NCBI GenBank assembly: GCA_021404525.1
Contig: JAAWWE010000003.1
Location: 248,001-312,000 of the forward strand
Reading direction: 5' to 3'
From: Rhodobiaceae bacterium
GTDB lineage: Bacteria; Pseudomonadota; Alphaproteobacteria; Parvibaculales; Parvibaculaceae
Length of the DNA: 64,000 nucleotides
Shown: positions 1 through 64,000 of the stretch, in pieces
Layout of the letters: each line of letters starts with the position of its first letter
How positions within the stretch are numbered: the first letter of the stretch is position 1
Made by a program: the position numbers and the translations under genes
The notes under the pieces: generated by a model
What the model was told of the DNA's origin: nothing
The model's database searches: none
Seen by the model: only the letters and a program-made list of their open reading frames with translations

Positions 1-260
1 ATGCCGATGGCAGCGCCCGGCACCATGATCATGAGATTCTTTAGATGGAAGCTTTTGCGGTAGGCCCAGACGCCAATCAGGTCCATCACAATGAGTATGG
101 GGAGCAGGATGCCTGCTGCCTGCAACGGCGAAATGACAAGTGCCATCATGGGCACGCCGAGAATACCAAGCCCCCCTGCAAAGCCGCCTTTTGAGAGGCC
201 CACCAAGAGAACAGCGGGTACGGCTACTGCGTAGAACCAAGGGTCGATAATCATGTCCAT
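1..260 (-). CDS. TauE/SafE family permease, partial (C-terminus off the left edge)
   Basis: The minus strand reads from an ATG at 258-260, with GGAG about nine bases upstream, into 86 codons without a stop before the window ends. The peptide has two hydrophobic stretches, around residues 7-33 and 38-58, and the motif LVGLSKGGFAGGLGILGVP near its start. That glycine-rich signature is typical of the TauE/SafE (DUF81) sulfite/sulfonate exporter family in the inner membrane. Only the first third of a roughly 250-residue protein is present, so the substrate cannot be inferred. A second, complete member of this family lies at 59668-60438. Confidence 0.75.
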   Translation of the reverse strand, partial: MDMIIDPWFYAVAVPAVLLVGLSKGGFAGGLGILGVPMMALVISPLQAAGILLPILIVMDLIGVWAYRKSFHLKNLMIMVPGAAIG

Positions 261-403
261 ACACGCATTCTCCGCGAGGTTCTGTTTTCTCAGTGCGGCA
301 AGACTTGCAAAGCCCGGTCAGGCTTGAAACAGTCATCCGCAAAAGAAGGGCGCCCTTCCGGAACTGGGTGGGGCGCCAAAGATAAGTCCGGGAGGAAAGT
401 ATC

Positions 404-2311
404 ATGAGTCGCTACCCTGAAACCTACGAGGCTTGGAAAAAGGATCCGGAGGCTTTCTGGGCGGATGCCGCACAGGAGATCACCTGGTCACGGCCCTGGG
501 ATAGCGTGCTTGAGACAGATGGTGGTGGGGCGAACTGGTTCACAGGGGCGACCTGCAACACCTGCTATAACTGTCTGGACCGCCATGTCGAAACTGGGCG
601 GGGCGACCAGGCTGCGCTCATCTATGACTCGCCTATCACCGGCAAGCAGAAGACCTTCAGCTATTCGGAACTGCTGGACAAGGTGGCGACTTTTGCTGGT
701 GTGCTTCAGGCCAATGGTGTGGGCTTCGGGGACCGAGTCATCCTTTACATGCCCATGGTGCCTCAGGCGGCGGTGGCGATGCTTGCCTGCGCGCGTCTCG
801 GCGCTGTGCACTCCGTTGTCTTCGGTGGTTTTGCGGCAAACGAACTGGCGACCCGGATTGATGATGCGAAACCAAAGCTCATTGTCACGGCGTCGTGTGG
901 TATCGAGCCCGGGCGGGTGATCGCATATAAGCCGTTGCTTGATGGGGCGATTGAGCTTGCCGCCCATAAACCTGAGCGTTGCATCATCCTACAACGCGAA
1001 CAGGAACCGGCGGAGTTGACGCCGGGGCGCGATCTCGACTGGAAAGAAGAGATGGAGAAGGCGGCGGCTGCGGACAACAAACCGGCCTGTGTCAACGTTG
1101 CGGCGACTGATCCTCTTTATGTGCTCTACACGTCTGGTACGACTGGGCAGCCCAAGGGCGTCGTGCGGGACAATGGCGGCCATATGGTGGCGCTTAAATG
1201 GTCCATGAAGAATATTTATGGAATGGACCCGGGCGATGTGTGGTGGGCGGCGTCTGATGTGGGTTGGGTCGTGGGCCATTCCTATATTGTGTATGGGCCG
1301 CTGCTGCATGGGTGCACGACCATTCTGTTTGAAGGTAAGCCTGTGGGCACGCCGGATGCGGGTACGTTCTGGCGGGTGATTTCAGAACATAAAGTGCGCG
1401 CGTTCTTCACCGCGCCGACGGCGTTTCGCGCGATCAAGAAAGAGGACCCACAGGCCTCCCTCATCGCAAATTATGACTTAAGTGGATTCGAGACACTCTT
1501 CCTTGCGGGGGAGCGTGCTGACCCGGACACGATCCAGTGGGCGGAGACTGCTTTGAAAGTGCCGGTGATTGATCACTGGTGGCAGACGGAGACCGGCTGG
1601 TCGATTGCCGCGAACCCGGTGGGTCTCGGCATGTTGCCGATCAAACACGGCAGCCCGACGGTTGCGATGCCGGGTTATGACGTGCAGGTGGTGGATGAAG
1701 CCGCGAAGCCTGTGGCGACGGGGGAGACAGGCGCAATTGTGGTGAAGCTGCCCTTGCCGCCTGGATGCCTGCCGACGCTTTGGGAGAATGAAGACGGGTT
1801 TCGGTCTTCCTACCTGGAAGATTATCCAGGCTTTTATAAGACAGCAGATGCAGGCTTCATGGATGAGGACGGCTATCTCTACATCATGAGCCGCACCGAC
1901 GATATCATCAATGTGGCGGGACACAGGCTCTCCACCGGCGGCATGGAAGAAGTGTTGGCAGGTCATCCTGATGTTGCCGAATGTGCGGTCATGGGGATTG
2001 CCGACAAGCTCAAAGGCCAGGTGCCAGTGGGACTGCTGGTGCTCAATGCAGGTGTTGACCGCAGCGATAGCGAGATTTCACGCGAGGCAGTACAATTGGT
2101 GCGCGACAAGATCGGGCCGGTGGCCGCTTTCAAAACGGCGCTTATTGTTCAACGGCTTCCCAAAACCCGGTCCGGCAAAATTCTTCGCGGGACCATGCGC
2201 AAGATCGCCGATGGGGAGGCATGGAAGATGCCGGCGACGATTGATGATCCGGCGATCCTCGATGAGATCACCGCAGTGATGGCCGACGCGGGGTTGGTGT
2301 CGGGCGAATAG
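404..2311 (+). CDS. prpE: Propionyl-CoA synthetase (AMP-forming acyl-CoA ligase)
   Basis: A 635-residue ANL-superfamily ligase that activates a short-chain acid, most likely propionate, to its CoA thioester through an acyl-AMP. The phosphate-binding loop YTSGTTGQPKG is at residues 242-252. The acetyl-CoA synthetase-type WWQTETGW block is in the middle, and the C-terminal PKTRSGK motif carries the catalytic lysine at about residue 592. Length and the overall pattern fit PrpE/ACSS3 better than Acs, whose usual length is about 650. The ATG is preceded by a good GGAGG. The gene stands alone between a divergent permease and convergent trcR and ends just before a bidirectional terminator. Acetate or other short acids remain possible substrates. 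Confidence 0.85.
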   Translation: MSRYPETYEAWKKDPEAFWADAAQEITWSRPWDSVLETDGGGANWFTGATCNTCYNCLDRHVETGRGDQAALIYDSPITGKQKTFSYSELLDKVATFAGVLQANGVGFGDRVILYMPMVPQAAVAMLACARLGAVHSVVFGGFAANELATRIDDAKPKLIVTASCGIEPGRVIAYKPLLDGAIELAAHKPERCIILQREQEPAELTPGRDLDWKEEMEKAAAADNKPACVNVAATDPLYVLYTSGTTGQPKGVVRDNGGHMVALKWSMKNIYGMDPGDVWWAASDVGWVVGHSYIVYGPLLHGCTTILFEGKPVGTPDAGTFWRVISEHKVRAFFTAPTAFRAIKKEDPQASLIANYDLSGFETLFLAGERADPDTIQWAETALKVPVIDHWWQTETGWSIAANPVGLGMLPIKHGSPTVAMPGYDVQVVDEAAKPVATGETGAIVVKLPLPPGCLPTLWENEDGFRSSYLEDYPGFYKTADAGFMDEDGYLYIMSRTDDIINVAGHRLSTGGMEEVLAGHPDVAECAVMGIADKLKGQVPVGLLVLNAGVDRSDSEISREAVQLVRDKIGPVAAFKTALIVQRLPKTRSGKILRGTMRKIADGEAWKMPATIDDPAILDEITAVMADAGLVSGE

Positions 2312-2339
2312 CGTATGTCATTTCGATCGAGACGAAAAA

Positions 2340-2375
2340 GGGGCTGTCGATCGGATCGACAGCCCCTGATTTTTG
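2340..2375. terminator. Bidirectional intrinsic terminator between prpE and trcR
   Basis: Arms GGGGCTGTCGA (2340-2350) and TCGACAGCCCC (2356-2366) form an 11-bp stem with a short loop. T-rich sequence follows on the plus strand and an A-run precedes it, which becomes a T-run on the minus strand. It sits between the two convergent stops. Confidence 0.85.
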
Positions 2376-2394
2376 ATCAGCATAATGTGTGACG

Positions 2395-3243
2395 TTATTC
2401 TTTGTTTTCCTCGTCGCCTTCAACCTTCAGGTCTTTCAGCTTTGCAAAAACAGAATCGACGTCTGGTGCCGCTTCTTCTTCCTTCGGTGCCGGTGCCGTT
2501 GTGAAAGCGTCGGAGACGTCGCTGACGGCAAATGGGGCGGGCTCTGATGGATCGGCGTCATCTACAGATGGCACGTTCAGCTGATCGGCTGGTACTTCGT
2601 GGGCCGCAGGGCGTGCCAGACCGAGCGGGTCAGCTGTTGCTTCGCCTGTTGTTTCCTCTGCGGGCAGAAGCGTGCCAGCTTTGCGCGCTGCTTTTTCAGC
2701 TTTCTTACGTGCACGCTCCAGCTTGTCAGCTGCTTTCTGCACAGCGGCGTCGAGATCCATCTGGCTGCAGAGGCCAAGTGTTACCGGATCGACGGGCTTG
2801 ATGTTCGCTGAGTTCCAGTGGGACCGGTCCCGGATGGACTGGATGGTTGGCTTGGTCGTGCCAACGAGGCGACCAACCTGGGCGTCGGCAAGTTCAGGAT
2901 GGTTCCGCAAAAGCCAGGCAATGGCATCCGGGCGATCCTGCCGGCGCGACACAGGCGTGTAGCGCGGGCCCTTCTGAGGTTTTGGTGCGGGCACTTCATG
3001 TTTGCGCTCCGCAGATTTTAGCCGCTCATTTGGGTCTTCCTGGCAGCGTTCAATTTCTGCGCGGGTCAGTTCACCAGACGCCACGGGGTCCATGCCCTTA
3101 ATGCCCTGGGCGACGTCACCATCGGCGATGCCTTTCACTTCCAACGGGTGCAAACCACAATAGTCTGCAACCTGATCGAAGGTGAGGGATGTATTATCTA
3201 CGAGCCAGACGGCGGCGGCCTTTGGCATGAGCGGCTTAGACAT
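2395..3243 (-). CDS. trcR: Cell-cycle transcriptional regulator TrcR (DUF1013 family)
   Basis: A 282-residue protein of the DUF1013 family, found essentially throughout alphaproteobacteria. TrcR members are described as DNA-binding regulators associated with promoters of housekeeping and cell-cycle genes. The N-terminal part (MSKPLMPKAAAVWLVDNTSLTF) and the block ending in AWLLRNHPELADAQVGRLVG with an HTH-like TKPTIQSIRDR are family hallmarks. They are followed by a basic coiled segment and a long acidic tail rich in Pro, Glu and Asp. The open frame extends 47 codons further upstream, but the ATG at 3241-3243 has AGGAGA at good spacing and matches the family start. It is the downstream neighbour of a quinone oxidoreductase on the same strand, separated by about 140 bases. 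Confidence 0.85.
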   Translation of the reverse strand: MSKPLMPKAAAVWLVDNTSLTFDQVADYCGLHPLEVKGIADGDVAQGIKGMDPVASGELTRAEIERCQEDPNERLKSAERKHEVPAPKPQKGPRYTPVSRRQDRPDAIAWLLRNHPELADAQVGRLVGTTKPTIQSIRDRSHWNSANIKPVDPVTLGLCSQMDLDAAVQKAADKLERARKKAEKAARKAGTLLPAEETTGEATADPLGLARPAAHEVPADQLNVPSVDDADPSEPAPFAVSDVSDAFTTAPAPKEEEAAPDVDSVFAKLKDLKVEGDEENKE

Positions 3244-3384
3244 ATCTTCTCCTTTGCCTCCAGGGCCATCTGGGGAGCCTTCCCCCGAGATCGGCGCCTG
3301 AGATCGGCGTATGCCACTGAAAATGAACGGATTACCGGTCTTATAGGCCTTTCCGTGCGTTCTGGGAAGACCTCTCGCCCTCAT

Positions 3385-4386
3385 TTAGACGGTCAGGATG
3401 ATTTTTCCGATATGTCCGCCTTTTTCCATGCGTTCATGGGCTGCTTTTGCATCTCTGAGCGGGAAAGTGCTGTCCACGATGGGTTTCAGGCGGCCCGCAG
3501 CGATCCAGGGCCAGACTTCCTTCTGGACTGTTTCTGTGAGGGCGGTTTTCTCTTCCAGGGGCCGCGCGCGCAGGGTGGAGCCGGTGAGGGTTACCTGTTT
3601 TAGCATCAGGGGCAGGAAGTTTACTTCTGCCACCGAGCCTTGCTGATAGGCAATGTTGACGATGCGGCCGCCGCGCGCCGCACAGGTAATGTTGCGCTGG
3701 ATATAGTCACCACCCACCATGTCAAAGATCACATCGGCGCCCTGGCCGCTGGTTGCTTCATCCATCACCATGACAAAATCTTCTGCACGATAGTTGATGC
3801 CTCGCCTCGCTCCCAGTTCCTCGCATTTGCGGGCTTTTTCCTCAGACCCAGCGGTCGCAAAAACTTTCGCGCCCCAGGCGACAGCCATTTGAATAGCGGT
3901 GGTGCCAATGCCGCTGGTGCCCCCATGGATCAGAAGTGTTTCGCCGGGCTGCAATCGCCCACGGTCAAACACATTGGTCCAGACGGTCATGATGGTTTCC
4001 GGCAGAGCGGCTGCTTCCACCATGGAATAGCCATCTGGAATAGGCAGGGCATGGGTTTCGTGAACCACGGCATATTCGGCATAGCCGCCACCTGCCACAA
4101 GCGCGCAGACCTTGTCGCCAACCGACCAGTGGGATGCGCCGGTCCCGAGCGCCACGACTTCTCCCGCAAACTCCAGGCCTGGCGTGTCTGTCACGCCTTT
4201 GGGGGCGGGATAGAGTCCGATGCGTTGCACCAAGTCTCCGCGGTTCACGCCAGCGGCAGCAACCCGTACCAGGACCTCACCGTGGCCAGGTTGTGGAACA
4301 GGCACTTCAGTCGGTGTGAGGACTTCCGGCCCGCCGGGCTCAGGGATTTTGATCGCGGTCATGTTGGTCAGCAGATTTGAGGACAT
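3385..4386 (-). CDS. NAD(P)H-quinone oxidoreductase, PIG3/zeta-crystallin type
   Basis: A 333-residue zinc-free medium-chain dehydrogenase/reductase. The GroES-like N-terminal half (GHGEVLVRVAAAGVNRGDLVQR) is followed by a Rossmann domain with ETLLIHGGTSGIGTTAIQ around residue 150, where NADPH binds. No catalytic or structural zinc cysteines are present, as expected for the quinone reductase/PIG3 branch, which reduces quinones and alkenals. The start is uncertain: the ATG at 4386 lacks a clear ribosome site, and MTAIKIPEPG eight codons downstream (start 4362) resembles family N-termini. It is divergent from DUF1192. Confidence 0.85.
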   Translation of the reverse strand: MSSNLLTNMTAIKIPEPGGPEVLTPTEVPVPQPGHGEVLVRVAAAGVNRGDLVQRIGLYPAPKGVTDTPGLEFAGEVVALGTGASHWSVGDKVCALVAGGGYAEYAVVHETHALPIPDGYSMVEAAALPETIMTVWTNVFDRGRLQPGETLLIHGGTSGIGTTAIQMAVAWGAKVFATAGSEEKARKCEELGARRGINYRAEDFVMVMDEATSGQGADVIFDMVGGDYIQRNITCAARGGRIVNIAYQQGSVAEVNFLPLMLKQVTLTGSTLRARPLEEKTALTETVQKEVWPWIAAGRLKPIVDSTFPLRDAKAAHERMEKGGHIGKIILTV

Positions 4387-4417
4387 CTAAAAACTCTTTG
4401 TCTTTGGAGGTGACGAT

Positions 4418-4492
4418 ATGAAATGGCAAGGTGGCTCACCATTCAATGATTGGGCGGTTCGCGCAACAGGGCTGCGGATCACGACCACATGA
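4418..4492 (+). CDS. Possible 24-residue peptide upstream of DUF1192
   Basis: An ATG at 4418 is preceded by a full-strength GGAGGTGA (4407-4414) four bases upstream. The frame runs 24 codons to TGA at 4490-4492, only 15 bases before the DUF1192 start. The peptide begins MKWQGGSPFNDWAV and shows no signal or membrane segment. I do not recognise it. The strong ribosome site is the main argument that it is translated. It could act as a leader peptide coupling translation into the next gene, or the site could be fortuitous. Confidence 0.35.
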   Translation: MKWQGGSPFNDWAVRATGLRITTT

Positions 4493-4507
4493 TTAAGGAG
4501 GGAGCTC

Positions 4508-4705
4508 ATGGACCCGGAAGATTTGCAACCAAAGCGCTTGCCCGACAGCCTTCAGGCGCTGGCGAAAGAGGATATTTCTCTTCTGGGTGTCGATGAGCTT
4601 AAAGAACGAATCACTTTGCTCACGGACGAAATTGCGCGTTCTGAGGCCATGATCGCCTCAAAGCAGGGCAGTTTGAGTGAAGCAGAGGCAGTTTTTAAAA
4701 AATGA
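4508..4705 (+). CDS. DUF1192 family small protein
   Basis: A 65-residue acidic protein with the DUF1192 pattern: an N-terminal PEDLQPKRLP segment, the central LLGVDELKERI, and a C-terminal helix with ARSEAMIASKQGSLSEAEAVFK. The C-terminal two thirds are predicted to be one continuous helix. The family is widespread in alphaproteobacteria and has no established function. AAGGAGGGAG lies just upstream of the ATG. It is transcribed away from the quinone oxidoreductase. Confidence 0.85.
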   Translation: MDPEDLQPKRLPDSLQALAKEDISLLGVDELKERITLLTDEIARSEAMIASKQGSLSEAEAVFKK

Positions 4706-4716
4706 TGATTCTGCCA

Positions 4717-4735
4717 AAGGACTCGTTAAGTCCTT
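4717..4735. repeat. Short inverted repeat after DUF1192
   Basis: AAGGACT (4717-4723) and AGTCCTT (4729-4735) flank a five-base loop just after the DUF1192 stop. No T-run follows, so it is at best a weak terminator or an mRNA 3' end structure. Confidence 0.4.
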
Positions 4736-4847
4736 GTAACGAATGAGTTCTTTGGATTCTGGTCAAGTATAGAGGGGCTGTTTTATGTCTTCTGACTGGG
4801 ACCACGGACAATTTTAACTATTTGTTAGCCAGTCCTTATGTATTGTT

Positions 4848-4950
4848 TAGAGGCGTAATCCAGTCATCTGGATTTGAGTGGCTCCTATCCACTCTGTTTG
4901 ACGCCTCCCTGTTAGAACTTGAGCCGCAGGCAACTGTGGCTCATTTTTTG
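4848..4950 (+). ncRNA. Candidate small RNA: three-way junction plus intrinsic terminator
   Basis: P1 pairs GAGGCGT (4850-4856) with ACGCCTC (4901-4907), 7 bp. Inside it, P2 pairs AATCCAG (4857-4863) with CTGGATT (4868-4874), 7 bp with loop TCAT. P3 pairs GAGTGG (4876-4881) with CCACTC (4889-4894), 6 bp with loop CTCCTAT. Thirteen bases later, GAGCCGCAG (4921-4929) and CTGTGGCTC (4934-4942) enclose a GCAA tetraloop and are followed by ATTTTTTG. The loop of P3 is complementary to Shine-Dalgarno AGGAG, as in several alphaproteobacterial regulatory RNAs. No open frame runs through it. I could not match it to a known family, and a convincing promoter was not identified. Confidence 0.6.
4921..4949 (+). 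terminator. Intrinsic terminator of the candidate small RNA
   Basis: A nine-base-pair stem (one G-T pair) with a GCAA loop is followed by six T residues. It reads on the plus strand and is about 250 bases before the next gene, so it must end either the DUF1192 transcript or an independent RNA. Confidence 0.8.
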
Positions 4951-5050
4951 TGTGGTGTTCTAACTACCCGTGCCGTCTTCGAGCGGCTCTCCCACTAGAT
5001 CTAGTTCGTTTCAGTTCTGATCAACCCCAGAGCGATTTCGGGCCCGTCCT

Positions 5051-5073
5051 TTTTGTCTCAATTTGAGACAAAA
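5051..5073. promoter_or_regulatory. 23-bp perfect palindrome, candidate operator upstream of rcdA
   Basis: TTTTGTCTCAA (5051-5061) and TTGAGACAAAA (5063-5073) are perfect reverse complements around one central T. The symmetry, length and position 120 bases upstream of rcdA suggest a binding site for a dimeric regulator. As RNA it would form an A/U-capped hairpin with no room for a loop, which favours a DNA role. I do not recognise the cognate protein. Confidence 0.45.
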
Positions 5074-5195
5074 GGGGATGGCATGCTTGTTGATAGTTGA
5101 AGCGCAACGCGTCCTTGGTTGGTACGGTCTCTGGCTACGTGCTGGTGTCTGCTTGCTCATGGGCGCCAGTAACATGATTAACAGTGAGTGATCTT

Positions 5196-5735
5196 ATGAG
5201 TGTCGGCAACAAAACAAGCGGTGGTGGTGAAAACGGAGATGGCCGGTCGCCATTTGGCGGATCGCAGCTATTTCAGCGGACCTATCGAGAAGGCATGGCG
5301 CTTGTGGAAGAGGCAGCGACCTATCTGGACGGTCCAGGGCGGGATCAGGCGAAAGACCTTCCGCGGGCCACAGCCCTTGCTTACGCCACTGAAAGCATGC
5401 GGCTCACCACACGGCTGATGCAGGTTGCTGCCTGGTTGTTGGTTCAGAAGGCCGTCAATGAGGGCGACATGACCGAGAGCGATGCGTTGTCTGACAAATA
5501 TGCGCTCGGTGGCCGCGAGCTGGGACGGGCGAAAAAACTCAATGGCACGGATCTTCTTCCAGATGCGCTGAAAGACCTGATTGTGCGGTCTGAAAATATT
5601 TATCGGCGGATCGACCGGCTGGACGCCCAGATGCGGGCGGGCGAAGAGATTGAACAAACGAGCCTTGCCGAACAGCGGGAGCGGGCGGAAGCTTTTTTCC
5701 AGGAAGCGCTTGGGTCCCGACCAACACGGCATTGA
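5196..5735 (+). CDS. rcdA: RcdA-like protein (DUF1465), regulator of CtrA proteolysis
   Basis: About 179 residues of the DUF1465 family. The Caulobacter member RcdA is an adaptor that helps deliver CtrA and other substrates to ClpXP at the cell pole. The helical core LFQRTYREGMALVEEAATYLDGPGR and the segment SMRLTTRLMQVAAWLLVQKAV are clear family blocks. They are followed by EALKDL-like and RIDRLDAQM helices and a short charged tail. An in-frame GTG at 5184 is an alternative start. I prefer the ATG at 5196 because GTGAG lies at ribosome-site distance. It follows a long regulatory-looking gap and converges on rpmE. Confidence 0.75.
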   Translation: MSVGNKTSGGGENGDGRSPFGGSQLFQRTYREGMALVEEAATYLDGPGRDQAKDLPRATALAYATESMRLTTRLMQVAAWLLVQKAVNEGDMTESDALSDKYALGGRELGRAKKLNGTDLLPDALKDLIVRSENIYRRIDRLDAQMRAGEEIEQTSLAEQRERAEAFFQEALGSRPTRH

Positions 5736-5807
5736 GTCTCTTAGGCACCTTTCCGGACGGAAAACCGCCATACACTTTTGCTGTAAACGCTTGATGGTCC
5801 AAACAAC

Positions 5808-5837
5808 AAAAAGCCCCGGCATGCCGGGGCTTTTTTG
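5808..5837. terminator. Bidirectional terminator between rcdA and rpmE
   Basis: AAGCCCCGGC (5811-5820) and GCCGGGGCTT form a GC-rich hairpin flanked by A-run and T-run on opposite sides, serving both convergent genes. Confidence 0.85.
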
Positions 5838-5877
5838 GTTGTGCAGGGAGGAAGATCCTCCCGATTGCAGCCTGCAA

Positions 5878-6099
5878 TCAGACGCCCAGGCCGTCGTATT
5901 TTTTCTTGAACCGGCTCACGCGACCGCCACGGTCGAGCAGCGCACCTGAGCCACCTGTCCAGGCAGGGTGGGTCGTTGGGTCGATATCCAGCGTCAGCGT
6001 GTCGCCTTCAGCGCCATATGTGGACCGGGTCTGATAGGTGGTGCCGTCCGTCATTGCCACGGTGATCATGTGGTAGTCAGGATGGGTGTCCTTTTTCAT
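5878..6099 (-). CDS. rpmE: 50S ribosomal protein L31 (zinc-independent form)
   Basis: A 73-residue L31 beginning [19 protein letters not shown] and ending in a basic segment [10 protein letters not shown]. It contains no cysteine, so it lacks the CxxC zinc knuckle of the classical protein, as is usual in alphaproteobacteria. A longer open frame continues upstream to 6774, but that extension overlaps the divergent exporter gene and lacks L31 similarity. The ATG at 6097-6099 gives the family length. It is convergent with rcdA and divergent from the ABC exporter. Confidence 0.93.
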
Positions 6100-6411
6100 A
6101 ACGCTTGCTCGCTCAAAAGAAGTGTCAGACGGCCAAATCCGCCCGTTCAGGCGCCTAACAACGCCCGCGAAAGCGGGTGTATAGCGGAGCTTTCGGCCTA
6201 TTGCAAGGCTCTGGTGGGGCTGGCAGTGGACCCTAAGCCGAGGGTGCAGCGAATGACAGGAGAGAGTTGGTCTTCTGCGGCGTTTCGTCTGGGGATAGGG
6301 GCTGGTTTCAGCCGGATTCCGCTGGCCTGACCCTAGTTTCTGGGGGGCGCTGTTGCTATATCTCCTCCTTGTCCTTCGGGACGACCACCAGCCAGCAAAA
6401 GCCGGACATTT
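6100..6411. other. 312-bp divergent intergenic region rpmE / ABC exporter
   Basis: I see no gene here. The rpmE promoter should lie in the left half and that of the exporter in the right half (GCTATAT at about 6354-6360 is a plausible -10). A short inverted repeat, CGCCCGC/GCGGGTG, lies around 6161-6180. Confidence 0.4.
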
Positions 6412-8268
6412 ATGAGCGATACTGCCAATCCCGTCGCGGAAGCGATTGAAGAAGAAGCGCTGCGGCGGAAGAAAGCGCGCGGTGTTCAGCCGATCCTGGG
6501 CCTCGTCCCGTTCGTGATGGCCTATAAGGGCATGTTGGCGGTGGCGTTTGTGATGCTTGTGGTTGCCACGGCTGCGACGCTCGCCTTTCCCATTGCAGGG
6601 CGGCGCCTGATGGACGGGATCGCCAGCGAGCAGATCCAGTTCATCAATGAGTATTTCCTGATGCTCATCCTGGTGGCTGCAGTTCTGGGTGTCTCCAGTG
6701 CCGCCCGGTTCTATTTTGTGAGCTGGATTGGGGAGCGGGTGGTCGCTGATCTGCGCTCTGCTGTCTATGACCATGTGACGCGTTTGTCGCCTGCCTTCTT
6801 TGAGACCATGCGCACAGGAGAAGTGCTGTCGCGTCTGACGGCGGACACAACTCTGATCAAGACCGTTGTCGGGTCCAGTGCCTCGATTGCCCTGCGCAAT
6901 CTGTTTCTGTTTATCGGGTCAGCGACCATGATGACCTATACGAGCCCCGGCCTGTCCGGTCTCGTGCTGCTTGCGATCCCCGTCATCATGCTGCCGCTGA
7001 TCGTATTCGGCCGCTGGGTGCGGCGCTTGTCCCGCTTGAGCCAGGACCGGATTGCGGACACGAGCGCCTTTGGTGGCGAGACACTGAATGCGATGCAGAC
7101 CGTGCAGGCGTTCAACCATGAAGAGATTGATCGCCGATCTTTCGCGACAACCGTTGAAGGCTCGTTTGAGGCCGCGCGTAGCCGCATCAGCGCACGCTCT
7201 GTGCTCACGGCCCTTGTGATGTTCCTCGGCTTCTCCAGCGTCTTTGGTGTGCTCTGGGTTGGCGCGCAATCTGTTATTGCAGGAACCATGACCGGCGGCG
7301 AGCTACTGCAGTTCACGCTCTATGCGCTGTTTGCAGCAGCGTCAGTCGGGGCGTTGTCGGAAGTGTGGGGCGATGTGCAGATGGCCGCCGGGGCCACCGA
7401 ACGCCTTATCGAGCTGTTGCATGTTGAGCCTCAAATTCAGGCACCTGCGAACCCGGTGGCTCTGCCTGAGCCGTCCAAAGGAACGCTTCGTTTCGAAGAT
7501 GTGCGGTTCTCATATCCAACCAGGCCGGATGTATCAGCTCTGGATGGTTTGAATCTGTCAGTGAACCCGGGCGAGACGGTTGCCATTGTCGGGCCGTCGG
7601 GTGCGGGGAAGAGCACACTTTTCCAGCTCCTGCTGCGTTTCTTTGATCCACAGTCGGGCCGTATCCTGCTCGATGGCGTTGCCCTTCCAGAGGGTGATCC
7701 CGGTGAGGTGCGTCGTCGTTTCGCGCTTGTGCCGCAGGAGACGGTCGTGTTTGGGATGAGTGCTCGAGAGAACATTCGCTATGGCCGCCCTGAAGCGAGT
7801 GACGATGAAGTCCGTGCAGCGGCGAAAGCAGCACGTATTGATGAGTTCCTCAGCGACCTGCCGCAAGGATATGACACGGTATTTGGGGAGCGTGGGGTGA
7901 CGCTGTCGGGTGGACAGCGCCAGCGCATTGCCATTGCGCGGGCCATCTTGCGCAACGCACCTGTCCTGCTGCTTGATGAAGCGACAAGCGCGCTTGACGC
8001 AGAGAGTGAAAAGTTTGTGCAACAAGCTCTTGAGGGGCTGATGGCGGGGCGGACCACCATCGTGATTGCGCATCGCCTTGCCACCGTGCGTAAAGCTGAC
8101 CGCATCATCGTTATGGACCAGGGGCAGATTGTGGCAGAAGGCACCCATGACGCACTGGTTGCTGAAGGCGGGCTTTATGCGCGTCTCGCGTCGCTACAGT
8201 TTAGTGCCGATGCGCTTGCAATGGCGACTGAAGAACAGGCGCCACCTGCGTTTGCTGCGAATGACTAG
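6412..8268 (+). CDS. ABC exporter, fused membrane and ATPase domains (MsbA/BmrA type)
   Basis: A 618-residue half-transporter expected to work as a homodimer in the inner membrane. Residues about 25-320 form a six-helix type I exporter domain. The ATPase domain carries Walker A GPSGAGKS near residue 393, the signature LSGGQRQR near 497, Walker [13 protein letters not shown] near 520 and the switch histidine in IVIAHRLAT. Next to rpmE in alphaproteobacteria this gene is usually annotated as a lipid or multidrug exporter. Nothing in the sequence fixes the substrate. The downstream paraoxonase-like gene starts 33 bases later and may be co-transcribed. Confidence 0.85.
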
Positions 8269-8301
8269 CCGCCAAGCGGCACTCAAAGTTTAGGGGAAAT
8301 T

Positions 8302-9396
8302 ATGACACCGCTTACTCGTAACATTGTTGTTGCTGTCATTGTTGTAGTTGCCACGCTGAGTTTTATTGGCGTGCGGTTTTTCACAAATGCTGGGCAGCTG
8401 ACAACGCTGACTGCGGCAATGGAAGTTTCTCCTCAGTGTAGCGTGCTCGCTTCACCGCCAGGACCTGAGGACCTTGTAATTGATCACGAACGGCAAATGG
8501 CTTTTGTGTCTGCTACGGACCGCCGGGCGATTGCTGCTGGCGCTGAAAATGTGCGCGGTGGCATCTACGTCATCGATCTTGAGGGTGATCCGTCGAGCTG
8601 GGCGTTACGGCCTGTTACGGCGCATGTGCCCGCAGCGTTTCAGCCGCACGGTCTTGGTCTATATGTGGATGAGGCGGGCGTGCGCACTCTCGCGGTCGTG
8701 AATCATACAGGTGATGTTGATAGCGTTGAGCTTTTTGACGTGGCCGAGGACGGTATCCTGTCTCACCGGGCGACGGTGAAGGATCGGGGCATGTTCGCCC
8801 TCAATGATGTGCAGCCGGTTGGTCATAGTTCTTTCTACGCGACGAACGATCATGGCAGTGCCTCAGCCTTTTGGAATGCGGTGAGCGATGTCCTCATCCT
8901 GTCTCAAGCCAATCTGGTTTATTTCGATGGCACGTCGGTGCGCGAGGTGGCTGGTGACTTTGGATATGCCAATGGCGTGAATGTTTCCCCAGACGGTAAG
9001 ACGGTTTATGTGGCCGAAACGAGCGGCATGGCGCTCAACATTTATGACCGCAATATCGAGACGGGTGATCTTACGGCGGTCGATTTTGTCTCGCTTGGTT
9101 CCGGTCTCGACAATGTGGACGTGGCACCAGACGGCACCGTGCTCATTGGGGCACATCCAAAGCTGGTTGATTTCATCAACCATGCCGCTGACGCAAGACA
9201 GATTTCGCCGAGCCAGGTGGTGCGTCTCATCCCACGCGAAGGGGGCGGCGGGGTTGCTGATACGGTCTATCTCAATCTTGGAGATCAGCTGTCTGGATCA
9301 AGTACGGCGGCATCCTATGAGGACAAGATGCTTATCAGCGGTGTTTTCGATCCAAAGATCCTGGTCTGTGAGATGCTGCCGCCACGTGCGGAGTAG
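8302..9396 (+). CDS. Paraoxonase/arylesterase-like six-bladed propeller enzyme
   Basis: A 364-residue protein with an N-terminal membrane anchor or signal (hydrophobic residues 8-27) and a beta-propeller that resembles serum paraoxonase (SMP-30/arylesterase family). The family blocks appear in order: FQPHGLGLYVDE, ALNDVQPVG, FYATNDHG, YANGVNVSPDGKTVYVAE, LDNVDVAPDG and IGAHPK. The Asn and Asp residues in these blocks correspond to the calcium ligands of PON1. Lactone or ester hydrolysis in the periplasm is the likely activity; the physiological substrate is unknown. GGGGAAA precedes the ATG. It follows the exporter by 33 bases and ends flush against the convergent MotB-like gene. Confidence 0.75.
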   Translation: MTPLTRNIVVAVIVVVATLSFIGVRFFTNAGQLTTLTAAMEVSPQCSVLASPPGPEDLVIDHERQMAFVSATDRRAIAAGAENVRGGIYVIDLEGDPSSWALRPVTAHVPAAFQPHGLGLYVDEAGVRTLAVVNHTGDVDSVELFDVAEDGILSHRATVKDRGMFALNDVQPVGHSSFYATNDHGSASAFWNAVSDVLILSQANLVYFDGTSVREVAGDFGYANGVNVSPDGKTVYVAETSGMALNIYDRNIETGDLTAVDFVSLGSGLDNVDVAPDGTVLIGAHPKLVDFINHAADARQISPSQVVRLIPREGGGGVADTVYLNLGDQLSGSSTAASYEDKMLISGVFDPKILVCEMLPPRAE

Positions 9397-10416
9397 TCAG
9401 CGCTCGGTCAGCTTGAACTCAATCCGGCGATTGCGGCGGTTTGCCGCTTCGCCGCTGCCTTCCGCGAGCGGATGGAATTCTGCGAAGCCAGCAGAGGACA
9501 GCCTGCGTTCGCTTACGCCGCCATCAATCAGGTATTGCACCACGGAGAGGGCGCGAGCATTGGCCAGGTGCCAGTTGGAGGGGAACTCAGACGTTCGGAT
9601 GGGTGTCGCGTCCGTGTGACCGTCAACACGCAGGATCCAGTTAATGTCGCCGGGAATCTCCGCGGTGATTTCGCGAATGGCGACAGCGATCTTGCGAAGC
9701 TCCCGCTGACCTGCCGGACTGATCTCTGCCGAGCCCGAGGCAAAAAAGATCTCTGATTGAAGGACAAACCGGTCACCGACGACTTCGATGTCATCGCGGT
9801 TGCCCAGTGCTTCTTTCAGGCGGGCAAAGAAGTCAGAGCGATAGCGGGCAAGCTCCTGCACCTTTTGAGCAAGGGCTGAATTCAAACGACGGCCGAGATC
9901 TGCGATTTGGGCGTCAGATTCTCTGTCCTTTGCTTCAGCGGCTTCGAGCGCCTGTTCGAGGGCTGCAAGCTGGCGGCGGAGCGCGGCCAGTTGTTGGTTC
10001 ACCAGTTCCACCTGGGCTAGGGCTTGTGCGCTGATCTGGCGCTCTTCATCCAACTCTGAGAGGAGGACTGCCTCGCGTTCCCCTGCACCCGCTCCCTCTG
10101 CGAGGAGGCCAGCAAGCCGGGATTGTTCATCCTCCGCGCTTGCAAGGGCGCTTGTGAGCGAGGCGACGGTTGATTGTAGATCCGCGTTTTCGAGCTGCGC
10201 CAGCGCCAGCAGATCTGCCAGCTCGGAGACCTGTGAGCGCAATCGATCAAGCGCGCTGTCCTTGCCGGTGATGGATTGGGCCAGAAAGAACTGGGTCAGC
10301 ATGAAAATGGAAAGCAGAAAGACCAGCACCAACAGCAAGGTTGCCATGGCGTCCACAAAGCCCGGCCAATAGTCGGCATTGGGTGTGCGGCTTCTGATGC
10401 GGTGGGAAATGGCCAT
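9397..10416 (-). CDS. MotB/OmpA-like peptidoglycan-binding stator protein (non-flagellar)
   Basis: A 339-residue protein with MotB architecture. A short cytoplasmic start is followed by one membrane helix at about 20-42 with the conserved aspartate (D22 in YWPGFVDAMATLL) that carries protons in MotB/ZorB-type proteins. A long coiled coil (about 50-200) and a C-terminal OmpA-like domain (about 215-339) with RVDGHTDATPI and NRRNRRIEFKL for peptidoglycan binding complete it. It is the last gene of a three-gene operon, 15 bases after the MotA-like gene. The coiled-coil spacer is longer than in MotB and no flagellar gene is near, so a role in envelope energisation is inferred, not shown. Confidence 0.8.
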   Translation of the reverse strand: MAISHRIRSRTPNADYWPGFVDAMATLLLVLVFLLSIFMLTQFFLAQSITGKDSALDRLRSQVSELADLLALAQLENADLQSTVASLTSALASAEDEQSRLAGLLAEGAGAGEREAVLLSELDEERQISAQALAQVELVNQQLAALRRQLAALEQALEAAEAKDRESDAQIADLGRRLNSALAQKVQELARYRSDFFARLKEALGNRDDIEVVGDRFVLQSEIFFASGSAEISPAGQRELRKIAVAIREITAEIPGDINWILRVDGHTDATPIRTSEFPSNWHLANARALSVVQYLIDGGVSERRLSSAGFAEFHPLAEGSGEAANRRNRRIEFKLTER

Positions 10417-10431
10417 GAGATCAATCGGGGG

Positions 10432-11337
10432 CTAGCGGCCCTCCTGCTCCAGTGCGCGGGTCAGTCGTTCCAACACGGGCTGCATGGCCTCTTGATTGCG
10501 GGCGAGGCCATTGATCAGATGTTGTTCGGCGCGCATTTGCTCCGTAAGTGCGGCGATCTGGTTGGCAAGCGCCATCAATGTCTGGCTTGGATCCGCGGAG
10601 GGAGCCGTATCCCCATTGGTGCCGACAATGTCGGTCACCGTGGAGAGCCATTCTTCCAGTTCGTTATAGAAGCGGTTTTGCGCCTGTCCCGCCTGTAGGT
10701 CGAGGAAGCCCAGAATGAGCGACCCGGCGAGCCCGAAGAGGGAGGAGGAGAATGCGGTGCCCATGCCTCGCAGAGGTTCCTGCAGGCCTTCACGGAGCGT
10801 ACTGAAAACGGTGAGGCTGTCTGTGGCGTCGACGTCCAGGCTATCGAGTGTACCCGCGATAGACGAGACCGTGGCCAACAAGCCCCAGAAGGTGCCGAGC
10901 AGCCCCAAGAAGATCAGCAGGCCGATCATATAGCGGGAAATCTCGCGCTGTTCTTCCAGGCGCGAGGCCAGACTGTCGAGAAGCGAGCGCATGGAAAGGG
11001 CGCTGAGCACCACATGGGTGGTGCGGTTCCCAAACATGGTGGCCATAGGAGCCAGAAGCTTGGGCGGCTTTGGCAGTGCCAGGCCGGGATCAGACCGACG
11101 GAAGGAATTCACCCAGCGGATTTCCGGACCCAGAACCAAGATCTGGCGAAAGGCATAGAGCGTGCCGATTATCAAGACACCGACAATCAGTCCGTTCAGG
11201 CCAGGGTTGGCCATAAACGCTTCGGAGAACTGAGGCAGCAGAATAAGACCAAGAAATCCCACCAGCGTTAAGAAGAGCAGCATGCGGGTGAGATAGGGGC
11301 GGGGTCGTGAAAGGGTCACGCCGTCCTGACTGTCCAT
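10432..11337 (-). CDS. MotA/TolQ/ExbB-like proton channel subunit (non-flagellar)
   Basis: A 301-residue inner-membrane protein with four hydrophobic segments, at about 17-37, 47-67, 138-160 and 200-218. The MotA/TolQ signature GLLGTFWGLLATVSSIAG is in the third, and the fourth is preceded by LRGMGTAFSSSLFGLAGSLILG. The C-terminal 80 residues are helical and charged. Its partner downstream is the MotB-like protein, with which it should form a proton-driven stator. The GGGGGAGA site before the ATG and the 26-base gap after the OmpA-like gene support an operon. It differs from the TolQ at 30470 in length and topology. Zorya ZorA is a distant relative, but no zorC, zorD or zorE accompanies it. 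Confidence 0.78.
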   Translation of the reverse strand: MDSQDGVTLSRPRPYLTRMLLFLTLVGFLGLILLPQFSEAFMANPGLNGLIVGVLIIGTLYAFRQILVLGPEIRWVNSFRRSDPGLALPKPPKLLAPMATMFGNRTTHVVLSALSMRSLLDSLASRLEEQREISRYMIGLLIFLGLLGTFWGLLATVSSIAGTLDSLDVDATDSLTVFSTLREGLQEPLRGMGTAFSSSLFGLAGSLILGFLDLQAGQAQNRFYNELEEWLSTVTDIVGTNGDTAPSADPSQTLMALANQIAALTEQMRAEQHLINGLARNQEAMQPVLERLTRALEQEGR

Positions 11338-11363
11338 ATTCTCTCCCCCTCGGATCGCTTGTG

Positions 11364-12245
11364 TTACCGACTGCTCAAAAGGATATCGACCCGGTTTGCC
11401 GGGCCGCTGTCGCGTGTCCCACCGAGTGCACGTACATCAATGCGGCTTTGCAGGACACCGCGCTCTACGAGGAATTTACGCACGTTGAGCGCCCGTTTGA
11501 GGGACAGGCGCCGTGCATCGGAACTTACGTCGCCTGCGGCTCCAGCAAAGGCCTGGATTTCAATGCGATCATCATGACGCATCAGTTCCATGGCCACTAA
11601 TTCCAGTTCGTCTCGGGCTCCGCCCAGAATGTCCGCTGTGTTGCCCTCAAAACGCAGTCGGTGGTTGGCTGATTGCGGGGCTGGCAGACTTGCGACCTGA
11701 ACCGGCTGTTCCTGCTCGGTCTCTGCAAGCGCCGCCGCTGGTGTGGGCGCCGATATCGGGTCAACAGGTGCGGCGTTTGGAGCTGCAGCGATCGGTGGCA
11801 CGAGCGGCGTCAAAGCTGTTGGCTTGTCTGCTGGGGCTTGAGCTGCCGCTGCGGGGGGACGTGGTGCGATGCTTTGCGGCGTCGGTGCTGCGGTTCTGGT
11901 CGCTGGTGCAGGGATAGGGGCTGGTGTTGGAGCAGGACCTGATCTTGATGGTGTAACCTGTGCTGGCTGCACTTCTACAGCTGTCGCATCCGTGGGTCCC
12001 AAAATTCTCGGGGACTCTTGTGATTGGCGCACAGACGCTGGCGGTGTGAGCAATATGCGTGTCGGTGGTGTTTCGCCTGGATAGCGAAGCTGCACGGGTG
12101 CCTTTCCTGGAGCGATGCGTGCGTCTGCCTCTGTCCGTCCACCGATGGCCGTCAGATCAACTTGCACATCCGCCAGAGCGGACGTAGCCGTCAGCGCCAG
12201 GACAAGGGCTGGGATAACAAGAGTGGTGTGGCCTGCTGGGCGCAT
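11364..12245 (-). CDS. Periplasmic OmpA-domain protein with Pro/Ala-rich linker
   Basis: A 293-residue secreted protein, first gene of the stator-like operon. Residues 1-25 are a clean signal peptide ending SALA. A low-complexity linker of about 130 residues rich in Pro and Ala, with Thr and Gln (about 60-190), follows. The C-terminal 100 residues form an OmpA-like fold with LRFEGNTADILGGARDEL, the DDRIEIQAFAG strand and RALNVRKFLVERGV. The last part resembles the peptidoglycan-binding loop but lacks the full D-R pair of Pal. It may be a third envelope anchor for the MotA/MotB-like pair. Function unknown. Confidence 0.7.
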   Translation of the reverse strand: MRPAGHTTLVIPALVLALTATSALADVQVDLTAIGGRTEADARIAPGKAPVQLRYPGETPPTRILLTPPASVRQSQESPRILGPTDATAVEVQPAQVTPSRSGPAPTPAPIPAPATRTAAPTPQSIAPRPPAAAAQAPADKPTALTPLVPPIAAAPNAAPVDPISAPTPAAALAETEQEQPVQVASLPAPQSANHRLRFEGNTADILGGARDELELVAMELMRHDDRIEIQAFAGAAGDVSSDARRLSLKRALNVRKFLVERGVLQSRIDVRALGGTRDSGPANRVDILLSSR

Positions 12246-12423
12246 TCTTAACGGTCCTTACTCTCCGGGCTTGCGGGCAGCTCCCGCAGCGCGAATTCCG
12301 ACTCACTGAACATTATTGCTGCGTCTTACCGGCGCTGCCAGTGTTCAGCGGATAATTTCCAGCTCAAGGTTAAGGGAGCCAGCGTTATGGGAGAAGGCGG
12401 CCAAAATGGGGCAGGTTGGTGCT

Positions 12424-13227
12424 CTAGGCTGCTGCCCCGGCTTTCTTGATGATATTCATCAGGGGCCGGTGAAGCGCTTCATTGGTTGCGAGCACGCTGC
12501 CATTGCCCAGGACATCCGATTTATTGTTGAGATCGGTGATTGTGCCACCAGCCTCACGGACCAGAATAATCCCTGCGGCCAGGTCCCAGGCATTGAGCCC
12601 TCGTTCCCAGTAAGCGTCAAAGCGCCCAGCGGCGACGAAGGCCATATCGATGGCGCAAGATCCGGTACGGCGGACGCCAGCGACCTGAGGCATAATGGCC
12701 GCCAATTGACGCGAGAACTCGGCATGATTCTTCCAACCGATGTGAGGGATGCCTGTGCAGACGACGGCCTGGGACAGGTCGCGGCGCGCGGCGACCCGCA
12801 GGCGCCGATCATTTACAAAAGCGCCTTTGCCTTTTTCTGCCCAGAAGAGTTCATCGGAAATTGGATTGTAGGTAAGACCCGCAATGATCTCTCCCTCGCG
12901 CTCCAAGGCTATGTTGATTGCGAACAGAGGGATGCCATGGAGGAAATTGGTCGTGCCGTCCAGCGGATCGATGATCCAGCGGTGGCTCTTGTCTGTTCCC
13001 TCAACCGTGCCGCCTTCTTCCAGCAAAAACCCGTATCCCGGACGTGCACGCCCCAATTCTTCGCGAAGGGTCTCTTCCGCGCGTAGATCGGCTGCCGAGA
13101 CAAAGTCACCTGGCCCCTTAACGGATACCTGAAGCTGTTCCACTTCCCCAAAGTCGCGGATCAGCGTCCGGGCGGCCTTGCGGGCAGCCTGCACCATCAC
13201 GGTGAGGGTAGGAGAGTGGCGGCTCAT
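12424..13227 (-). CDS. suhB: Inositol-1-monophosphatase family protein SuhB
   Basis: A 267-residue Mg-dependent, lithium-sensitive type phosphatase. Metal ligands are visible as LLEEGG (E70, E71), the DPLDGTTNF motif at 87-95 and WDLAAGIILVREAGG near residue 218. In E. coli SuhB also acts in rRNA transcription antitermination; whether that applies here is not visible. It lies between the stator-like operon and efp on the same strand; this neighbourhood recurs in alphaproteobacteria. Confidence 0.9.
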   Translation of the reverse strand: MSRHSPTLTVMVQAARKAARTLIRDFGEVEQLQVSVKGPGDFVSAADLRAEETLREELGRARPGYGFLLEEGGTVEGTDKSHRWIIDPLDGTTNFLHGIPLFAINIALEREGEIIAGLTYNPISDELFWAEKGKGAFVNDRRLRVAARRDLSQAVVCTGIPHIGWKNHAEFSRQLAAIMPQVAGVRRTGSCAIDMAFVAAGRFDAYWERGLNAWDLAAGIILVREAGGTITDLNNKSDVLGNGSVLATNEALHRPLMNIIKKAGAAA

Positions 13228-13277
13228 ATGGGATGCCTTTAAGTGAGAGTGTGTCTGCAGGTGAAAATGCGATTGGG

Positions 13278-13841
13278 CTATTCAGCGCGCTTCACATAGG
13301 TGACTTCATTAGTATCGACAACAATTTTGTCACCTGTATTGACGAACGGCGGCACCATGACACGGACACCGTTTTCCATCATTGCAGGTTTGTTGGATGA
13401 CGCCGCCGTCTGACCCTTCACAACAGGTTCTGTTTCGGTCACTTCGAGGGTCACTTGATCGGGCAGGCTGATCCCGAGCGGTCTGCCTTCATGGCTTTCC
13501 ACCGTTACTTCCATGCCGTCCTGAAGGAAGGCTGCGCGTTCGCCCACGAAATCTGTTTGCAATTCGATCTGGTCATAGGTCGTTGTGTCCATGAAGGTCA
13601 GCATGCCGTCGACCTCATAGAGATATTGATAGTCTTTCTGTTCCAGCCGGATCTTCTCAACTGTTTCAGCTGAGCGGAAGCGTTCGTTCAGCTTTGAATT
13701 GTCGACTAGATTCTTCAATTCGACTTGGGCAAAGGCGCCACCCTTGCCGGGCTTCACGTGCTGTGTTTTCACCGCAACCCAAAGACCGCCTTTGTGTTCG
13801 ATAACATTGCCGATGCGAATTTCGTTGCCGTTGATCTTCAT
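13278..13841 (-). CDS. efp: Elongation factor P
   Basis: A 187-residue EF-P that relieves ribosome stalling at polyproline stretches. The KOW-like N-terminal domain carries the modification loop VKPGKGGAF with the lysine at position 33. Two OB domains follow, ending in [16 protein letters not shown]. The length is normal. It is upstream of suhB by about 50 bases, likely in one transcript. Polyproline-rich proteins in the same window (TolA-like, OmpA-like) are plausible clients. Confidence 0.95.
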
Positions 13842-14034
13842 GCGCTTACATCCGGAAGGGCCAGGTTCGATATTGTCGTCAAAGCTGGCAGAAACAAAGG
13901 GTCTAGGGGGCTTGGAACGCCCTGTCGGCGCTTGGATAGCACTTGAGCGGTGTTGGTTCCAACCGGAATCGCTGCTCGGAGCGAAATCCTGCTCAAATAG
14001 ACCAGAAATCCTGTTTCTTTGACCTAGCGTGCAA

Positions 14035-15063
14035 CTATTGAGGCCTGGTGGCTGCTTCCCAGTCTTTCAATGCTTCTTCTGCCTGAGCGAGCAGGTCTGG
14101 CGTCATTTCAGGTTCCAGCAGCGCCGCCAATTCCGGGTCGTCCTGACCGCCTGCGCGGGCAATGCTGAGCCAGGTATATGACGCCATCAGGTCCTTCTCG
14201 ACACCCTTGCCGAGGAAATACATCCGGGCAAGTCGCGTTTGGGCCAGGGTATCCCCCCGCAGCGCAGCTTCATTAAACCAGGTGGCCGCTTTTTCTTCAC
14301 TCTTCTCAACGCCGGTTCCGTTTGCGTAGAGAAAGGCGAGGGCGGTCTGTGCCTCTGCCAGCCCTTCAGCTGCTGCGAACTGGAAAAATTCGAGCGCACC
14401 TGCGGGGTGCTTTTCAACACCAGTGCCTTCGACCATCATCAGGCCCAGATTGTAGGCAGCATCGGCTTGACCTTTTTCAGCAGCCTGGCGGAAGTAGCTG
14501 GCCGCGCGGCTCATATCCTGCGGCTTGAGTTCGCCGGCGGCATAGATGGCCCCCATTGAATAAAGCGCACCTGGATGTCCGGCATCAGCGGCTTCCTGGA
14601 AGAGCTGCAGGGCGCGATCTGAGTTGGCGCTGCCGCCTCGCCCTGCGGCCAGCATGTTTGCGAGTTCGAACTTGGCTGGTACCAGACCGCCTGCACTTGC
14701 CCGTTCAAAATAGCGCCGGGCTTCCGCATCATTTCGTGCGGTGCCGGCGCCGGTGCGATAGGCGGAGGCAAGGGCAAAGGCGGCGGCAGGGTTGCCAGCA
14801 TCTGCTGCAGATTTGAACCAGCGAAGACCTTCGACATAGTCGGCCTCAACGCCTTCGCCATTGAAGAGCATGGTGCCGAGCAGGAGTTGAGCGTCCGCAT
14901 TGCCGCCAAGGGCGATCTCTCGCAGGCCAGCGAGTGCCGTTGTGTAATCACCAGCCTGGTAGGCCTGGGCTGCCTCTTCAAAGGTCTGAGCGTTTGCCGT
15001 GCTTGCTGGCAAGAAAGCCAGGCTCAAGCTCAGTAGAAGGGAAGAAAGGGTCAAGCGAGGCAT
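14035..15063 (-). CDS. Secreted Sel1-repeat (SLR/TPR-like) protein
   Basis: A 342-residue periplasmic protein. Residues 1-25 are a signal peptide ending in TANA. The rest is built of about seven Sel1-like repeats of roughly 36 residues, seen as [26 protein letters not shown]-type units with recurring A..LG..Y..G.GV and A..WF positions. Such solenoids mediate protein-protein contacts, often at the envelope or in exopolysaccharide control. No catalytic motif is present. It lies downstream of thiE with a 30-base gap, at the end of the tkt-gap-pgk-thiE run. Confidence 0.8.
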
Positions 15064-15093
15064 GGTCTTACTTTCTATAGCTCTAGGCCGACG

Positions 15094-15771
15094 TTAGTCA
15101 GATCGAGACGTTTCAGCCTCGCTGATGATGCGGTTGAAATCAGCCACGGCTGCCGCGGGTCCGTGGGCATGGCTCCAAACTCCAGCGGAAACCGCCAGGA
15201 AATCAGCGCCAGCTGCCACCAATGGGGCAGCATTCTCGACGGTGATCCCGCCAATGGCGACGCAGGGAACTTCAAAGAGCGTCGACCACCAGGTGAGAAT
15301 CTCAGGGTCAGCCTTACTTATAGCTTCCTTTGTGTCGGTTTTATGAAAGGCGCCAAAGGCTACGTAATCCGCGCCCGCTTCGCCTGCAACCATGGCGAGA
15401 TGCCGGGTTGCGTGACATGTGACACCCACAATGTGATCGGGACCAACGAGCTTCCGGGCTTCCTCATAAGGCGTGTCATTTTGGCCGACATGCACTCCGT
15501 CCGCGCCGAACTCGGCTGCGAGGTCTGCACGGTCGTTGATCAGAAAGGCGGCACCGGCTGCTTGTGTGATCGGCATCAGGATTTCTGTCGCCCGCCGAAT
15601 GATGTCGGCATCGGCTGTGCTTTCGCCGTCTTCCTGCTTCAGGCGCAACTGCACGCAAGCAACATCGCCTGCGCCCAGGGCTGCTTTCAGGGTTTCTGCA
15701 AAGCCTTCCGGCTCAAGACGCTGTGGCGTGATGAGATAGAGGCGGCAGTCAGGTGGTGTTGGCTCAGTCAT
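15094..15771 (-). CDS. thiE: Thiamine-phosphate synthase
   Basis: A 225-residue TIM-barrel enzyme that joins HMP-pyrophosphate and thiazole phosphate to make thiamine phosphate. The family blocks [29 protein letters not shown] and [13 protein letters not shown] are in order; the last replaces the more common GPVF/TPTK pyrophosphate loop with a divergent form. The C-terminal [31 protein letters not shown] is intact. It starts 32 bases after pgk, so it is probably transcribed with glycolytic genes. That is apt, since transketolase at the head of the run needs thiamine diphosphate. The divergent loop leaves open a ThiE paralogue. Confidence 0.85.
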
Positions 15772-15803
15772 AAAGCCGGTTTATCGCGACCAGCGGTCCT
15801 CTG

Positions 15804-17015
15804 TCACCCGTTTTCGAGGGCAGCGACACCAGGGAGCGTTTTTCCTTCAAGCCATTCCAGGAAGGCACCCCCGGCTGTTGAGACGTAGGAGAAGTCGTCT
15901 GCGGCGCCTGCCCCATTCAGCGCTGCGACCGTGTCGCCGCCCCCCGCGACGGAGACCATGGTCCCCATTTTGGTGAGCATGGCGACATGGCGCGCAGCGG
16001 TGTCGGTTCCCACATTGAAGGGCTCGACTTCGAACGCGCCCAAGGGACCGTTCCAGACCACGGTTTTGGCCGTTTCGAAATGGCCCGCGAGTGTTGCCAG
16101 TGTGTCGGTGCCGACGTCGAGGATCATTTGATCCTCTGGCACGGCATCGATCGGCACCGTTTGTGAGGCAGCGTGGGCTTTGAATTCGGCTGCAACGACA
16201 GCGTCTGTCGGCAGGATGATGGTGCAACCTGCAGCGTCCGCCTTGCCCATGATTTCGCGGGCCGTGTCAGCCAGATCATGCTCACAAAGCGATTTGCCCA
16301 CATTTACGCCTTGGGCGGCGAGGAAGGTGTTTGCCATGCCGCCGCCGATTACGAGGGCGTCAACTTTGGCCACCAGATTGCCCAGAAGATCAAGCTTTGT
16401 GGAGATCTTGGCGCCACCCACAATGGCAACTACTGGGCGTTCAGGTTCTCCGAGCGCCTTGCCCAACGCATCGAGCTCCTGTTCCATGGCGCGGCCTGCG
16501 AAGGCTGGCAGCAGGTGGGCAATGCCTTCTGTTGAGCCATGGGCGCGGTGGGCCGCAGAGAAGGCGTCATTCACGTAGATTTCCGCGTTGGCAGCGACCG
16601 CTTCCGCAAATTCCTTGTCATTTTTTTCTTCACCAGGATGGAAGCGGGTGTTCTCCAAAACCACGATGCCACCGTCGCTCAACGCTGAGAGGGCATCGCC
16701 TGCGGCGAGGCCGATACAGTCCTCAGCAAAGCTGACAGGGCTCCCGAGAAGATCACTCAGTGCCGCCGCAATGGGCTTCAGGCTCATCTCAGGCTTACGC
16801 TCACCTTTGGGACGGCCGAAATGTGACAGAATGCCAATCTTGGCGCCCTTGGCGCTCAGGTCTTTGAGTGTTGGCAGAAGACGCTCAAGACGGGTGGCAT
16901 CGCTGACGTCACCGGCCTCATTGACGGGAACATTCAGGTCCGCGCGGACAAGCACATGCTTGCCAGTGAGGGGCCCTTGTCCGAATAGATCATCCAGCGT
17001 TTTGTGGTTTGCCAT
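15804..17015 (-). CDS. pgk: Phosphoglycerate kinase
   Basis: A 403-residue glycolytic/gluconeogenic kinase. The N-terminal substrate domain has [12 protein letters not shown] and the [16 protein letters not shown] arginine/histidine block. The C-terminal nucleotide domain has [26 protein letters not shown] and [11 protein letters not shown]. Length and motifs are standard. It follows gap on the same strand with a hairpin in the 97-base spacer, and precedes thiE. Confidence 0.97.
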
Positions 17016-17065
17016 CTGCCTTCTTCCCGAGAATATGTCTGCTGATTTTGCGGTGTATAAACAAC

Positions 17066-17095
17066 AACGCCCCCGAACTCACATTCGGGGGCGTT
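17066..17095 (-). terminator. Hairpin between gap and pgk
   Basis: AACGCCCCCGAA (17066-17077) and TTCGGGGGCGTT (17084-17095) pair perfectly over 12 bp. On the minus strand it is followed by a moderately T-rich GTTGTTTATAC. It could terminate or attenuate read-through from gap into pgk, or protect the gap mRNA 3' end. Confidence 0.65.
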
Positions 17096-17112
17096 GCATC
17101 GCGTGTAGTTGA

Positions 17113-18120
17113 TTAGAGCAGTTTGCCCATGGCAACGGCTGTGTCGCCCATGCGGTTCGCAAAGCCCCATTCATTGTCGTACCAGGACAGAACGCGCACG
17201 AAGCGGCTGCCCATGACCTGTGTCTGAGTCAGGTCAAATGTGGATGAGTTTTTGTTGTGGTTGAAGTCGATGGAGACCAGAGGCTCATCAACATAGCCAA
17301 GCACACCTTTGAGCGGACCGTCAGCAGCTTTTACAATCGCTTTGTTCACTTCTTCCGCGGTCACTGCACGGCCTGCATCGAAGCAAAGGTCGATCATGGA
17401 AACGTTCGGTGTTGGAACGCGGATCGCTGTGCCGTCAAGCTTGCCTGCAAGCTGTGGCAGAACGAGGCCAACAGCTTTCGCTGCGCCGGTTGATGTCGGG
17501 ATCATGGACATGGACGCGGCACGTGCACGACGGAGATCAGAGTGGAGCGTGTCCACTGTGCGCTGGTCGCCTGTGAATGCATGGATCGTTGTCATGTAGC
17601 CCTGCTTGATGCCGCAGAGCTTGTCGAGAACCTGTGCAACAGGTGCCAGGCAGTTGGTTGTGCAAGACGCGTTGGAAACCACTTTGTGGCTCTTGCGAAG
17701 TTTCTTTTCGTTCACGCCATAGACAACCGTGAGGTCTGCATTGCTGGCAGGAGCCGAAACGAGAACCTTCTTGGCGCCGGCTTCAAGATGCGCGGAGGCT
17801 TTGTCCTTGGAGGCAAAGAGGCCTGTGCATTCCAGCGCGATGTCAACGTCGAGTTTTTCCCAAGGGAGTTTCGACGGGTCGCGCTCAGCCGTAATTTTGA
17901 TGGAGCCCTGGCCCACATTCATGGTCGACTTGGTTGTGCGAACCTTGCCGGGGAAAGGACCGTGCACACTGTCATATTTCAGAAGGTGTGCATTGTCTTC
18001 CACGCTGCCAAGGTCGTTGATTGCAACGACCTGAAGGTCTTTGCGGCCAGATTCTGCAATGGCGCGCAGGACCAAACGTCCGATGCGGCCAAAGCCGTTA
18101 ATTGCTACACGTGTTGCCAT
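17113..18120 (-). CDS. gap: Glyceraldehyde-3-phosphate dehydrogenase
   Basis: A 335-residue type I GAPDH. The NAD-binding NGFGRIGRLVLRA is at residues 8-20, the catalytic cysteine C153 is in SNASCTTNCLAP, and the sugar-phosphate loop SMIPTSTGAAKAV is present. The C-terminal motif WYDNEWGFANRM is standard. It begins 44 bases after tkt with AGGAGA before the ATG, consistent with a tkt-gap-pgk operon as in many alphaproteobacteria. Confidence 0.97.
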   Translation of the reverse strand: MATRVAINGFGRIGRLVLRAIAESGRKDLQVVAINDLGSVEDNAHLLKYDSVHGPFPGKVRTTKSTMNVGQGSIKITAERDPSKLPWEKLDVDIALECTGLFASKDKASAHLEAGAKKVLVSAPASNADLTVVYGVNEKKLRKSHKVVSNASCTTNCLAPVAQVLDKLCGIKQGYMTTIHAFTGDQRTVDTLHSDLRRARAASMSMIPTSTGAAKAVGLVLPQLAGKLDGTAIRVPTPNVSMIDLCFDAGRAVTAEEVNKAIVKAADGPLKGVLGYVDEPLVSIDFNHNKNSSTFDLTQTQVMGSRFVRVLSWYDNEWGFANRMGDTAVAMGKLL

Positions 18121-18164
18121 GTTTTAGTTCTCCTTAGCCTCTCCGCTCTGTACCGGTTTTATGG

Positions 18165-20201
18165 TTAGAGCCGTTCTTTTGCGGCCGCCACTGCCGCTTC
18201 TGCTGTGATTTCAAAGTGATTGTAGAGATCGTCGATGGGCGCGCTGGCGCCGAAGCCAGTCATGCCGATAAAGGCACCATCCATGCCGATATAACGATCC
18301 CACCCCTGCTGGATTGCAGCCTCAATGGCGATGCGCACGGTGCCCTCGCCAAGGATCTGTTTTTTGTACTCTGCAGATTGCTGTTCAAAGAGCTCCAAGC
18401 AGGGCGCTGATACGACGCGCGCGCCGATGCCTTCAGTTTGAAGCTGCTTCTGAGCATCGAGCGCAATCGCCACTTCGGACCCGGTTGCAATCAGCGTGAC
18501 TTTTGCCTCTCCCTTTGCAGGGCTCAGCTCATACGCGCCGCGAGCACAAAGGTTTTCGTCTGTGTGCTCTGCGCGCGCAAGCGGCAGACCCTGACGGGTC
18601 AGTGCCAGGATGCTGGGTGTTTCCTTTGCTTCAAGCGAGAGCTGCCAGCATTCGGCTGTTTCCACAGCGTCTGCCGGGCGGAACACATTGAGGTTTGGCA
18701 TGGCGCGGAGCGCTGCAAGATGTTCAACCGGCTGGTGTGTCGGGCCATCTTCGCCCAAGCCGATGCTGTCATGGGTCATCACATAAACGACCCGCTGGTT
18801 CATCAGTGCAGAGAGACGGATCGACGGGCGGCAATAATCTGTGAAGACCAGGAATGTCCCTGAATAGGGGATAAGGCCGCCATGGAGCGCCATGCCGTTC
18901 ATGGCAGCTGCCATCCCATGTTCGCGGATGCCGTAGTGAATGAAGCTGCCGCTGAAATCATCAGCGGTTACAGCCGCCTGCTCTTTGGAACGGGTGTTGT
19001 TGGAGCCTGTGAGGTCAGCAGATCCGCCAATGGTTTCCGGCACGATTGCGTTGATCACGTTCAGTGTTTCTTCGGACGATTTGCGTGTCGCCCAACCAGG
19101 CTTATCGGCGCTCAGCTGTTTCTTGAAGTCGTTGATGGCTTGTTCAAAGCCAGCAGGGAGGTCACCTGCAAGACGGCGGTCGAACTCAGCGCGGGTCTCT
19201 GCGTCCAGCGCCTCATAGCGTTCTTCCCAGGACTTGCGCGGTTTGCAGCTTTTCAGTCCTGCAACGCGCCAGGCGTCCAGAACGTCAGATGGAATTTCAA
19301 AAGGTTCATGAGGCCAGCCCAGCTCTTTCCGGGTGAGCTCAATTTCTTCTGCTCCCAGCGCTGCCCCGTGTGAGGAGGACTTACCGCCTTTGTTTGGTGA
19401 GCCAAACCCGATTGTCGTCTTGCAGGAGATCAGGCTCGGTTTGTCGGATTTTTGTGCCGCTGCAATGGCTTTTTCAATGGCGTCTGGGTCGTGTCCGTCA
19501 ATGCGGACCGCATCCCAACCTGCGGCTTCAAACCGTTTCAGGGCATCGCCGGACTCAGAAAGGCTCAGTGGCCCATCGATGGAAATGTCATTGTCATCAT
19601 AGAGAACGATCAGACGCGAGAGGCCGAGATGCCCTGCGAGCGAGATGGCTTCATGGCTGATGCCTTCCATCAGGTCGCCGTCTGAGGCGATGACATATGT
19701 GTAGTGATCAACAATATCAGAGCCGAACCGCGCTTCCTGCAGACGCTCAGCAAGCGCCATGCCGACGGCAGTGGAAATCCCCTGGCCGAGCGGGCCTGTT
19801 GTGGTTTCCACACCGGCCGTGTGGCCGAATTCCGGGTGACCTGGGGTCTTGGATCCGATCTGACGGAAATTCTTGATCTCCTCCAGGGTCATGTCCTCAT
19901 AGCCCAGAAGGTAGTGCAGAGAGTAGACCAGCATGGAGCCGTGGCCAGCTGAGAGCACAAAGCGATCACGATCCGGCCAGTTCGGCTGGCGGGGATCAAA
20001 CTTCATGAATTTTGTGAACAGGACGGTCGCCATGTCGGCTGCGCCCATGGGCATGCCCGGATGCCCGGACTTTGCTTGCTCGACCGCGTCCATGGTCAGG
20101 GCGCGAATTGCGTTTGCCATCATGTGATGGGTTGCTGGTACAGCCGCGGATTCGTTCTCTGAGGAAACAGAGGCCGCTGCCGATTGCTCTGATGGCGTCA
20201 T
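18165..20201 (-). CDS. tkt: Transketolase
   Basis: A 678-residue thiamine-diphosphate enzyme of the non-oxidative pentose phosphate pathway. Its N-terminus has a short Ala/Ser/Glu-rich extension before the core. The Mg/ThDP motif [21 protein letters not shown] lies around residues 173-193. The middle pyrimidine domain has [29 protein letters not shown]-terminal domain of about 130 residues closes the protein. It heads the tkt-gap-pgk-thiE-Sel1 run and is divergent from DUF4164-zapA. Confidence 0.96.
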
Positions 20202-20697
20202 TTTAAAACTCTTGGTTGCCGTGGTCTGCCTAAATCGAATGATCCGGCAGCGCAGTTTAGTCGGCGGGACTGTTTAAGAAGAACGATCTCTGCGGCCAGC
20301 CCCCTGAGCCGCGCAAAAAGGCCCTCCATAGACGACCTTCAACCACTTCCTGCTCTGTTCGATCTTTGATCAAAGTGCCTTGCGCAGAATGCCAAGACGA
20401 CTATGAAAAACCCTGTCCAGAGCGGCGCCACAATGACTATCTGCCTATGGAGAGTCAATGGGATTCGGGGCGATATGCCCTGTTTTGGCAAGCGCTTCCT
20501 CATGATTGGAAAGGGCATTCGAATATGCCTGCTAACCGGCGGCCGCCGCTGGCCTTGGGGTCACGTATTTCCCCCCGAGAAAGTCAAAAAAATGGCTCCA
20601 AACCCTTTTGTTGACCGAGTTTGTGACGGCCCCCTATCCTAGGCGCTGTGATTTGCGCCGTTTTGAGCGGCTGGACCAATCAAAAGGCATTTATGGT
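20202..20697. other. 496-bp divergent gap tkt / DUF4164
   Basis: No convincing gene. An 82-codon frame at 20366-20614 has no ribosome site and a composition unlike its neighbours. The clear content is a sigma-70-type promoter near the right end, listed separately. The tkt promoter should lie in the left part. Confidence 0.4.
20611..20640 (+). promoter_or_regulatory. Sigma-70-type promoter for DUF4164-zapA
   Basis: TTGACC (20611-20616), an 18-base spacer and TATCCT (20635-20640) predict a start near 20647, about 50 bases upstream of the DUF4164 ATG. Confidence 0.6.
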
Positions 20698-20958
20698 ATG
20701 AGCGAGCTTGATAAGGCCATGGAGGCATTTTCAGCCGCCCTCGACAAGTTGGAGGGCGCGTTGGCTGGCCGTGAGGTGCAGGCGGAGGCGCGTTCTGAAC
20801 TGGAAAACCAGATTGCCAGCCTGAAGGAAGACCGGGCACGGCTGGCAGAGGAATTGGACATTGCCCATGCTGATGTCCGGCGGCTGGATGGCCTCAATGC
20901 CAGGGCGTCTGCCGAAATTGATGCGACACTCAAAGATATCGACCGACTGCTTGCTTAA
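20698..20958 (+). CDS. DUF4164 family coiled-coil protein
   Basis: An 86-residue, nearly all-helical protein starting MSELDKAMEAFSAALDKLEGAL, with heptad patterning through residue 80 and a conserved end DATLKDIDRLLA. DUF4164 proteins occur just upstream of zapA in many alphaproteobacteria, suggesting a division-related structural role; no activity is established. The open frame extends 30 codons upstream, but the ATG at 20698 fits the family and lies behind the predicted transcription start. zapA follows after 24 bases. Confidence 0.8.
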   Translation: MSELDKAMEAFSAALDKLEGALAGREVQAEARSELENQIASLKEDRARLAEELDIAHADVRRLDGLNARASAEIDATLKDIDRLLA

Positions 20959-20982
20959 GCACTGACTGAAAGGACGTGGCTT

Positions 20983-21342
20983 ATGGGCCAAGTCAATGTC
21001 TCAATTAATGACCGTTCTTATTCCGTTGCCTGTGGTGATGGCGAAGAAGAGCATTTGCGGGAACTTGCCCGCTATCTTGATGGGCATGTGGGCGAACTTG
21101 CCAAATCAGTCGGGCAGGTTGGCGATGCGCGGCTTTTGTTGCTGGCCGGATTGCTGGTTGCGGATGAATATGCCGACGCTCTGAAACGGGTTGAAAGCCT
21201 GACTGCTGAAGTAAAAAGCTTGAAGGAAGTGCAGCAGAACGAGTTAGGGCGTGAAGAAGCCGTTGAGCAGAAGCTCACGAGTTTTATGAGCGATGCGGCG
21301 GGCCGCATTGAGAAGATGGCGGATACGCTGGAAGCTTCTTGA
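20983..21342 (+). CDS. zapA: Cell division protein ZapA
   Basis: A 119-residue protein that bundles FtsZ filaments at the division septum. The N-terminal ZapA fold is seen as VNVSINDRSYSVACGDGEEEHLRELARYLDGHV, followed by a long coiled coil DARLLLLAGLLVADEYADALKRVESL. The order DUF4164-zapA-6S RNA-fau is a classical conserved arrangement and supports the call. AAGGACG lies before the ATG. Confidence 0.92.
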   Translation: MGQVNVSINDRSYSVACGDGEEEHLRELARYLDGHVGELAKSVGQVGDARLLLLAGLLVADEYADALKRVESLTAEVKSLKEVQQNELGREEAVEQKLTSFMSDAAGRIEKMADTLEAS

Positions 21343-21359
21343 ACGCGCATTTTGCCATC

Positions 21360-21520
21360 GCGCATTCGATCCATAAAAGTCTGCAACTTTTATTGAAAAC
21401 GCCGCGTCTCCTGTTATCGCGTTTTCTATTCATAAAAGTCTGCAACTTTTATTGAAAACGCCGCGTCTCCTGTTATCGCGTTTTCTATTCATAAAAGTCT
21501 GCAACTTTTATTGAAAACGC
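21360..21520. repeat. Tandem 59-bp repeat containing a composite palindrome, about 2.7 copies
   Basis: Starts of the CATAAAAGT core at 21372, 21431 and 21490 are exactly 59 bases apart, and copies are nearly identical. Each carries an inner inverted repeat (ATAAAAGT, five-base loop CTGCA, ACTTTTAT). From the second copy an outer pair GCGTTTTC/GAAAACGC is also clear (21419-21426 with 21454-21461; 21478-21485 with 21513-21520). The last copy ends 18 bases before the -10 of 6S RNA. A related single copy is at 22362-22404. Confidence 0.85.
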
Positions 21521-21537
21521 TTTGGGCCGAAGCGTGT

Positions 21538-21543
21538 TACAAT
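21538..21543 (+). promoter_or_regulatory. -10 element of 6S RNA
   Basis: TACAAT lies six bases before the predicted 6S RNA 5' end. No good -35 is visible at standard spacing; TTGAAA at 21511 is 21 bases away and belongs to the repeat. Confidence 0.5.
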
Positions 21544-21548
21544 CCTCA

Positions 21549-21703
21549 TGGGTGCTGCCGGATGCGTCAGGAACGCAATTGCTCGGGGCCTTACGTTTCT
21601 CTAGGGAGCTGTCCCTGGGGCGGGCCGTGGCCTGCTTCACACGGCGCCCACCTACTCTTGTAGGTCTCCGAGAATCACTGTTCCAACGATCCGGTGGGCC
21701 CAC
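21549..21703 (+). ncRNA. ssrS: 6S RNA
   Basis: An approximately 155-base RNA in the canonical place between zapA and fau. The ends pair (TGGGTGCTGCCGGAT near 21549-21563 with ATCCGGTGGGCCCA near 21689-21702). The centre contains the alphaproteobacterial-type segments CCTTACGTTTCTCTAGGGAG, GGGCCGTGGCCTGCTTCA and CCACCTACTCTTGTAGGT. 6S RNA mimics an open promoter and sequesters sigma-70 RNA polymerase during slow growth. Exact ends are estimated from the pairing and the -10 box. Confidence 0.88.
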
Positions 21704-21755
21704 TTCTTTTCAGCCAGTCCTCTATGGCTAGGTCTTACTGCTTTGTCGAGCGCCA

Positions 21756-22349
21756 ATGCCTGAACCAACATTCACCACTGCGACGTCCGCCTCAAAATCG
21801 GTGCTTCGTCAAAAGGCTTTGCAGATCCGCTCTGACGCGAGAAAGGCCCTTGGCGAGAGCGCTGGACAAGCCATTCTTGATCATTTCCTGGCCGATGTGC
21901 CACGAACGTCTGGTGCCTCCGTAGCGGGCTATTTTCCCATCCGCTCAGAGGCTGACCCAATGCCGCTGATGGGCGAGCTTGGACAGCTGGGACATACATG
22001 TGCGCTGCCTCGTGTGACAGGTGCGGACAAGCCGCTTCGGTTTTTCAGGTGGAAGCCCGGAGATAAAACCGACGAAGGGGCTTTTGGGACACGGGTGCCG
22101 GTCAAAAAGGCGGAAGAGATAATCCCTGACATTTTGCTCGTCCCGCTTGTTGCTTTTGACCTGAGGGGGTTTCGCCTCGGTTATGGCGGTGGCTTCTACG
22201 ACAGAACCCTTGCGTCGCTGCGGGCGAAGCGCTCGTGCCTTGCGGTTGGTATTGCCTATTCAGTTCAGGAATATGACATGCTGCCCCATGATGTGTATGA
22301 CCAGCCATTGGATTGGGTGGTGAGCGAAAAAGGCAGCCGGTGTTTTTAG
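21756..22349 (+). CDS. fau: 5-formyltetrahydrofolate cyclo-ligase
   Basis: A 197-residue enzyme that converts 5-formyl-THF to 5,10-methenyl-THF using ATP. The family blocks are KALQIRSDARKAL near the start, GYFPIRSEADPMPLM, the ATP/folate loop DILLVPLVAFDLRGFRLGYGGGFYDRTL (about 127-154) and the C-terminal PHDVYDQPLDWVVSE. It follows 6S RNA by about 50 bases, the order known from many proteobacteria, where the two are often one primary transcript. Confidence 0.92.
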   Translation: MPEPTFTTATSASKSVLRQKALQIRSDARKALGESAGQAILDHFLADVPRTSGASVAGYFPIRSEADPMPLMGELGQLGHTCALPRVTGADKPLRFFRWKPGDKTDEGAFGTRVPVKKAEEIIPDILLVPLVAFDLRGFRLGYGGGFYDRTLASLRAKRSCLAVGIAYSVQEYDMLPHDVYDQPLDWVVSEKGSRCF

Positions 22350-22361
22350 AGCAACATTGCC

Positions 22362-22404
22362 GCATTTCCGGACGTTGAAGTCCTCCAACTTCAACTGGAA
22401 ATGC
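22362..22404. repeat. Single diverged copy of the composite palindrome
   Basis: Outer arms GCATTTCC (22362-22369) and GGAAATGC (22397-22404) enclose inner arms GTTGAAGT (22374-22381) and ACTTCAAC (22388-22395). The architecture and the AAGTC..CAACTT core match the tandem repeat at 21360-21520. Confidence 0.7.
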
Positions 22405-22421
22405 TCTGAGAGGAAGAATTT

Positions 22422-23234
22422 GTGAGACTATTGTTTTTGGGTGATCTGGTCGGTCGGACGGGTCGGGATGCTGCCATTGCGGCCCTGCCGCGCCTGCGGG
22501 CAGACCTCAAAGCTGATTTTGTTGTTGTGAACGGTGAGAATGCTGCTGGCGGGTTTGGCATCACCGGTTCTATCTGTGACCAGGTCTTTGATGCTGGCGC
22601 AGATGTTATCACGCTGGGCAACCATGCCTGGGACCAGAAGGAAGCGCTTGTTCATATTGAACGTGAGTCGCGGCTTATCCGGCCACGCAATTATCCGCAA
22701 GGCACGCCTGGTAAAGGGAGTGATCTGTTTGAGACGTCTGACGGACGCCGAGTGATGGTTGTGAATGTGCTGGGAAGCGTTTTTATGAATGCATTGGATG
22801 ATCCTTTTGCGAGTGTCGACGAGGCACTGGAGGAATGCCCGCTGGGCATGGTGGCGGATGCGGTGATCGTCGACATGCATGCGGAAGCGACGTCGGAGAA
22901 AATGGCCATGGGCCACTTTTGTGATGGACGTGCGAGCCTTGTGGTGGGGACGCACAGCCATGTGCCGACGGCGGATGCGCAGATTTTTGACGGGGGCACT
23001 GCCTACCAAACTGATGCGGGCATGTGTGGCGACTATAATTCCGTCATTGGTATGGAGAAGGACGAGCCGATCAACCGGTTTACACGCAAGATTCCAAGTG
23101 GCCGGTTCACACCGGCCTCAGGGGCTGCAACGGTCTGCGGTGTCTTGGTTGAAACCGATGATAAGACTGGGCTGGCAGTGAAAGTGGATCCTGTTCGCGT
23201 TGGCGGCCGTTTGAAAGAGCTGTTGCCTGCTTGA
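22422..23234 (+). CDS. YmdB-family metallophosphoesterase
   Basis: A 270-residue calcineurin-like phosphoesterase of the TIGR00282/YmdB type; Bacillus YmdB cleaves 2',3'-cyclic nucleotides and affects developmental switching. The di-metal site motifs are GDLVGRTGR at 7-15, VVNGENAAGGFGIT near 36-49, TLGNHAWDQ near 66-74, and the C-terminal GTHSHVPTAD and DAGMCGDYNSVIG. The start codon is GTG with GAGAGGAAG upstream. It follows fau, with the diverged palindrome in the gap. Confidence 0.87.
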   Translation: MRLLFLGDLVGRTGRDAAIAALPRLRADLKADFVVVNGENAAGGFGITGSICDQVFDAGADVITLGNHAWDQKEALVHIERESRLIRPRNYPQGTPGKGSDLFETSDGRRVMVVNVLGSVFMNALDDPFASVDEALEECPLGMVADAVIVDMHAEATSEKMAMGHFCDGRASLVVGTHSHVPTADAQIFDGGTAYQTDAGMCGDYNSVIGMEKDEPINRFTRKIPSGRFTPASGAATVCGVLVETDDKTGLAVKVDPVRVGGRLKELLPA

Positions 23235-23253
23235 CCGGAATGTCCTTGAGAAG

Positions 23254-24477
23254 ATGATGAAAACTCCTAGCTCTATTTCTGAAGGTATCTGGCGCGAAGA
23301 CCTTTTCGCCATTGTCAATAGTCCCAGACTATGGTTATACGCAGCCCTCATGGTGCTCGCACCAACGATTACCTTTGTCTCCCTGCGTGCTCTGGGGTCC
23401 ATCGTTCCTGCTGCCTGCGTTGTTCTGATTGCGCTCTTTTTTCTCCAACATCGACGCCTTCCTGTTCCTTCAATCGGCCTTGTGGGCATCTGGTTTGCGT
23501 TTCTGGCTCTTGTTGCGTCTGCAGCTGTCGTCGCGGTGGACTCTGATTATGCTTGGGGGCGGGTAGGCAAGCTCGCGATGTTTAGTTTCAGTGCGCTTAT
23601 GATCTGGACCTGTGCACAGCAGGGTAAGTTGCTACGCCCACTGAAGACAGTCCTGGTTGGCGCAATGGGCTTCGCTATTATGTTTGGCTTAATGGAAGGG
23701 CTGACGGATGGGTGGTTTTTCCTGCTCACTCATGAATTGACCAGCGCAGAAGCCAAACTTGCTGCCAATAGGCCGTTAGTCGTTCTCGCTTTGATGATTT
23801 GGCCCGTCATGTTGATCTTGGTGTCCCGTGCGGGAGGGCCCGTCATGGCGCTCTTCCTTCTGGCAACACTCGTTGCATCCTTCACAACAGACAGCCAATC
23901 GAGTCAGCTCGGATTGCTTGCGGGATCTCTCGTGTTCGTGGCGGCTCGTGTTTTCCCCCGCGCTGTGGGTTGGGGCTGTCTGGTCGTCGGTATTGTTGCG
24001 ATCCTGGGCATGCCTTTCTTCTTTGCTCTAGTGGATCTGAGGGATGCAGTCGGGCAGTCCAAATTGGCCGTCTTCACCATTTTGCCGCGGCTGGAGCTTT
24101 GGGGATTTGTTGGAACCAAGATCATAGAGGTGTTTCCATTTGGCTATGGTCTGGAAGCAGGGCGGTCAATCTCCATTGCCGAAATGAAGCAGACCTATTT
24201 TATCGGGGACTCGATGCATCATCCGCATAATGGCGTGCTTCAGATCTGGCTGGAATTTGGCTTGTTGGGAGCGATCGCCGCTGCGCTGCTGTGGGCGGCA
24301 CTTTTGAAGCGGATTATTGATCTTGATGGATGGTCATCAACCACCAGTCTGGCGGGGGCTGTCTGCTTTCTCACGATCGCGTCGGTCTCCCATGGGGTTT
24401 GGCAAAGCTGGTGGGTGAGTGCGCTTGCGCTCGTCCCTTACCTGTTCGCTGTCGCAATGGTGCAGGAAAAGCAATAG
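23254..24477 (+). CDS. O-antigen ligase / polymerase-like membrane protein
   Basis: A 407-residue polytopic inner-membrane protein with about ten hydrophobic segments. A large loop carries HHPHNGVLQIWLEFGLLGA near residues 326-344. The H-N and E-x-G-x-x-G pattern is the signature of the WaaL/Wzy_C O-antigen ligase family, which joins polysaccharide to lipid A core or another acceptor at the periplasmic face. No other polysaccharide gene is nearby. It begins 19 bases after the YmdB gene, so it may share its transcript. The exact acceptor is unknown. Confidence 0.75.
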   Translation: MMKTPSSISEGIWREDLFAIVNSPRLWLYAALMVLAPTITFVSLRALGSIVPAACVVLIALFFLQHRRLPVPSIGLVGIWFAFLALVASAAVVAVDSDYAWGRVGKLAMFSFSALMIWTCAQQGKLLRPLKTVLVGAMGFAIMFGLMEGLTDGWFFLLTHELTSAEAKLAANRPLVVLALMIWPVMLILVSRAGGPVMALFLLATLVASFTTDSQSSQLGLLAGSLVFVAARVFPRAVGWGCLVVGIVAILGMPFFFALVDLRDAVGQSKLAVFTILPRLELWGFVGTKIIEVFPFGYGLEAGRSISIAEMKQTYFIGDSMHHPHNGVLQIWLEFGLLGAIAAALLWAALLKRIIDLDGWSSTTSLAGAVCFLTIASVSHGVWQSWWVSALALVPYLFAVAMVQEKQ

Positions 24478-24631
24478 CGCCGCAGGGTGCCAAATGGGGT
24501 CCTGCCGAAACAAGCTGCCCGAATTGATCTAGGTCTAATTCCTCTCGAGAAATTTCCATAAACTGCATGTGGGGGCTCTGAGCATGGCTCTGGCTTGGCG
24601 TCAGTCGCCTGCTCCGTTTAGGAGTTGAAAA

Positions 24632-25105
24632 ATGAACATGCTAAAAATTGGTGTTGTCGGCCTCCTCGCGTTCGGACTTGCAGCCTGTGAGCCCGGTGCT
24701 GGCCCCAAACAACAGATTGGGACAGTTGGAGGCGCGATCGCCGGCGGCCTTGCTGGATCGGCATTCGGGTCTGGATCTGGTCGTCTAGTGGCGGTCGGGA
24801 TCGGGACCTTGTTGGGCTCCATGGCAGGTGGCGAGGTGGGCCGATCGCTGGATCGTGCTGATCGGCTTTACCTGGAGCGCACAACAGGACATGCGCTGGA
24901 ATATGGCCCGTCAGGGATAGCCCAGACTTGGCGTAATCCGGATAGCGGGAACTATGGTGCCGTGACGCCACGGCCTGCCTATCAAACACCTCAGGGCCAA
25001 AACTGCCGTGAGTATCAACAGACAATCACTGTTGGTGGGCGTACGGAGCAAGGCTACGGAACAGCATGCAGGGATGCTGCCGGCAATTGGCGGATCGTGA
25101 ATTAG
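24632..25105 (+). CDS. Glycine-zipper lipoprotein (17-kDa surface antigen type)
   Basis: A 157-residue outer-membrane lipoprotein. The signal sequence ends in the lipobox LAAC with Cys at position 19. A glycine-zipper segment GTVGGAIAGGLAGSAFGSG and its continuation GIGTLLGSMAGGEVG cover residues 30-70. The C-terminal domain has RNPDSGNYGAVTP, a conserved cysteine in QNCREYQQTI and YGTACRDAAGNWRI. This is the Rickettsia 17-kDa antigen family pattern. Role: envelope structure; details unknown. GGAG precedes the ATG. Confidence 0.85.
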   Translation: MNMLKIGVVGLLAFGLAACEPGAGPKQQIGTVGGAIAGGLAGSAFGSGSGRLVAVGIGTLLGSMAGGEVGRSLDRADRLYLERTTGHALEYGPSGIAQTWRNPDSGNYGAVTPRPAYQTPQGQNCREYQQTITVGGRTEQGYGTACRDAAGNWRIVN

Positions 25106-25135
25106 CCTTTAAGTAGGTTGATCGTCGGGTTCAAC

Positions 25136-25180
25136 AAAAAAAGTCCCCGCCTCAGCGCAGGGTGGTGCGATGAGGCGGGG
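25136..25180 (-). terminator. Intrinsic terminator of the chemoreceptor gene
   Basis: CCCCGCCTCA (25145-25154) pairs with TGAGGCGGGG (25171-25180). On the minus strand the stem is followed by seven T residues (A-run 25136-25142). Confidence 0.75.
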
Positions 25181-25213
25181 TGTCGTGCACCGTCGGGGAT
25201 CAGACGGTACTCA

Positions 25214-25253
25214 AGCTCTGACCCCATACGGGTGGCGGGTCAGGATCAGAGCT
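25214..25253 (-). other. Stable hairpin in the chemoreceptor 3' UTR
   Basis: AGCTCTGA (25214-25221) pairs with TCAGAGCT (25246-25253), with an inner ACCC/GGGT extension. It sits between the stop codon and the terminator of the minus-strand receptor gene. Confidence 0.55.
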
Positions 25254-25279
25254 ATCTCAGGGTGCTGTCGAAAGGGTGG

Positions 25280-26545
25280 TTAGAGTTTTTTCACTTCCAT
25301 GAGGAATTTCTCGACTTCTTCTCCAAGCACATCTGCCTGGCTGTTTAGTTCAGAGGAGCTTTGCAGGACTTGCCCTGCAGCCTCTCCTGTATCGGCTGCC
25401 GCCTGCGTGACGGTACCGATATTGGAGGAGACGTCCTGAGTGCCTGTTGCGGCCTCCTGGACATTGCGGCTGATCTCGGTCGTTGCCGCACTTTGTTCTT
25501 CTACAGAGGCGGCAATTGATGAGGCGATCTCATTGATTTTCTGGATCGTCGTGCCGATTGACTCGATCGCATCAACAGCGCCCTCCGTCTCCTGTTGAAT
25601 GGTACCAATCTGCGTGGCGATTTCTTCGGTCGCCTTTGCTGTTTGGCTGGAGAGCTCCTTCACTTCTGCGGCCACAACCGCAAACCCTTTGCCGGCTTCG
25701 CCAGCGCGGGCGGCTTCAATTGTTGCATTCAGCGCCAGAAGGTTGGTTTGGCTTGCGATGTCCTGGATGAGATTGACGACTTCGCCAATTTTTTCTGACG
25801 CTGCAACCAGTCCCTGCACAGTGCTATTTGTTCTTTCTGCTTCGGCGACGGCTTCCTGGGCGATGCTTGAACTGTCTGCCACCTGGCGGGTGATTTCGCT
25901 GATCGAGTTGGACATTTCCTCCGCAGCGCTTGCCACAGTTTGAACGTTGGCGGTGGTTTCTTCGGCCGCCGCCGCAACGGTGCTGGCCTGCTTGGTGCTT
26001 TGTTCGGCGGTTTCTGCCAGTGACTCAGCCATGCCTTTCATCTCAGTCGACTTGTTGCCGACATCAGAGACGATGGCCTTCACATTGGTTTCAAAGTCGG
26101 TGATGGCGTTTTGAAGCTGCGTCACAACACTCCAGGTCACCATGGCTCCGACATAGTTGCCTGCATTGTCGTGCACTGCGGAGACGTTCAGGTCGAGTGT
26201 TTCGGGTCCCAGCTTGATTTTGGCGCTGTGCGGCAGATTTCTCGGGTCGGCCAATACACCGCGCTGATGAGATGGTTGTTTGTGAAAAACATCAATGCAA
26301 ACACCCATCATGTGTTCAGGATCGACTTCTTGTGGAAGAAGATCGCGCACTGTTTTGAGCGTTTCGACGCTTGTTTTGTTGATGTAGTTGATTTTCAGAT
26401 CAACCGGGTCTGCCATCATTACATTGATGGGCATATTGTCCAGCATGGTCAGAAGGGTCTCGCCATCGACGCTCGCCGGATCCTGCGCTGACGCGATGTC
26501 GATCACTTCGGCAGTTTCGGCAGCTGCACTTCGTTTCTTGAACAT
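25280..26545 (-). CDS. Soluble methyl-accepting chemotaxis protein with PAS-like sensor
   Basis: A 421-residue chemoreceptor without membrane segments. Residues about 30-140 form a PAS-like module ([24 protein letters not shown] ... [22 protein letters not shown]). The rest is a long helical signalling domain with the highly conserved hairpin [42 protein letters not shown], which contacts CheA and CheW. It should sense an intracellular cue, possibly a cofactor or redox state. No che gene is adjacent. It stands alone, divergent from yebC, and ends in its own terminator. Confidence 0.87.
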
Positions 26546-26855
26546 TGGCGGTTCCCCTCTTGGTCTTTAAAGTCCCCACTGTCGCGCTGCTGACGGCGGG
26601 TGGCCCCTATGGCGGTATCGATTTGAGGAATACACTTAGAAGTTGTATCCATTTATAGATACAACTATAGATAGGTTAACAGACAATGAACGTTTTACCC
26701 AGAAATTGGTATTTCTGTTCGCGATCTCGGAAATCTGATGGTTCAGCGCAAGAGCGCGCCTATGGATTTTGAGGCCCACGCTGCCTATAAAGGGCGCAAA
26801 TCGGCGTTTCAGACGATGACGCCCTCCTTACCTTCACGTTGAAAGAGCGAACGCC
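26546..26855. other. 310-bp divergent gap chemoreceptor / yebC
   Basis: No gene seen. It contains an A/T-rich centre with the inverted repeat listed at 26641-26666 and is the likely site of both promoters. Confidence 0.4.
26641..26666. promoter_or_regulatory. Inverted repeat in the chemoreceptor / yebC gap
   Basis: AGTTGTATC (26641-26649) and GATACAACT (26658-26666) are perfect 9-bp arms with an 8-base A/T-rich centre. Location about 95 bases upstream of the receptor ATG suits an operator; the regulator is unknown. Confidence 0.45.
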
Positions 26856-27602
26856 ATGGCGGGACATTCCAAATTTAAGAACATCATGCATCGCAAAGGC
26901 GCGCAGGATAAGAAGCGCGCAAAGCTCTTCTCCAAGCTTGCGAAAGAAGTCACGGTCGCGGCCAAGATGGGAATGCCCGATCCGGAGCATAATCCGCGTC
27001 TGCGTGCGGCCATTAATGCGGCCCGTGCGCAATCCATGCCCAAAGACAATATTGAGCGGGCGATCAAGAAGAGTACGGAGCAGGGCGGCGAAAATTACGA
27101 GGAGGTCCGCTATGAGGGTTTCGGGCCAGCCGGTGTTGGTGTGATCGTCGAGGCGCTCACTGACAATCGTAACCGTACCGCCAGTGAGGTGCGGACGATT
27201 TTTGCCAAGAATGGCGGAAACCTTGGTGAGACTGGGTCGGTTTCCTTCAGCTTTGAACGGGTTGGTTCCATCGAATATGCGGCGGATGCTGCCGATGCAG
27301 ACGCGATGTTTGAGGCGGCCATTGAGGCGGGCGCTGACGATTGCACGTCGGACGAAGAAGGTCATACGCTGATCTGCAATGCTGAAAGCCTGCACGAAGT
27401 TGCGGGTGCGCTTGAGGCATCCTTCGGCGCGGCAAACAGCGCCACGATCATCTGGAAGCCCACCAACACCATCCCTGTCGAAGCGGATCAGGGCGAGACG
27501 CTTCTCCGCCTGTTGGATTTGCTGGACGATAGCGATGATGTGCAGCAGGTTTATGCGAACTTCGAAATGTCCGATTCGGTGATGGAGCAACTCTCCGCCT
27601 GA
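26856..27602 (+). CDS. yebC: YebC/PmpR family protein (TACO1 homologue)
   Basis: A 248-residue protein starting [25 protein letters not shown], the invariant N-terminus of the family, with further blocks IERAIKK and [28 protein letters not shown]. Members were first described as DNA-binding regulators and are now linked to translation of difficult proline-containing sequences. Its position directly upstream of ruvCAB is conserved in proteobacteria. Confidence 0.95.
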
Positions 27603-27646
27603 TCGGAAATGTAGGCGCAGCATGTGCGCTTTGATCGGGCTGGACC

Positions 27647-28171
27647 ATGAGCGAAACCGTCAGATTGCTGGGATTGGATCCTGGATTGCGCGCCATGGGT
27701 TGGGGTGTGATTGATGTGACCGGCAATCGCTTATCCCATGTGGCGAACGGGACAGTGACCTCCAGCAGCAAATTGTCACTCGCAGAAAGACTGGTCGAGC
27801 TGGAAGAGGGTCTGGTTTCCGTTATCGCTGAGCATGGACCGGCCTCTGCCGCAGTAGAGACGGCTTTTGTATCGAAGGATGCGGCGGCGGCATTGAAGCT
27901 TGGTCAGGCGCGCGCGGTGGCGCTGCTCGTGCCAGCACGCACCGGCCTTGATGTGGCGGAATATGCCCCGAACAAAATCAAGAAGACGGTGACGGGTTCC
28001 GGGCATGCAGACAAGCAACAAATCAAAATGATGGTGGAGACGCTGTTGGCACGATGCCAGACCAAAAGTGAGCATGCTGCGGACGCGTTGGCGGTTGCGA
28101 TCTGTCATGCCCATTACCGGTCTGCCATTTCCTATGTTGAGACCGCAGATGCGCGGGTGAAACGCGCATGA
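27647..28171 (+). CDS. ruvC: Holliday junction resolvase RuvC
   Basis: A 174-residue RNase H-fold endonuclease. Catalytic acids are visible in LGLDPGLRAMGWG near the start, ETAFVSKDAAAALKLGQARA in the middle, and EHAADALAVAICH near the end. It overlaps ruvA by ATGA, so the three ruv genes are translationally coupled. Confidence 0.96.
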   Translation: MSETVRLLGLDPGLRAMGWGVIDVTGNRLSHVANGTVTSSSKLSLAERLVELEEGLVSVIAEHGPASAAVETAFVSKDAAAALKLGQARAVALLVPARTGLDVAEYAPNKIKKTVTGSGHADKQQIKMMVETLLARCQTKSEHAADALAVAICHAHYRSAISYVETADARVKRA

Positions 28172-28782
28172 TCGGCAAGCTCACAGGCATTGTGGATGAG
28201 GTCGGGGAAGACTGGTTGATCCTGGATGTGGGTGGCGTGGGCTATCTCGTTTCCTGTTCCGGTTTTACTCTGCGTCAGGTGCCTGCTAAAGGCGAACCAC
28301 TTTCTCTTCTGATTGACACCTATGTCCGCGAAGATCAGCTTCGGCTTTTCGGTTTTGCGACGGGTGATGAGCGGGACTGGTTTCGGCTGCTGCAGTCCGT
28401 CCAAGGTGTGGGCGCGCGCCATGCCATGGCGATGCTCGGGACAATTGGTCCTAGCGGATTGGCGGATGCGATTGCACTGGAAGATAAGAAGGCTGTGACC
28501 CAGGCGCCGGGTGTGGGGCCGAAGCTTGCGGGCCGTATAGTCAGTGAGCTTAAAGACAAGGCGCCGGTGCCGGACAAGCTTGCTCCCGTTCTTGCGAGTT
28601 CAGACGGAGACGCCGTTTCCGGCGGCGGGAGCGCTGTGCGGGACGCGGTATCGGCACTCGTCAATCTCGGCTATGCCCATGCGCAAGCCGCATCAGCGGT
28701 GTCTGCGGCCAAGAAACAGTTGGATGACACAGCAAGTGCAGAAGAACTGATCCGGGTTGGCTTGAAGGAGTTGGCCAAATGA
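28168..28782 (+). CDS. ruvA: Holliday junction DNA helicase subunit RuvA
   Basis: A 204-residue protein with the OB-fold N-terminus [28 protein letters not shown] and two helix-hairpin-helix motifs ([17 protein letters not shown] and [20 protein letters not shown]). A C-terminal domain for RuvB contact starts around residue 150. RuvA tetramers bind four-way junctions and load RuvB. It overlaps both neighbours by four bases. Confidence 0.96.
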
Positions 28783-29834
28783 GTGACGGGCCTGCTGGGA
28801 GTGAACGGTTGGTAGGGGGCGCCCCTCATGAAGAAGATTTGAGCGAGGCGCAACTCCGTCCGCAGCGCCTGTCGGATTTTACTGGCCAGCGTCAGGCGCG
28901 GGAAAATCTGTCGGTTTTTATTGAGGCGGCTGCCAAACGCAAGGAAGCGCTGGACCATGTGCTTTTCGCTGGTCCTCCGGGGCTCGGCAAAACGACGCTT
29001 GCTCAGATTGTGGCACGTGAGCTTGGTGTGAACTTTCGTTCCACGTCCGGCCCCGTTATTGCCAAAGCAGGTGACCTTGCAGCGCTGTTGACCAATCTGG
29101 ATGAGCGCGATGTGCTTTTCATTGATGAGATCCACAGGCTCAATCCGGCGGTTGAAGAGATTCTCTATCCGGCGATGGAAGATTTCGAGCTTGATCTCAT
29201 CATCGGTGAAGGACCTGCCGCGCGGTCTGTGAAGATTGAACTCGCTCCTTTCACGCTTGTGGGTGCGACGACGCGCACTGGACTACTGACGACGCCGCTT
29301 CGGGATCGGTTTGGCATTCCGGTGCGCCTCAACTTTTATGAGGTCGATGAGCTGGAGCTTATCGTGCGGCGCGGTGCCGGTGTGATGGGGATGAAGATTA
29401 CCGACGATGGGGCGCTTGAAATTGCGCGCCGCGCCCGTGGCACACCACGTATTGCGGGGCGTTTGCTCCGACGGGTGCGGGATTTCGCCGCCGTTGCCGA
29501 GGCTGCGCAAATTGATGCGGAGCTGGCTGATAAAGCGTTGACCCGCCTTGAGGTGGACCGCCTTGGTCTTGACGGTCTTGATCATCGCTATCTCTCGACC
29601 ATCGCGCACAAGTTCTCAGGTGGCCCTGTGGGAATTGAGACCATCGCGGCGGCATTGTCTGAACCGCGCGATGCAATTGAAGAAATTGTGGAGCCCTATC
29701 TCATTCAGAACGGGCTCGTTCAACGCACACCACGTGGTCGGGTGCTGACACCCTCTGCCTTCCAGCATCTGGCGTTACCCACGCCTGCCGGTGCGCCAGG
29801 ACAGGGCGGCTTGTTTGATGGAGATGGGAAGTGA
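28779..29834 (+). CDS. ruvB: Holliday junction branch-migration ATPase RuvB
   Basis: A 351-residue AAA+ motor. Walker [12 protein letters not shown] is near residue 69, Walker [12 protein letters not shown] near 113, sensor motif [19 protein letters not shown] near 165, and a winged-helix C-terminus [14 protein letters not shown] closes it. Length is standard. It overlaps ruvA and the following ybgC start (GTGA). Confidence 0.97.
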
Positions 29835-30298
29835 GTGAGACGGGTTGGCCGGATGTTTCCGGAAAGATCGTGGACGGGGTGCATCATTTGCCAATCCGGG
29901 TCTATTACGAAGACACGGACTTCAGCGGCATCGTCTATCACGCAAACTATCTGAAGTTTGCCGAGCGTAGTCGGAGTGATTTTTTGCGTCTGGTGGGCGT
30001 CCATCATTCCGAGATTCTGGAACTTGACCCACCTTTGGCCTTCGCTATCCAGAAAATGGAGATCGAGTTTCTGGCGCCTGCCCGAATTGATGATCTGCTG
30101 GAGGTGGAAAGCCATTGTGTCACAGCGCGTGGTGCGCGTTTGGAATTTGAGCAGGTGATTAGGCGGGATGGAGAGCCCATCTGGCGGGCCATCGTGAAGG
30201 CTGCCTGTATTGATACGAGCGGTCGGCCGCGCCGGCTGACGCCTGACATGCTCGCGTCCTTTGGACCACATGTGGCAGCAGCATCACATACACGTTAA
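29831..30298 (+). CDS. ybgC: Tol-Pal system acyl-CoA thioesterase YbgC
   Basis: A 155-residue hotdog-fold thioesterase starting with GTG inside the ruvB stop. The catalytic motif [29 protein letters not shown] (about 24-52) has the Tyr-Asp pair of the 4-hydroxybenzoyl-CoA thioesterase family. YbgC hydrolyses short acyl-CoA or acyl-ACP and is tied to phospholipid handling next to Tol-Pal. Confidence 0.92.
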
Positions 30299-30469
30299 GC
30301 CTTTGACATTTCGGGCAAAAAGCCCTCTGTGCCCCAGTTTTGACACATTCTCTCGTCTAATTTTGCCCCATTCTGGGGGTATTCGCTTCTCTTCGTGGAG
30401 CAAGCGCCCACTCATGCTTTGCGAGCCTCGATTTTGGTGAGGCATTGCATCTGACGGAGAGCAGTTTCC

Positions 30470-31297
30470 ATGGATCCCATACAAGTCGTCGACTTTGTCG
30501 CCCAGGTTGGCAATACAATCACGGCGATAAGTCATCTGGACTTTGCGTCCTCGCTTCGTGCCGAAAACAGCATCACGCCGGCGCCGGTCGGTGAGATCAT
30601 CCAGGATGCCACGCTGGTAACGGATGCGACGGACTTTACGCTTTGGTCGCTTTTTGCACGAGCAGACTGGGTTGTGAAATCGGTGATGATCGGCCTTATT
30701 GGGGCTTCAATCTGGAGCTGGGCCATCATGTTCGACAAATGGTGGCGGCTTGGCAGTGTGCGCCGCAAGGCGGATAGCTTTGAAACAACCTTCTGGTCTG
30801 GTCGGTCGCTGGACGATCTTTATCAGGATCTCGGCAGCCGCCCGAACCACCCCATGTCGGCGCTTTTTGCTGCAGCCATGCGGGAATGGAAACGCTCCTC
30901 AGAAGCCGGGCCCAATCACTTTGCCGGTGTGAAAGAACGGGTCGACCGGGTTATGTCGGTGACGCTGAATAAGGAAATGGTGGCGCTCGAAACGAACCTT
31001 CTGTTCCTGGCCACTGTAGGGTCGATTGCTCCCTTTGTTGGTCTGTTCGGAACGGTTTGGGGGATTATGAATTCCTTCCAATCCATCGCGATCAGTCGAG
31101 ATACCAATCTGGCCGTTGTGGCGCCTGGTATTGCCGAGGCTTTGTTTGCGACGGCGTTGGGATTGCTTGCCGCCATTCCAGCGGTGATTGCCTATAACAA
31201 ATTCTCTAGTGAGATCGGTCGTTTTGGATCACGGCTCGAAGGCTTTGCTGACGAGTTCTCTGCCATCGTCTCCCGCCAAGTAGATGAGCGGAGATAG
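30470..31297 (+). CDS. tolQ: Tol-Pal system protein TolQ
   Basis: A 275-residue inner-membrane proton channel subunit with an extended N-terminus of about 60 residues. Three membrane helices follow (about 70-90, 175-197, 209-231), with the signatures LATVGSIAPFVGLFGTVWGIMNSF and GIAEALFATALGLLAAIPAVIAYN. TolQ with TolR uses the proton gradient to drive TolA and constrict the outer membrane at division. A 171-base gap after ybgC probably carries the tol promoter. tolR follows after two bases. Confidence 0.95.
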   Translation: MDPIQVVDFVAQVGNTITAISHLDFASSLRAENSITPAPVGEIIQDATLVTDATDFTLWSLFARADWVVKSVMIGLIGASIWSWAIMFDKWWRLGSVRRKADSFETTFWSGRSLDDLYQDLGSRPNHPMSALFAAAMREWKRSSEAGPNHFAGVKERVDRVMSVTLNKEMVALETNLLFLATVGSIAPFVGLFGTVWGIMNSFQSIAISRDTNLAVVAPGIAEALFATALGLLAAIPAVIAYNKFSSEIGRFGSRLEGFADEFSAIVSRQVDERR

Positions 31298-31299
31298 AG

Positions 31300-31761
31300 A
31301 TGGGTGCTTCTCTAGGAAGTGGTGGAGGCTCGGGGCGTCGCGGAAGACGTGGGTCTCGCATGGCGCCGATGAGCGAAATCAACGTCACACCCCTGGTTGA
31401 CGTCATGTTGGTGCTTCTCATCGTGTTTATGGTGGCCGCGCCGTTGCTCACTGTCGGTGTGCCTGTCGATTTGCCGCAAACCCGATCCGAACCCCTTCAA
31501 GGCGATGACGAACCGCTCACGATCACGGTCCAAGGCGACGGCACGGTCTATCTTCAAGAGACCGTGGTGGAGCCGGAAGAGCTTGTGGCGCGTCTCCTTG
31601 CCATTGGCGAGAACGGGTATGAAGAACGCATCTATGTCCGTGCAGACCAGCAAGTGGAATATGGCGAAGTGATGAAAGTCATGGGCCGGATTTCAGCTGC
31701 GGGGTTTTCCCGCGTTGGCCTTGTCACGGAAGCCCCTCCTCAAACTCAGTCTGAACGGTAG
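31300..31761 (+). CDS. tolR: Tol-Pal system protein TolR
   Basis: A 153-residue ExbD/TolR protein. A Gly/Arg-rich cytoplasmic start precedes one membrane helix at about 33-54, with the proton-relaying Asp34 in [18 protein letters not shown] periplasmic domain follows, ending in [19 protein letters not shown]. It is tightly packed between tolQ and the TolA-like gene. Confidence 0.95.
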
Positions 31762-31766
31762 CGAGC

Positions 31767-32612
31767 ATGCGCGCAGGGCTCCTTGTTTCGACAGCGCTCC
31801 ATGGAGGGCTTCTGGCCGCCATGTTTGTTGCGCTGCCCGATACAGAACCCCTTCAGGTCGCCCCAAGCCGGGCGCTGCCTGTTGAGCTTGTGACCATTGA
31901 TGAGTTTACGAACCTGCGCGACATTCCCCGGCCGGAACCGACACCGGAACCGCCTGCGGAAGAAATTGTGGAGCCTGAGCCCGAACCGGAACCGATAGCG
32001 GAAGTTCCCACTGAGCCTCTCCCGGAGCCTGAGCCTGCTCCCGTTCCTGAGCCGGAACCGGCTCCAGTGCCTGAACCGGAACCTGCCCCTGAGCCAGCAC
32101 CCGAACCTGAGCCTGAGCCCGAACCAGAGCCAGAACCCAAACCTCAGGCCAAGCCGACGCCACCTCGGGAAGAACCAAAGCCTGCCTTTGATCCGACGCA
32201 GATCGCGGCACTTCTGGACAAGCTCCCAGAGGAAGAGCCTCAGCCGGTGCGCCGGAGTGAGCCTCAGCGTGCCCGCCAAGCGGGGCCAGCTGCCCAGCTC
32301 ACCATGTCTGAGATCGATGCCTTTAAGGTGCAGATGCGGCGTTGCTGGAGTATTCCGGCCGGGGCCGCGAATGCGGAAAGCCTCGTGGTGCGCATCAAAG
32401 TGTTTCTGAGGCCCGATGGCTCGCTCGCCCAACCGCCGCAATTGATCAATAATTCCAGGCTTTTGTCTGGTGACAGCTATTTCAGGGCCGCTGCCGACAG
32501 CGCTATGCGGGCCATTCGGCGTTGCGCGCCTTTCCGGATGCCTGCGGACAAATATGCGTCCTGGCGCGAGATTGACCTCAATTTCGACCCGAGAGAAATG
32601 TTGGGCGGTTAA
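31767..32612 (+). CDS. tolA: TolA-like bridging protein with Pro-Glu repeat stalk
   Basis: A 281-residue protein in the TolA position. One N-terminal membrane helix (about 4-23) is followed by a periplasmic stalk of roughly 100 residues (50-135) dominated by P-E-P-E and A-P-E-P repeats. Classical E. coli TolA instead has an Ala/Lys-rich helix there. The C-terminal domain (about 188-281) has [18 protein letters not shown] and RRCAPFRMP, with two cysteines spaced like the TolA domain III disulfide. The polyproline-type stalk should be an extended rod spanning the periplasm to TolB-Pal. Confidence 0.88.
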
Positions 32613-32707
32613 CGTTCTTGCCACATTGCGGTCACCTGAAGGGTGATAGTGAGGAAATACGAGATATGGTTCGGGAAATGACAGGGTTTCGAGGGAGTTT
32701 CCAGACA

Positions 32708-34057
32708 ATGGAATTGCGTTTTGGGGCTTTGCGCTTCGGGGGATTAGGTAAGGGGCTCGCAGTGTGTGTGGCCGTGGCGATGCTTGCGTTCAGCGGGCCG
32801 CAGGCACATGCAGCTCTTCAGATTGACATCACCCAGGGCAATATTGATCCGCTGCCGATCGCTGTTGTGGATTTTCTGGGACCAGGCTCCCAAGAGCGCC
32901 AGATCGGTGTGGACGTGGCGAAAGTCATTGGCGCTGATCTTGAGCGCTCGGGGCTTTTCAGACCTTTGCCGTCCGCTTCCTATATTGAGCGCATTCAGGA
33001 TGTGAATGTGCAGCCACGTTTCGGCGACTGGCGGGTAATCAGTGCGCAGGCGCTGGTGACCGGGCAGACCGTCGTTGAGCCTGACGGGCGGCTGAAAGTC
33101 GAGTTCCGGCTTTGGGATATTTATGCCGAGCAGCAGATCACGGGACTTCAGTTTTATACGACGCCTGAAAACTGGCGGCGCGTTGCCCATATCATTGCTG
33201 ATGCCATCTATGAGCGTCTCACCGGTGAGAAAGGCTATTTCGATACCCGCATTGTGCATGTGTCGGAAAGCGGGCCCAAAGGACAGCGCGTGAAGCGTCT
33301 GGCGATCATGGATCAGGATGGTCACAACCCGCGCATGTTGACCAATGGGGCGGATCTTGTGCTCACCCCCCGGTTCAGCCCATCGAACCAGGAAATCACC
33401 TATCTCTCTTATTACGGCAATCGTCCGCGGGTCTATTTGCTGGATATTGAGACCGGTCAGCAGGAAGTCGTCGGTGATTTTCCGGGCATGACCTTTGCGC
33501 CGCGCTTCTCGCCAGATGGCCAGAAGATCATCATGAGCCTTCAGCGTGGCGGCAATGCGGACATCTATGAAATGGACCTTCGGTCTCGGCAGACCCGCCG
33601 GGTGACAAATACGGCAGCGATTGATACGGCGCCCTCCTATTCGCCGGACGGGCGCTACATCACCTTTGAAAGTGACCGAGGCGGCTCGCAGCAGATTTAC
33701 GTGATGAACGCGGATGGAACCGGTGCGCGACGCATCAGTTTCGGGACCGGGCGATATGCAACACCTGTTTGGAGCCCGCGGGGTGACCTCATCGCGTTTA
33801 CAAAAATGATCAAGGGCCGCTTTGTCATCGGAATTATGAAGCCAGATGGCACCGGTGAACGGGTGCTGACAGAGGGCTATCACAATGAAGCGCCGACCTG
33901 GTCGCCAAACGGGCGGGTGCTCATGTTCTTCCGGGAAACCCGCGGAGAGAATGGCGGCCCCAGCCTCTGGTCAGTGGACCTGACCGGCTATAATGAGCGG
34001 CCGGTTTATACACCAGCCTTTGCGTCTGACCCTGCCTGGTCACCGAGACTCAACTAG
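32708..34057 (+). CDS. tolB: Tol-Pal system beta-propeller protein TolB
   Basis: A 449-residue periplasmic protein. The signal peptide runs to about residue 35 (...FSGPQAHA). An N-terminal alpha/beta domain is followed by a six-bladed propeller with repeated [35 protein letters not shown] and WSPNGRV units. TolB binds Pal and TolA. The frame is open 30 codons further upstream with other ATGs at 32666 and 32678. I chose 32708 because it gives a proper signal peptide and has GAGGGAG upstream. Confidence 0.93.
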
Positions 34058-34438
34058 GCGGGCTCACCTGAGATTAGTGGTTAATTTTGGTCGGGCTCCT
34101 GCATCTGACCAAAAGATGCCTCTCTTGATCAAAAGGTGAATGGGACTTGATTGGTTTACAGCAGGAAATCCATCTAATGAGTGAGGGATGGCTTGCGGGA
34201 AGATCAACGGGCAGATAGGTTTCTTGCTTCGTAAGGCTTCTGGGGGGCTTTGTGCGATGGGACCGGGGATATTGAAAACAAACAATTTCACCGGGCGCTG
34301 TCATGTAATGTTAAAGAACGCAGTGTTAAGTCGGCCCGGTTAGATTATTTAGGCTGTAACAGCTGAAAACGGGCGGCAATGCTTCAAAAAGGCGCTGGCT
34401 TCGGTCGTACTGCGAAAAGATGTAAGGAGACATCATCC
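34058..34438. other. 381-bp gap tolB / pal
   Basis: No gene was recognised. The part from about 34250 onward is more A/T-rich and probably holds a separate pal promoter and a leader of some length. No clear terminator follows tolB. Confidence 0.4.
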
Positions 34439-34960
34439 ATGAAGATCCTGAATGCTGGCCTACGGGTCGCGACAATGGCTGGCCTGATGGTGGCTGTGGC
34501 AGCGTGTAGTTCGACACCGGACGAAAATTCATCCGCTTCGTCGACGCCAACAACCCCTGTTCAAACGCAAACACAGCCGAGCGGACCTACGCCAGGGTCT
34601 CAGCAGGATCTGGTGGTTAATGTTGGCGACCGTGTGTTCTTCGAAACAGACCGGTCCGACCTCACCTCTGCCGCTCGGGCAACATTGCAGCGGCAGGCTG
34701 CCTGGTTGAAGCTCTACCCAGCTCTCTCAGTTGCCATGGAAGGCCATGCAGATGAGCGCGGCACCCGGGATTACAACCTGGCATTGGGTGCACGCCGTGC
34801 AAACGCTGCAAAAAGCTACCTCGTGAGCCTTGGTATTGATCCTTCCCGCGTCCGGACGATTTCCTACGGCAAGGAGCGTCCTGTGGCGCTTTGCTCTAAC
34901 GAGAGCTGCTGGAGCCAGAACCGCCGTGCGGTTTCAGTGGTGAGCGGTGCTGGTTCTTAA
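34439..34960 (+). CDS. pal: Peptidoglycan-associated lipoprotein Pal
   Basis: A 173-residue outer-membrane lipoprotein. The signal ends in VAAC with the lipidated Cys at 23. A Ser/Thr/Pro linker follows, then an OmpA-like domain with FFETDRSDLT, MEGHADERGTRDYNLALGARRA and the C-terminal NRRAVSVV. These residues hold meso-DAP of peptidoglycan. The ATG at 34439 has TAAGGAGA upstream and gives the lipobox, so the longer upstream frame is not used. Confidence 0.95.
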   Translation: MKILNAGLRVATMAGLMVAVAACSSTPDENSSASSTPTTPVQTQTQPSGPTPGSQQDLVVNVGDRVFFETDRSDLTSAARATLQRQAAWLKLYPALSVAMEGHADERGTRDYNLALGARRANAAKSYLVSLGIDPSRVRTISYGKERPVALCSNESCWSQNRRAVSVVSGAGS

Positions 34961-34983
34961 CGACCAGATCCAAATCAGTTTTG

Positions 34984-35017
34984 ACGCCTCCGTGGGGAAA
35001 CCTTCGGGGGCGTTTTT
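34984..35017 (+). terminator. Intrinsic terminator after pal
   Basis: ACGCCTCCG (34984-34992) and CGGGGGCGT (35005-35013) form a 9-bp stem followed by five T residues. Confidence 0.8.
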
Positions 35018-35120
35018 ATGTCCGGCGCGACCTTGATGTTTCTTGGCCTCAATTTGGCCGAACTCTCTGCTATTGTGGGAGATCTGAACTTCGGGGTCTG
35101 GATTGAGAAGGTGAGCGGCG

Positions 35121-36170
35121 ATGAACGTGGCAAATTTTGAGAACCACGCTGGGAAGCCCGGCGGGCTGCGAGCCGGCGCATTTGGCCTCTGCGTTGCTGT
35201 ATTGGTCGGCATCGGTATGTCGGACGCTCAGGCTGAACCGGATAGTGTCGAAACACGCGCGCTCTATAACCGACTTGAGAAGATTGAGCGGGACCTGATT
35301 GACGTTCAGCGCCAGACCTATCAGGCCGCCGGCCAGGTCTCGGGTCAGGCGGGTCAGCTTTCAGGTGCCGCGGGGTTTGGTCCCGACCCGCAAAGTGCAG
35401 CGGATTTGTCGCTTCGGCTTCAGTCCGTTGAAACCTCGCTCCGTGACCTGACCGGTCAGATCGAGAAACTCAGCTATGACCTCACCCAAACCCAATCGCA
35501 GTTCCGGCAGTTTGCGGAAGATGTTGAATTCCGGTTCCAGGAGTTGGGTGCTTCTGGGGGGACTTCTAACGCGCTAGCGGGATCGTCTGGCGCGCCTGTG
35601 CTCACGCCTCCTCCAGGCGCTGGGGCGATCAGTGATGCCGCCGCCTCCACGGTGGGAACTCTTGGGCAGGTACCTGTGGCTGCGTTGCCCCAGGGGCGTC
35701 CGGATGAGAACACACGCGTTTCGGTAAATGATGCCGCTCAGTTGCCGACGGAAACATATTCAGCTCCCATCGCTGCGCCGACAGCCAGTGCGCCGGAAGA
35801 TGCCTATGAAGCAGCGATTAATCAGCTGAAACGCGGGCAGTTTGATGTGGCCGAAGCAGAATTTGCGAATTTTCTGCAGCGCTATCCGACCCACAACCTT
35901 GCCGGCAATGCCCAATATTGGCTGGGTGAGACCTTTTATGTTCGGGGCGCTTATCGACAGGCTGCTGAGGCGTTTCTGACTGGCTATTCCACCTATTCCA
36001 GCTCCACCAAAGCACCAGATAGTTTGCTGAAGCTTGGCATGACGCTGGCAGCTCTCGGTCAGCAAGAGCAGGCCTGCGCGACCTTGGGCGAGTTGAACCG
36101 GCGTTTCCCCTCCGCCACGCAAGCCGTGAAGCAGCGGGCGCAGCTTGAGCGCACGCGCGCTGGCTGTTGA
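35121..36170 (+). CDS. cpoB: Tol-Pal division coordinator CpoB (YbgF)
   Basis: A 349-residue periplasmic protein. A signal peptide runs to about residue 39 (...SDAQA). A coiled coil (about 45-140) with RLEKIERDLIDVQRQ and LSYDLTQTQSQFRQF is followed by a Pro/Ala-rich linker. Tetratricopeptide repeats at about 225-345 include YEAAINQLKRGQFDVAEAEFANFLQRYPTHNLAGNAQYWLGE. CpoB links Tol constriction with PBP1B peptidoglycan synthesis in E. coli. It comes after the pal terminator, so it may be separately expressed. tilS follows within 10 bases. Confidence 0.9.
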   Translation: MNVANFENHAGKPGGLRAGAFGLCVAVLVGIGMSDAQAEPDSVETRALYNRLEKIERDLIDVQRQTYQAAGQVSGQAGQLSGAAGFGPDPQSAADLSLRLQSVETSLRDLTGQIEKLSYDLTQTQSQFRQFAEDVEFRFQELGASGGTSNALAGSSGAPVLTPPPGAGAISDAAASTVGTLGQVPVAALPQGRPDENTRVSVNDAAQLPTETYSAPIAAPTASAPEDAYEAAINQLKRGQFDVAEAEFANFLQRYPTHNLAGNAQYWLGETFYVRGAYRQAAEAFLTGYSTYSSSTKAPDSLLKLGMTLAALGQQEQACATLGELNRRFPSATQAVKQRAQLERTRAGC

Positions 36171-36179
36171 CGGTCGCGC

Positions 36180-37481
36180 ATGGCCCTGGCTCGGTCCCCC
36201 CGTGCGCTGACAGGCCCTGAACTTGGCCGTTTGATGCGGCCCCTTGATCCTGCTGCCCGTCTGGGTGTCGCGGTGTCAGGTGGTGCAGATTCGGTCGCCC
36301 TGATGGTTCTGCTCAGCCAGTGGCGCAACTGGCTAGAAGCGCGTGGCAAAGAAATTCCCAAACTCACGGTTCTGACGGTCGATCATGGATTGCGTTCCGA
36401 GGCGGCTGAAGAAGCCGCCCAGGTTGCTCTTTGGGCAAAAGCGCTCCAGCTCCCGCACAAGACCCTTCGCTGGGAGGGCGATAAGCCAACTTCTAATCTG
36501 CAGGCGGAAGCGCGGACGGCGCGATACCGCCTCCTGTCTGGTTGGTGTCGCTCCGGGCAGGGAAAAGCGGACCTTCTCACAGCACACCATCTGGACGATC
36601 AGGCGGAGACGTTTCTCATTCGGCTGCAGCGCGGCAGTGGTGTGGACGGCCTCTCGGCCATGGCGCCTGTGCGGGTCCACCAGGGGGTCAGAATCCTGCG
36701 GCCGCTTCTGGATGTGCCCCGGGAACGCCTGCGCTCTACGTTGCTCAAAGCGGGGCAGAGCTGGATTGAGGATCCAAGCAATGAAGATGAGCGGTTTCTG
36801 CGGGTTCAGGTAAGACAAGCGCTGCCGACCCTGGAAGAGCTCGGTATCAACCGAGATCGGCTCGTCTCAACCGCCAAAGCCATGGGCCGGGCGCGGGCAG
36901 GGCTCGAATTTTCAACAGATGTGCTGGAGCGCAAAGCGGTGCGCTGGCAGCCCTTTGGCTATGCAGAGGTGGAGACCGCTTGTCTGACAGACGTTCCTGA
37001 TGAAATTGCGCTTCGTCTGCTTGCCCGATTGACCCAGCGGGTGGGGGGCTCTGACTATCCACCGCGGCTGAGTTCACTTGAAACGCTGCTCGATGCGGTG
37101 CGAAGTGAAGCGCTCGGTCGGGGACGGACGCTCGGCGGGGTCAAGTTTACGAGCCGCTTGGCGCATTTCCGGGTGCTGCGGGAAGCAGCCGCTGTGGGTG
37201 AGGGGCTGGACCTCGTCTCCGGCTCTCCGCTTGTTTGGGATGGGCGCTTTGATGTGCGTCTGACAGGACGCAAAACAAGTGGCACGGTGAAAGCGCTCGG
37301 CCGCGCGGGCTTGCGCCAGGTGAAAGAGGAAGGTCTGCCGCTGCCGACGGACGTTCCAAAACTTGCGCTGGAAACGCTGCCTGCCTTGTGGCGGGATGAT
37401 GAGCTTCTGGTACAGCCGCAGCTTGCTTACTTTGCGACCGGTGCGCCGACCTTTCGAAGTCGCTTTCTGGGCGAGATCTGA
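36180..37481 (+). CDS. tilS: tRNA(Ile)-lysidine synthetase
   Basis: A 433-residue enzyme that converts C34 of the AUA-reading tRNA-Ile to lysidine. The PP-loop VAVSGGADSVALMVLL is near residues 30-45, followed by VLTVDHGLRSEAAEEA and LLTAHHLDDQAETFLIRLQRGSG. The C-terminal half is more divergent, as usual in this family. It begins 10 bases after cpoB and is followed by a 297-base gap before ftsH. Confidence 0.92.
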   Translation: MALARSPRALTGPELGRLMRPLDPAARLGVAVSGGADSVALMVLLSQWRNWLEARGKEIPKLTVLTVDHGLRSEAAEEAAQVALWAKALQLPHKTLRWEGDKPTSNLQAEARTARYRLLSGWCRSGQGKADLLTAHHLDDQAETFLIRLQRGSGVDGLSAMAPVRVHQGVRILRPLLDVPRERLRSTLLKAGQSWIEDPSNEDERFLRVQVRQALPTLEELGINRDRLVSTAKAMGRARAGLEFSTDVLERKAVRWQPFGYAEVETACLTDVPDEIALRLLARLTQRVGGSDYPPRLSSLETLLDAVRSEALGRGRTLGGVKFTSRLAHFRVLREAAAVGEGLDLVSGSPLVWDGRFDVRLTGRKTSGTVKALGRAGLRQVKEEGLPLPTDVPKLALETLPALWRDDELLVQPQLAYFATGAPTFRSRFLGEI

Positions 37482-37736
37482 GCGCCCTACCTCCTTTCAA
37501 TTTGCACCAAATACGGCTCAAATTCGCTGAAAGAGCTAACGGGGTTTTTACCCAAGGCCGCTAGGGTCATTTTCCAACAGAGGGGTAAGTGCGCCAAAGT
37601 GGGACGTATCATCACATTTCAGCGAAAAAGGTCGAAAAAGGGGGCCGGGGAGACCTATCCCCGTCTAGTAAAACTTTGTGGCGACCCTATCTTTCTAATA
37701 GACTTAGAACAAATCCAAATTAGCCGGTAGAAACTT

Positions 37737-37754
37737 GGTCCCGCTTAAGGGACC
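37737..37754 (+). other. Hairpin in the ftsH leader
   Basis: GGTCCC (37737-37742) and GGGACC (37749-37754) enclose GCTTAA, 25 bases before the TTG start of ftsH. It could influence translation initiation or mRNA stability. Confidence 0.45.
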
Positions 37755-37778
37755 GGACTTCCAGACAGGAAAAGCACC

Positions 37779-39686
37779 TTGTCCAATTTTAAAAATTTCG
37801 CTCTGTGGGCTGTTGTCGCGCTCTTGCTTGTGGCGCTGTTCAACCTGTTCCAGAGCCCGGTCGAACGGACCACCACCAATGAGATCAGCTTTTCTCAACT
37901 TCTGAACGAAGTTGATAAGGGCAATGTGGTTGATGTGACCATGTCTGGCAGCACGATCTCAGGGCACTATTCCGACGGTCAGAGTTTCTACACATACAAT
38001 CCTGGTGATCCGAACCTGGTTGAGCGCCTGAATGCGCGGAATGTGGAAATCACGGCGAAGCCGGCAGATGATGGCTCTCCGTCGCTGCTCGGTATCCTTG
38101 TCTCCTGGTTCCCCATGCTGCTTCTGATCGGGGTCTGGATTTTCTTCATGCGCCAGATGCAGGGCGGTGGCGGCAAGGCCATGGGCTTTGGCAAATCGAA
38201 AGCGAAGCTGCTCACAGAACGCCATGGTCGTGTGACCTTTGACGATGTGGCCGGCATTGATGAAGCGAAAGATGATCTGGAAGAGATTGTCGACTTCCTG
38301 CGGGACCCTTCGAAATTCCAGCGTCTCGGCGGTCACATTCCAAAGGGTGTGCTGCTTGTGGGCCCTCCGGGCACTGGTAAGACGCTGCTTGCGCGCGCTA
38401 TTGCAGGCGAAGCCAATGTGCCGTTCTTCACCATTTCCGGGTCTGACTTTGTGGAGATGTTTGTGGGTGTCGGTGCGAGCCGTGTCCGTGACATGTTCGA
38501 ACAGGCCAAGAAAAACTCACCCTGCATCATCTTCATTGACGAGATTGATGCGGTTGGTCGGCATCGTGGTGCCGGTCTTGGCGGCGGCAATGATGAGCGC
38601 GAACAGACTCTCAATCAGTTGCTGGTTGAGATGGATGGCTTTGAGCCCAATGAGAGCATCATTCTGATTGCAGCGACCAACCGTCCGGACGTTCTGGACC
38701 CGGCTCTGCTGCGTCCTGGTCGTTTCGACCGTCAGGTTGTGGTGCCGAACCCGGACATTATTGGCCGCGAAAAAATCCTCAAAGTGCACATGAAGAAAGT
38801 GCCTGTAGGACCAAACGTAGAAGTGAAGACCCTTGCCCGCGGCACCCCGGGCTTCTCCGGGGCTGATCTGGCGAACCTTGTGAATGAGGCAGCCCTTCTT
38901 GCGGCCCGTCGCGGACGCCGGTTGGTCACCATGTCTGAATTTGAGGACGCGAAAGACAAGGTGATGATGGGCGCGGAACGCCGCTCCATGGTTCAATCGG
39001 AAGAAGAACGCAGCCTTACTGCTTATCACGAAGGTGGCCACGCGCTGGTGGCGCTTCATATGCCCGCCTCAGACCCGATTCATAAGGCAACGATTATTCC
39101 CCGTGGCCGGGCACTCGGCATGGTGATGCGCCTGCCGGAAGCGGATCAGTTCTCTGTCACGCGCGAGAAGATGTATGCAGACTTGGCGGTCGCCATGGGT
39201 GGCCGTGTGGCAGAAGAAATCATTCTTGGCCATGACAAGGTGACCTCTGGGGCATCGTCCGATATTTCGCAGGCGACCAAGATGGCGAAAGCCATGGTCA
39301 CGCAGTGGGGTATGAGCGACAAGCTTGGACCGCTGGCTTATGAAGACAATGAAGAAGAAGTCTTCCTTGGTCACTCAGTGGCGCGCTCGCAGAATATGTC
39401 TGAAGAGACACAGCGGATGATCGACCAGGAAGTGAAGCGCATCGTGGATGATGGCTACAAGAAAGCCCACGAGGTGCTTACGACCAATATTGATGATCTT
39501 CACACGATCGCCAAAGGGTTGCTTGAGTTCGAAACCCTTTCAGGCGATGAAATCAAAGGTCTTCTGGTTGGTGAGAAGCCGCATCGCGATAGCGGTGAGC
39601 CGCCGGAGCCTACGGGTGGTCCGACCGCTTCCGTGCCGACAAGTGGCGGCGTGGGCCGGATTGATCCCGAGCCTCAGGGTACGTGA
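37779..39686 (+). CDS. ftsH: ATP-dependent zinc metalloprotease FtsH (TTG start)
   Basis: A 635-residue membrane-bound AAA+ protease. Two membrane helices (about 6-25 and 104-126) flank a small periplasmic domain. Walker A GPPGTGKT is near residue 194, and Walker B with [16 protein letters not shown] follows. The zinc site is HEGGH near 421, where most homologues have HEAGH. A C-terminal coiled region and Gly/Pro tail end the protein. The start is TTG at 37779-37781: it has CAGGAAAAG upstream and reproduces the family N-terminus [21 protein letters not shown], and no ATG fits. Substrates include LpxC and RpoH in E. coli; rpoH lies at 62039. Confidence 0.96.
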
Positions 39687-39710
39687 TCTCGTGGCCTTTG
39701 TAAGAACGAT

Positions 39711-39742
39711 TAAAGCCCTGCTCGTTTGAGTGGGGCTTTTTT
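39711..39742 (+). terminator. Intrinsic terminator after ftsH
   Basis: AAAGCCC (39712-39718) pairs with GGGCTTT (39733-39739), with an inner CTC/GAG pair, and a T-run follows to 39742. folP begins only 30 bases further. Confidence 0.8.
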
Positions 39743-39771
39743 GTGAGGCAAGTGCCGTGGTATGAGCGTGT

Positions 39772-40578
39772 ATGAAATCAACACCCAGCATATTCGGTAT
39801 TCTCAACATCACCTCGGACTCGTTTTCCGATGGGGGGAAGTATCTTGATCCCGCCGCGGCACTCGCTCACGGGCGGCAGCTGATGGCGGATGGGGCGCAT
39901 GTGCTTGATATCGGGCCCGCATCGTCCCATCCAGACAGCGCGCCGGTGAGTGCAGAAGAAGAGATTAAACGTCTCTCAGCAGTGGTGCCTGTCCTTCAGG
40001 AGGAAGGGGCCCTGGTTTCTGTCGATACATTTCAGACGGAAACACAGCGGTGGGCGCTGACGCAGAATGTGGCGTATCTCAATGACATTCAGGGGTTTGC
40101 CGATGAGAGTTTCTATCCGGAGCTTGCGGAGGCTTCTGCCAAGCTTGTGGTGATGCATTCCATTCAGGGGCGCGGTCCCGCGACGCGGGCAGCGCCGCCT
40201 GCGGGGTCTATGGTGGATCATGTTTCCCGGTTTTTCGAAGAACGTTTCGGCGCTCTGGAAAAGGCGGGGGTCACCCGGGAACGCCTGGTTTTGGACCCTG
40301 GCATGGGCTTTTTCCTCGGCAATCAACCGGAGCCGTCGCTGGAAGTGATCCGGGGGGTGGGCACGCTCAAAGAGCGGTTCGACGTGCCCCTTCTCATTTC
40401 GGTGTCGCGAAAAAGCTTCCTCCGGAAACTCGCGGGGACCGAGGTTGGCAGTTCAGCGGCGGCAACCCTAGCTGCCGAGCTTTTTACAGCGACTGCCGGG
40501 GTGGACATGATCCGGACCCATGAACCTCGGCAATTGGCGGATTCGCTGGCGATCTGGGGTCACCTGTCGGCCTATTAA
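39772..40578 (+). CDS. folP: Dihydropteroate synthase of the Sul-like lineage
   Basis: A 268-residue TIM-barrel enzyme that condenses para-aminobenzoate with hydroxymethyl-dihydropterin diphosphate. It reads closer to the sulfonamide-resistance enzymes Sul1/Sul2 than to E. coli FolP. Shared blocks are FGILNITSDSF (8-18), DIGPASSHPDSAPVS (46-60), VDTFQTETQRWAL (84-96), YLNDIQGFADE (102-112), VVMHS (126-130), DPGMGFFLG (175-183) and VSVSRKSFL-like ISVSRKSFL (209-217). E. coli has DPGFGFGK at the 175 block. It sits between ftsH and glmM, the usual chromosomal folP location, so it is probably the resident enzyme and not an acquired one. Reduced sulfonamide binding is an inference. Confidence 0.9.
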   Translation: MKSTPSIFGILNITSDSFSDGGKYLDPAAALAHGRQLMADGAHVLDIGPASSHPDSAPVSAEEEIKRLSAVVPVLQEEGALVSVDTFQTETQRWALTQNVAYLNDIQGFADESFYPELAEASAKLVVMHSIQGRGPATRAAPPAGSMVDHVSRFFEERFGALEKAGVTRERLVLDPGMGFFLGNQPEPSLEVIRGVGTLKERFDVPLLISVSRKSFLRKLAGTEVGSSAAATLAAELFTATAGVDMIRTHEPRQLADSLAIWGHLSAY

Positions 40579-40677
40579 CCGCGTAAGAAAAAGAAACAAA
40601 TCGTTAACCGACTGTGGAGGTGTTCGGCTATATAGTGCCGCGGCTGGGGACGTAAATTACTGGGATAAAGACCTTCA

Positions 40678-42024
40678 ATGTCACGCAAATATTTTGGCAC
40701 GGACGGTATTCGAGGCACGGCGAACCAACCCAATATGACGGCGGAAATGGCCCTGCGTGTGGGTATGGCCGCCGGGCGCGTTTTTACACGCGGTGATCAT
40801 CGCCATAGGGTGGTGATTGGGAAGGATACGCGCCTCTCTGGCTACATGATTGAAAATGCCCTGGTTGCTGGCTTTACGTCCGTGGGGATGGATGTCTTCC
40901 AATTCGGTCCCCTGCCAACTCCAGCTGTTGCGATGCTGACACGTTCCATGCGCGCTGACCTTGGGGTCATGATTTCTGCCTCTCACAATTCCTATGAAGA
41001 TAATGGCATCAAGCTGTTTGGTCCGGACGGGTACAAGCTCTCTGACCTTGTGGAGCATGAGATCGAGCGGCGGATGGACAATGGGATTATGGACCATCTG
41101 GCGGCGCCTGAGGCTATTGGCCGGGCCAAACGTATTGAAGATGCGCAGGCCCGGTACATTGAGTTCGCAAAGCGTACTTTTCCAAAACATCTAAGTCTGG
41201 AAGGGCTGCGCGTGGTGGTCGATTGTGCCAACGGTGCGGCTTATAAGGTCGCGCCGACGGCGCTGTGGGAGCTTGGCGCGGAAGTCGTCACCGTCGGTGT
41301 TGACCCTGATGGCACGAACATTAATTCCGGATGTGGGTCCACGGCCCCGGAGCGCATGTGTGAGCTGGTGCGGGAACGGCGCGCTGACATCGGTCTGGCT
41401 CTCGACGGAGATGCGGACCGCGTCATTATCTGTGATGAAAAGGGCGAGATTGTTGATGGAGACCAGATTATGGGTCTCGTGGCGCAGTCGTGGAAAGAGT
41501 CTGAAATGCTTGCAGGGCCTGGCATTGTTTCGACGGTGATGTCGAACCTCGGCCTTGAACGTTATCTTCAGGGCATTGGCCTGGAGCTTGCGCGCACGCA
41601 GGTCGGCGACCGCTATGTGGTAGAGCATATGCGGAGCCACGGCTTCAATGTGGGTGGTGAGCAGTCAGGCCATATCGTGTTGTCTGACTTCGCGACGACG
41701 GGTGACGGATTGATTGCAGGCCTCCAGGTGCTGGCCGTGTTGCAATCTACCAACAAGCCTGTGAGTGAAGCCTGCAATCTGTTTGAACCAGTGCCGCAGC
41801 TCTTGAAGAACGTGCGCTTTAAGTCTGGGGCGCCCCTTGAAAGTGCGACGGTCCAGGAAGCCATCAAAGAAGGCGAAGGGCGTCTGGGTGAGTGTGGACG
41901 TATTGTCGTGCGCAAATCGGGCACGGAACCCCTGATCCGCGTGATGGCGGAAGGGGATGATGAAAGCCTCGTCGAAAACGTTGTGGGCGATATTGCCTCT
42001 GCGATCGAGCATGCGGCTGCCTGA
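40678..42024 (+). CDS. glmM: Phosphoglucosamine mutase
   Basis: A 448-residue enzyme that interconverts glucosamine-6- and 1-phosphate on the way to UDP-GlcNAc, peptidoglycan and lipid A. The N-terminus [13 protein letters not shown] is typical. The phosphorylated serine is S102 in [16 protein letters not shown], where most members have HNPY/HNPF. The metal loop LDGDADRV and the sugar loop [10 protein letters not shown] are intact, and [12 protein letters not shown] ends the phosphate-binding domain. It follows folP by 99 bases. Confidence 0.96.
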
Positions 42025-42029
42025 ATTCC

Positions 42030-42857
42030 ATGAATGATAATGACACGTCTCCCGATCCAACCATGGGCCGGGTTCTGATTGTTGCCGGGTCCGACAGCGG
42101 TGGCGGTGCGGGCATTCAGGCAGACATTAAGACGGTCACCATGTTTGGCGCTTACGCAGCAACCGCTGTGAGCGCAATAACGGTTCAGAACACGCTCGGC
42201 GTATCTGATGTGCTTCCCCTTGATCCCGATATCATTGTTCGTCAGATGCAGGCCGTGCTTGATGACATTGGCGCTGATGTCGTGAAGACCGGCATGTTGC
42301 ACTCAACAGAGGTTATTGAGGCGGTGGCGCAGGAGTTTGACACCCGCTCTGACCTCAAGCTTGTTGTCGACCCGGTAATGGTGGCGACCAGCGGTGATCC
42401 GCTGTTACAGGATGATGCCATGATCGCGTTGCGTAACCTGCTGGTGCCCGCAGCGACGATCCTCACCCCCAATATGCCTGAAGCCGCCCGGTTGACTGGT
42501 CAGGCCGTTGAAACGCTGGATGATCAGAAGCGGGCTGGCGATGCCCTTATGGGGCTTGGGCCAGCTGCTGTTTTGGTCAAAGGCGGCCATGGGCAGGGCG
42601 CAGATGTGTGCGACGTTTTGGTGACCGAGGAAAGCATTGAAGTCATGACAAGCCCGCGCATCGACACGGTGCATACGCATGGCACCGGATGCACATTGGC
42701 CTCAGCGATTGCGGCGCTTCTCTCTCAGGGTGCACCGATGCGGGATGCTGTCTCGATCGCGCGGGACTATGTCCATGAGGCGATTGCGACCGCACCTGGG
42801 TTGGGAAAAGGTCACGGGCCTCTGAATCATATGCACCCTTTTCAGCAATCAGACTGA
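42030..42857 (+). CDS. thiD: Hydroxymethylpyrimidine/phosphomethylpyrimidine kinase
   Basis: A 275-residue ribokinase-fold kinase that makes HMP-pyrophosphate for thiamine synthesis. The N-terminal RVLIVAGSDSGGGAGIQADIKTV, the middle VVDPVMVATSGDPLL and LTPNMPEAARLTG, and the C-terminal anion hole HTHGTGCTLASAIAALLSQG are all present. It starts five bases after glmM and is likely in the same transcript. It converges on the MocR gene with no obvious terminator. Confidence 0.94.
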   Translation: MNDNDTSPDPTMGRVLIVAGSDSGGGAGIQADIKTVTMFGAYAATAVSAITVQNTLGVSDVLPLDPDIIVRQMQAVLDDIGADVVKTGMLHSTEVIEAVAQEFDTRSDLKLVVDPVMVATSGDPLLQDDAMIALRNLLVPAATILTPNMPEAARLTGQAVETLDDQKRAGDALMGLGPAAVLVKGGHGQGADVCDVLVTEESIEVMTSPRIDTVHTHGTGCTLASAIAALLSQGAPMRDAVSIARDYVHEAIATAPGLGKGHGPLNHMHPFQQSD

Positions 42858-42867
42858 CGCGTGAGGT

Positions 42868-44211
42868 CTAGACAGACCGACTGGCGCGGGTGGGGTTCTT
42901 CTCCAAAAGCTGCGCGAGTTTGGTAAGAGCCTCTTCCAGGATGTTGCGATCTGCCGCAGCACCGAGCGCCAGGCGCACATGGTTTGAGGGTGCTTCGACA
43001 GCGAAGTGGCCTGATGGCGAGAGCAGCACGCCTTCTGCCTCGGCCGCCGCGACAAACCTTTCCGGTGTCCAGGTTTTGGGGAGTGGCAGCCAGTAATGCG
43101 GCGCGAAGATTTTTTCATCGTTGTCTTTATGATCAACGATGGCACGGGCCAGCTCTTGCCTGGCAGCAATTTCCCTAGCCTGAGCTCTGGTCATGGTTTC
43201 TGCACTGCCGCTCTCAATCAAAGCTGTTGTGAGGTTGGCCATCGCCTGGGGTGGGCCCATGCCCAACAGATGTTGTATGTCGTTGGCTTCGTCTCGGTGT
43301 GCAGGCGGGCAGATGAGATAACCGACGCGGAGTCCGGGCGCCACGGTCTTTGACAGCGACGCAATGTAGAACGTCTGGTCAGGTACAAGTTCGTGGAAGG
43401 TTATAGGTGGCTCGGGCATCAGGGGATCGTAGATCCCGTCTTCGATGATCATCGTTCCATGTTTGTGGGCTGACTTGGCAATCGCCCTTCTGCGGTGCTC
43501 CGACAGGTTGGTGCCGGTGGGGTTTTGTGCGGTGGGGGTGAGAAAGGCCGCCGCAGGTTTGTACTGTCTACAAAGCTCCTCGAAAGCAGCAGGGCGAATG
43601 CCTTCTTTGTCCGCGGGGATCGCGATGATCTTTCGATCGGTAAGGCGGGCATAGTCCAGGAAACCTGCAAAGGTGAACGGTTCGCACAGAACGGTGTCGC
43701 CAGGCTTGGTCGTCACCATGAGGGCGGTTGTGAGGGCATGCTGGCCGCCGGCTGTGACGATCAGGTCGTCGGGCGCGGCGGTGACGCCGCCGAGGTTCAA
43801 GTAAGTGACACCGGCCTGGCGATCGGCTTCTGAGCCACCGAAAGGGATGTAAGACAGAAACTCAGCGGCGCTGCGCTGGCTGAGGGCTGCGGCGAGGTCC
43901 ACGCCTTGTCCGATATCTGCAGGTAAGTTTATCCGCAGATTAATGGCGCTCTCATCACTGCGGATGACTACTGAGGCGACAAAGGAGCCTTTGCCGGTCA
44001 CCGCTGTTATGTCGCCGCGCCGGGTCGCCAGGTCATAGGCACGGGTGATTGTGCCAATGCTGACGCCCAACTCGTAGGCGAGCTCCCGCTGCGGGGGAAG
44101 GCGGTCGCCAATGCTCACCAGATTGTTTGCGATTGCGGCGTGCAGACCGTCCGCCAGCCGCCGATAGGCAGGGCCGGTCCCGGTCTCAAGAGCTTTCGTC
44201 CAAAATGTCAT
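42868..44211 (-). CDS. MocR-type transcriptional regulator (GntR HTH fused to aminotransferase)
   Basis: A 447-residue fusion. Residues about 1-80 are a GntR winged helix-turn-helix with RLPPQRELAYELGVSIGTITRAYDLATRRGDITAVTGKGSFV. The rest is a fold-type I PLP domain with AAFLTPTAQNPTGTNLSEHRR and the PLP-lysine motif YIASLSKTVAPGLRVGYL. MocR proteins sense PLP or an amino compound and usually regulate the divergent neighbour. Here that is the PhzF gene across a 77-base gap with an inverted repeat. Confidence 0.88.
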   Translation of the reverse strand: MTFWTKALETGTGPAYRRLADGLHAAIANNLVSIGDRLPPQRELAYELGVSIGTITRAYDLATRRGDITAVTGKGSFVASVVIRSDESAINLRINLPADIGQGVDLAAALSQRSAAEFLSYIPFGGSEADRQAGVTYLNLGGVTAAPDDLIVTAGGQHALTTALMVTTKPGDTVLCEPFTFAGFLDYARLTDRKIIAIPADKEGIRPAAFEELCRQYKPAAAFLTPTAQNPTGTNLSEHRRRAIAKSAHKHGTMIIEDGIYDPLMPEPPITFHELVPDQTFYIASLSKTVAPGLRVGYLICPPAHRDEANDIQHLLGMGPPQAMANLTTALIESGSAETMTRAQAREIAARQELARAIVDHKDNDEKIFAPHYWLPLPKTWTPERFVAAAEAEGVLLSPSGHFAVEAPSNHVRLALGAAADRNILEEALTKLAQLLEKNPTRASRSV

Positions 44212-44215
44212 GGTG

Positions 44216-44231
44216 ACAATATAATGATTGT
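44216..44231. promoter_or_regulatory. Inverted repeat in the mocR / phzF-like divergent promoter
   Basis: ACAAT (44216-44220) and ATTGT (44227-44231) flank ATAATG, just upstream of the MocR start. It is a plausible MocR site or overlapping -10 element. Confidence 0.4.
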
Positions 44232-44288
44232 ATCTGTTTTTCTCTATGCCTAAATGATCTCAATCGAAATAGAGAGTTGGAGAGCGTG

Positions 44289-45089
44289 ATGGCCGAGTTC
44301 ACAATGTTTCAGGTTGATGCTTTTGCCGATGGGGTGTTTGAGGGCAACCCGGCTGCTGTGGTGCCGCTTGAGCACTGGCTCTCAGATGATCTGATGCTCT
44401 CCATTGCTGCTGAAAACAATCTTGCTGAAACGGCGTTCTTTGTACCCGCTCAAGAAGGCTATGAGCTTCGTTGGTTCACGCCTACGGCGGAGGTGCCGCT
44501 CTGTGGGCATGCGACGCTTGCCTCTGCCCATGTGCTGTTTGCGCATCTGGGCTTCGCAGGCTCTGAGATTGTGTTCCAGACCAAGAGCGGTCCGCTGACC
44601 GTGGGTCGGGATGGCGATCTCTATGTGATGGATTTTCCGACGAACCCGCCAAAGCCGACCATGGTCGATGACAAGGTTGTGGGAGCCCTTGGTGCACGAC
44701 CCTCTATGGTGCTGAGCGGCCATCACATGCTGGCGGTGTTTGATGATATGCGCCAGGTGGCGGCGTTGCAGCCGGATCTCGCAAAGCTCACCGGCTTGTG
44801 TACCGAAACCGGCAAAGGGCTGATCGCCACCGCCCCTGGCGATGAAGCCTCGGGCTGGGACTGTGCGTCGCGCTTCTTTGCGCCCCATGTTGGGATCGCA
44901 GAGGACCCGGTGACGGGGTCGGCGCACACAACCATCGTGCCTTTTTGGGCCTCGCGTCTGAAGAAAGACGAGATCGTTGCGCGGCAGATATCGAAACGTG
45001 GCGGTACGCTCTATTGCACGCTTAAGGGTGACCGGGTTGTGATGCGCGGACGGGCGGTTGATTACCTCAAGGGCACCATCACCGTCTGA
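44289..45089 (+). CDS. PhzF family isomerase/epimerase
   Basis: A 266-residue protein of the PhzF/diaminopimelate-epimerase fold. The N-terminal FQVDAFADGVFEGNPAAVVPL and the catalytic glutamate in NNLAETAFFVP (about residues 43-53) are clear. LRWFTPTAEVPLCGHATLASAHVLF and the C-terminal GIAEDPVTGSAHTTIVPFW complete the two half-barrels. Substrates of most family members are unknown. The ATG at 44289 with GGAGAG upstream is preferred over an in-frame TTG at 44277. It is probably controlled by the divergent MocR protein and converges on the EamA gene. Confidence 0.87.
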   Translation: MAEFTMFQVDAFADGVFEGNPAAVVPLEHWLSDDLMLSIAAENNLAETAFFVPAQEGYELRWFTPTAEVPLCGHATLASAHVLFAHLGFAGSEIVFQTKSGPLTVGRDGDLYVMDFPTNPPKPTMVDDKVVGALGARPSMVLSGHHMLAVFDDMRQVAALQPDLAKLTGLCTETGKGLIATAPGDEASGWDCASRFFAPHVGIAEDPVTGSAHTTIVPFWASRLKKDEIVARQISKRGGTLYCTLKGDRVVMRGRAVDYLKGTITV

Positions 45090-45969
45090 GCTCTGCGAGG
45101 CCGATCCCGCCGAGGATAACCGCAAGGCCGATCATGGCATGCAGGGTGATGGTCTCGCCGAGGAAGAGTGCCCCAATCGCAAGGGCGATGACAGGCACCA
45201 GATAGTTGGTCATGGCCATGAAGGATGGCCCTGCGCTTTCGATCAGGCGGAAATACACAATCGTGGCATAACCCACGGGCAGTGCACCCAGCACGACGAC
45301 AGCGACCCATGATTGCAGCGTGATGGCGTCCATGTTGAGCGGCGCTTCTGCCCAGGCAAGCGGCACCATGATGACGCCTGCGAGCCCAGTTGTGAGACAG
45401 CCTTTGGAGTAAAGCGGAGCAGGCGGAGCTCGCCGGGCGATGATCGCGTTCATGGCGAAGAAGAAAGCGGCGGCGAGCACCAGCATCTCTCCCAGCAGGG
45501 GTGTGCCAGTTGTCGATGCGCCGTCCAGTGCATTCGGTCCCACCACAATTACGAGCCCTATGAGGCCGACGACAAAGCCGCCAATGCGTGTGGCTGTGAG
45601 TGTTTCACCCGGTACGAAGATCCGCGCCAGCACCAGGGTAATGAGAGGCATAACGCCAACCAGAATGGCTGACAGGCCGGATGCGATGAGTGTGATCCCC
45701 CAGGAGAGAAGAAAGAAGGGAATGAGATCCCCACAGAGCGCGAGCGCTGTCAGCCAGCCCCACATTTTGCGTGTGCGCGGTATCGGTTCGCGATTGATCA
45801 TCATGAAGGGTGCAAGCACGGCAGCGGAGACCAGCATTCGGATCGCCACGGACCATGCAGGTGTCATTGTGGCTACAGCGACGTCGGTGAGTGCAAAGGC
45901 GCCACTCCAAAGAATGGCGAGAAGTGCGAGGTCGCGATAGTCGGCGGGTGTGTGTTGGCGAAGGCTCAC
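45079..45969 (-). CDS. EamA/DMT family transporter
   Basis: A 296-residue inner-membrane protein with ten hydrophobic segments in two EamA halves, a pattern of small-metabolite exporters such as RhtA/YdcZ relatives. The second half has the typical YLVPVIALAIGALFLGE. The GTG start overlaps the stop of the upstream aminotransferase (GTGA), so the two are translationally coupled. The substrate may be an amino acid or related amine, given that neighbour. Its 3' end overlaps the end of the convergent PhzF gene by about ten bases. Confidence 0.85.
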   Translation of the reverse strand: MSLRQHTPADYRDLALLAILWSGAFALTDVAVATMTPAWSVAIRMLVSAAVLAPFMMINREPIPRTRKMWGWLTALALCGDLIPFFLLSWGITLIASGLSAILVGVMPLITLVLARIFVPGETLTATRIGGFVVGLIGLVIVVGPNALDGASTTGTPLLGEMLVLAAAFFFAMNAIIARRAPPAPLYSKGCLTTGLAGVIMVPLAWAEAPLNMDAITLQSWVAVVVLGALPVGYATIVYFRLIESAGPSFMAMTNYLVPVIALAIGALFLGETITLHAMIGLAVILGGIGLAELRR

Positions 45970-47132
45970 AGGACAGCCTGCAATGCGCTGAAAAGGCGGT
46001 CCGCGTCTTCGTCGGTATTGTAGAGGTGCGGTGTGACCCTCATGGAGGTTCCGCGCAGACTTACATAAACATGCTCTTTGGCCAGATGGTCCAACAATCT
46101 ATCTGGCACGCCATCCGGAAAGCGGACTCCCAGAAAATGCGGTGCCCTCAACTCAGGTGCTGAAACCGTGAGGCCCAGACTGGTTGCGCGGGCAGCAATG
46201 GCATTGGTTTTTGTCTGCAGGGTGGCCGCGATGTTTTCGATGCCCCAGTCGGCAATCTGCTCCAGGGCACACCTTGTGATGGGCATGAGCTGAAAGTTGG
46301 CGCGTTCGCCCATGTCGTAGCGGCGCGCACCTGGCTGATAGTTGTCTTCATAGTCGACCAGCCCAGCAAAATCTTCTGAGCCTTTTCGATTGAGCCAGTT
46401 TTCTTCAATCGGGCGTCCGTTTTGCCAGCGAGGAGCTGCGTAGAGAAAACCCATGGCATAGGGACCGAGCAGCCATTTATAGGTTGGTGCCACAACAAAA
46501 TCCGGATCGATGTCGACCAGGTTGAGGGGCATCGCTCCCAAAGACTGGGAGACATCGAGAACCAATGCGGCGCCTACAGATTTTGCTTTGTTGGAAATTG
46601 CGGCTAGGTCGATCAGCGCACCGTCTGTCCAGTGACAGTGCGGCAGGGCGACAATATCGGTGCGCTCTGAGATGGCATCCAGGATTGCGGGCGTCCAGTC
46701 CGGGCCATTCTCTGTCTCCGCTGGTGAGGCGACTGTCTGGATATGCCCGCCTTGTTCTTCGGCGGCTCGTTCCCAGGCGTAGATGTTTGAGGGAAACTGT
46801 TCTGCGAGCACAAGCACCTCTTGGCCTTCGCCAATGGGAATGTTCGTGGCGGCGATGGCAATGCCATAGGAGGCGGAGGGAATAAAGGAGATGGCATCTG
46901 CGTCTGCGCCGATCAGTTTGGCGAAGAGGCTGCGCGTTGCTTCAGACTCTGTGAAAAAGTCCTCCGACGTCGTGTGCCAAGGCTGTTTTTTTGAAGCGAT
47001 GGCGCGCTCACCCACCTCAGCAGCGCTTTTGAGCAAGGGCGACATGTAGGCGCAATTTAGATAGGCGATGTGATCTGGAATATCGAAGAGGGAACGCTGA
47101 TTGGGAATCAGCGATGCGGTTTTGGCTTGCAT
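45966..47132 (-). CDS. Class V PLP aminotransferase-fold enzyme (cysteine desulfurase/epimerase-like)
   Basis: A 388-residue fold-type I PLP enzyme. YLNCAYMSPLLKSAAEVGERAI near the start, FIPSASYGIAIAA, the PALPHCHWTDGALIDL-type substrate/PLP block (ALPHCHWTDG) and the PLP lysine in VAPTYKWLLGPYAMGFLY mark the class V family. The family includes cysteine desulfurases, kynureninase and isopenicillin-N-epimerase-like proteins; no desulfurase cysteine loop is evident. It is coupled to an EamA exporter. Function uncertain. Confidence 0.8.
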   Translation of the reverse strand: MQAKTASLIPNQRSLFDIPDHIAYLNCAYMSPLLKSAAEVGERAIASKKQPWHTTSEDFFTESEATRSLFAKLIGADADAISFIPSASYGIAIAATNIPIGEGQEVLVLAEQFPSNIYAWERAAEEQGGHIQTVASPAETENGPDWTPAILDAISERTDIVALPHCHWTDGALIDLAAISNKAKSVGAALVLDVSQSLGAMPLNLVDIDPDFVVAPTYKWLLGPYAMGFLYAAPRWQNGRPIEENWLNRKGSEDFAGLVDYEDNYQPGARRYDMGERANFQLMPITRCALEQIADWGIENIAATLQTKTNAIAARATSLGLTVSAPELRAPHFLGVRFPDGVPDRLLDHLAKEHVYVSLRGTSMRVTPHLYNTDEDADRLFSALQAVL

Positions 47133-47243
47133 GTTCGGGTCCGACTCAATTCCCGCTCAGGACTGCGGGGTGGCCGCAGCGTCGCCTGAACCGCCGTTCG
47201 GTTCAATCTTTTTGACTCGTGATTTCTGGTTTACGCTTTGGGT

Positions 47244-47612
47244 TTAGGCAAGGGCGGCCAGATCGATATTGGCGCGCTCCAGTTCAGCACCGACGAGCGC
47301 AATGGACAGCGTGATGCCGTTGTCGCCGCTGCGCCAGGTTTTGTCTCCTGCACGGGGGACTGGCACATTGTTTTCCATGCAAAACCGCACGAGGATGTCG
47401 ATGACGTCTTGAGGCTCGACGGTGAAGGTCATCTTGTTGATGGTCGAACCGCCTTTGATGTTCACTGTGACATCAAGTGTGCCCTTGTCACCGGCTTCCC
47501 ATTTGACGATCTCTCCGTTGGGCAGGAAATCAACATGGGTGCGCCGAAAGGAATTCAAACTCGACGTGAACTCTTCGTCAGACAAAACGATCTGTCGCAA
47601 CTCACTGGCCAT
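47244..47612 (-). CDS. Conserved-looking small protein of unknown function
   Basis: A 122-residue soluble protein beginning MASELRQIVLSDEEFTSSLNS. It has a predicted beta-rich middle (GTLDVTVNIKGGSTINKMTFTVEPQDVIDILVRFCMEN) and no signal peptide, membrane segment or recognised motif. The ATG at 47612 has AAGGGAG at good spacing; the frame is open 14 codons further. It stands alone, divergent from serC. I do not recognise it. Confidence 0.6.
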   Translation of the reverse strand: MASELRQIVLSDEEFTSSLNSFRRTHVDFLPNGEIVKWEAGDKGTLDVTVNIKGGSTINKMTFTVEPQDVIDILVRFCMENNVPVPRAGDKTWRSGDNGITLSIALVGAELERANIDLAALA

Positions 47613-47754
47613 TGCACACTCCCTTGACCGAAAGGTCATAGAACTTTGTATCACACAATAGTGAGTTCAATATCTTTTCAACTTGTTAAGCCGTTGTTTT
47701 TCTTAAAATTTTAACGACGCTGAGGTGAATTTCTCCCCTGTGGCCGAAAGGTAT

Positions 47755-47783
47755 TTGACAGCGGGAACCCACAAGCCTATATC
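47755..47783 (+). promoter_or_regulatory. Strong sigma-70 promoter of serC-serA
   Basis: TTGACA (47755-47760), exactly 17 bases, then TATATC (47778-47783). The predicted start near 47788-47791 places the folded leader at the very 5' end of the mRNA. Confidence 0.75.
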
Positions 47784-47786
47784 GGC

Positions 47787-47833
47787 GGTGGGCCACCTCT
47801 CCCCACCGAGAGGCGACTATCTGTGAGGATAGA
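47787..47833 (+). ncRNA. Folded leader of serC, candidate serC-motif RNA
   Basis: GGTGGG (47787-47792) can pair with CCCACC (47802-47807), and CCTCTC (47796-47801) can pair with GAGAGG (47808-47813). The two stems cannot form together because no bases remain for the crossing loop, so they are alternatives. A second hairpin CTATC/GATAG (about 47817-47832) lies just before the ATG at 47842. A conserved serC leader element is known in alphaproteobacteria; assignment to it is from memory of position and general form. Confidence 0.5.
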
Positions 47834-47841
47834 TACAGATA

Positions 47842-49014
47842 ATGACAAAGACTGCTGCGCCGGCAATGCGTCCGGCTAATCCTAATTTTTCATCCGGGCC
47901 ATGCGCTAAGCGGCCGGGGTGGACCCTCCAAAATCTTGAAGATGCCTGTCTTGGCCGGAGCCATCGCTCCAAGCCGGGGAAGGCGAAGCTTGCTGAAGCC
48001 ATTGACCTGACACGGTCGGTGCTCGGTGTGCCTGATGATTATAAGATCGGCATTGTTGCTGCATCTGATACGGGCGCTATGGAAATGGCCATGTGGTCAC
48101 TTCTGGGCAAACGGGGCGTCGATATGATGGCCTGGGAGAGCTTTGGCTCTGGCTGGATCACCGATGTTGCCAAACAGTTGAAACTCGACGATGTGCGCAA
48201 GCTCGAAGCGGGCTACGGCGACTTGCCAGATCTCGGCGCTGTCGATTTCGGCCGCGATGTGGTGTTCACCTGGAACGGCACAACGTCGGGCGTTCGGGTT
48301 CCAAACGGCGACTGGATTGATGCGGACCGTGATGGCCTCACAATTTGTGATGCAACATCCGCAGCTTTCGCCATGGAGCTTCCCTGGACCAAGCTCGATG
48401 TCACCACCTTCTCCTGGCAGAAGGTGATGGGCGGTGAAGCCGCTCACGGGGTGATCATTCTCAGCCCAAGGGCTGTTGAGCGGTTGGAGAGCTACACGCC
48501 TGCATGGCCGCTGCCGAAGATTTTCCGCCTCACCAAAGGCGGCAAGCTGATTGAAGGTATCTTCAAAGGCGAGACCATCAACACGCCGTCCATGCTTTGC
48601 GTTGAAGACTATCTCGACACGCTGAAATGGGCCGAGTCAATTGGTGGCTTGAACAGCCTTATTGGCCGGGCGGAAGCAAACCTCGCTGTCCTTGCCGACT
48701 GGGCGTCTCAGACCGAATGGGTCGACTTTTTGAACACAGATGTTGCGACACGCTCTTGCACGTCGGTCTGTCTCAAAGTGGTGGACCCTAAAGTCACGGC
48801 CTTGCCCGATGATGTGCAGGCGGCCATTGCCAAGAAGATTGGCTCGATCCTTGATGCAGAAGGTGTTGCCTATGACATTGGCGCTTACCGCGATGCACCT
48901 GCTGGTCTTCGCATCTGGGCCGGGGCGACGATCGAAGTCTCTGACATGCAGGCGCTGACGCCTTGGCTTGATTGGGCCTTTGCTGAAGCCTGTGCGGAAC
49001 TTGTTCCCGCCTGA
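47842..49014 (+). CDS. serC: Phosphoserine aminotransferase
   Basis: A 390-residue PLP enzyme of serine (and PLP) biosynthesis that converts 3-phosphohydroxypyruvate to phosphoserine. The N-terminus [17 protein letters not shown] and the segment [10 protein letters not shown] are typical of the alphaproteobacterial subtype. [16 protein letters not shown], the [11 protein letters not shown] block and the PLP lysine in [14 protein letters not shown] follow. It sits behind a strong promoter and structured leader and precedes serA by 84 bases. Confidence 0.95.
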
Positions 49015-49098
49015 AATTGATTTTCGGGGAGCGGCGGCGCTGCTCCCCAATCATTCTTTCCCCATTTATTTTCTATTTCGCATTCAGGAGACAATCTG

Positions 49099-50679
49099 AT
49101 GCCGAAGGTCCTTATTTCCGACAAGATGAGCCCCGCTGCCGCGCAGATCTTCAAAGATCGTGGCGTTGAGGTGGACGTGATTACCGGCCTCGACCGGGAC
49201 GAGCTGATCAAAATTATTGGTGACTATGATGGCGTTGCTATTCGCTCTGCCACCAAAATGACACCACCTGTGATTGAAGCGGCGAAGAACCTCAAAGTGG
49301 TTGGTCGTGCGGGTATTGGGGTCGACAATGTCGATCTCCCTGCAGCAACCGCTGCTGGTGTGATTGTTATGAACACACCGTTTGGTAACTCCATCACAAC
49401 AGCCGAACATGCCATTTCCATGATGGCGGCTCTTGCCCGCCAAATCCCGGAAGCCAATGAGTCCACTCATGCTGGCAAATGGGAGAAATCCAAATTTATG
49501 GGCGTGGAGCTCACCGCCAAGACCCTTGGTGTGATTGGCTGCGGGAACATTGGTTCGATTGCTGCCGACCGCGCGCTTGGGCTTCGCATGAAAGTGGTTG
49601 CTTTCGACCCCTTCCTCACGCCAGAGCGGGCTGCAGATATTGGTGTTGAGAAAGTTGAGCTTGATGAACTCCTTAAGCGGGCTGACTTCATTACGCTTCA
49701 CACACCGCTCACCGACAAGACACGCAACATCTTGAACGCAGAGGCGTTTGCGAAGATGAAAGACGGCGTGCGCATTGTGAACTGTGCTCGTGGCGGTCTT
49801 ATCGTTGAAGCTGACCTGAAAGCGGCTCTTGAAAGCGGCAAGGTAGCGGGCGCGGCGCTGGACGTGTTTGAAGAAGAGCCTGCAAAAGAGAACCCGCTCT
49901 TTGGCATGGCGAACGTGATCTGCACACCGCATCTCGGCGCCTCGACGTCTGAGGCGCAGGAAAATGTGGCACTTCAGGTAGCCGACCAGATGGCGGACTA
50001 TCTGCTGACGGGTGCCGTCACCAACTCTATCAACGTGCCCTCTATCACGGCAGAAGAAGCGCCGAAGCTCGAACCTTATGTGGCTCTGGCTGATCAGCTT
50101 GGTTCTTTTGCCGGGCAGCTCACCGAGACCGGCATTGAAGAAGTCATTATCGAGTATGAAGGTGAAGTTTCAGAACTCAACACCAAGGCGCTCACCAATG
50201 CGGCGCTTTGCGGACTTCTGAAGCCGCTGCTTTCTGATGTGAACATGGTTTCTGCTCCCGTCATTGCGAAACAGCGGGACATTGAACTTACAGAAGTGAA
50301 GCGAGAGGAACCTCGCGGTGCGTTCGAAACCTATATCCGGCTAACCGTGAAGACCGAACGCCAGGACCGCTCTGTGGCGGGCACGATCTTCTCTGATGGC
50401 AAGCCACGGCTCATTCAGGTGAAGGGCATCAATATGGAGGCGGAACTTTCCCCTCACATGCTCTATGTCACCAATGAGGACAAGCCTGGTTTTATCGGGG
50501 CCTTGGGTACGGTGCTCGGGAATTCCGGCGCGAATATCGCTAACTTCCGTCTCGGTCGCGAAGAAGAGGGCGGTGACGCTATTGCCCTTATCGACCTCGA
50601 TCAGGACCTCTCGGACGAATGCCTCAAGGCTGTGGAAGCGATTCCCCATGTGAAGCAGGCAAAAGCGCTGACGTTCTGA
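49099..50679 (+). CDS. serA: D-3-phosphoglycerate dehydrogenase
   Basis: A 526-residue long-form enzyme, first step of serine synthesis. The NAD Rossmann motif LGVIGCGNIGSIAADRALGLRMKVVAFDP is near residues 146-174. Catalytic Arg, Glu and His appear in NCARGGLI, DVFEEEP and TPHLGASTSEAQ. The intervening allosteric substrate-binding domain and a C-terminal ACT domain (about 450-526, VTNEDKPGFIGALGTVLG) allow serine feedback. It ends before an intrinsic terminator. Confidence 0.97.
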   Translation: MPKVLISDKMSPAAAQIFKDRGVEVDVITGLDRDELIKIIGDYDGVAIRSATKMTPPVIEAAKNLKVVGRAGIGVDNVDLPAATAAGVIVMNTPFGNSITTAEHAISMMAALARQIPEANESTHAGKWEKSKFMGVELTAKTLGVIGCGNIGSIAADRALGLRMKVVAFDPFLTPERAADIGVEKVELDELLKRADFITLHTPLTDKTRNILNAEAFAKMKDGVRIVNCARGGLIVEADLKAALESGKVAGAALDVFEEEPAKENPLFGMANVICTPHLGASTSEAQENVALQVADQMADYLLTGAVTNSINVPSITAEEAPKLEPYVALADQLGSFAGQLTETGIEEVIIEYEGEVSELNTKALTNAALCGLLKPLLSDVNMVSAPVIAKQRDIELTEVKREEPRGAFETYIRLTVKTERQDRSVAGTIFSDGKPRLIQVKGINMEAELSPHMLYVTNEDKPGFIGALGTVLGNSGANIANFRLGREEEGGDAIALIDLDQDLSDECLKAVEAIPHVKQAKALTF

Positions 50680-50781
50680 TCGCTCACGGCAGACGCGCTC
50701 TGCGCGTCGCTTGCCTATTTGCGTGGGCGCGCGGTCTGCCAGCCAGGGCCTCGGTCGTGGCCCCAAGGAGTGCATAAATAC

Positions 50782-50807
50782 AAAGGCCCCTTCATGGGGC
50801 CTTTTTT
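50782..50807. terminator. Terminator after serA, overlapping the end of the SRPBCC gene
   Basis: AAAGGCCCC (50782-50790) and GGGGCCTTT (50796-50804) with loop TTCAT and a T-run. The hairpin contains the stop codon (50792-50794) of the convergent SRPBCC gene. Confidence 0.85.
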
Positions 50808-51217
50808 GCGAGCGTATCCTTCATCAGGCCTATGCCCATGTGATACATCGCTTGAGTGAATTGAATGGCTTTGTCGTCGGCGATGCCTTTCGGTTCAAAC
50901 TCCCCGGACCAGGTGAAGCGGCAGGATGTGCTGTCGATTGGTTCAACGGCCATAGTTGCCCGATAGGACTCGAAGGGCAGAGGCGCGCTGACAATTGAGT
51001 AGGAATAGCTAAGGGCGGTCTCGGCTTCGAGCCGGTCGACGATTTTCTGACCATCGTCGAGGGTGATGGTTCTAAGGCACCCGATTCCTTCACCGTCCTG
51101 GACGCAGGCCTCTGGCGGTCGGCCGGACCATCTTCCCATGTCGCCAAAATCTCCAATAAGATCCCAGATTTCGTCTGCAGAATGCTCGAAAACCTCATCT
51201 ACATTGGTTGTTAGCAT
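50792..51217 (-). CDS. SRPBCC (START-like) family protein
   Basis: A 141-residue helix-grip protein of the polyketide cyclase/START-like superfamily, beginning MLTTNVDEVFEHSADEIWDLIGDFGDMGRW. A hydrophobic cavity for a lipid or aromatic ligand is the family feature; EPIDSTSCRFTWSGEFEPKG is the typical late strand pair. The ligand is unknown. Its last codons form part of the serA terminator. Confidence 0.75.
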   Translation of the reverse strand: MLTTNVDEVFEHSADEIWDLIGDFGDMGRWSGRPPEACVQDGEGIGCLRTITLDDGQKIVDRLEAETALSYSYSIVSAPLPFESYRATMAVEPIDSTSCRFTWSGEFEPKGIADDKAIQFTQAMYHMGIGLMKDTLAKKAP

Positions 51218-51343
51218 CGTATTTCCCTTTGCGGCCGGTCGGTCGTTTCAAAGGACTCTAGACTAAACGCGGTTCCCTTTTTTGAGGAACTTTGAATGAC
51301 GTCTTTCCCCTTCCCATGAGACCCTCAAACGGGTAAAAGCTAT

Positions 51344-51381
51344 GAAAGTCCCCAGCCGGAAACGGCGCGGGGGCTTTCTTT
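51344..51381 (+). terminator. Terminator-like hairpin in the purA leader
   Basis: GAAAG (51344-51348) pairs with CTTTC (51374-51378), CCCC (51350-51353) with GGGG (51369-51372), GCCG (51355-51358) with CGGC (51363-51366), capped by a GAAA loop and followed by TTTG. It lies about 50 bases upstream of purA on the same strand, while the nearest upstream gene points the other way. It therefore ends a leader or small RNA, not an mRNA of a gene. Confidence 0.65.
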
Positions 51382-51433
51382 GTGTCTAGGTCCATAAAAC
51401 ATCGTTGTTTTGGGCCAAAAATCGGTGATTCTC

Positions 51434-52726
51434 ATGGCGAATGTAGCGGTCGTCGGCTCCCAATGGGGCGACGAAGGCAAGGGCAAGATTGTGGATTGGC
51501 TCTCAGAGCGCGCAGATGTGGTTGTGCGCTTTCAGGGAGGCCACAATGCGGGCCATACGCTCGTCATTGATGGGGTGACCTACAAGCTTTCGCTGCTGCC
51601 GTCCGGCATTGTCCGCGGGGGCAAAATGTCTGTGCTCGGCAATGGGGTGGTGATTGACCCTTGGGCGCTCGTGGCGGAGATCGAAAAGCTTGGGGAGCAG
51701 GGCGTCGTGGTAACACCTGAGAACCTCAAGATTGCCGAAAATGCAGTTCTTATTCTACCCGTCCATGCGGAATTGGATGTGATCCGTGAGACCTCGAACA
51801 AGGGGACGAAGATCGGCACCACCAAGCGGGGTATCGGTCCTGCATACGAAGACAAGGTGGGACGTCGCGCCATTCGGGTGATGGACCTGGCGGACCCGTC
51901 CACTCTACCGGACAAGGTGGAGAAGCTTTTACATCACCACAATGCGCTGCGCCGGGGGCTTGGCAAAGACGATCTGGAAGCCGCCCCTATTCTGGAAGCG
52001 CTTGCAGACGTCACGCCCAAAATTCTGCCGCATATGGATACGGTCTGGCGCTATCTCGCTCAGGCGCGGAAAGACGGCAAACGCATTCTCTTTGAGGGCG
52101 CGCAGGGCACGCTGCTCGACATTGACCACGGCACTTATCCGTTTGTGACGTCTTCTAATGTTGTGTCCGGCCAGGCGGCGACCGGCTCCGGCATGGGCCC
52201 ATCGGCAGTCGAATATGTGCTCGGCATTACCAAGGCCTACACGACCCGTGTGGGCGAAGGGCCGTTCCCGACCGAACTTGAAGATGAGGACGGTCAGCGT
52301 CTCGGTGAGCGCGGCCACGAGTTTGGTGTGGTGACTGGTCGTAAGCGTCGCTGCGGTTGGTTTGATGCGGTGCTTGTCAATCAGTCACTCAAAACGAATG
52401 GCATGCAGGGCATTGCGCTTACCAAGCTTGATGTGCTGGACGGGTTTGAGAAGATCAAAATCTGTGTGGCCTATGAGCTTGATGGCGAGCGCATTGACTA
52501 TCTGCCGGCGACACCTGCGCTTCAGGCTCGGATTAAACCGATCTATGAAGAAATGGATGGCTGGTCAGAAACCACCTATGGCGCGCGTAGCTGGGCAGAC
52601 CTGCCCGCAGCAGCCGTCAAATATGTGCGCTATGTGGAAGAACTGATTGAGTGCCCTGTGGCGCTTCTCTCAACTTCGCCCGAGCGGGACGATACGATCC
52701 TGATGCACGATCCATTCGCGGATTAA
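51434..52726 (+). CDS. purA: Adenylosuccinate synthetase
   Basis: A 430-residue GTP-dependent enzyme joining IMP and aspartate in AMP synthesis. The GTP/IMP loop [17 protein letters not shown] is at residues 5-21, with the catalytic Asp13 there and the His in [32 protein letters not shown] and [13 protein letters not shown] are intact. The ATG at 51434 fits the family; an in-frame TTG at 51410 would add eight non-conserved residues. The leader contains a terminator-like hairpin. Confidence 0.95.
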
Positions 52727-52832
52727 GCATTTGTTCTTTCGCGGCTTGAACGGGGTGCTGCTTGTGTGGTTCTCTTCTCCGGGGTGCGTAAAAAGATGTC
52801 AGTGGGGGCATCTAAACCTAGGGGATAGAAAT

Positions 52833-53339
52833 ATGTCTGATTTCTACAAAAAACTTGCGCTGTCAGCAGCGTTTGCAGGGGCCTTGTTTGTCTCTGCCTG
52901 TGATGACCAGTCTGACCAGGACGAAGCCACAGCGCCAGAAGACGCTGTGGAAGAGACTGCTGCAGAAGGGCAAAGCGAAAACTCTGTAGGCTCCATTCTG
53001 GAAGAGGCCAGTGAGGCAGCAGGTAGCGCTGCAGATGCTGTAGGCGAAGCTGCTCGCGGTGCCGCTGATGCTGTTGAAGGCGTCGCCGACGATGCAATCG
53101 ATGCTGCGGGTGATGCTGTTGATGCAACGGTTGAAGCTGCCGGAGATGCAGCAGACGCTGCTGGCGATGCGGTTGATGCAACAGTAGACGCTGCGGGTGA
53201 TGCAGCCAGTGCTGCGGGTGAAATGGCAGGAGATGCTGCGGAAGCGGCAGGTGATGCGCTTGATGAAGCGGCTGGTGCTTCAGAAGAAGGCGCTGCAGCA
53301 GCGGAAGATGCGGCGGACACGGCTTCCGACCAACAGTAA
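52833..53339 (+). CDS. Acidic alanine-rich repeat lipoprotein (LEA/apolipoprotein-like)
   Basis: A 168-residue protein. The signal ends in the lipobox VSAC with Cys at about 22, giving an outer-membrane or periplasmic lipoprotein. After an acidic linker, residues 55-165 consist almost only of Ala, Gly, Asp, Glu and Val in amphipathic helical repeats such as AAGDAVDATVEAAGDAAD, an 18-residue unit repeated in tandem. There are hardly any Lys, Arg or aromatic residues. The pattern resembles LEA-like or apolipoprotein-like helices that fold on membranes or on drying, but with a net negative charge. I do not recognise a named family. A terminator follows. Confidence 0.65.
   Translation: MSDFYKKLALSAAFAGALFVSACDDQSDQDEATAPEDAVEETAAEGQSENSVGSILEEASEAAGSAADAVGEAARGAADAVEGVADDAIDAAGDAVDATVEAAGDAADAAGDAVDATVDAAGDAASAAGEMAGDAAEAAGDALDEAAGASEEGAAAAEDAADTASDQQ
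53103..53210 (+). repeat. Two-copy 54-bp coding tandem repeat
   Basis: Units starting at 53103 and 53157 encode nearly identical 18-residue segments, with third-position differences. Eighteen residues equal five alpha-helical turns. More diverged units flank them. Confidence 0.7.
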
Positions 53340-53364
53340 GGTTCCTTTTCGCCAATCTTCATTA

Positions 53365-53395
53365 GCCCGGTTGCTCACTCAGCAGCCGGGTTTTT
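53365..53395 (+). terminator. Intrinsic terminator of the repeat lipoprotein gene
   Basis: CCCGGTTGCT (53366-53375) pairs with AGCAGCCGGG (53381-53390), with one G-T pair, followed by five T residues. Confidence 0.8.
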
Positions 53396-53451
53396 CATGG
53401 ATGGCAGCCAGGGCTGCTGATCTGACCGATTTGGTCCGTGTCTATGCCCGC

Positions 53452-53529
53452 CTATGCGAGTTGGTTGATCGCCAACATCATGAAACCTGCCAGGATGGAT
53501 ATGAGGCCTATGCCGATCGTCTTTGCCAT
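53452..53529 (-). CDS. Possible 25-residue single-span membrane peptide
   Basis: The minus strand encodes MAKTIGIGLISILAGFMMLA and five further residues before a TAG. After a Lys at position 3 it is one continuous hydrophobic helix of about 18 residues, the look of bacterial small membrane proteins. No clear ribosome site precedes the ATG, so the evidence is only the composition and the position in an otherwise empty 299-base gap. Confidence 0.3.
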   Translation of the reverse strand: MAKTIGIGLISILAGFMMLAINQLA

Positions 53530-53638
53530 GATTTTAATCTGGGCATGGAGAGGGTGGGCAGCAATTCACGGGTTTTAACGAGCCCGTGAGCGCCCAGTCA
53601 TGAACTGTGTATGATGCTCCTCATGTGACGGGGGAGAT

Positions 53639-54394
53639 ATGGCGGATACGATTTACGACTGGCTACTTATCGCGATGTTCGCGAGTGCCGTCGGTGTTGC
53701 TCTTCAGGGGTTCGTGTTCCCGAATCCGCTCGGACGCCACTACACGCCCGGTTGGTTGGCGATCAAAGCGCGGACCGGATGGCTCGCGATGGAAATCCCT
53801 GCAGCCCTTGCCTGCTGCGGTTTCTACTTCTGGTTCGCACCTAGCTATTCCTGGCCGTCGCTCATCTGCGTTCTGCTGTGGCAGGTGCACTATGTCCATA
53901 GAGGCTTCATCTTCCCTTTTCGGTTGAACAGTGGCGACAAACCGTTTCCCGTCATTGCTGTGCCTCTGGCGATCCTTTTCAACACAATGAATGGCTTTGT
54001 GAATGGGTGGGCATTGGGGCATGTGGCTCATCTGCAATCCATGGCGTGGTTCGGCGATGCACGTTTTTGGATTGGCGTTGGTGTGATGAGTGCCGGGCTC
54101 TATGTGAATTTGCGCGCCGACACGATGCTAATTCGCCTCAGAGATGATGGAAGCGAGGGCTATAAAATACCGCGGGGATTTTTGTTCGAAAAGGTGACGG
54201 CGCCCAACTATCTGGGCGAAATGCTGATCTGGGTTGGTTTTGCATGCATGAGCTGGACGCTGGCGGGGCTTGCGTTTGGGCTCTTTACGGCAGGCTACAT
54301 GATCCCGCGGGCGCTTACCCATCACCGTTGGTACAAAGAGAAGTTTCCGGACTACCCCAAAGAGCGGAAGGCAATCTTCCCCGGGCTTCTTTAG
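53639..54394 (+). CDS. Steroid 5-alpha-reductase-like membrane protein
   Basis: A 251-residue polytopic protein of the 3-oxo-5-alpha-steroid 4-dehydrogenase superfamily. The C-terminal NADPH-binding block is very clear: GYKIPRGFLFEKVTAPNYLGEMLIWVGF followed by ALTHHRWYKEKFPDYPKERKAIFP (about residues 178-248). HYVHRGFIFPFR in the middle also matches eukaryotic SRD5A. Bacterial members may reduce steroid or other enone double bonds; the substrate here is unknown. Its stop abuts the convergent MAPEG gene, which is another membrane family shared with eukaryotes. Confidence 0.85.
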   Translation: MADTIYDWLLIAMFASAVGVALQGFVFPNPLGRHYTPGWLAIKARTGWLAMEIPAALACCGFYFWFAPSYSWPSLICVLLWQVHYVHRGFIFPFRLNSGDKPFPVIAVPLAILFNTMNGFVNGWALGHVAHLQSMAWFGDARFWIGVGVMSAGLYVNLRADTMLIRLRDDGSEGYKIPRGFLFEKVTAPNYLGEMLIWVGFACMSWTLAGLAFGLFTAGYMIPRALTHHRWYKEKFPDYPKERKAIFPGLL

Positions 54395-54784
54395 TCAGAG
54401 GAACAGGTCGGCACCGACGCCCAGAAGCCCCAGCATGGAAATCTGCCAGATCAGGGTGCGGACCCAGGGAAGGCCCATGGCGTAGGCGGGGAGATAGCCG
54501 ACGCGCGCCCAGAAATAGACCTGAGCGCCCCAGGCACTCCACCAGCCATTTTCATTCAGGACATGCACCATGAGGATGAGGGCAGCGAAGATCGCGAAGG
54601 TCTCATTGAAATTCTGCTGCGCACGCACGAAGCGTCCAGCAAGGCCGGTGGCGGGGCGGTGTTCATCCCGTGGTCCGATCGTATATTTGTTTCCCTCCTG
54701 GCCCTTATAGGCAAAGCTCGACGCACTGAGATGAGCAATGCCAAGCACGCAGGACCAGAAAAGCATCCAGAGTTCAAGGGTCAT
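54395..54784 (-). CDS. MAPEG family membrane protein (first copy)
   Basis: A 129-residue four-helix membrane protein. The MAPEG pattern is RAQQNFNETFAIFAALILMVHVLNENG (about 53-79) followed by YFWARVGYLPAYAMGLPWVRTLIWQ. Members include microsomal glutathione transferases and related proteins. The Arg-x-x-x-Asn and Glu near helix 2 match the glutathione-binding type. It is followed, in gene order, after 57 bases by no further minus gene; the related copy at 54842-55234 lies just upstream on the same strand. Confidence 0.8.
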   Translation of the reverse strand: MTLELWMLFWSCVLGIAHLSASSFAYKGQEGNKYTIGPRDEHRPATGLAGRFVRAQQNFNETFAIFAALILMVHVLNENGWWSAWGAQVYFWARVGYLPAYAMGLPWVRTLIWQISMLGLLGVGADLFL

Positions 54785-54841
54785 TGAGTTTGCCTTGGTG
54801 CAAGGCGGCGCCAGTGCGGTGTTGGCTGCCGCCTTGCGGGG

Positions 54842-55234
54842 TTAGAATGCCTGGATCAGGATCATGATGGTACCAATCACGCCTGCAAAATAGGCGATCG
54901 TACGAAGCCCCAGCAGGGTAATGCCCGCAACATAGATGATGGCATGGGCCACGCGGCCTGCGAGGAATATCTGAGCGCCAAGTACGGTCATGTCATTGCT
55001 GATGCCTGACAGGCTCACTGGCAAAAGAATGGCGGCAAAGATAACCGTATTTTCCAGATGGTTCATGTAGCAGCGCTTTGCGCGCGCGCCCCAGCCTTCA
55101 AGGCTTGCGGCTTCGTCCCGATTGCTGAAGCCCCACGGCATTCCCATGGCCATGATGCCGGCATTCGCGGACATCACGATGAGCACAAGTAACAGCACTC
55201 CACTCCACATCAGCATGGATAGTTCTACAGACAT
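54842..55234 (-). CDS. MAPEG family membrane protein (second copy)
   Basis: A 130-residue paralogue of the adjacent MAPEG protein, with four hydrophobic segments and AKRCYMNHLENTVIFAAILLPVSLSGISN followed by IFLAGRVAHAIIYVAGITLLGLRT. It diverges from the first copy in the helix 2 motif (HLENTVIF in place of NFNETFAIF). The 57-base spacing suggests one transcript. Paired MAPEG genes may form heterotrimers, but that is speculation. Confidence 0.8.
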   Translation of the reverse strand: MSVELSMLMWSGVLLLVLIVMSANAGIMAMGMPWGFSNRDEAASLEGWGARAKRCYMNHLENTVIFAAILLPVSLSGISNDMTVLGAQIFLAGRVAHAIIYVAGITLLGLRTIAYFAGVIGTIMILIQAF

Positions 55235-55420
55235 TGGGTTCCCTCTCTTTTTGGTTTGGTCGTTTCCGTGTCTGAAACGTTAGAATCATGCCTTGCGGGA
55301 GCTGTTTTGGCGAGAGGAGAGCCTGAGCGGCCCGGGGGCCTAAGGAAAAAATGGTCTGTGGGACCGAATCGAGAGGCTCTGCTTTGACGGTTTCGCGAGA
55401 AAAGTGCACACTCTCGCCTA

Positions 55421-55518
55421 TCCGAGGGGTGTCCGTTTTCCATGTTGGGAATGGACTGAGACGGCCAATTGGCTAGACCCTTAGAACCTGATCCGGGTCA
55501 TGCCGGCGAAGGGACGGA
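55421..55518 (+). ncRNA. TPP riboswitch (THI element) of thiC
   Basis: The thi box is plain: GGACTGAGA at about 55454-55462, ACCCTTAGAACCTGATCC (55479 onward), GGGTCATGCCGGCGAAGGGA to about 55514. TCCG (55421-55424) and CGGA (55515-55518) close P1. About 68 bases remain before the thiC ATG; GAGAGGA near it is probably masked when thiamine diphosphate binds, implying translational control. Confidence 0.95.
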
Positions 55519-55522
55519 GTAG

Positions 55523-57442
<1,920 letters not shown>

Positions 57443-57471
57443 GCACGCACGTGATCCATTGGTGTTCTTAA

Positions 57472-57499
57472 GAAGGCGGGGTATTTCCCTGCCTTTTTT
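57472..57499 (+). terminator. Intrinsic terminator after thiC
   Basis: AAGGCGGGG and TCCCTGCCTT form a stem with a short loop, followed by six T residues ending at 57499. Confidence 0.75.
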
Positions 57500-57595
57500 G
57501 TGCTAACCGAAAGAACTGGTTCAAATAAAAAGCTTGATTTTCGCCTGTTTTCCGGGCTTTCTGGGGCATCGGGGAAAGTGTTTGAGGGTGTACCA

Positions 57596-59665
57596 GTGTT
57601 CAGTCGTGTCTTTTTGAGTGCTGTTCTCGTGATGAGCGGCCCTGTTTCTGCTGTTGCCGCCGAGGGGGACAAGTGGCGCCCTTATGTGGATGTTGAGGGC
57701 AAGCTCGGCACAGACCGAAACCTGGGCGAAGTCGGCCTCTTTGTGCCGCTGGGGCAATCGCAGGACAGTCTTCTCTTTGGCAATCTCATCACCCGGTTCG
57801 ACGATCAGGATAGTTTTGAAGGCAATATAGGTCTTGGCTATCGCGAGATAGTCGATGGGAATTACATTCTCGGCGGCTACGCTTTTTTCGATCGCCGAAA
57901 GAGTGCTTCTGACAATTACTTCAATCAGATCACGGCGGGTGCGGAGTTCATGACCGATGTCTGGACCGCGCGTGGCAATGTCTATTTTGCGGACAATGAC
58001 CTGGCGCCAACGGGCGGGGGCGTTGTCACACAGACCGGCACCCAGATATTCGTGCAGTCCAATATGGAAGGCGCGCTCTCAGGTTTTGATGCGGAAGTGG
58101 GGCGTGTCATTCCCTTGGGACTTGAAGATGTGACGCTCACGGGCTTTGCCGGTGGTTTCCATTTCGGTAGGTCGGGCTTTGAGGAGGTGTCGGGTCCACG
58201 TGGGCGCGCGGAGCTCTCCTTCAACAATCTCTGGGACACTGTCTTGCCGTCCGGCACGCAGCTGCGCTTTGGCGCAGAAGTTCAGCACGATGATGTGCGC
58301 GATACGCAAGGGTTTTTCTCTGCGCGTTTGCGTGTGCCGCTTTTTGGCGGGAGTTCCAGCTCCAACCTGAGCGTTCTTGAGCAACGGATGGTCGATCCGG
58401 TTGTCCGCGACATTGATGTGGTCGCAGGCGGAACCTTGAGTGCGCCCGTGGCGCCGGTGCTTGAGAGCAATGGCACGACGCTTAACAATGCCAACTTTGT
58501 TGATGCGGATGACGATCTGGGTGTAGCGCTCGCCGCCGCTGGCGAGAATGCGCTTGTTGTGATTGATGGCTCTAAGGGGGTAATCACGAGCGCCGCCGAT
58601 GCGGATGCGTTGACGGGTCAGACCATAGTCGGGGCGCAGGGCGCTGGGCTGAGCTTGTTGGACCCAAACACGGGCCAGACTATTATGTGGCGACCAAATG
58701 GCGTACGCCCGACGCTTTCTGACCTTCGGCTGACTCTGCCTGGTTCGAACACAGTGCAAGGTTTGGATGTCGATAATGGCTATGTAACTGCGGGAGGCTT
58801 TTTCTTTCTTGGGGCTCCGGTTCCCTCGGACATTGTGGTGTCTGATGTCGCATTCTCTGGAAGCTATTCCTCTTCTGTCCTCGGAACAGTTGGGATACTG
58901 AGTGTCACTGGCGTGCAAAACGTAACACTGAGCAATTTGTCGTTTGCCGATCTTGACTTTGCCTGGAACCGAACCGGATTAGGCTTTAACGATATTCGTG
59001 CGATCAGCCTGTTTGCTGCTACTGACGTAACGATATCGAACGTGTCCGCGAATAATGTTGCAGTAAACAGCAATACAAAATTGATAACATTTTCCCTCCT
59101 AGGTATGGACCTATCAAACAATGTCATGGCTTCCAACATTCATGTAGATGGACTGAGTGCCGCCACAACGGGAGCGGGAGCAGCTGCGAGACTATCGGGG
59201 ATCTTGGCAAGGTCCTCGACCGCGACAATTCAAAACTCTTCAATCCGAAACCTGACATCAACTGCCGCAAACGGTGACGCGAACACAACGGGCGTATCGT
59301 TAGTTGGTACGTCTTTGGCCTTGGACACGGTTGTGATCAATGGGTTGGCAGAAACGGGTACGAATGTTTCGAGTACTACGGGCGTTGCCGATTTGTCGAA
59401 TGGACTGTTCGTTGGTGGTGTGTCAGCACCATCGCTTACTATGAATTCAGTTAATATTGCAGGTGCAACGCGTTCTTTGGAGTTCGGCCAGGTATTGCCC
59501 CCACTGATATTGATTCCACCGATTGCAACAGTTCCAGTGACACTTTTACTTGATGGGTCAGGCAATACTCTCGACGCGGGCGTCGCTGGTTGTGTCAATA
59601 ACATTCCAGGTACCTTGACTATCACTGGTACCATCAGTTTCACAAATGGATCCAGCTGTCCCTAA
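57596..59665 (+). CDS. Inverse-autotransporter-like outer-membrane adhesin with beta-helix passenger
   Basis: About 689 residues. A signal peptide (FSRVFLSAVLVMSGPVSAVAA) precedes an intimin/invasin-type beta-barrel of roughly 250 residues. Barrel strands include LLFGNLITRFDDQDSFEGNIGLGYREIVDGNYILGGYAFFDRRKS. From about residue 390 on, short Ile/Val/Asn/Thr repeats (VSDVAFSGSYSSS, VQNVTLSNLSFADL, ATDVTISNVSANNV) suggest a right-handed beta-helix passenger. Two cysteines near the C-terminus may form a disulfide. A longer frame starts with GTG at 57500, but that codon directly follows the thiC terminator; GTG at 57596 with GAGGG upstream gives a proper signal. The passenger half is less GC-rich than its surroundings. 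Confidence 0.7.
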   Translation: MFSRVFLSAVLVMSGPVSAVAAEGDKWRPYVDVEGKLGTDRNLGEVGLFVPLGQSQDSLLFGNLITRFDDQDSFEGNIGLGYREIVDGNYILGGYAFFDRRKSASDNYFNQITAGAEFMTDVWTARGNVYFADNDLAPTGGGVVTQTGTQIFVQSNMEGALSGFDAEVGRVIPLGLEDVTLTGFAGGFHFGRSGFEEVSGPRGRAELSFNNLWDTVLPSGTQLRFGAEVQHDDVRDTQGFFSARLRVPLFGGSSSSNLSVLEQRMVDPVVRDIDVVAGGTLSAPVAPVLESNGTTLNNANFVDADDDLGVALAAAGENALVVIDGSKGVITSAADADALTGQTIVGAQGAGLSLLDPNTGQTIMWRPNGVRPTLSDLRLTLPGSNTVQGLDVDNGYVTAGGFFFLGAPVPSDIVVSDVAFSGSYSSSVLGTVGILSVTGVQNVTLSNLSFADLDFAWNRTGLGFNDIRAISLFAATDVTISNVSANNVAVNSNTKLITFSLLGMDLSNNVMASNIHVDGLSAATTGAGAAARLSGILARSSTATIQNSSIRNLTSTAANGDANTTGVSLVGTSLALDTVVINGLAETGTNVSSTTGVADLSNGLFVGGVSAPSLTMNSVNIAGATRSLEFGQVLPPLILIPPIATVPVTLLLDGSGNTLDAGVAGCVNNIPGTLTITGTISFTNGSSCP

Positions 59666-59667
59666 GG

Positions 59668-60438
59668 CTAGCCTGAAATTGCCTGAACCAGTGTTGCCAG
59701 CGCAATGATGGTGAGGAGTCCGAGCGCAATCGGGCGGTAGTGGTGATCGCCGGTGGCATGGAAGGCCCAGCTCCCCATCACGTTGGAGAGGAAGAGGGCG
59801 GGGCTCAGCATCAGCGTGAGCAGCATTGTGTTGAGCTCCACAATGCCTGAGGCGAACCCAACCGCCAGCGTGATCGCGCCTGTGAGCGAGAAATACATGA
59901 ACATGGACGCCCTCGCTGCTTCTGGCGTGCCTGCGCGCCCGATGAAGTAGAGCAGCACTGGTGGACCCGCCATGGCGGTGCTGCCCGCAAGGAGGCCCGA
60001 CGCGCCGCCGATACTGAGCGAAACAGGGAGCGGTACTTTTGCTGGAATGGTCACGCCGCTTGCCATGAGCGCTACAGCACCGAGGAGTGCCACAGAAATC
60101 AGGATGCGCAGACTGTCAGCGTCGAGCACGCCCAGCAGATAGATGCCAAAGGGGGCGGCGAGGAGGGCTGCGGGCAGGATCAACCAGATGGCCCGCCAGT
60201 CGGCCTGCTTGCGGACCTTGGGCAGCATTTGTAGGCCGCTCATGATTTCGAGCGCCAAAATCATGGGCACGGCGGCAGCGGGCCCGACGGTGATGGCGAG
60301 CAGTGGCACGCCAGCAAGGGCAAAGCCGAACCCCACAAAAGCCCTCAAAGCCCCAGCGAAAAAGACAGCGGCGGCGGCGAACCCCATGCCCGCCGGGGTC
60401 AGCGTGGCGTCTGCAAAAAGGGCTAAAAACTCTGGCAT
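59668..60438 (-). CDS. TauE/SafE family permease (complete)
   Basis: A 256-residue protein with eight hydrophobic segments and the two family repeats AGALRAFVGFGFALAGVPLLAI and GGASGLLAGSTAMAGPPVLLYF. The family exports sulfite, sulfoacetate or related anions. It is convergent with the adhesin gene (two-base gap) and divergent from msrA. A paralogue is cut by the left edge of the window. Confidence 0.85.
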   Translation of the reverse strand: MPEFLALFADATLTPAGMGFAAAAVFFAGALRAFVGFGFALAGVPLLAITVGPAAAVPMILALEIMSGLQMLPKVRKQADWRAIWLILPAALLAAPFGIYLLGVLDADSLRILISVALLGAVALMASGVTIPAKVPLPVSLSIGGASGLLAGSTAMAGPPVLLYFIGRAGTPEAARASMFMYFSLTGAITLAVGFASGIVELNTMLLTLMLSPALFLSNVMGSWAFHATGDHHYRPIALGLLTIIALATLVQAISG

Positions 60439-60538
60439 GTCGGTAAATCAGGACCAATCAACAGGGTGTGAGGCGGGCTGGTCTATCTGATAGGCTGTCC
60501 TACATAATATTGCGACCCCCATTTTTGAGGAGAGCCCC

Positions 60539-61198
60539 ATGTTTGGTCTGTCGAAGAAGTCCCAGATGCCTGATCCCGCAGATGCGCTGCCCGGTCGCGA
60601 TTTTGCTATCCCCACATCGGAGATACATTTCGTAAATGGCCAGCCCCTGAAAGGTCCTGTTGCTGCGGGGCTTGAACAGGCCATGTTTGGTTTGGGGTGT
60701 TTCTGGGGCGCGGAGCGGAAGTTCTGGGAACTGCCCGGTGTGGAAATCACCGCTGTTGGATATGCAGCGGGGTATACGCCAAACCCGACCTATGAAGAGG
60801 TTTGTTCCGGCGGCACCGGTCACAATGAAGTTGTGCTCGTGACGTTTGATCCCAGCAAAGTCAGCTACGACGCGCTGCTCAAGACATTCTGGGAAGCACA
60901 TAACCCGACTCAGGGCATGCAGCAGGGCAATGATAAGGGCACACAATATCGCTCCGGCATCTATACCTACTCCGCTGAGCAAAAGGCTGCGGCGGAAGCC
61001 TCCAAGACAGCCTATGGCAAGATGCTCCTCGGGGAAGGCTATGGCGCCATCACAACCGAAATCCTGGAGGCGCCGGAGTTCTTTTATGCTGAGGACTATC
61101 ACCAACAATATTTGGCGAAGGTGCCGAACGGCTATTGCGGCCTTGGCGGCACCGGCGTGAGCTGTCCGATTGGTGTCGGTGTTGATGCGGCGGAGTAA
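60539..61198 (+). CDS. msrA: Peptide methionine sulfoxide reductase A
   Basis: A 219-residue enzyme that repairs S-methionine sulfoxide in proteins. An N-terminal region of about 50 residues precedes the catalytic motif [18 protein letters not shown] with the active cysteine. [25 protein letters not shown] and [13 protein letters not shown] follow. The C-terminal [15 protein letters not shown] has two resolving cysteines, so it is the three-cysteine type. GAGGAGAG precedes the ATG. Confidence 0.95.
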
Positions 61199-61204
61199 CT
61201 ACAG

Positions 61205-61951
61205 TCAGCCCACCACGCCAACACCACCAGTGGCAGCGATTACCTGACCTTGAATGAATTCGGCTTCCGGGCTCATGAGGTATTCAACGAGAGAGGCATA
61301 GTCGCTGTCTTTGGACATGCGGCCTGACGGGTTGGCTTTTGCCGCTTTTTCAAACAGGCGATCGGCGGCGTCCTGGCTGCCCACCATGTCGGCAACGGAT
61401 GTGGTGGCAACAAGTCCTGGGGCCACACCATTGATGCGGATGCCTTTTGGCGCGAGCTCCATGACCAGATAGCGCACAATGCTTTCAGCCAGGGCTTTGC
61501 CGACGCCCAAGGCTCCATAGCGGGGCTGGGGAATGCGGGCGCCGCCGCTCGTAATGAAGACAATGCTGGTGCCTCGGTCGATCACCGGCAGGAGCTTCTG
61601 TACAAGGTAGAGCAGGGAGAGGCCGTTGGTTTCGACGGCGCGGGTGAATTTCTCCAGATCTGCATCAAGGAGCGTGGTTGGGTAAATCAGGGCGGCGCTG
61701 TGCACGATGCCCCTAAGCGTCGCGCCTGTGTCAGCGACTGCCTGATGAATAGCTGCGGCACCATCAATGGAGCCGATGTCTGCCTTAATGAGGTGAACCC
61801 GTGCACCCATTGCTTCCAACGCCATCTTCGCGTCTTCAGCCGCGACATCGTCGCTGTGATAGACAAGGAAGGTGTCTTCGCCGCTTTTGGATAAGCGCTT
61901 GGCAATGGCAAGACCAATACCTTTCGTGCCGCCGGTCACAAGTATTGCCAT
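61205..61951 (-). CDS. Short-chain dehydrogenase, enoyl-ACP reductase FabL-like
   Basis: A 248-residue Rossmann-fold oxidoreductase with the cofactor motif TGGTKGIGLAIAKRL. The catalytic region is PRYGALGVGKALAESIVRYLVMELAPKGIRINGVAPG: the Tyr and Lys are separated by six residues (Y-x6-K), as in FabI/FabL enoyl-ACP reductases, not by three as in classical SDRs. The following NPSGRM and GQVIAATGG match FabL. A role in fatty-acid elongation or in reducing another enoyl thioester is inferred. The ATG at 61951 has GGGGGA upstream; an in-frame TTG lies five codons earlier. It is convergent with msrA. Confidence 0.75.
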   Translation of the reverse strand: MAILVTGGTKGIGLAIAKRLSKSGEDTFLVYHSDDVAAEDAKMALEAMGARVHLIKADIGSIDGAAAIHQAVADTGATLRGIVHSAALIYPTTLLDADLEKFTRAVETNGLSLLYLVQKLLPVIDRGTSIVFITSGGARIPQPRYGALGVGKALAESIVRYLVMELAPKGIRINGVAPGLVATTSVADMVGSQDAADRLFEKAAKANPSGRMSKDSDYASLVEYLMSPEAEFIQGQVIAATGGVGVVG

Positions 61952-61977
61952 GTTCTCATCCCCCAAATCTCATGCAC

Positions 61978-62013
61978 AAAAAAGCCCGCCACCTAGTGTA
62001 AGGCCGCGGGCTT
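61978..62013 (-). terminator. Intrinsic terminator of rpoH
   Basis: AAGCCCGC (61982-61989) and GCGGGCTT (62006-62013) pair. On the minus strand the stem is followed by a T-run (A-run at 61978-61983), about 25 bases after the rpoH stop. Confidence 0.8.
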
Positions 62014-62038
62014 GAATTTGTTAGCGCTCGGAATTCTT

Positions 62039-62971
62039 TTAGTTCAGCATTTCATCCCGCGCTGCGCGGCGTTCAGCGGCCTGTTCGCTCACGGCATCTC
62101 GCATGGCTTTCTGCAGCTTTTCAAACGCACGCACTTCAATCTGGCGCACACGCTCGCGGCTGATGTCATATTCCTGGCTCAACTCTTCAAGCGTTGCCGG
62201 ATTATCTTTCAAGCGGCGCTCTGTGAGAATATGCATTTCCCGCTCGTTGAGGGACTGCATGGCTGCGTGGAGCATGTCGCGGCGCACGTCGAGCTCTTCT
62301 TTTTCGCCAAGCTCGACTTCCTGGTCGGTGCTTTCGTCAACCAGCCAGTCCTGCCACTCGCCACCGTCAGCTTCTGCGTTGCGGATCGGCGCATTGAGAG
62401 AATTGTCGGGACCAGACATGCGTCGGTTCATGTCCGTCACTTCTTTTTCCGTGACACCGAGGCGCGTTGCGATCTCTGTCAGGTTTTCCGGCTTCAGGTC
62501 TCCTTCTTCGAAGGCCTGTAGCTGGCCCTTCACTTTACGAAGGTTGAAGAAGAGCTTCTTCTGTGCCGCCGTGGTGCCCATTTTTACGAGGGACCAGGAG
62601 CGCAGGATATATTCCTGAATGGCGGCGCGGATCCACCACATGGCATAGGTCGCGAGGCGGAAACCTTTTTCCGGTTCAAAGCGTTTCACCGCCTGCATGA
62701 GGCCCACATTGCCTTCGGAAATCACTTCGCCGGTTGGCAGGCCGTAGCCGCGATAGCCCATGGCGATTTTTGCAACGAGACGGAGATGGCTGGTGACCAT
62801 CTTCTCAGCCGCATCCGGGTCTTCATGCTCTTTGAAGCGTTTGGCCAGCATGTATTCTTCCTGCGGCTCCAGCATCGGGAATTTCCGAATTTCCTGCAGG
62901 TAGCGCGACAGTGATTGCTCCGGCGTAACCGCCGGCATGCGAGACGTGGTGCTTGTTGGTGTAGTCGCCAT
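62039..62971 (-). CDS. rpoH: RNA polymerase heat-shock sigma factor RpoH
   Basis: A 310-residue sigma-70-family factor. Region 2 has SHLRLVAKIAMGYRGYGLP and FEPEKGFRLATYAMWWIRAAIQEYILRSWSLVKMG. The RpoH-box QKKLFFNLRKVK separates sigma-32 from other groups. Region 4 ends with LEELSQEYDISRERVRQIEVRAFEKLQKAM. RpoH directs chaperone and protease genes on heat stress. Upstream, the minus strand carries CCTATATGAG, which fits the alphaproteobacterial RpoH-type -10, but I see no matching -35, so autoregulation is only a possibility. It lies 91 bases after rluD and has its own terminator. Confidence 0.95.
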   Translation of the reverse strand: MATTPTSTTSRMPAVTPEQSLSRYLQEIRKFPMLEPQEEYMLAKRFKEHEDPDAAEKMVTSHLRLVAKIAMGYRGYGLPTGEVISEGNVGLMQAVKRFEPEKGFRLATYAMWWIRAAIQEYILRSWSLVKMGTTAAQKKLFFNLRKVKGQLQAFEEGDLKPENLTEIATRLGVTEKEVTDMNRRMSGPDNSLNAPIRNAEADGGEWQDWLVDESTDQEVELGEKEELDVRRDMLHAAMQSLNEREMHILTERRLKDNPATLEELSQEYDISRERVRQIEVRAFEKLQKAMRDAVSEQAAERRAARDEMLN

Positions 62972-63062
62972 GATGACCCCCTTCGGTGATGCGTACTCAG
63001 CATCTTAAGTCGCTCTCATATAGGGGGGGATTGGGGCTAAAAAAAGGGCATTCACATATTGT

Positions 63063-64000
63063 TTATAGGGATTCTAAAGCGGACAGGAGGTCTGCCATTT
63101 CCTGGGGCAAAGGGCTCTCAAAGCGCAGTTTTTCGCCAGTTTTCGGGTGTTCAAAGCCCAAAAGGTGCGCATGGAGAGCCTGACGACCGAGCCTTTCGAG
63201 GGTGCTCTTTCCCGCCTCTGAGAGCTTCACAGAGCGGTTCTTGTGGGCTGAACCATAAACAGGGTCACCAAGGATCGGATGGCCCAGATGGGTCATATGG
63301 ACCCGAATTTGGTGGGTGCGGCCGGTTTCCAGGTGGCAAATGACCTGGCTGACGATTGGTTCGGGCTTCCCGAAGCTCTGAGCGACTTTGTAGTGGGTGA
63401 TGGCTTCGCGGGCTCCCTGCGCCTCCACAGAGCGGGTGACGGTGATTTTAAGGCGATTGTGGCGGCTGCGGGCGAGGGGGGCGTTTATCGTGCCCTTGCT
63501 CGGATGAGGCTTGCCCCAGACAAAGGCGGTATAGGCGCGTTCCAACCGTCCGTCGCGGCCATGGATGGCGAATTGTTCCTGCAGGTTTTTCAGAGCCATT
63601 TCGGTTTTAGCCACCACCATCAGGCCGCTCGTCTCCTTGTCCAGGCGGTGAACGATGCCTGGCCGTAGCTCTCCACCAATGCCGGTGAAGTCCGGACTAC
63701 AATGGGCGAGGAGGGCGTTCACCAATGTGCCGTCTGGCGATCCGGGGGCGGGATGGACCACAAGCCCTGCAGGTTTGTCGATGACAATGACCTCAGCATC
63801 CTCGTGGATGATGGAGAGGGGAATGTCTTCAGGCTGGGGTGTGGCGGGACCGGGCGTCGGCAGCGTGACGTTATAGGTTTCGTCCGGTTTGACCCGATAG
63901 GCGACCTCACCTATCGTCCGCTCCTCATTGGAGGTGCCTTGCGTCACATGTCCTTCTTCGATCAGCGTGCGAATGCGTGATCGGCTGGGGGCGGGGTCCA
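63063..64000 (-). CDS. rluD: RluD-type 23S rRNA pseudouridine synthase, 5' end beyond the window
   Basis: The frame is open from the right edge to a TAA at 63063-63065, about 312 codons. The first visible residues SRSRIRTLIEEGHVTQG are the end of an S4 RNA-binding domain, so the true start lies outside. The internal ATG or GTG near 63947 is not the start. The catalytic motif is GIVHRLDKETSGLMVVAKT, with the nucleophilic Asp. CHLETGRTHQIRVHMTHLGHPILGDPVYG follows. It modifies helix 69 of 23S rRNA if truly RluD; RluC-like specificity cannot be excluded. rpoH follows on the same strand. Confidence 0.9.
   Translation of the reverse strand, partial: DPAPSRSRIRTLIEEGHVTQGTSNEERTIGEVAYRVKPDETYNVTLPTPGPATPQPEDIPLSIIHEDAEVIVIDKPAGLVVHPAPGSPDGTLVNALLAHCSPDFTGIGGELRPGIVHRLDKETSGLMVVAKTEMALKNLQEQFAIHGRDGRLERAYTAFVWGKPHPSKGTINAPLARSRHNRLKITVTRSVEAQGAREAITHYKVAQSFGKPEPIVSQVICHLETGRTHQIRVHMTHLGHPILGDPVYGSAHKNRSVKLSEAGKSTLERLGRQALHAHLLGFEHPKTGEKLRFESPLPQEMADLLSALESL

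Follow-up and report, generated by a model that had tools for sequence, protein, structure and literature searches.

The folP gene at positions 39772..40578 on the plus strand of the window (the whole 64,000-nucleotide stretch of DNA analyzed here) very probably encodes the native and only dihydropteroate synthase (DHPS) of its host, a member of an old alphaproteobacterial Sul-type lineage with a pocket rebuilt around F180, predicted to be active and insensitive to sulfonamides, the latter trait being presumably incidental. The gene represents a further case, in another genus, of the published chromosomal Sul-motif FolP of Rhodobiaceae, a class that is itself already known, and the value of the locus lies in its relatives more than in the gene itself. 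In particular, the relatives include a chromosome closer to the probable source of sul2, one of the mobile sul genes that are common in clinical resistance, and natural Sul-type enzymes in which the resistance-conferring phenylalanine has been exchanged.

The folP gene and its chromosomal setting

The 268-residue translation of the open reading frame (ORF), which ends in a stop codon, contains all of the blocks that the first-pass annotation had singled out as resembling Sul1 and Sul2, namely, DIGPASSHPD, FQTETQRWAL, YLNDIQGF, DPGMGFFLG, and SVSRKSFL, and profile matches, PDB matches, and phylogeny concur in the assignment of the protein. The generic DHPS profile TIGR01496 (246.1 bits; cut-off, 162.6) and PF00809 (201.6 bits; cut-off, 25.5) both recognized it above their cut-offs. 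The NCBIfam models for Sul2 (337.3 bits; cut-off, 575), Sul3 (262.7 bits; cut-off, 475), and Sul1 (255.6 bits; cut-off, 600) scored above the generic DHPS profile, yet under their own cut-offs, so that the protein is Sul-like without being Sul1, Sul2, or Sul3. They were followed, below the generic profile, by the DHPS model PRK11613 (145.9 bits) and the Sul4 model; kinship with Sul4 was considered and rejected, the score of 100.8 bits (cut-off, 600) being lower than that of generic DHPS. Consistently, a sequence search against the PDB was topped by Sul2, Sul3, and Sul1 (318 to 249 bits), with the best ordinary DHPS at 148 bits. The first-pass annotation had also raised the question of a second folP. 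None was found when the whole genome (67 contigs, 4.16 Mb; completeness, 100; contamination, 5.39) was searched with PF00809, which matched two proteins, the other one being methionine synthase (TIGR02082, 1086.8 bits; cut-off, 1010.85), and the window gene is the sole folP found in its genome.

The gene lies in the local order ftsH-folP-glmM-thiD, all on the plus strand. Upstream is ftsH, encoding an ATP-dependent zinc metalloprotease (37779..39686; TIGR01241, 884.9 bits; cut-off, 600), and the region between ftsH and folP contains a terminator-like inverted repeat on the plus strand (AAAGCCC ... GGGCTTT followed by TTT; 39712..39742), which was read by eye and is absent from the terminator-scan list, and which suggests that folP may not be read together with ftsH. 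Directly downstream are an intact glmM for phosphoglucosamine mutase (40678..42024; TIGR01455, 627.6 bits; cut-off, 447.55), the homolog of the truncated glmM' that accompanies sul2 on plasmids, and a thiD-like gene for hydroxymethylpyrimidine kinase (42030..42857; TIGR00097, 301.9 bits; cut-off, 204.95). The other scanned neighbors encode TilS, TolB, an OmpA family protein, a TolA-binding/TPR protein, a GntR-aminotransferase, PhzF, EamA, and a class-V aminotransferase, all of them apart from TilS being counted as envelope, metabolic, transport, or regulatory functions. Profile scanning of the 11 neighboring ORFs identified no mobile-element proteins, in agreement with the native ftsH-folP-glmM context free of mobile elements that had been read from the sequence beforehand, and GC content over 36-44 kb of the window ranges from 0.53 to 0.63. 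The start of glmM follows folP in 36 of the 37 FolP loci of the order, the remaining one (L046) stopping at a contig edge. In the GlmM tree (from which L046, L130, L139, and L140 were omitted), the window groups with its genus mates, so that the neighbor gene bears no sign of recent arrival.

The DPGMGFFLG segment (residues 175-183; 40294..40320, plus strand) carries the two-residue Sul insertion, which aligns without gaps with Sul1-3, whereas ordinary FolP show a two-residue gap at this place. F180 (codon 40309-40311, plus strand) aligns with F178 of Sul1 and F179 of Sul2, and L182 aligns with L180 of Sul1; together with M178, L182 is the counterpart of the hydrophobic residues near the phenylalanine, so that the combination of Phe with Met and Leu is present. 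In the SRKS segment (residues 212-215; 40405..40416, plus strand), K214 and S215 correspond by alignment to Sul2 K213 and S214, which contact pABA, the serine through the pABA carboxylate (PMC10328974). Overall, the ligand residues N12, S17, F18, S52, K214, and S215 are kept, matching N12, S17, F18, S52, K213, and S214 of Sul2. According to the same structural study, a Phe-to-Gly replacement at the loop position compromises the protection that Sul1, Sul2, and Sul3 provide against 12 sulfonamides, as does deletion of the phenylalanine in Sul2 and Sul3, and E. coli DHPS becomes more resistant when given Phe-Gly at the equivalent place (PMC10328974). The Sul motif was present in all 37 FolP read in the window's order, whereas all 77 readable control FolP were of the plain DPG-x-GF-[GA]K type without the insertion, a difference exceeding chance and upholding the earlier contrast with E. 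coli-type FolP. These controls, which also served for GlmM, were the best 80 of 586 confirmed relatives, with none from the window's family, and three of the loci (L054, L081, and L096) gave no readable FolP motif.

The first-pass annotation had described a native Sul-like FolP expected to fall away from ordinary FolP in a phylogeny, and the trees bear this out, placing the window protein with Sul1-3 instead of inside ordinary FolP. In a 77-row tree (reduced from 114 rows by omitting, for speed, 37 of the 74 ordinary FolP), the 37 FolP of the order clustered with Sul1-3 in a single clade (SH-aLRT, 99) that excluded the 37 remaining ordinary FolP, and the Sul-type clade received an SH-aLRT of 100 in a 103-row tree that included 16 ordinary rows and omitted L152, L159, L180, and L184. 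The clade of Sul-type FolP and Sul1-3 was recovered with support of 100/100 in a careful search on 52 rows even after the loop columns had been removed; there, the window protein stood beside its own genus (100/99 with L004), whereas Sul1 and Sul3 were on long branches with unsure placement, neither grouping with the window. Loci without a usable ORF (L054, L069, L081, L096, L106, and L117) were omitted from the trees.

Collectively, these features are consistent with the following mechanism. As the only DHPS of the cell, the window FolP would join pABA to the pterin pyrophosphate, yielding dihydropteroate. Its lineage would be an old alphaproteobacterial form of DHPS in which two additional residues in the alpha6 segment (DPGMGFFLG) rebuilt the pABA pocket. 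F180 would occupy the place of the bulky part of the sulfonamide and narrow the pocket, so that pABA would still bind and the drug would be excluded, the resistance trait being presumably a side effect of an insertion that had an older role. By analogy with Sul1-3 and the relatives of the window enzyme, both its activity and its sulfonamide insensitivity are well-founded predictions, and residues outside the loop may alter sulfonamide binding.

Distribution of Sul-type FolP and variation at the loop phenylalanine

Within the window's order, FolP was found in 37 of the 40 genomes searched, including all 27 of good quality. A Sul1 query against 385 alphaproteobacterial genomes matched 283 at 1e-20, and the scores were bimodal, with 25 places scoring at least 235 bits, followed by a drop to 142; in these wide Sul1-query searches, at most six first-look candidates were scored per genome, so that single misses are possible. 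The insertion was present in all 25 high-scoring places, two of which lacked the phenylalanine. By family, the 25 comprised five genomes of f1 (the window's family), four each of f5 and f18, three each of f121 and f126, two each of f123 and f142, and one each of f54 and f39. At the level of orders, Sul-type matches were found in 37 of 40 genomes (order of f1), 89 of 96 (f5), 26 of 28 (f18; two partial or weak), 5 of 6 (f126), 4 of 4 (f121), 2 of 2 (f123), and 3 of 4 (f142 with f54). Thus, Sul-type FolP spans seven alphaproteobacterial orders and is patchy in an eighth group, f39, where it occurs in two of the nine FolP-bearing genomes (L150 of G376 and L270 of G900) and ordinary FolP in the other seven, a pattern that looks like folP replacement by transfer. 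At L150, glmM is located on the strand opposite to folP. Across 398 genomes of the phylum, four matched at 1e-45: the window, one ordinary FolP, and a sul1 (L244 of G583) and a sul2 (L245 of G777) that are true mobile-type genes with 100% identity.

The GlmM tree gathered all Sul-type genomes except G376 within a single section of the Alphaproteobacteria (support, 86), alongside six rows of the ordinary type (two Parvularculaceae, three Pelagibacterales, and one Hyphomicrobiaceae MAG), and the loop trait requires five changes on this tree. The spread and the GlmM tree speak for, without proving, ancient vertical inheritance punctuated by some losses or transfers. Such a broad spread does not fit the statement of a 2019 study that other chromosomal folP are without the motif (PMC6335563). 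Hundreds of DHPS-annotated sequences at NCBI have been reported to contain the Gly-Phe-Phe motif (PMC10328974), so that wide occurrence, if not a map of it, was already noted there.

The order of f5 is distinguished by variation at the phenylalanine position. The insertion was present in all 88 sequences that could be read from its 89 matched genomes (the sequence from G460 being partial), with phenylalanine in 56, methionine in 11, glutamine in 10, leucine in 8, tyrosine in 2, and alanine in 1; examples of natural forms devoid of the phenylalanine are found at L134, L137, L171, and L173. Outside f5, all Sul-type FolP that were read have the phenylalanine (f1, 37; f18, 26; f126, 5; f121, 4; f123, 2; f142, 2; f54, 1; f39, 2). 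By the simplest count, the residue at this position changed at least 12 times in the f5 order, on a quick tree built without these columns and containing many weak forks. The SRK segment was read in 84 rows from 87 of the 88 genomes, after G431, G433, and G511, with no readable SRK, had been dropped. All 10 glutamine forms and the single alanine form have SRKG, whereas the other 73 rows have SRKS, save for one phenylalanine form with glycine and one with alanine in place of the serine. On well-supported branches, the pairing of glutamine with glycine amounted to two independent pairs, and to three when every branch was counted, numbers insufficient for testing independence. On the basis of these two or three events, it can be hypothesized that glutamine takes over the pABA-carboxylate contact of the lost serine.

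The probable source of sul2 and alternative readings of the window gene

Chromosomal Sul-motif FolP has been reported in Rhodobiaceae and Leptospiraceae and proposed as the origin of mobile sul genes, in line with the first-pass annotation, along with the ftsH/TetR-folP-glmM context, the glmM fragment beside sul2, and a P. aeruginosa contig (LLMY01000073.1) with a further mobilized copy (PMC6335563). In the published view, the Sul-type form reached the Alphaproteobacteria from Leptospira. The best chromosome in the 2019 study was 63% identical to sul2 at the nucleotide level, and this low identity was taken as a sign of old mobilization (PMC6335563, Table 1); the 2023 structural study states that the direct ancestor was not identified (PMC10328974). 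Among open-licence PMC papers, none published since then was found to address the chromosomal origin of sul2.

The proposal that the window fits the donor lineage stands at the family level but not at that of the genus: FolP from the seven genomes of g1, the genus of the window, shows 57-61% amino acid identity to Sul2 (window, 58.1%), compared with up to 90% in genus g4, which is taken to be Parvibaculum. Within g4, the FolP of G031 is 90.4% identical to Sul2 in amino acid sequence and 82.7% in nucleotide sequence, followed by those of G030 (80.1% amino acid identity) and G035 (74.2%); identities to Sul2 are available for 30 of the 37 loci of the order, the other seven being covered by the module comparison and the trees. 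In the 52-row tree, Sul2 was the sister of G031 FolP (100/99), next to G030 (100/98).

When 72,556 plasmid records were queried with 1171 chromosomal bases from G031, 4370 records matched, and in 1457 the match extended over 80% or more of the query. Among the matches listed, 20 of 60 covered the module in full and in one piece at 84.5-84.9% identity, starting 11 bases (10 in one record) ahead of folP and extending over the first 242 bases of glmM. For instance, positions 7975-9129 of L037 (G031) align with positions 2501-3655 of plasmid L157 (CP035637.1) over 1155 bp without a gap, spacer included, at 84.9%; the identity is 83.2% over 792 positions in folP, 81.4% in the spacer (86 of 86 positions), and 91.7% over 242 positions in glmM, each without gaps. 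By comparison, in the other 35 genomes of the order with a readable spacer, the folP-glmM spacer is 65 to 253 bases long and 35-59% identical. Past the glmM remnant, L157 carries a transposase of the IS91 family. On another plasmid, L036, a sul2 copy beside the glmM remnant has a frame that looks broken, although the record annotates sul2.

The folP of G031 is located on a 78-kb contig, preceded by an ftsH-like ORF and followed by the gene for an intact 448-residue GlmM, which groups with that of G030 (99); the gene thus lacks the appearance of a plasmid-borne sul2 wrongly binned with chromosomal contigs. The identities between G031 and L157 at the three codon positions are 93.6, 97.0, and 59.1%, indicating that G031 is a sister and not the donor itself; third codon positions still leave a sizeable distance between the two. 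Judging from these comparisons, sul2 probably came from the Parvibaculum lineage, in the same family as the window. Hence, the 2019 inference of old mobilization from low identity rested partly on thin sampling: G031 narrows the gap to sul2 from 63% nucleotide identity to 83% (folP), 81% (spacer), and 92% (glmM remnant), and points to the genus in which to search. No closer source of sul1 was found with the Sul1 query in the 385 genomes of the class, the orders of G164, G043, G187, G159, G161, and G213, the family of G376, and the 398 genomes of the phylum; the best chromosomal matches to Sul1 in the searched genomes (G485 and G475) are at 56%. The window itself was rejected as a sul donor, given its 58% amino acid identity to Sul2, the module identity, and the tree.

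Several other readings of the window gene have to be weighed against native descent within a Sul-type lineage. Capture of a mobile sul gene by the chromosome could account for the strong similarity to Sul1-3, but is extremely unlikely for a gene that had no second folP beside it in the genome search, is flanked by intact glmM and ftsH with no mobile-element protein among the 11 scanned neighbors, shares the folP-glmM order with its genus mates, belongs to a Sul-type folP that is order-wide, and scores far under all Sul cut-offs; moreover, its product is 85-88% identical to those of four genus mates and 71-72% to those of two more, vs. 58% to Sul2. Nor is the window's genus, despite belonging to the same family as the likely sul2 source, at all likely to have donated one of the mobile sul genes. 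Besides the sister relationship of Sul2 and G031 (100/99) and the long branches of Sul1 and Sul3, which do not group with the window, its folP is 59.6% identical to the plasmid module at the nucleotide level, compared with 83.2% for G031, and its spacer 58.5% in the aligned part (65 positions, 55 gaps), compared with 81.4% without gaps; in the closeness of folP-glmM to the plasmid module, the window ranks 35th of 37. Two-residue loop insertions are reported to arise in laboratory E. coli and in Neisseria (PMC10328974), and an ordinary FolP could thus have acquired a Sul-like loop by convergence, independently of the Sul lineage, but the 100/100 clade obtained with the loop columns removed makes this highly improbable.

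A different question is whether the Sul-type pocket was selected to exclude a natural pABA analog, such that resistance would be the selected function. The phenylalanine is present in two of two Sul-type FolP of f39 and, apart from f39 and f5, in all 77 that were read, which would fit such selection; nevertheless, we consider it unlikely, because the phenylalanine was replaced in 32 of 88 genomes of the f5 order with the insertion retained, and because, according to PMC6335563, there are no known natural sulfonamides acting on DHPS. Instead, exchange of the phenylalanine while the insertion stays, and the loss of the serine in the glutamine forms, may point to a native pABA-binding role of the insertion. 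The joint reading toward which we lean is that Sul-type DHPS is ancient, mainly vertically inherited across at least seven orders of Alphaproteobacteria, and not special to Rhodobiaceae; that sul2 was derived as one 1.15-kb folP-glmM' block from an unsampled Parvibaculum species near G031; that in the f5 order the phenylalanine was exchanged several times (for M, Q, L, Y, and A), the glutamine exchange accompanying the change of SRKS to SRKG; and that the insertion would serve the native role, with resistance as a by-product. Compared with what PMC6335563 and PMC10328974 report, the chromosome closer to sul2 (G031), the spread across orders, and the non-fixed phenylalanine are new, and the natural enzymes lacking the phenylalanine make it directly assayable why a sulfonamide-proof enzyme predated sulfonamides.

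Comparison with known dihydropteroate synthases

E. coli-type FolP has the family and the reaction in common with the window FolP but is devoid of the insertion, with a loop of the DPG[FI]GFGK type, and the E. coli structure 1aj0 matches the window protein with a phmmer score of 131.8 bits. Mobile Sul1 and Sul3 have the same loop as the window FolP, at 48.5 and 48.7% identity, respectively, and lie near it in none of the trees. Mobile Sul2 (PDB 7s2j and 7s2k), 58.1% identical in amino acid sequence, shares the loop and the pABA and pterin residues; unlike Sul2, the window gene is chromosomal, reaches 337.3 bits against the Sul2 cut-off of 575, and adjoins no mobile-element genes among the 11 neighbors scanned.

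Among the closest known systems is FolP* of Rhodobiaceae, for example that of Parvibaculum lavamentivorans DS-1, which likewise has the insertion, is encoded by a single chromosomal folP with glmM downstream, and groups with Sul1-3 (PMC6335563). The upstream neighbor of Rhodobiaceae FolP* is described as FtsH or TetR (PMC6335563), and that in the window is FtsH. When expressed in E. coli, P. lavamentivorans folP raised the sulfamethoxazole MIC from 8 to over 512 mg/L, whereas R. sphaeroides folP left it at 8 (PMC6335563, Table 2); sul2 also conferred an MIC of over 512 mg/L, vs. 8 for the host (PMC6335563). The window gene belongs to another genus, its product sharing only 54.9% identity with L029 FolP, presumed to be that of the tested P. 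lavamentivorans, and the resistance that was measured for the P. lavamentivorans enzyme is a prediction for that of the window.
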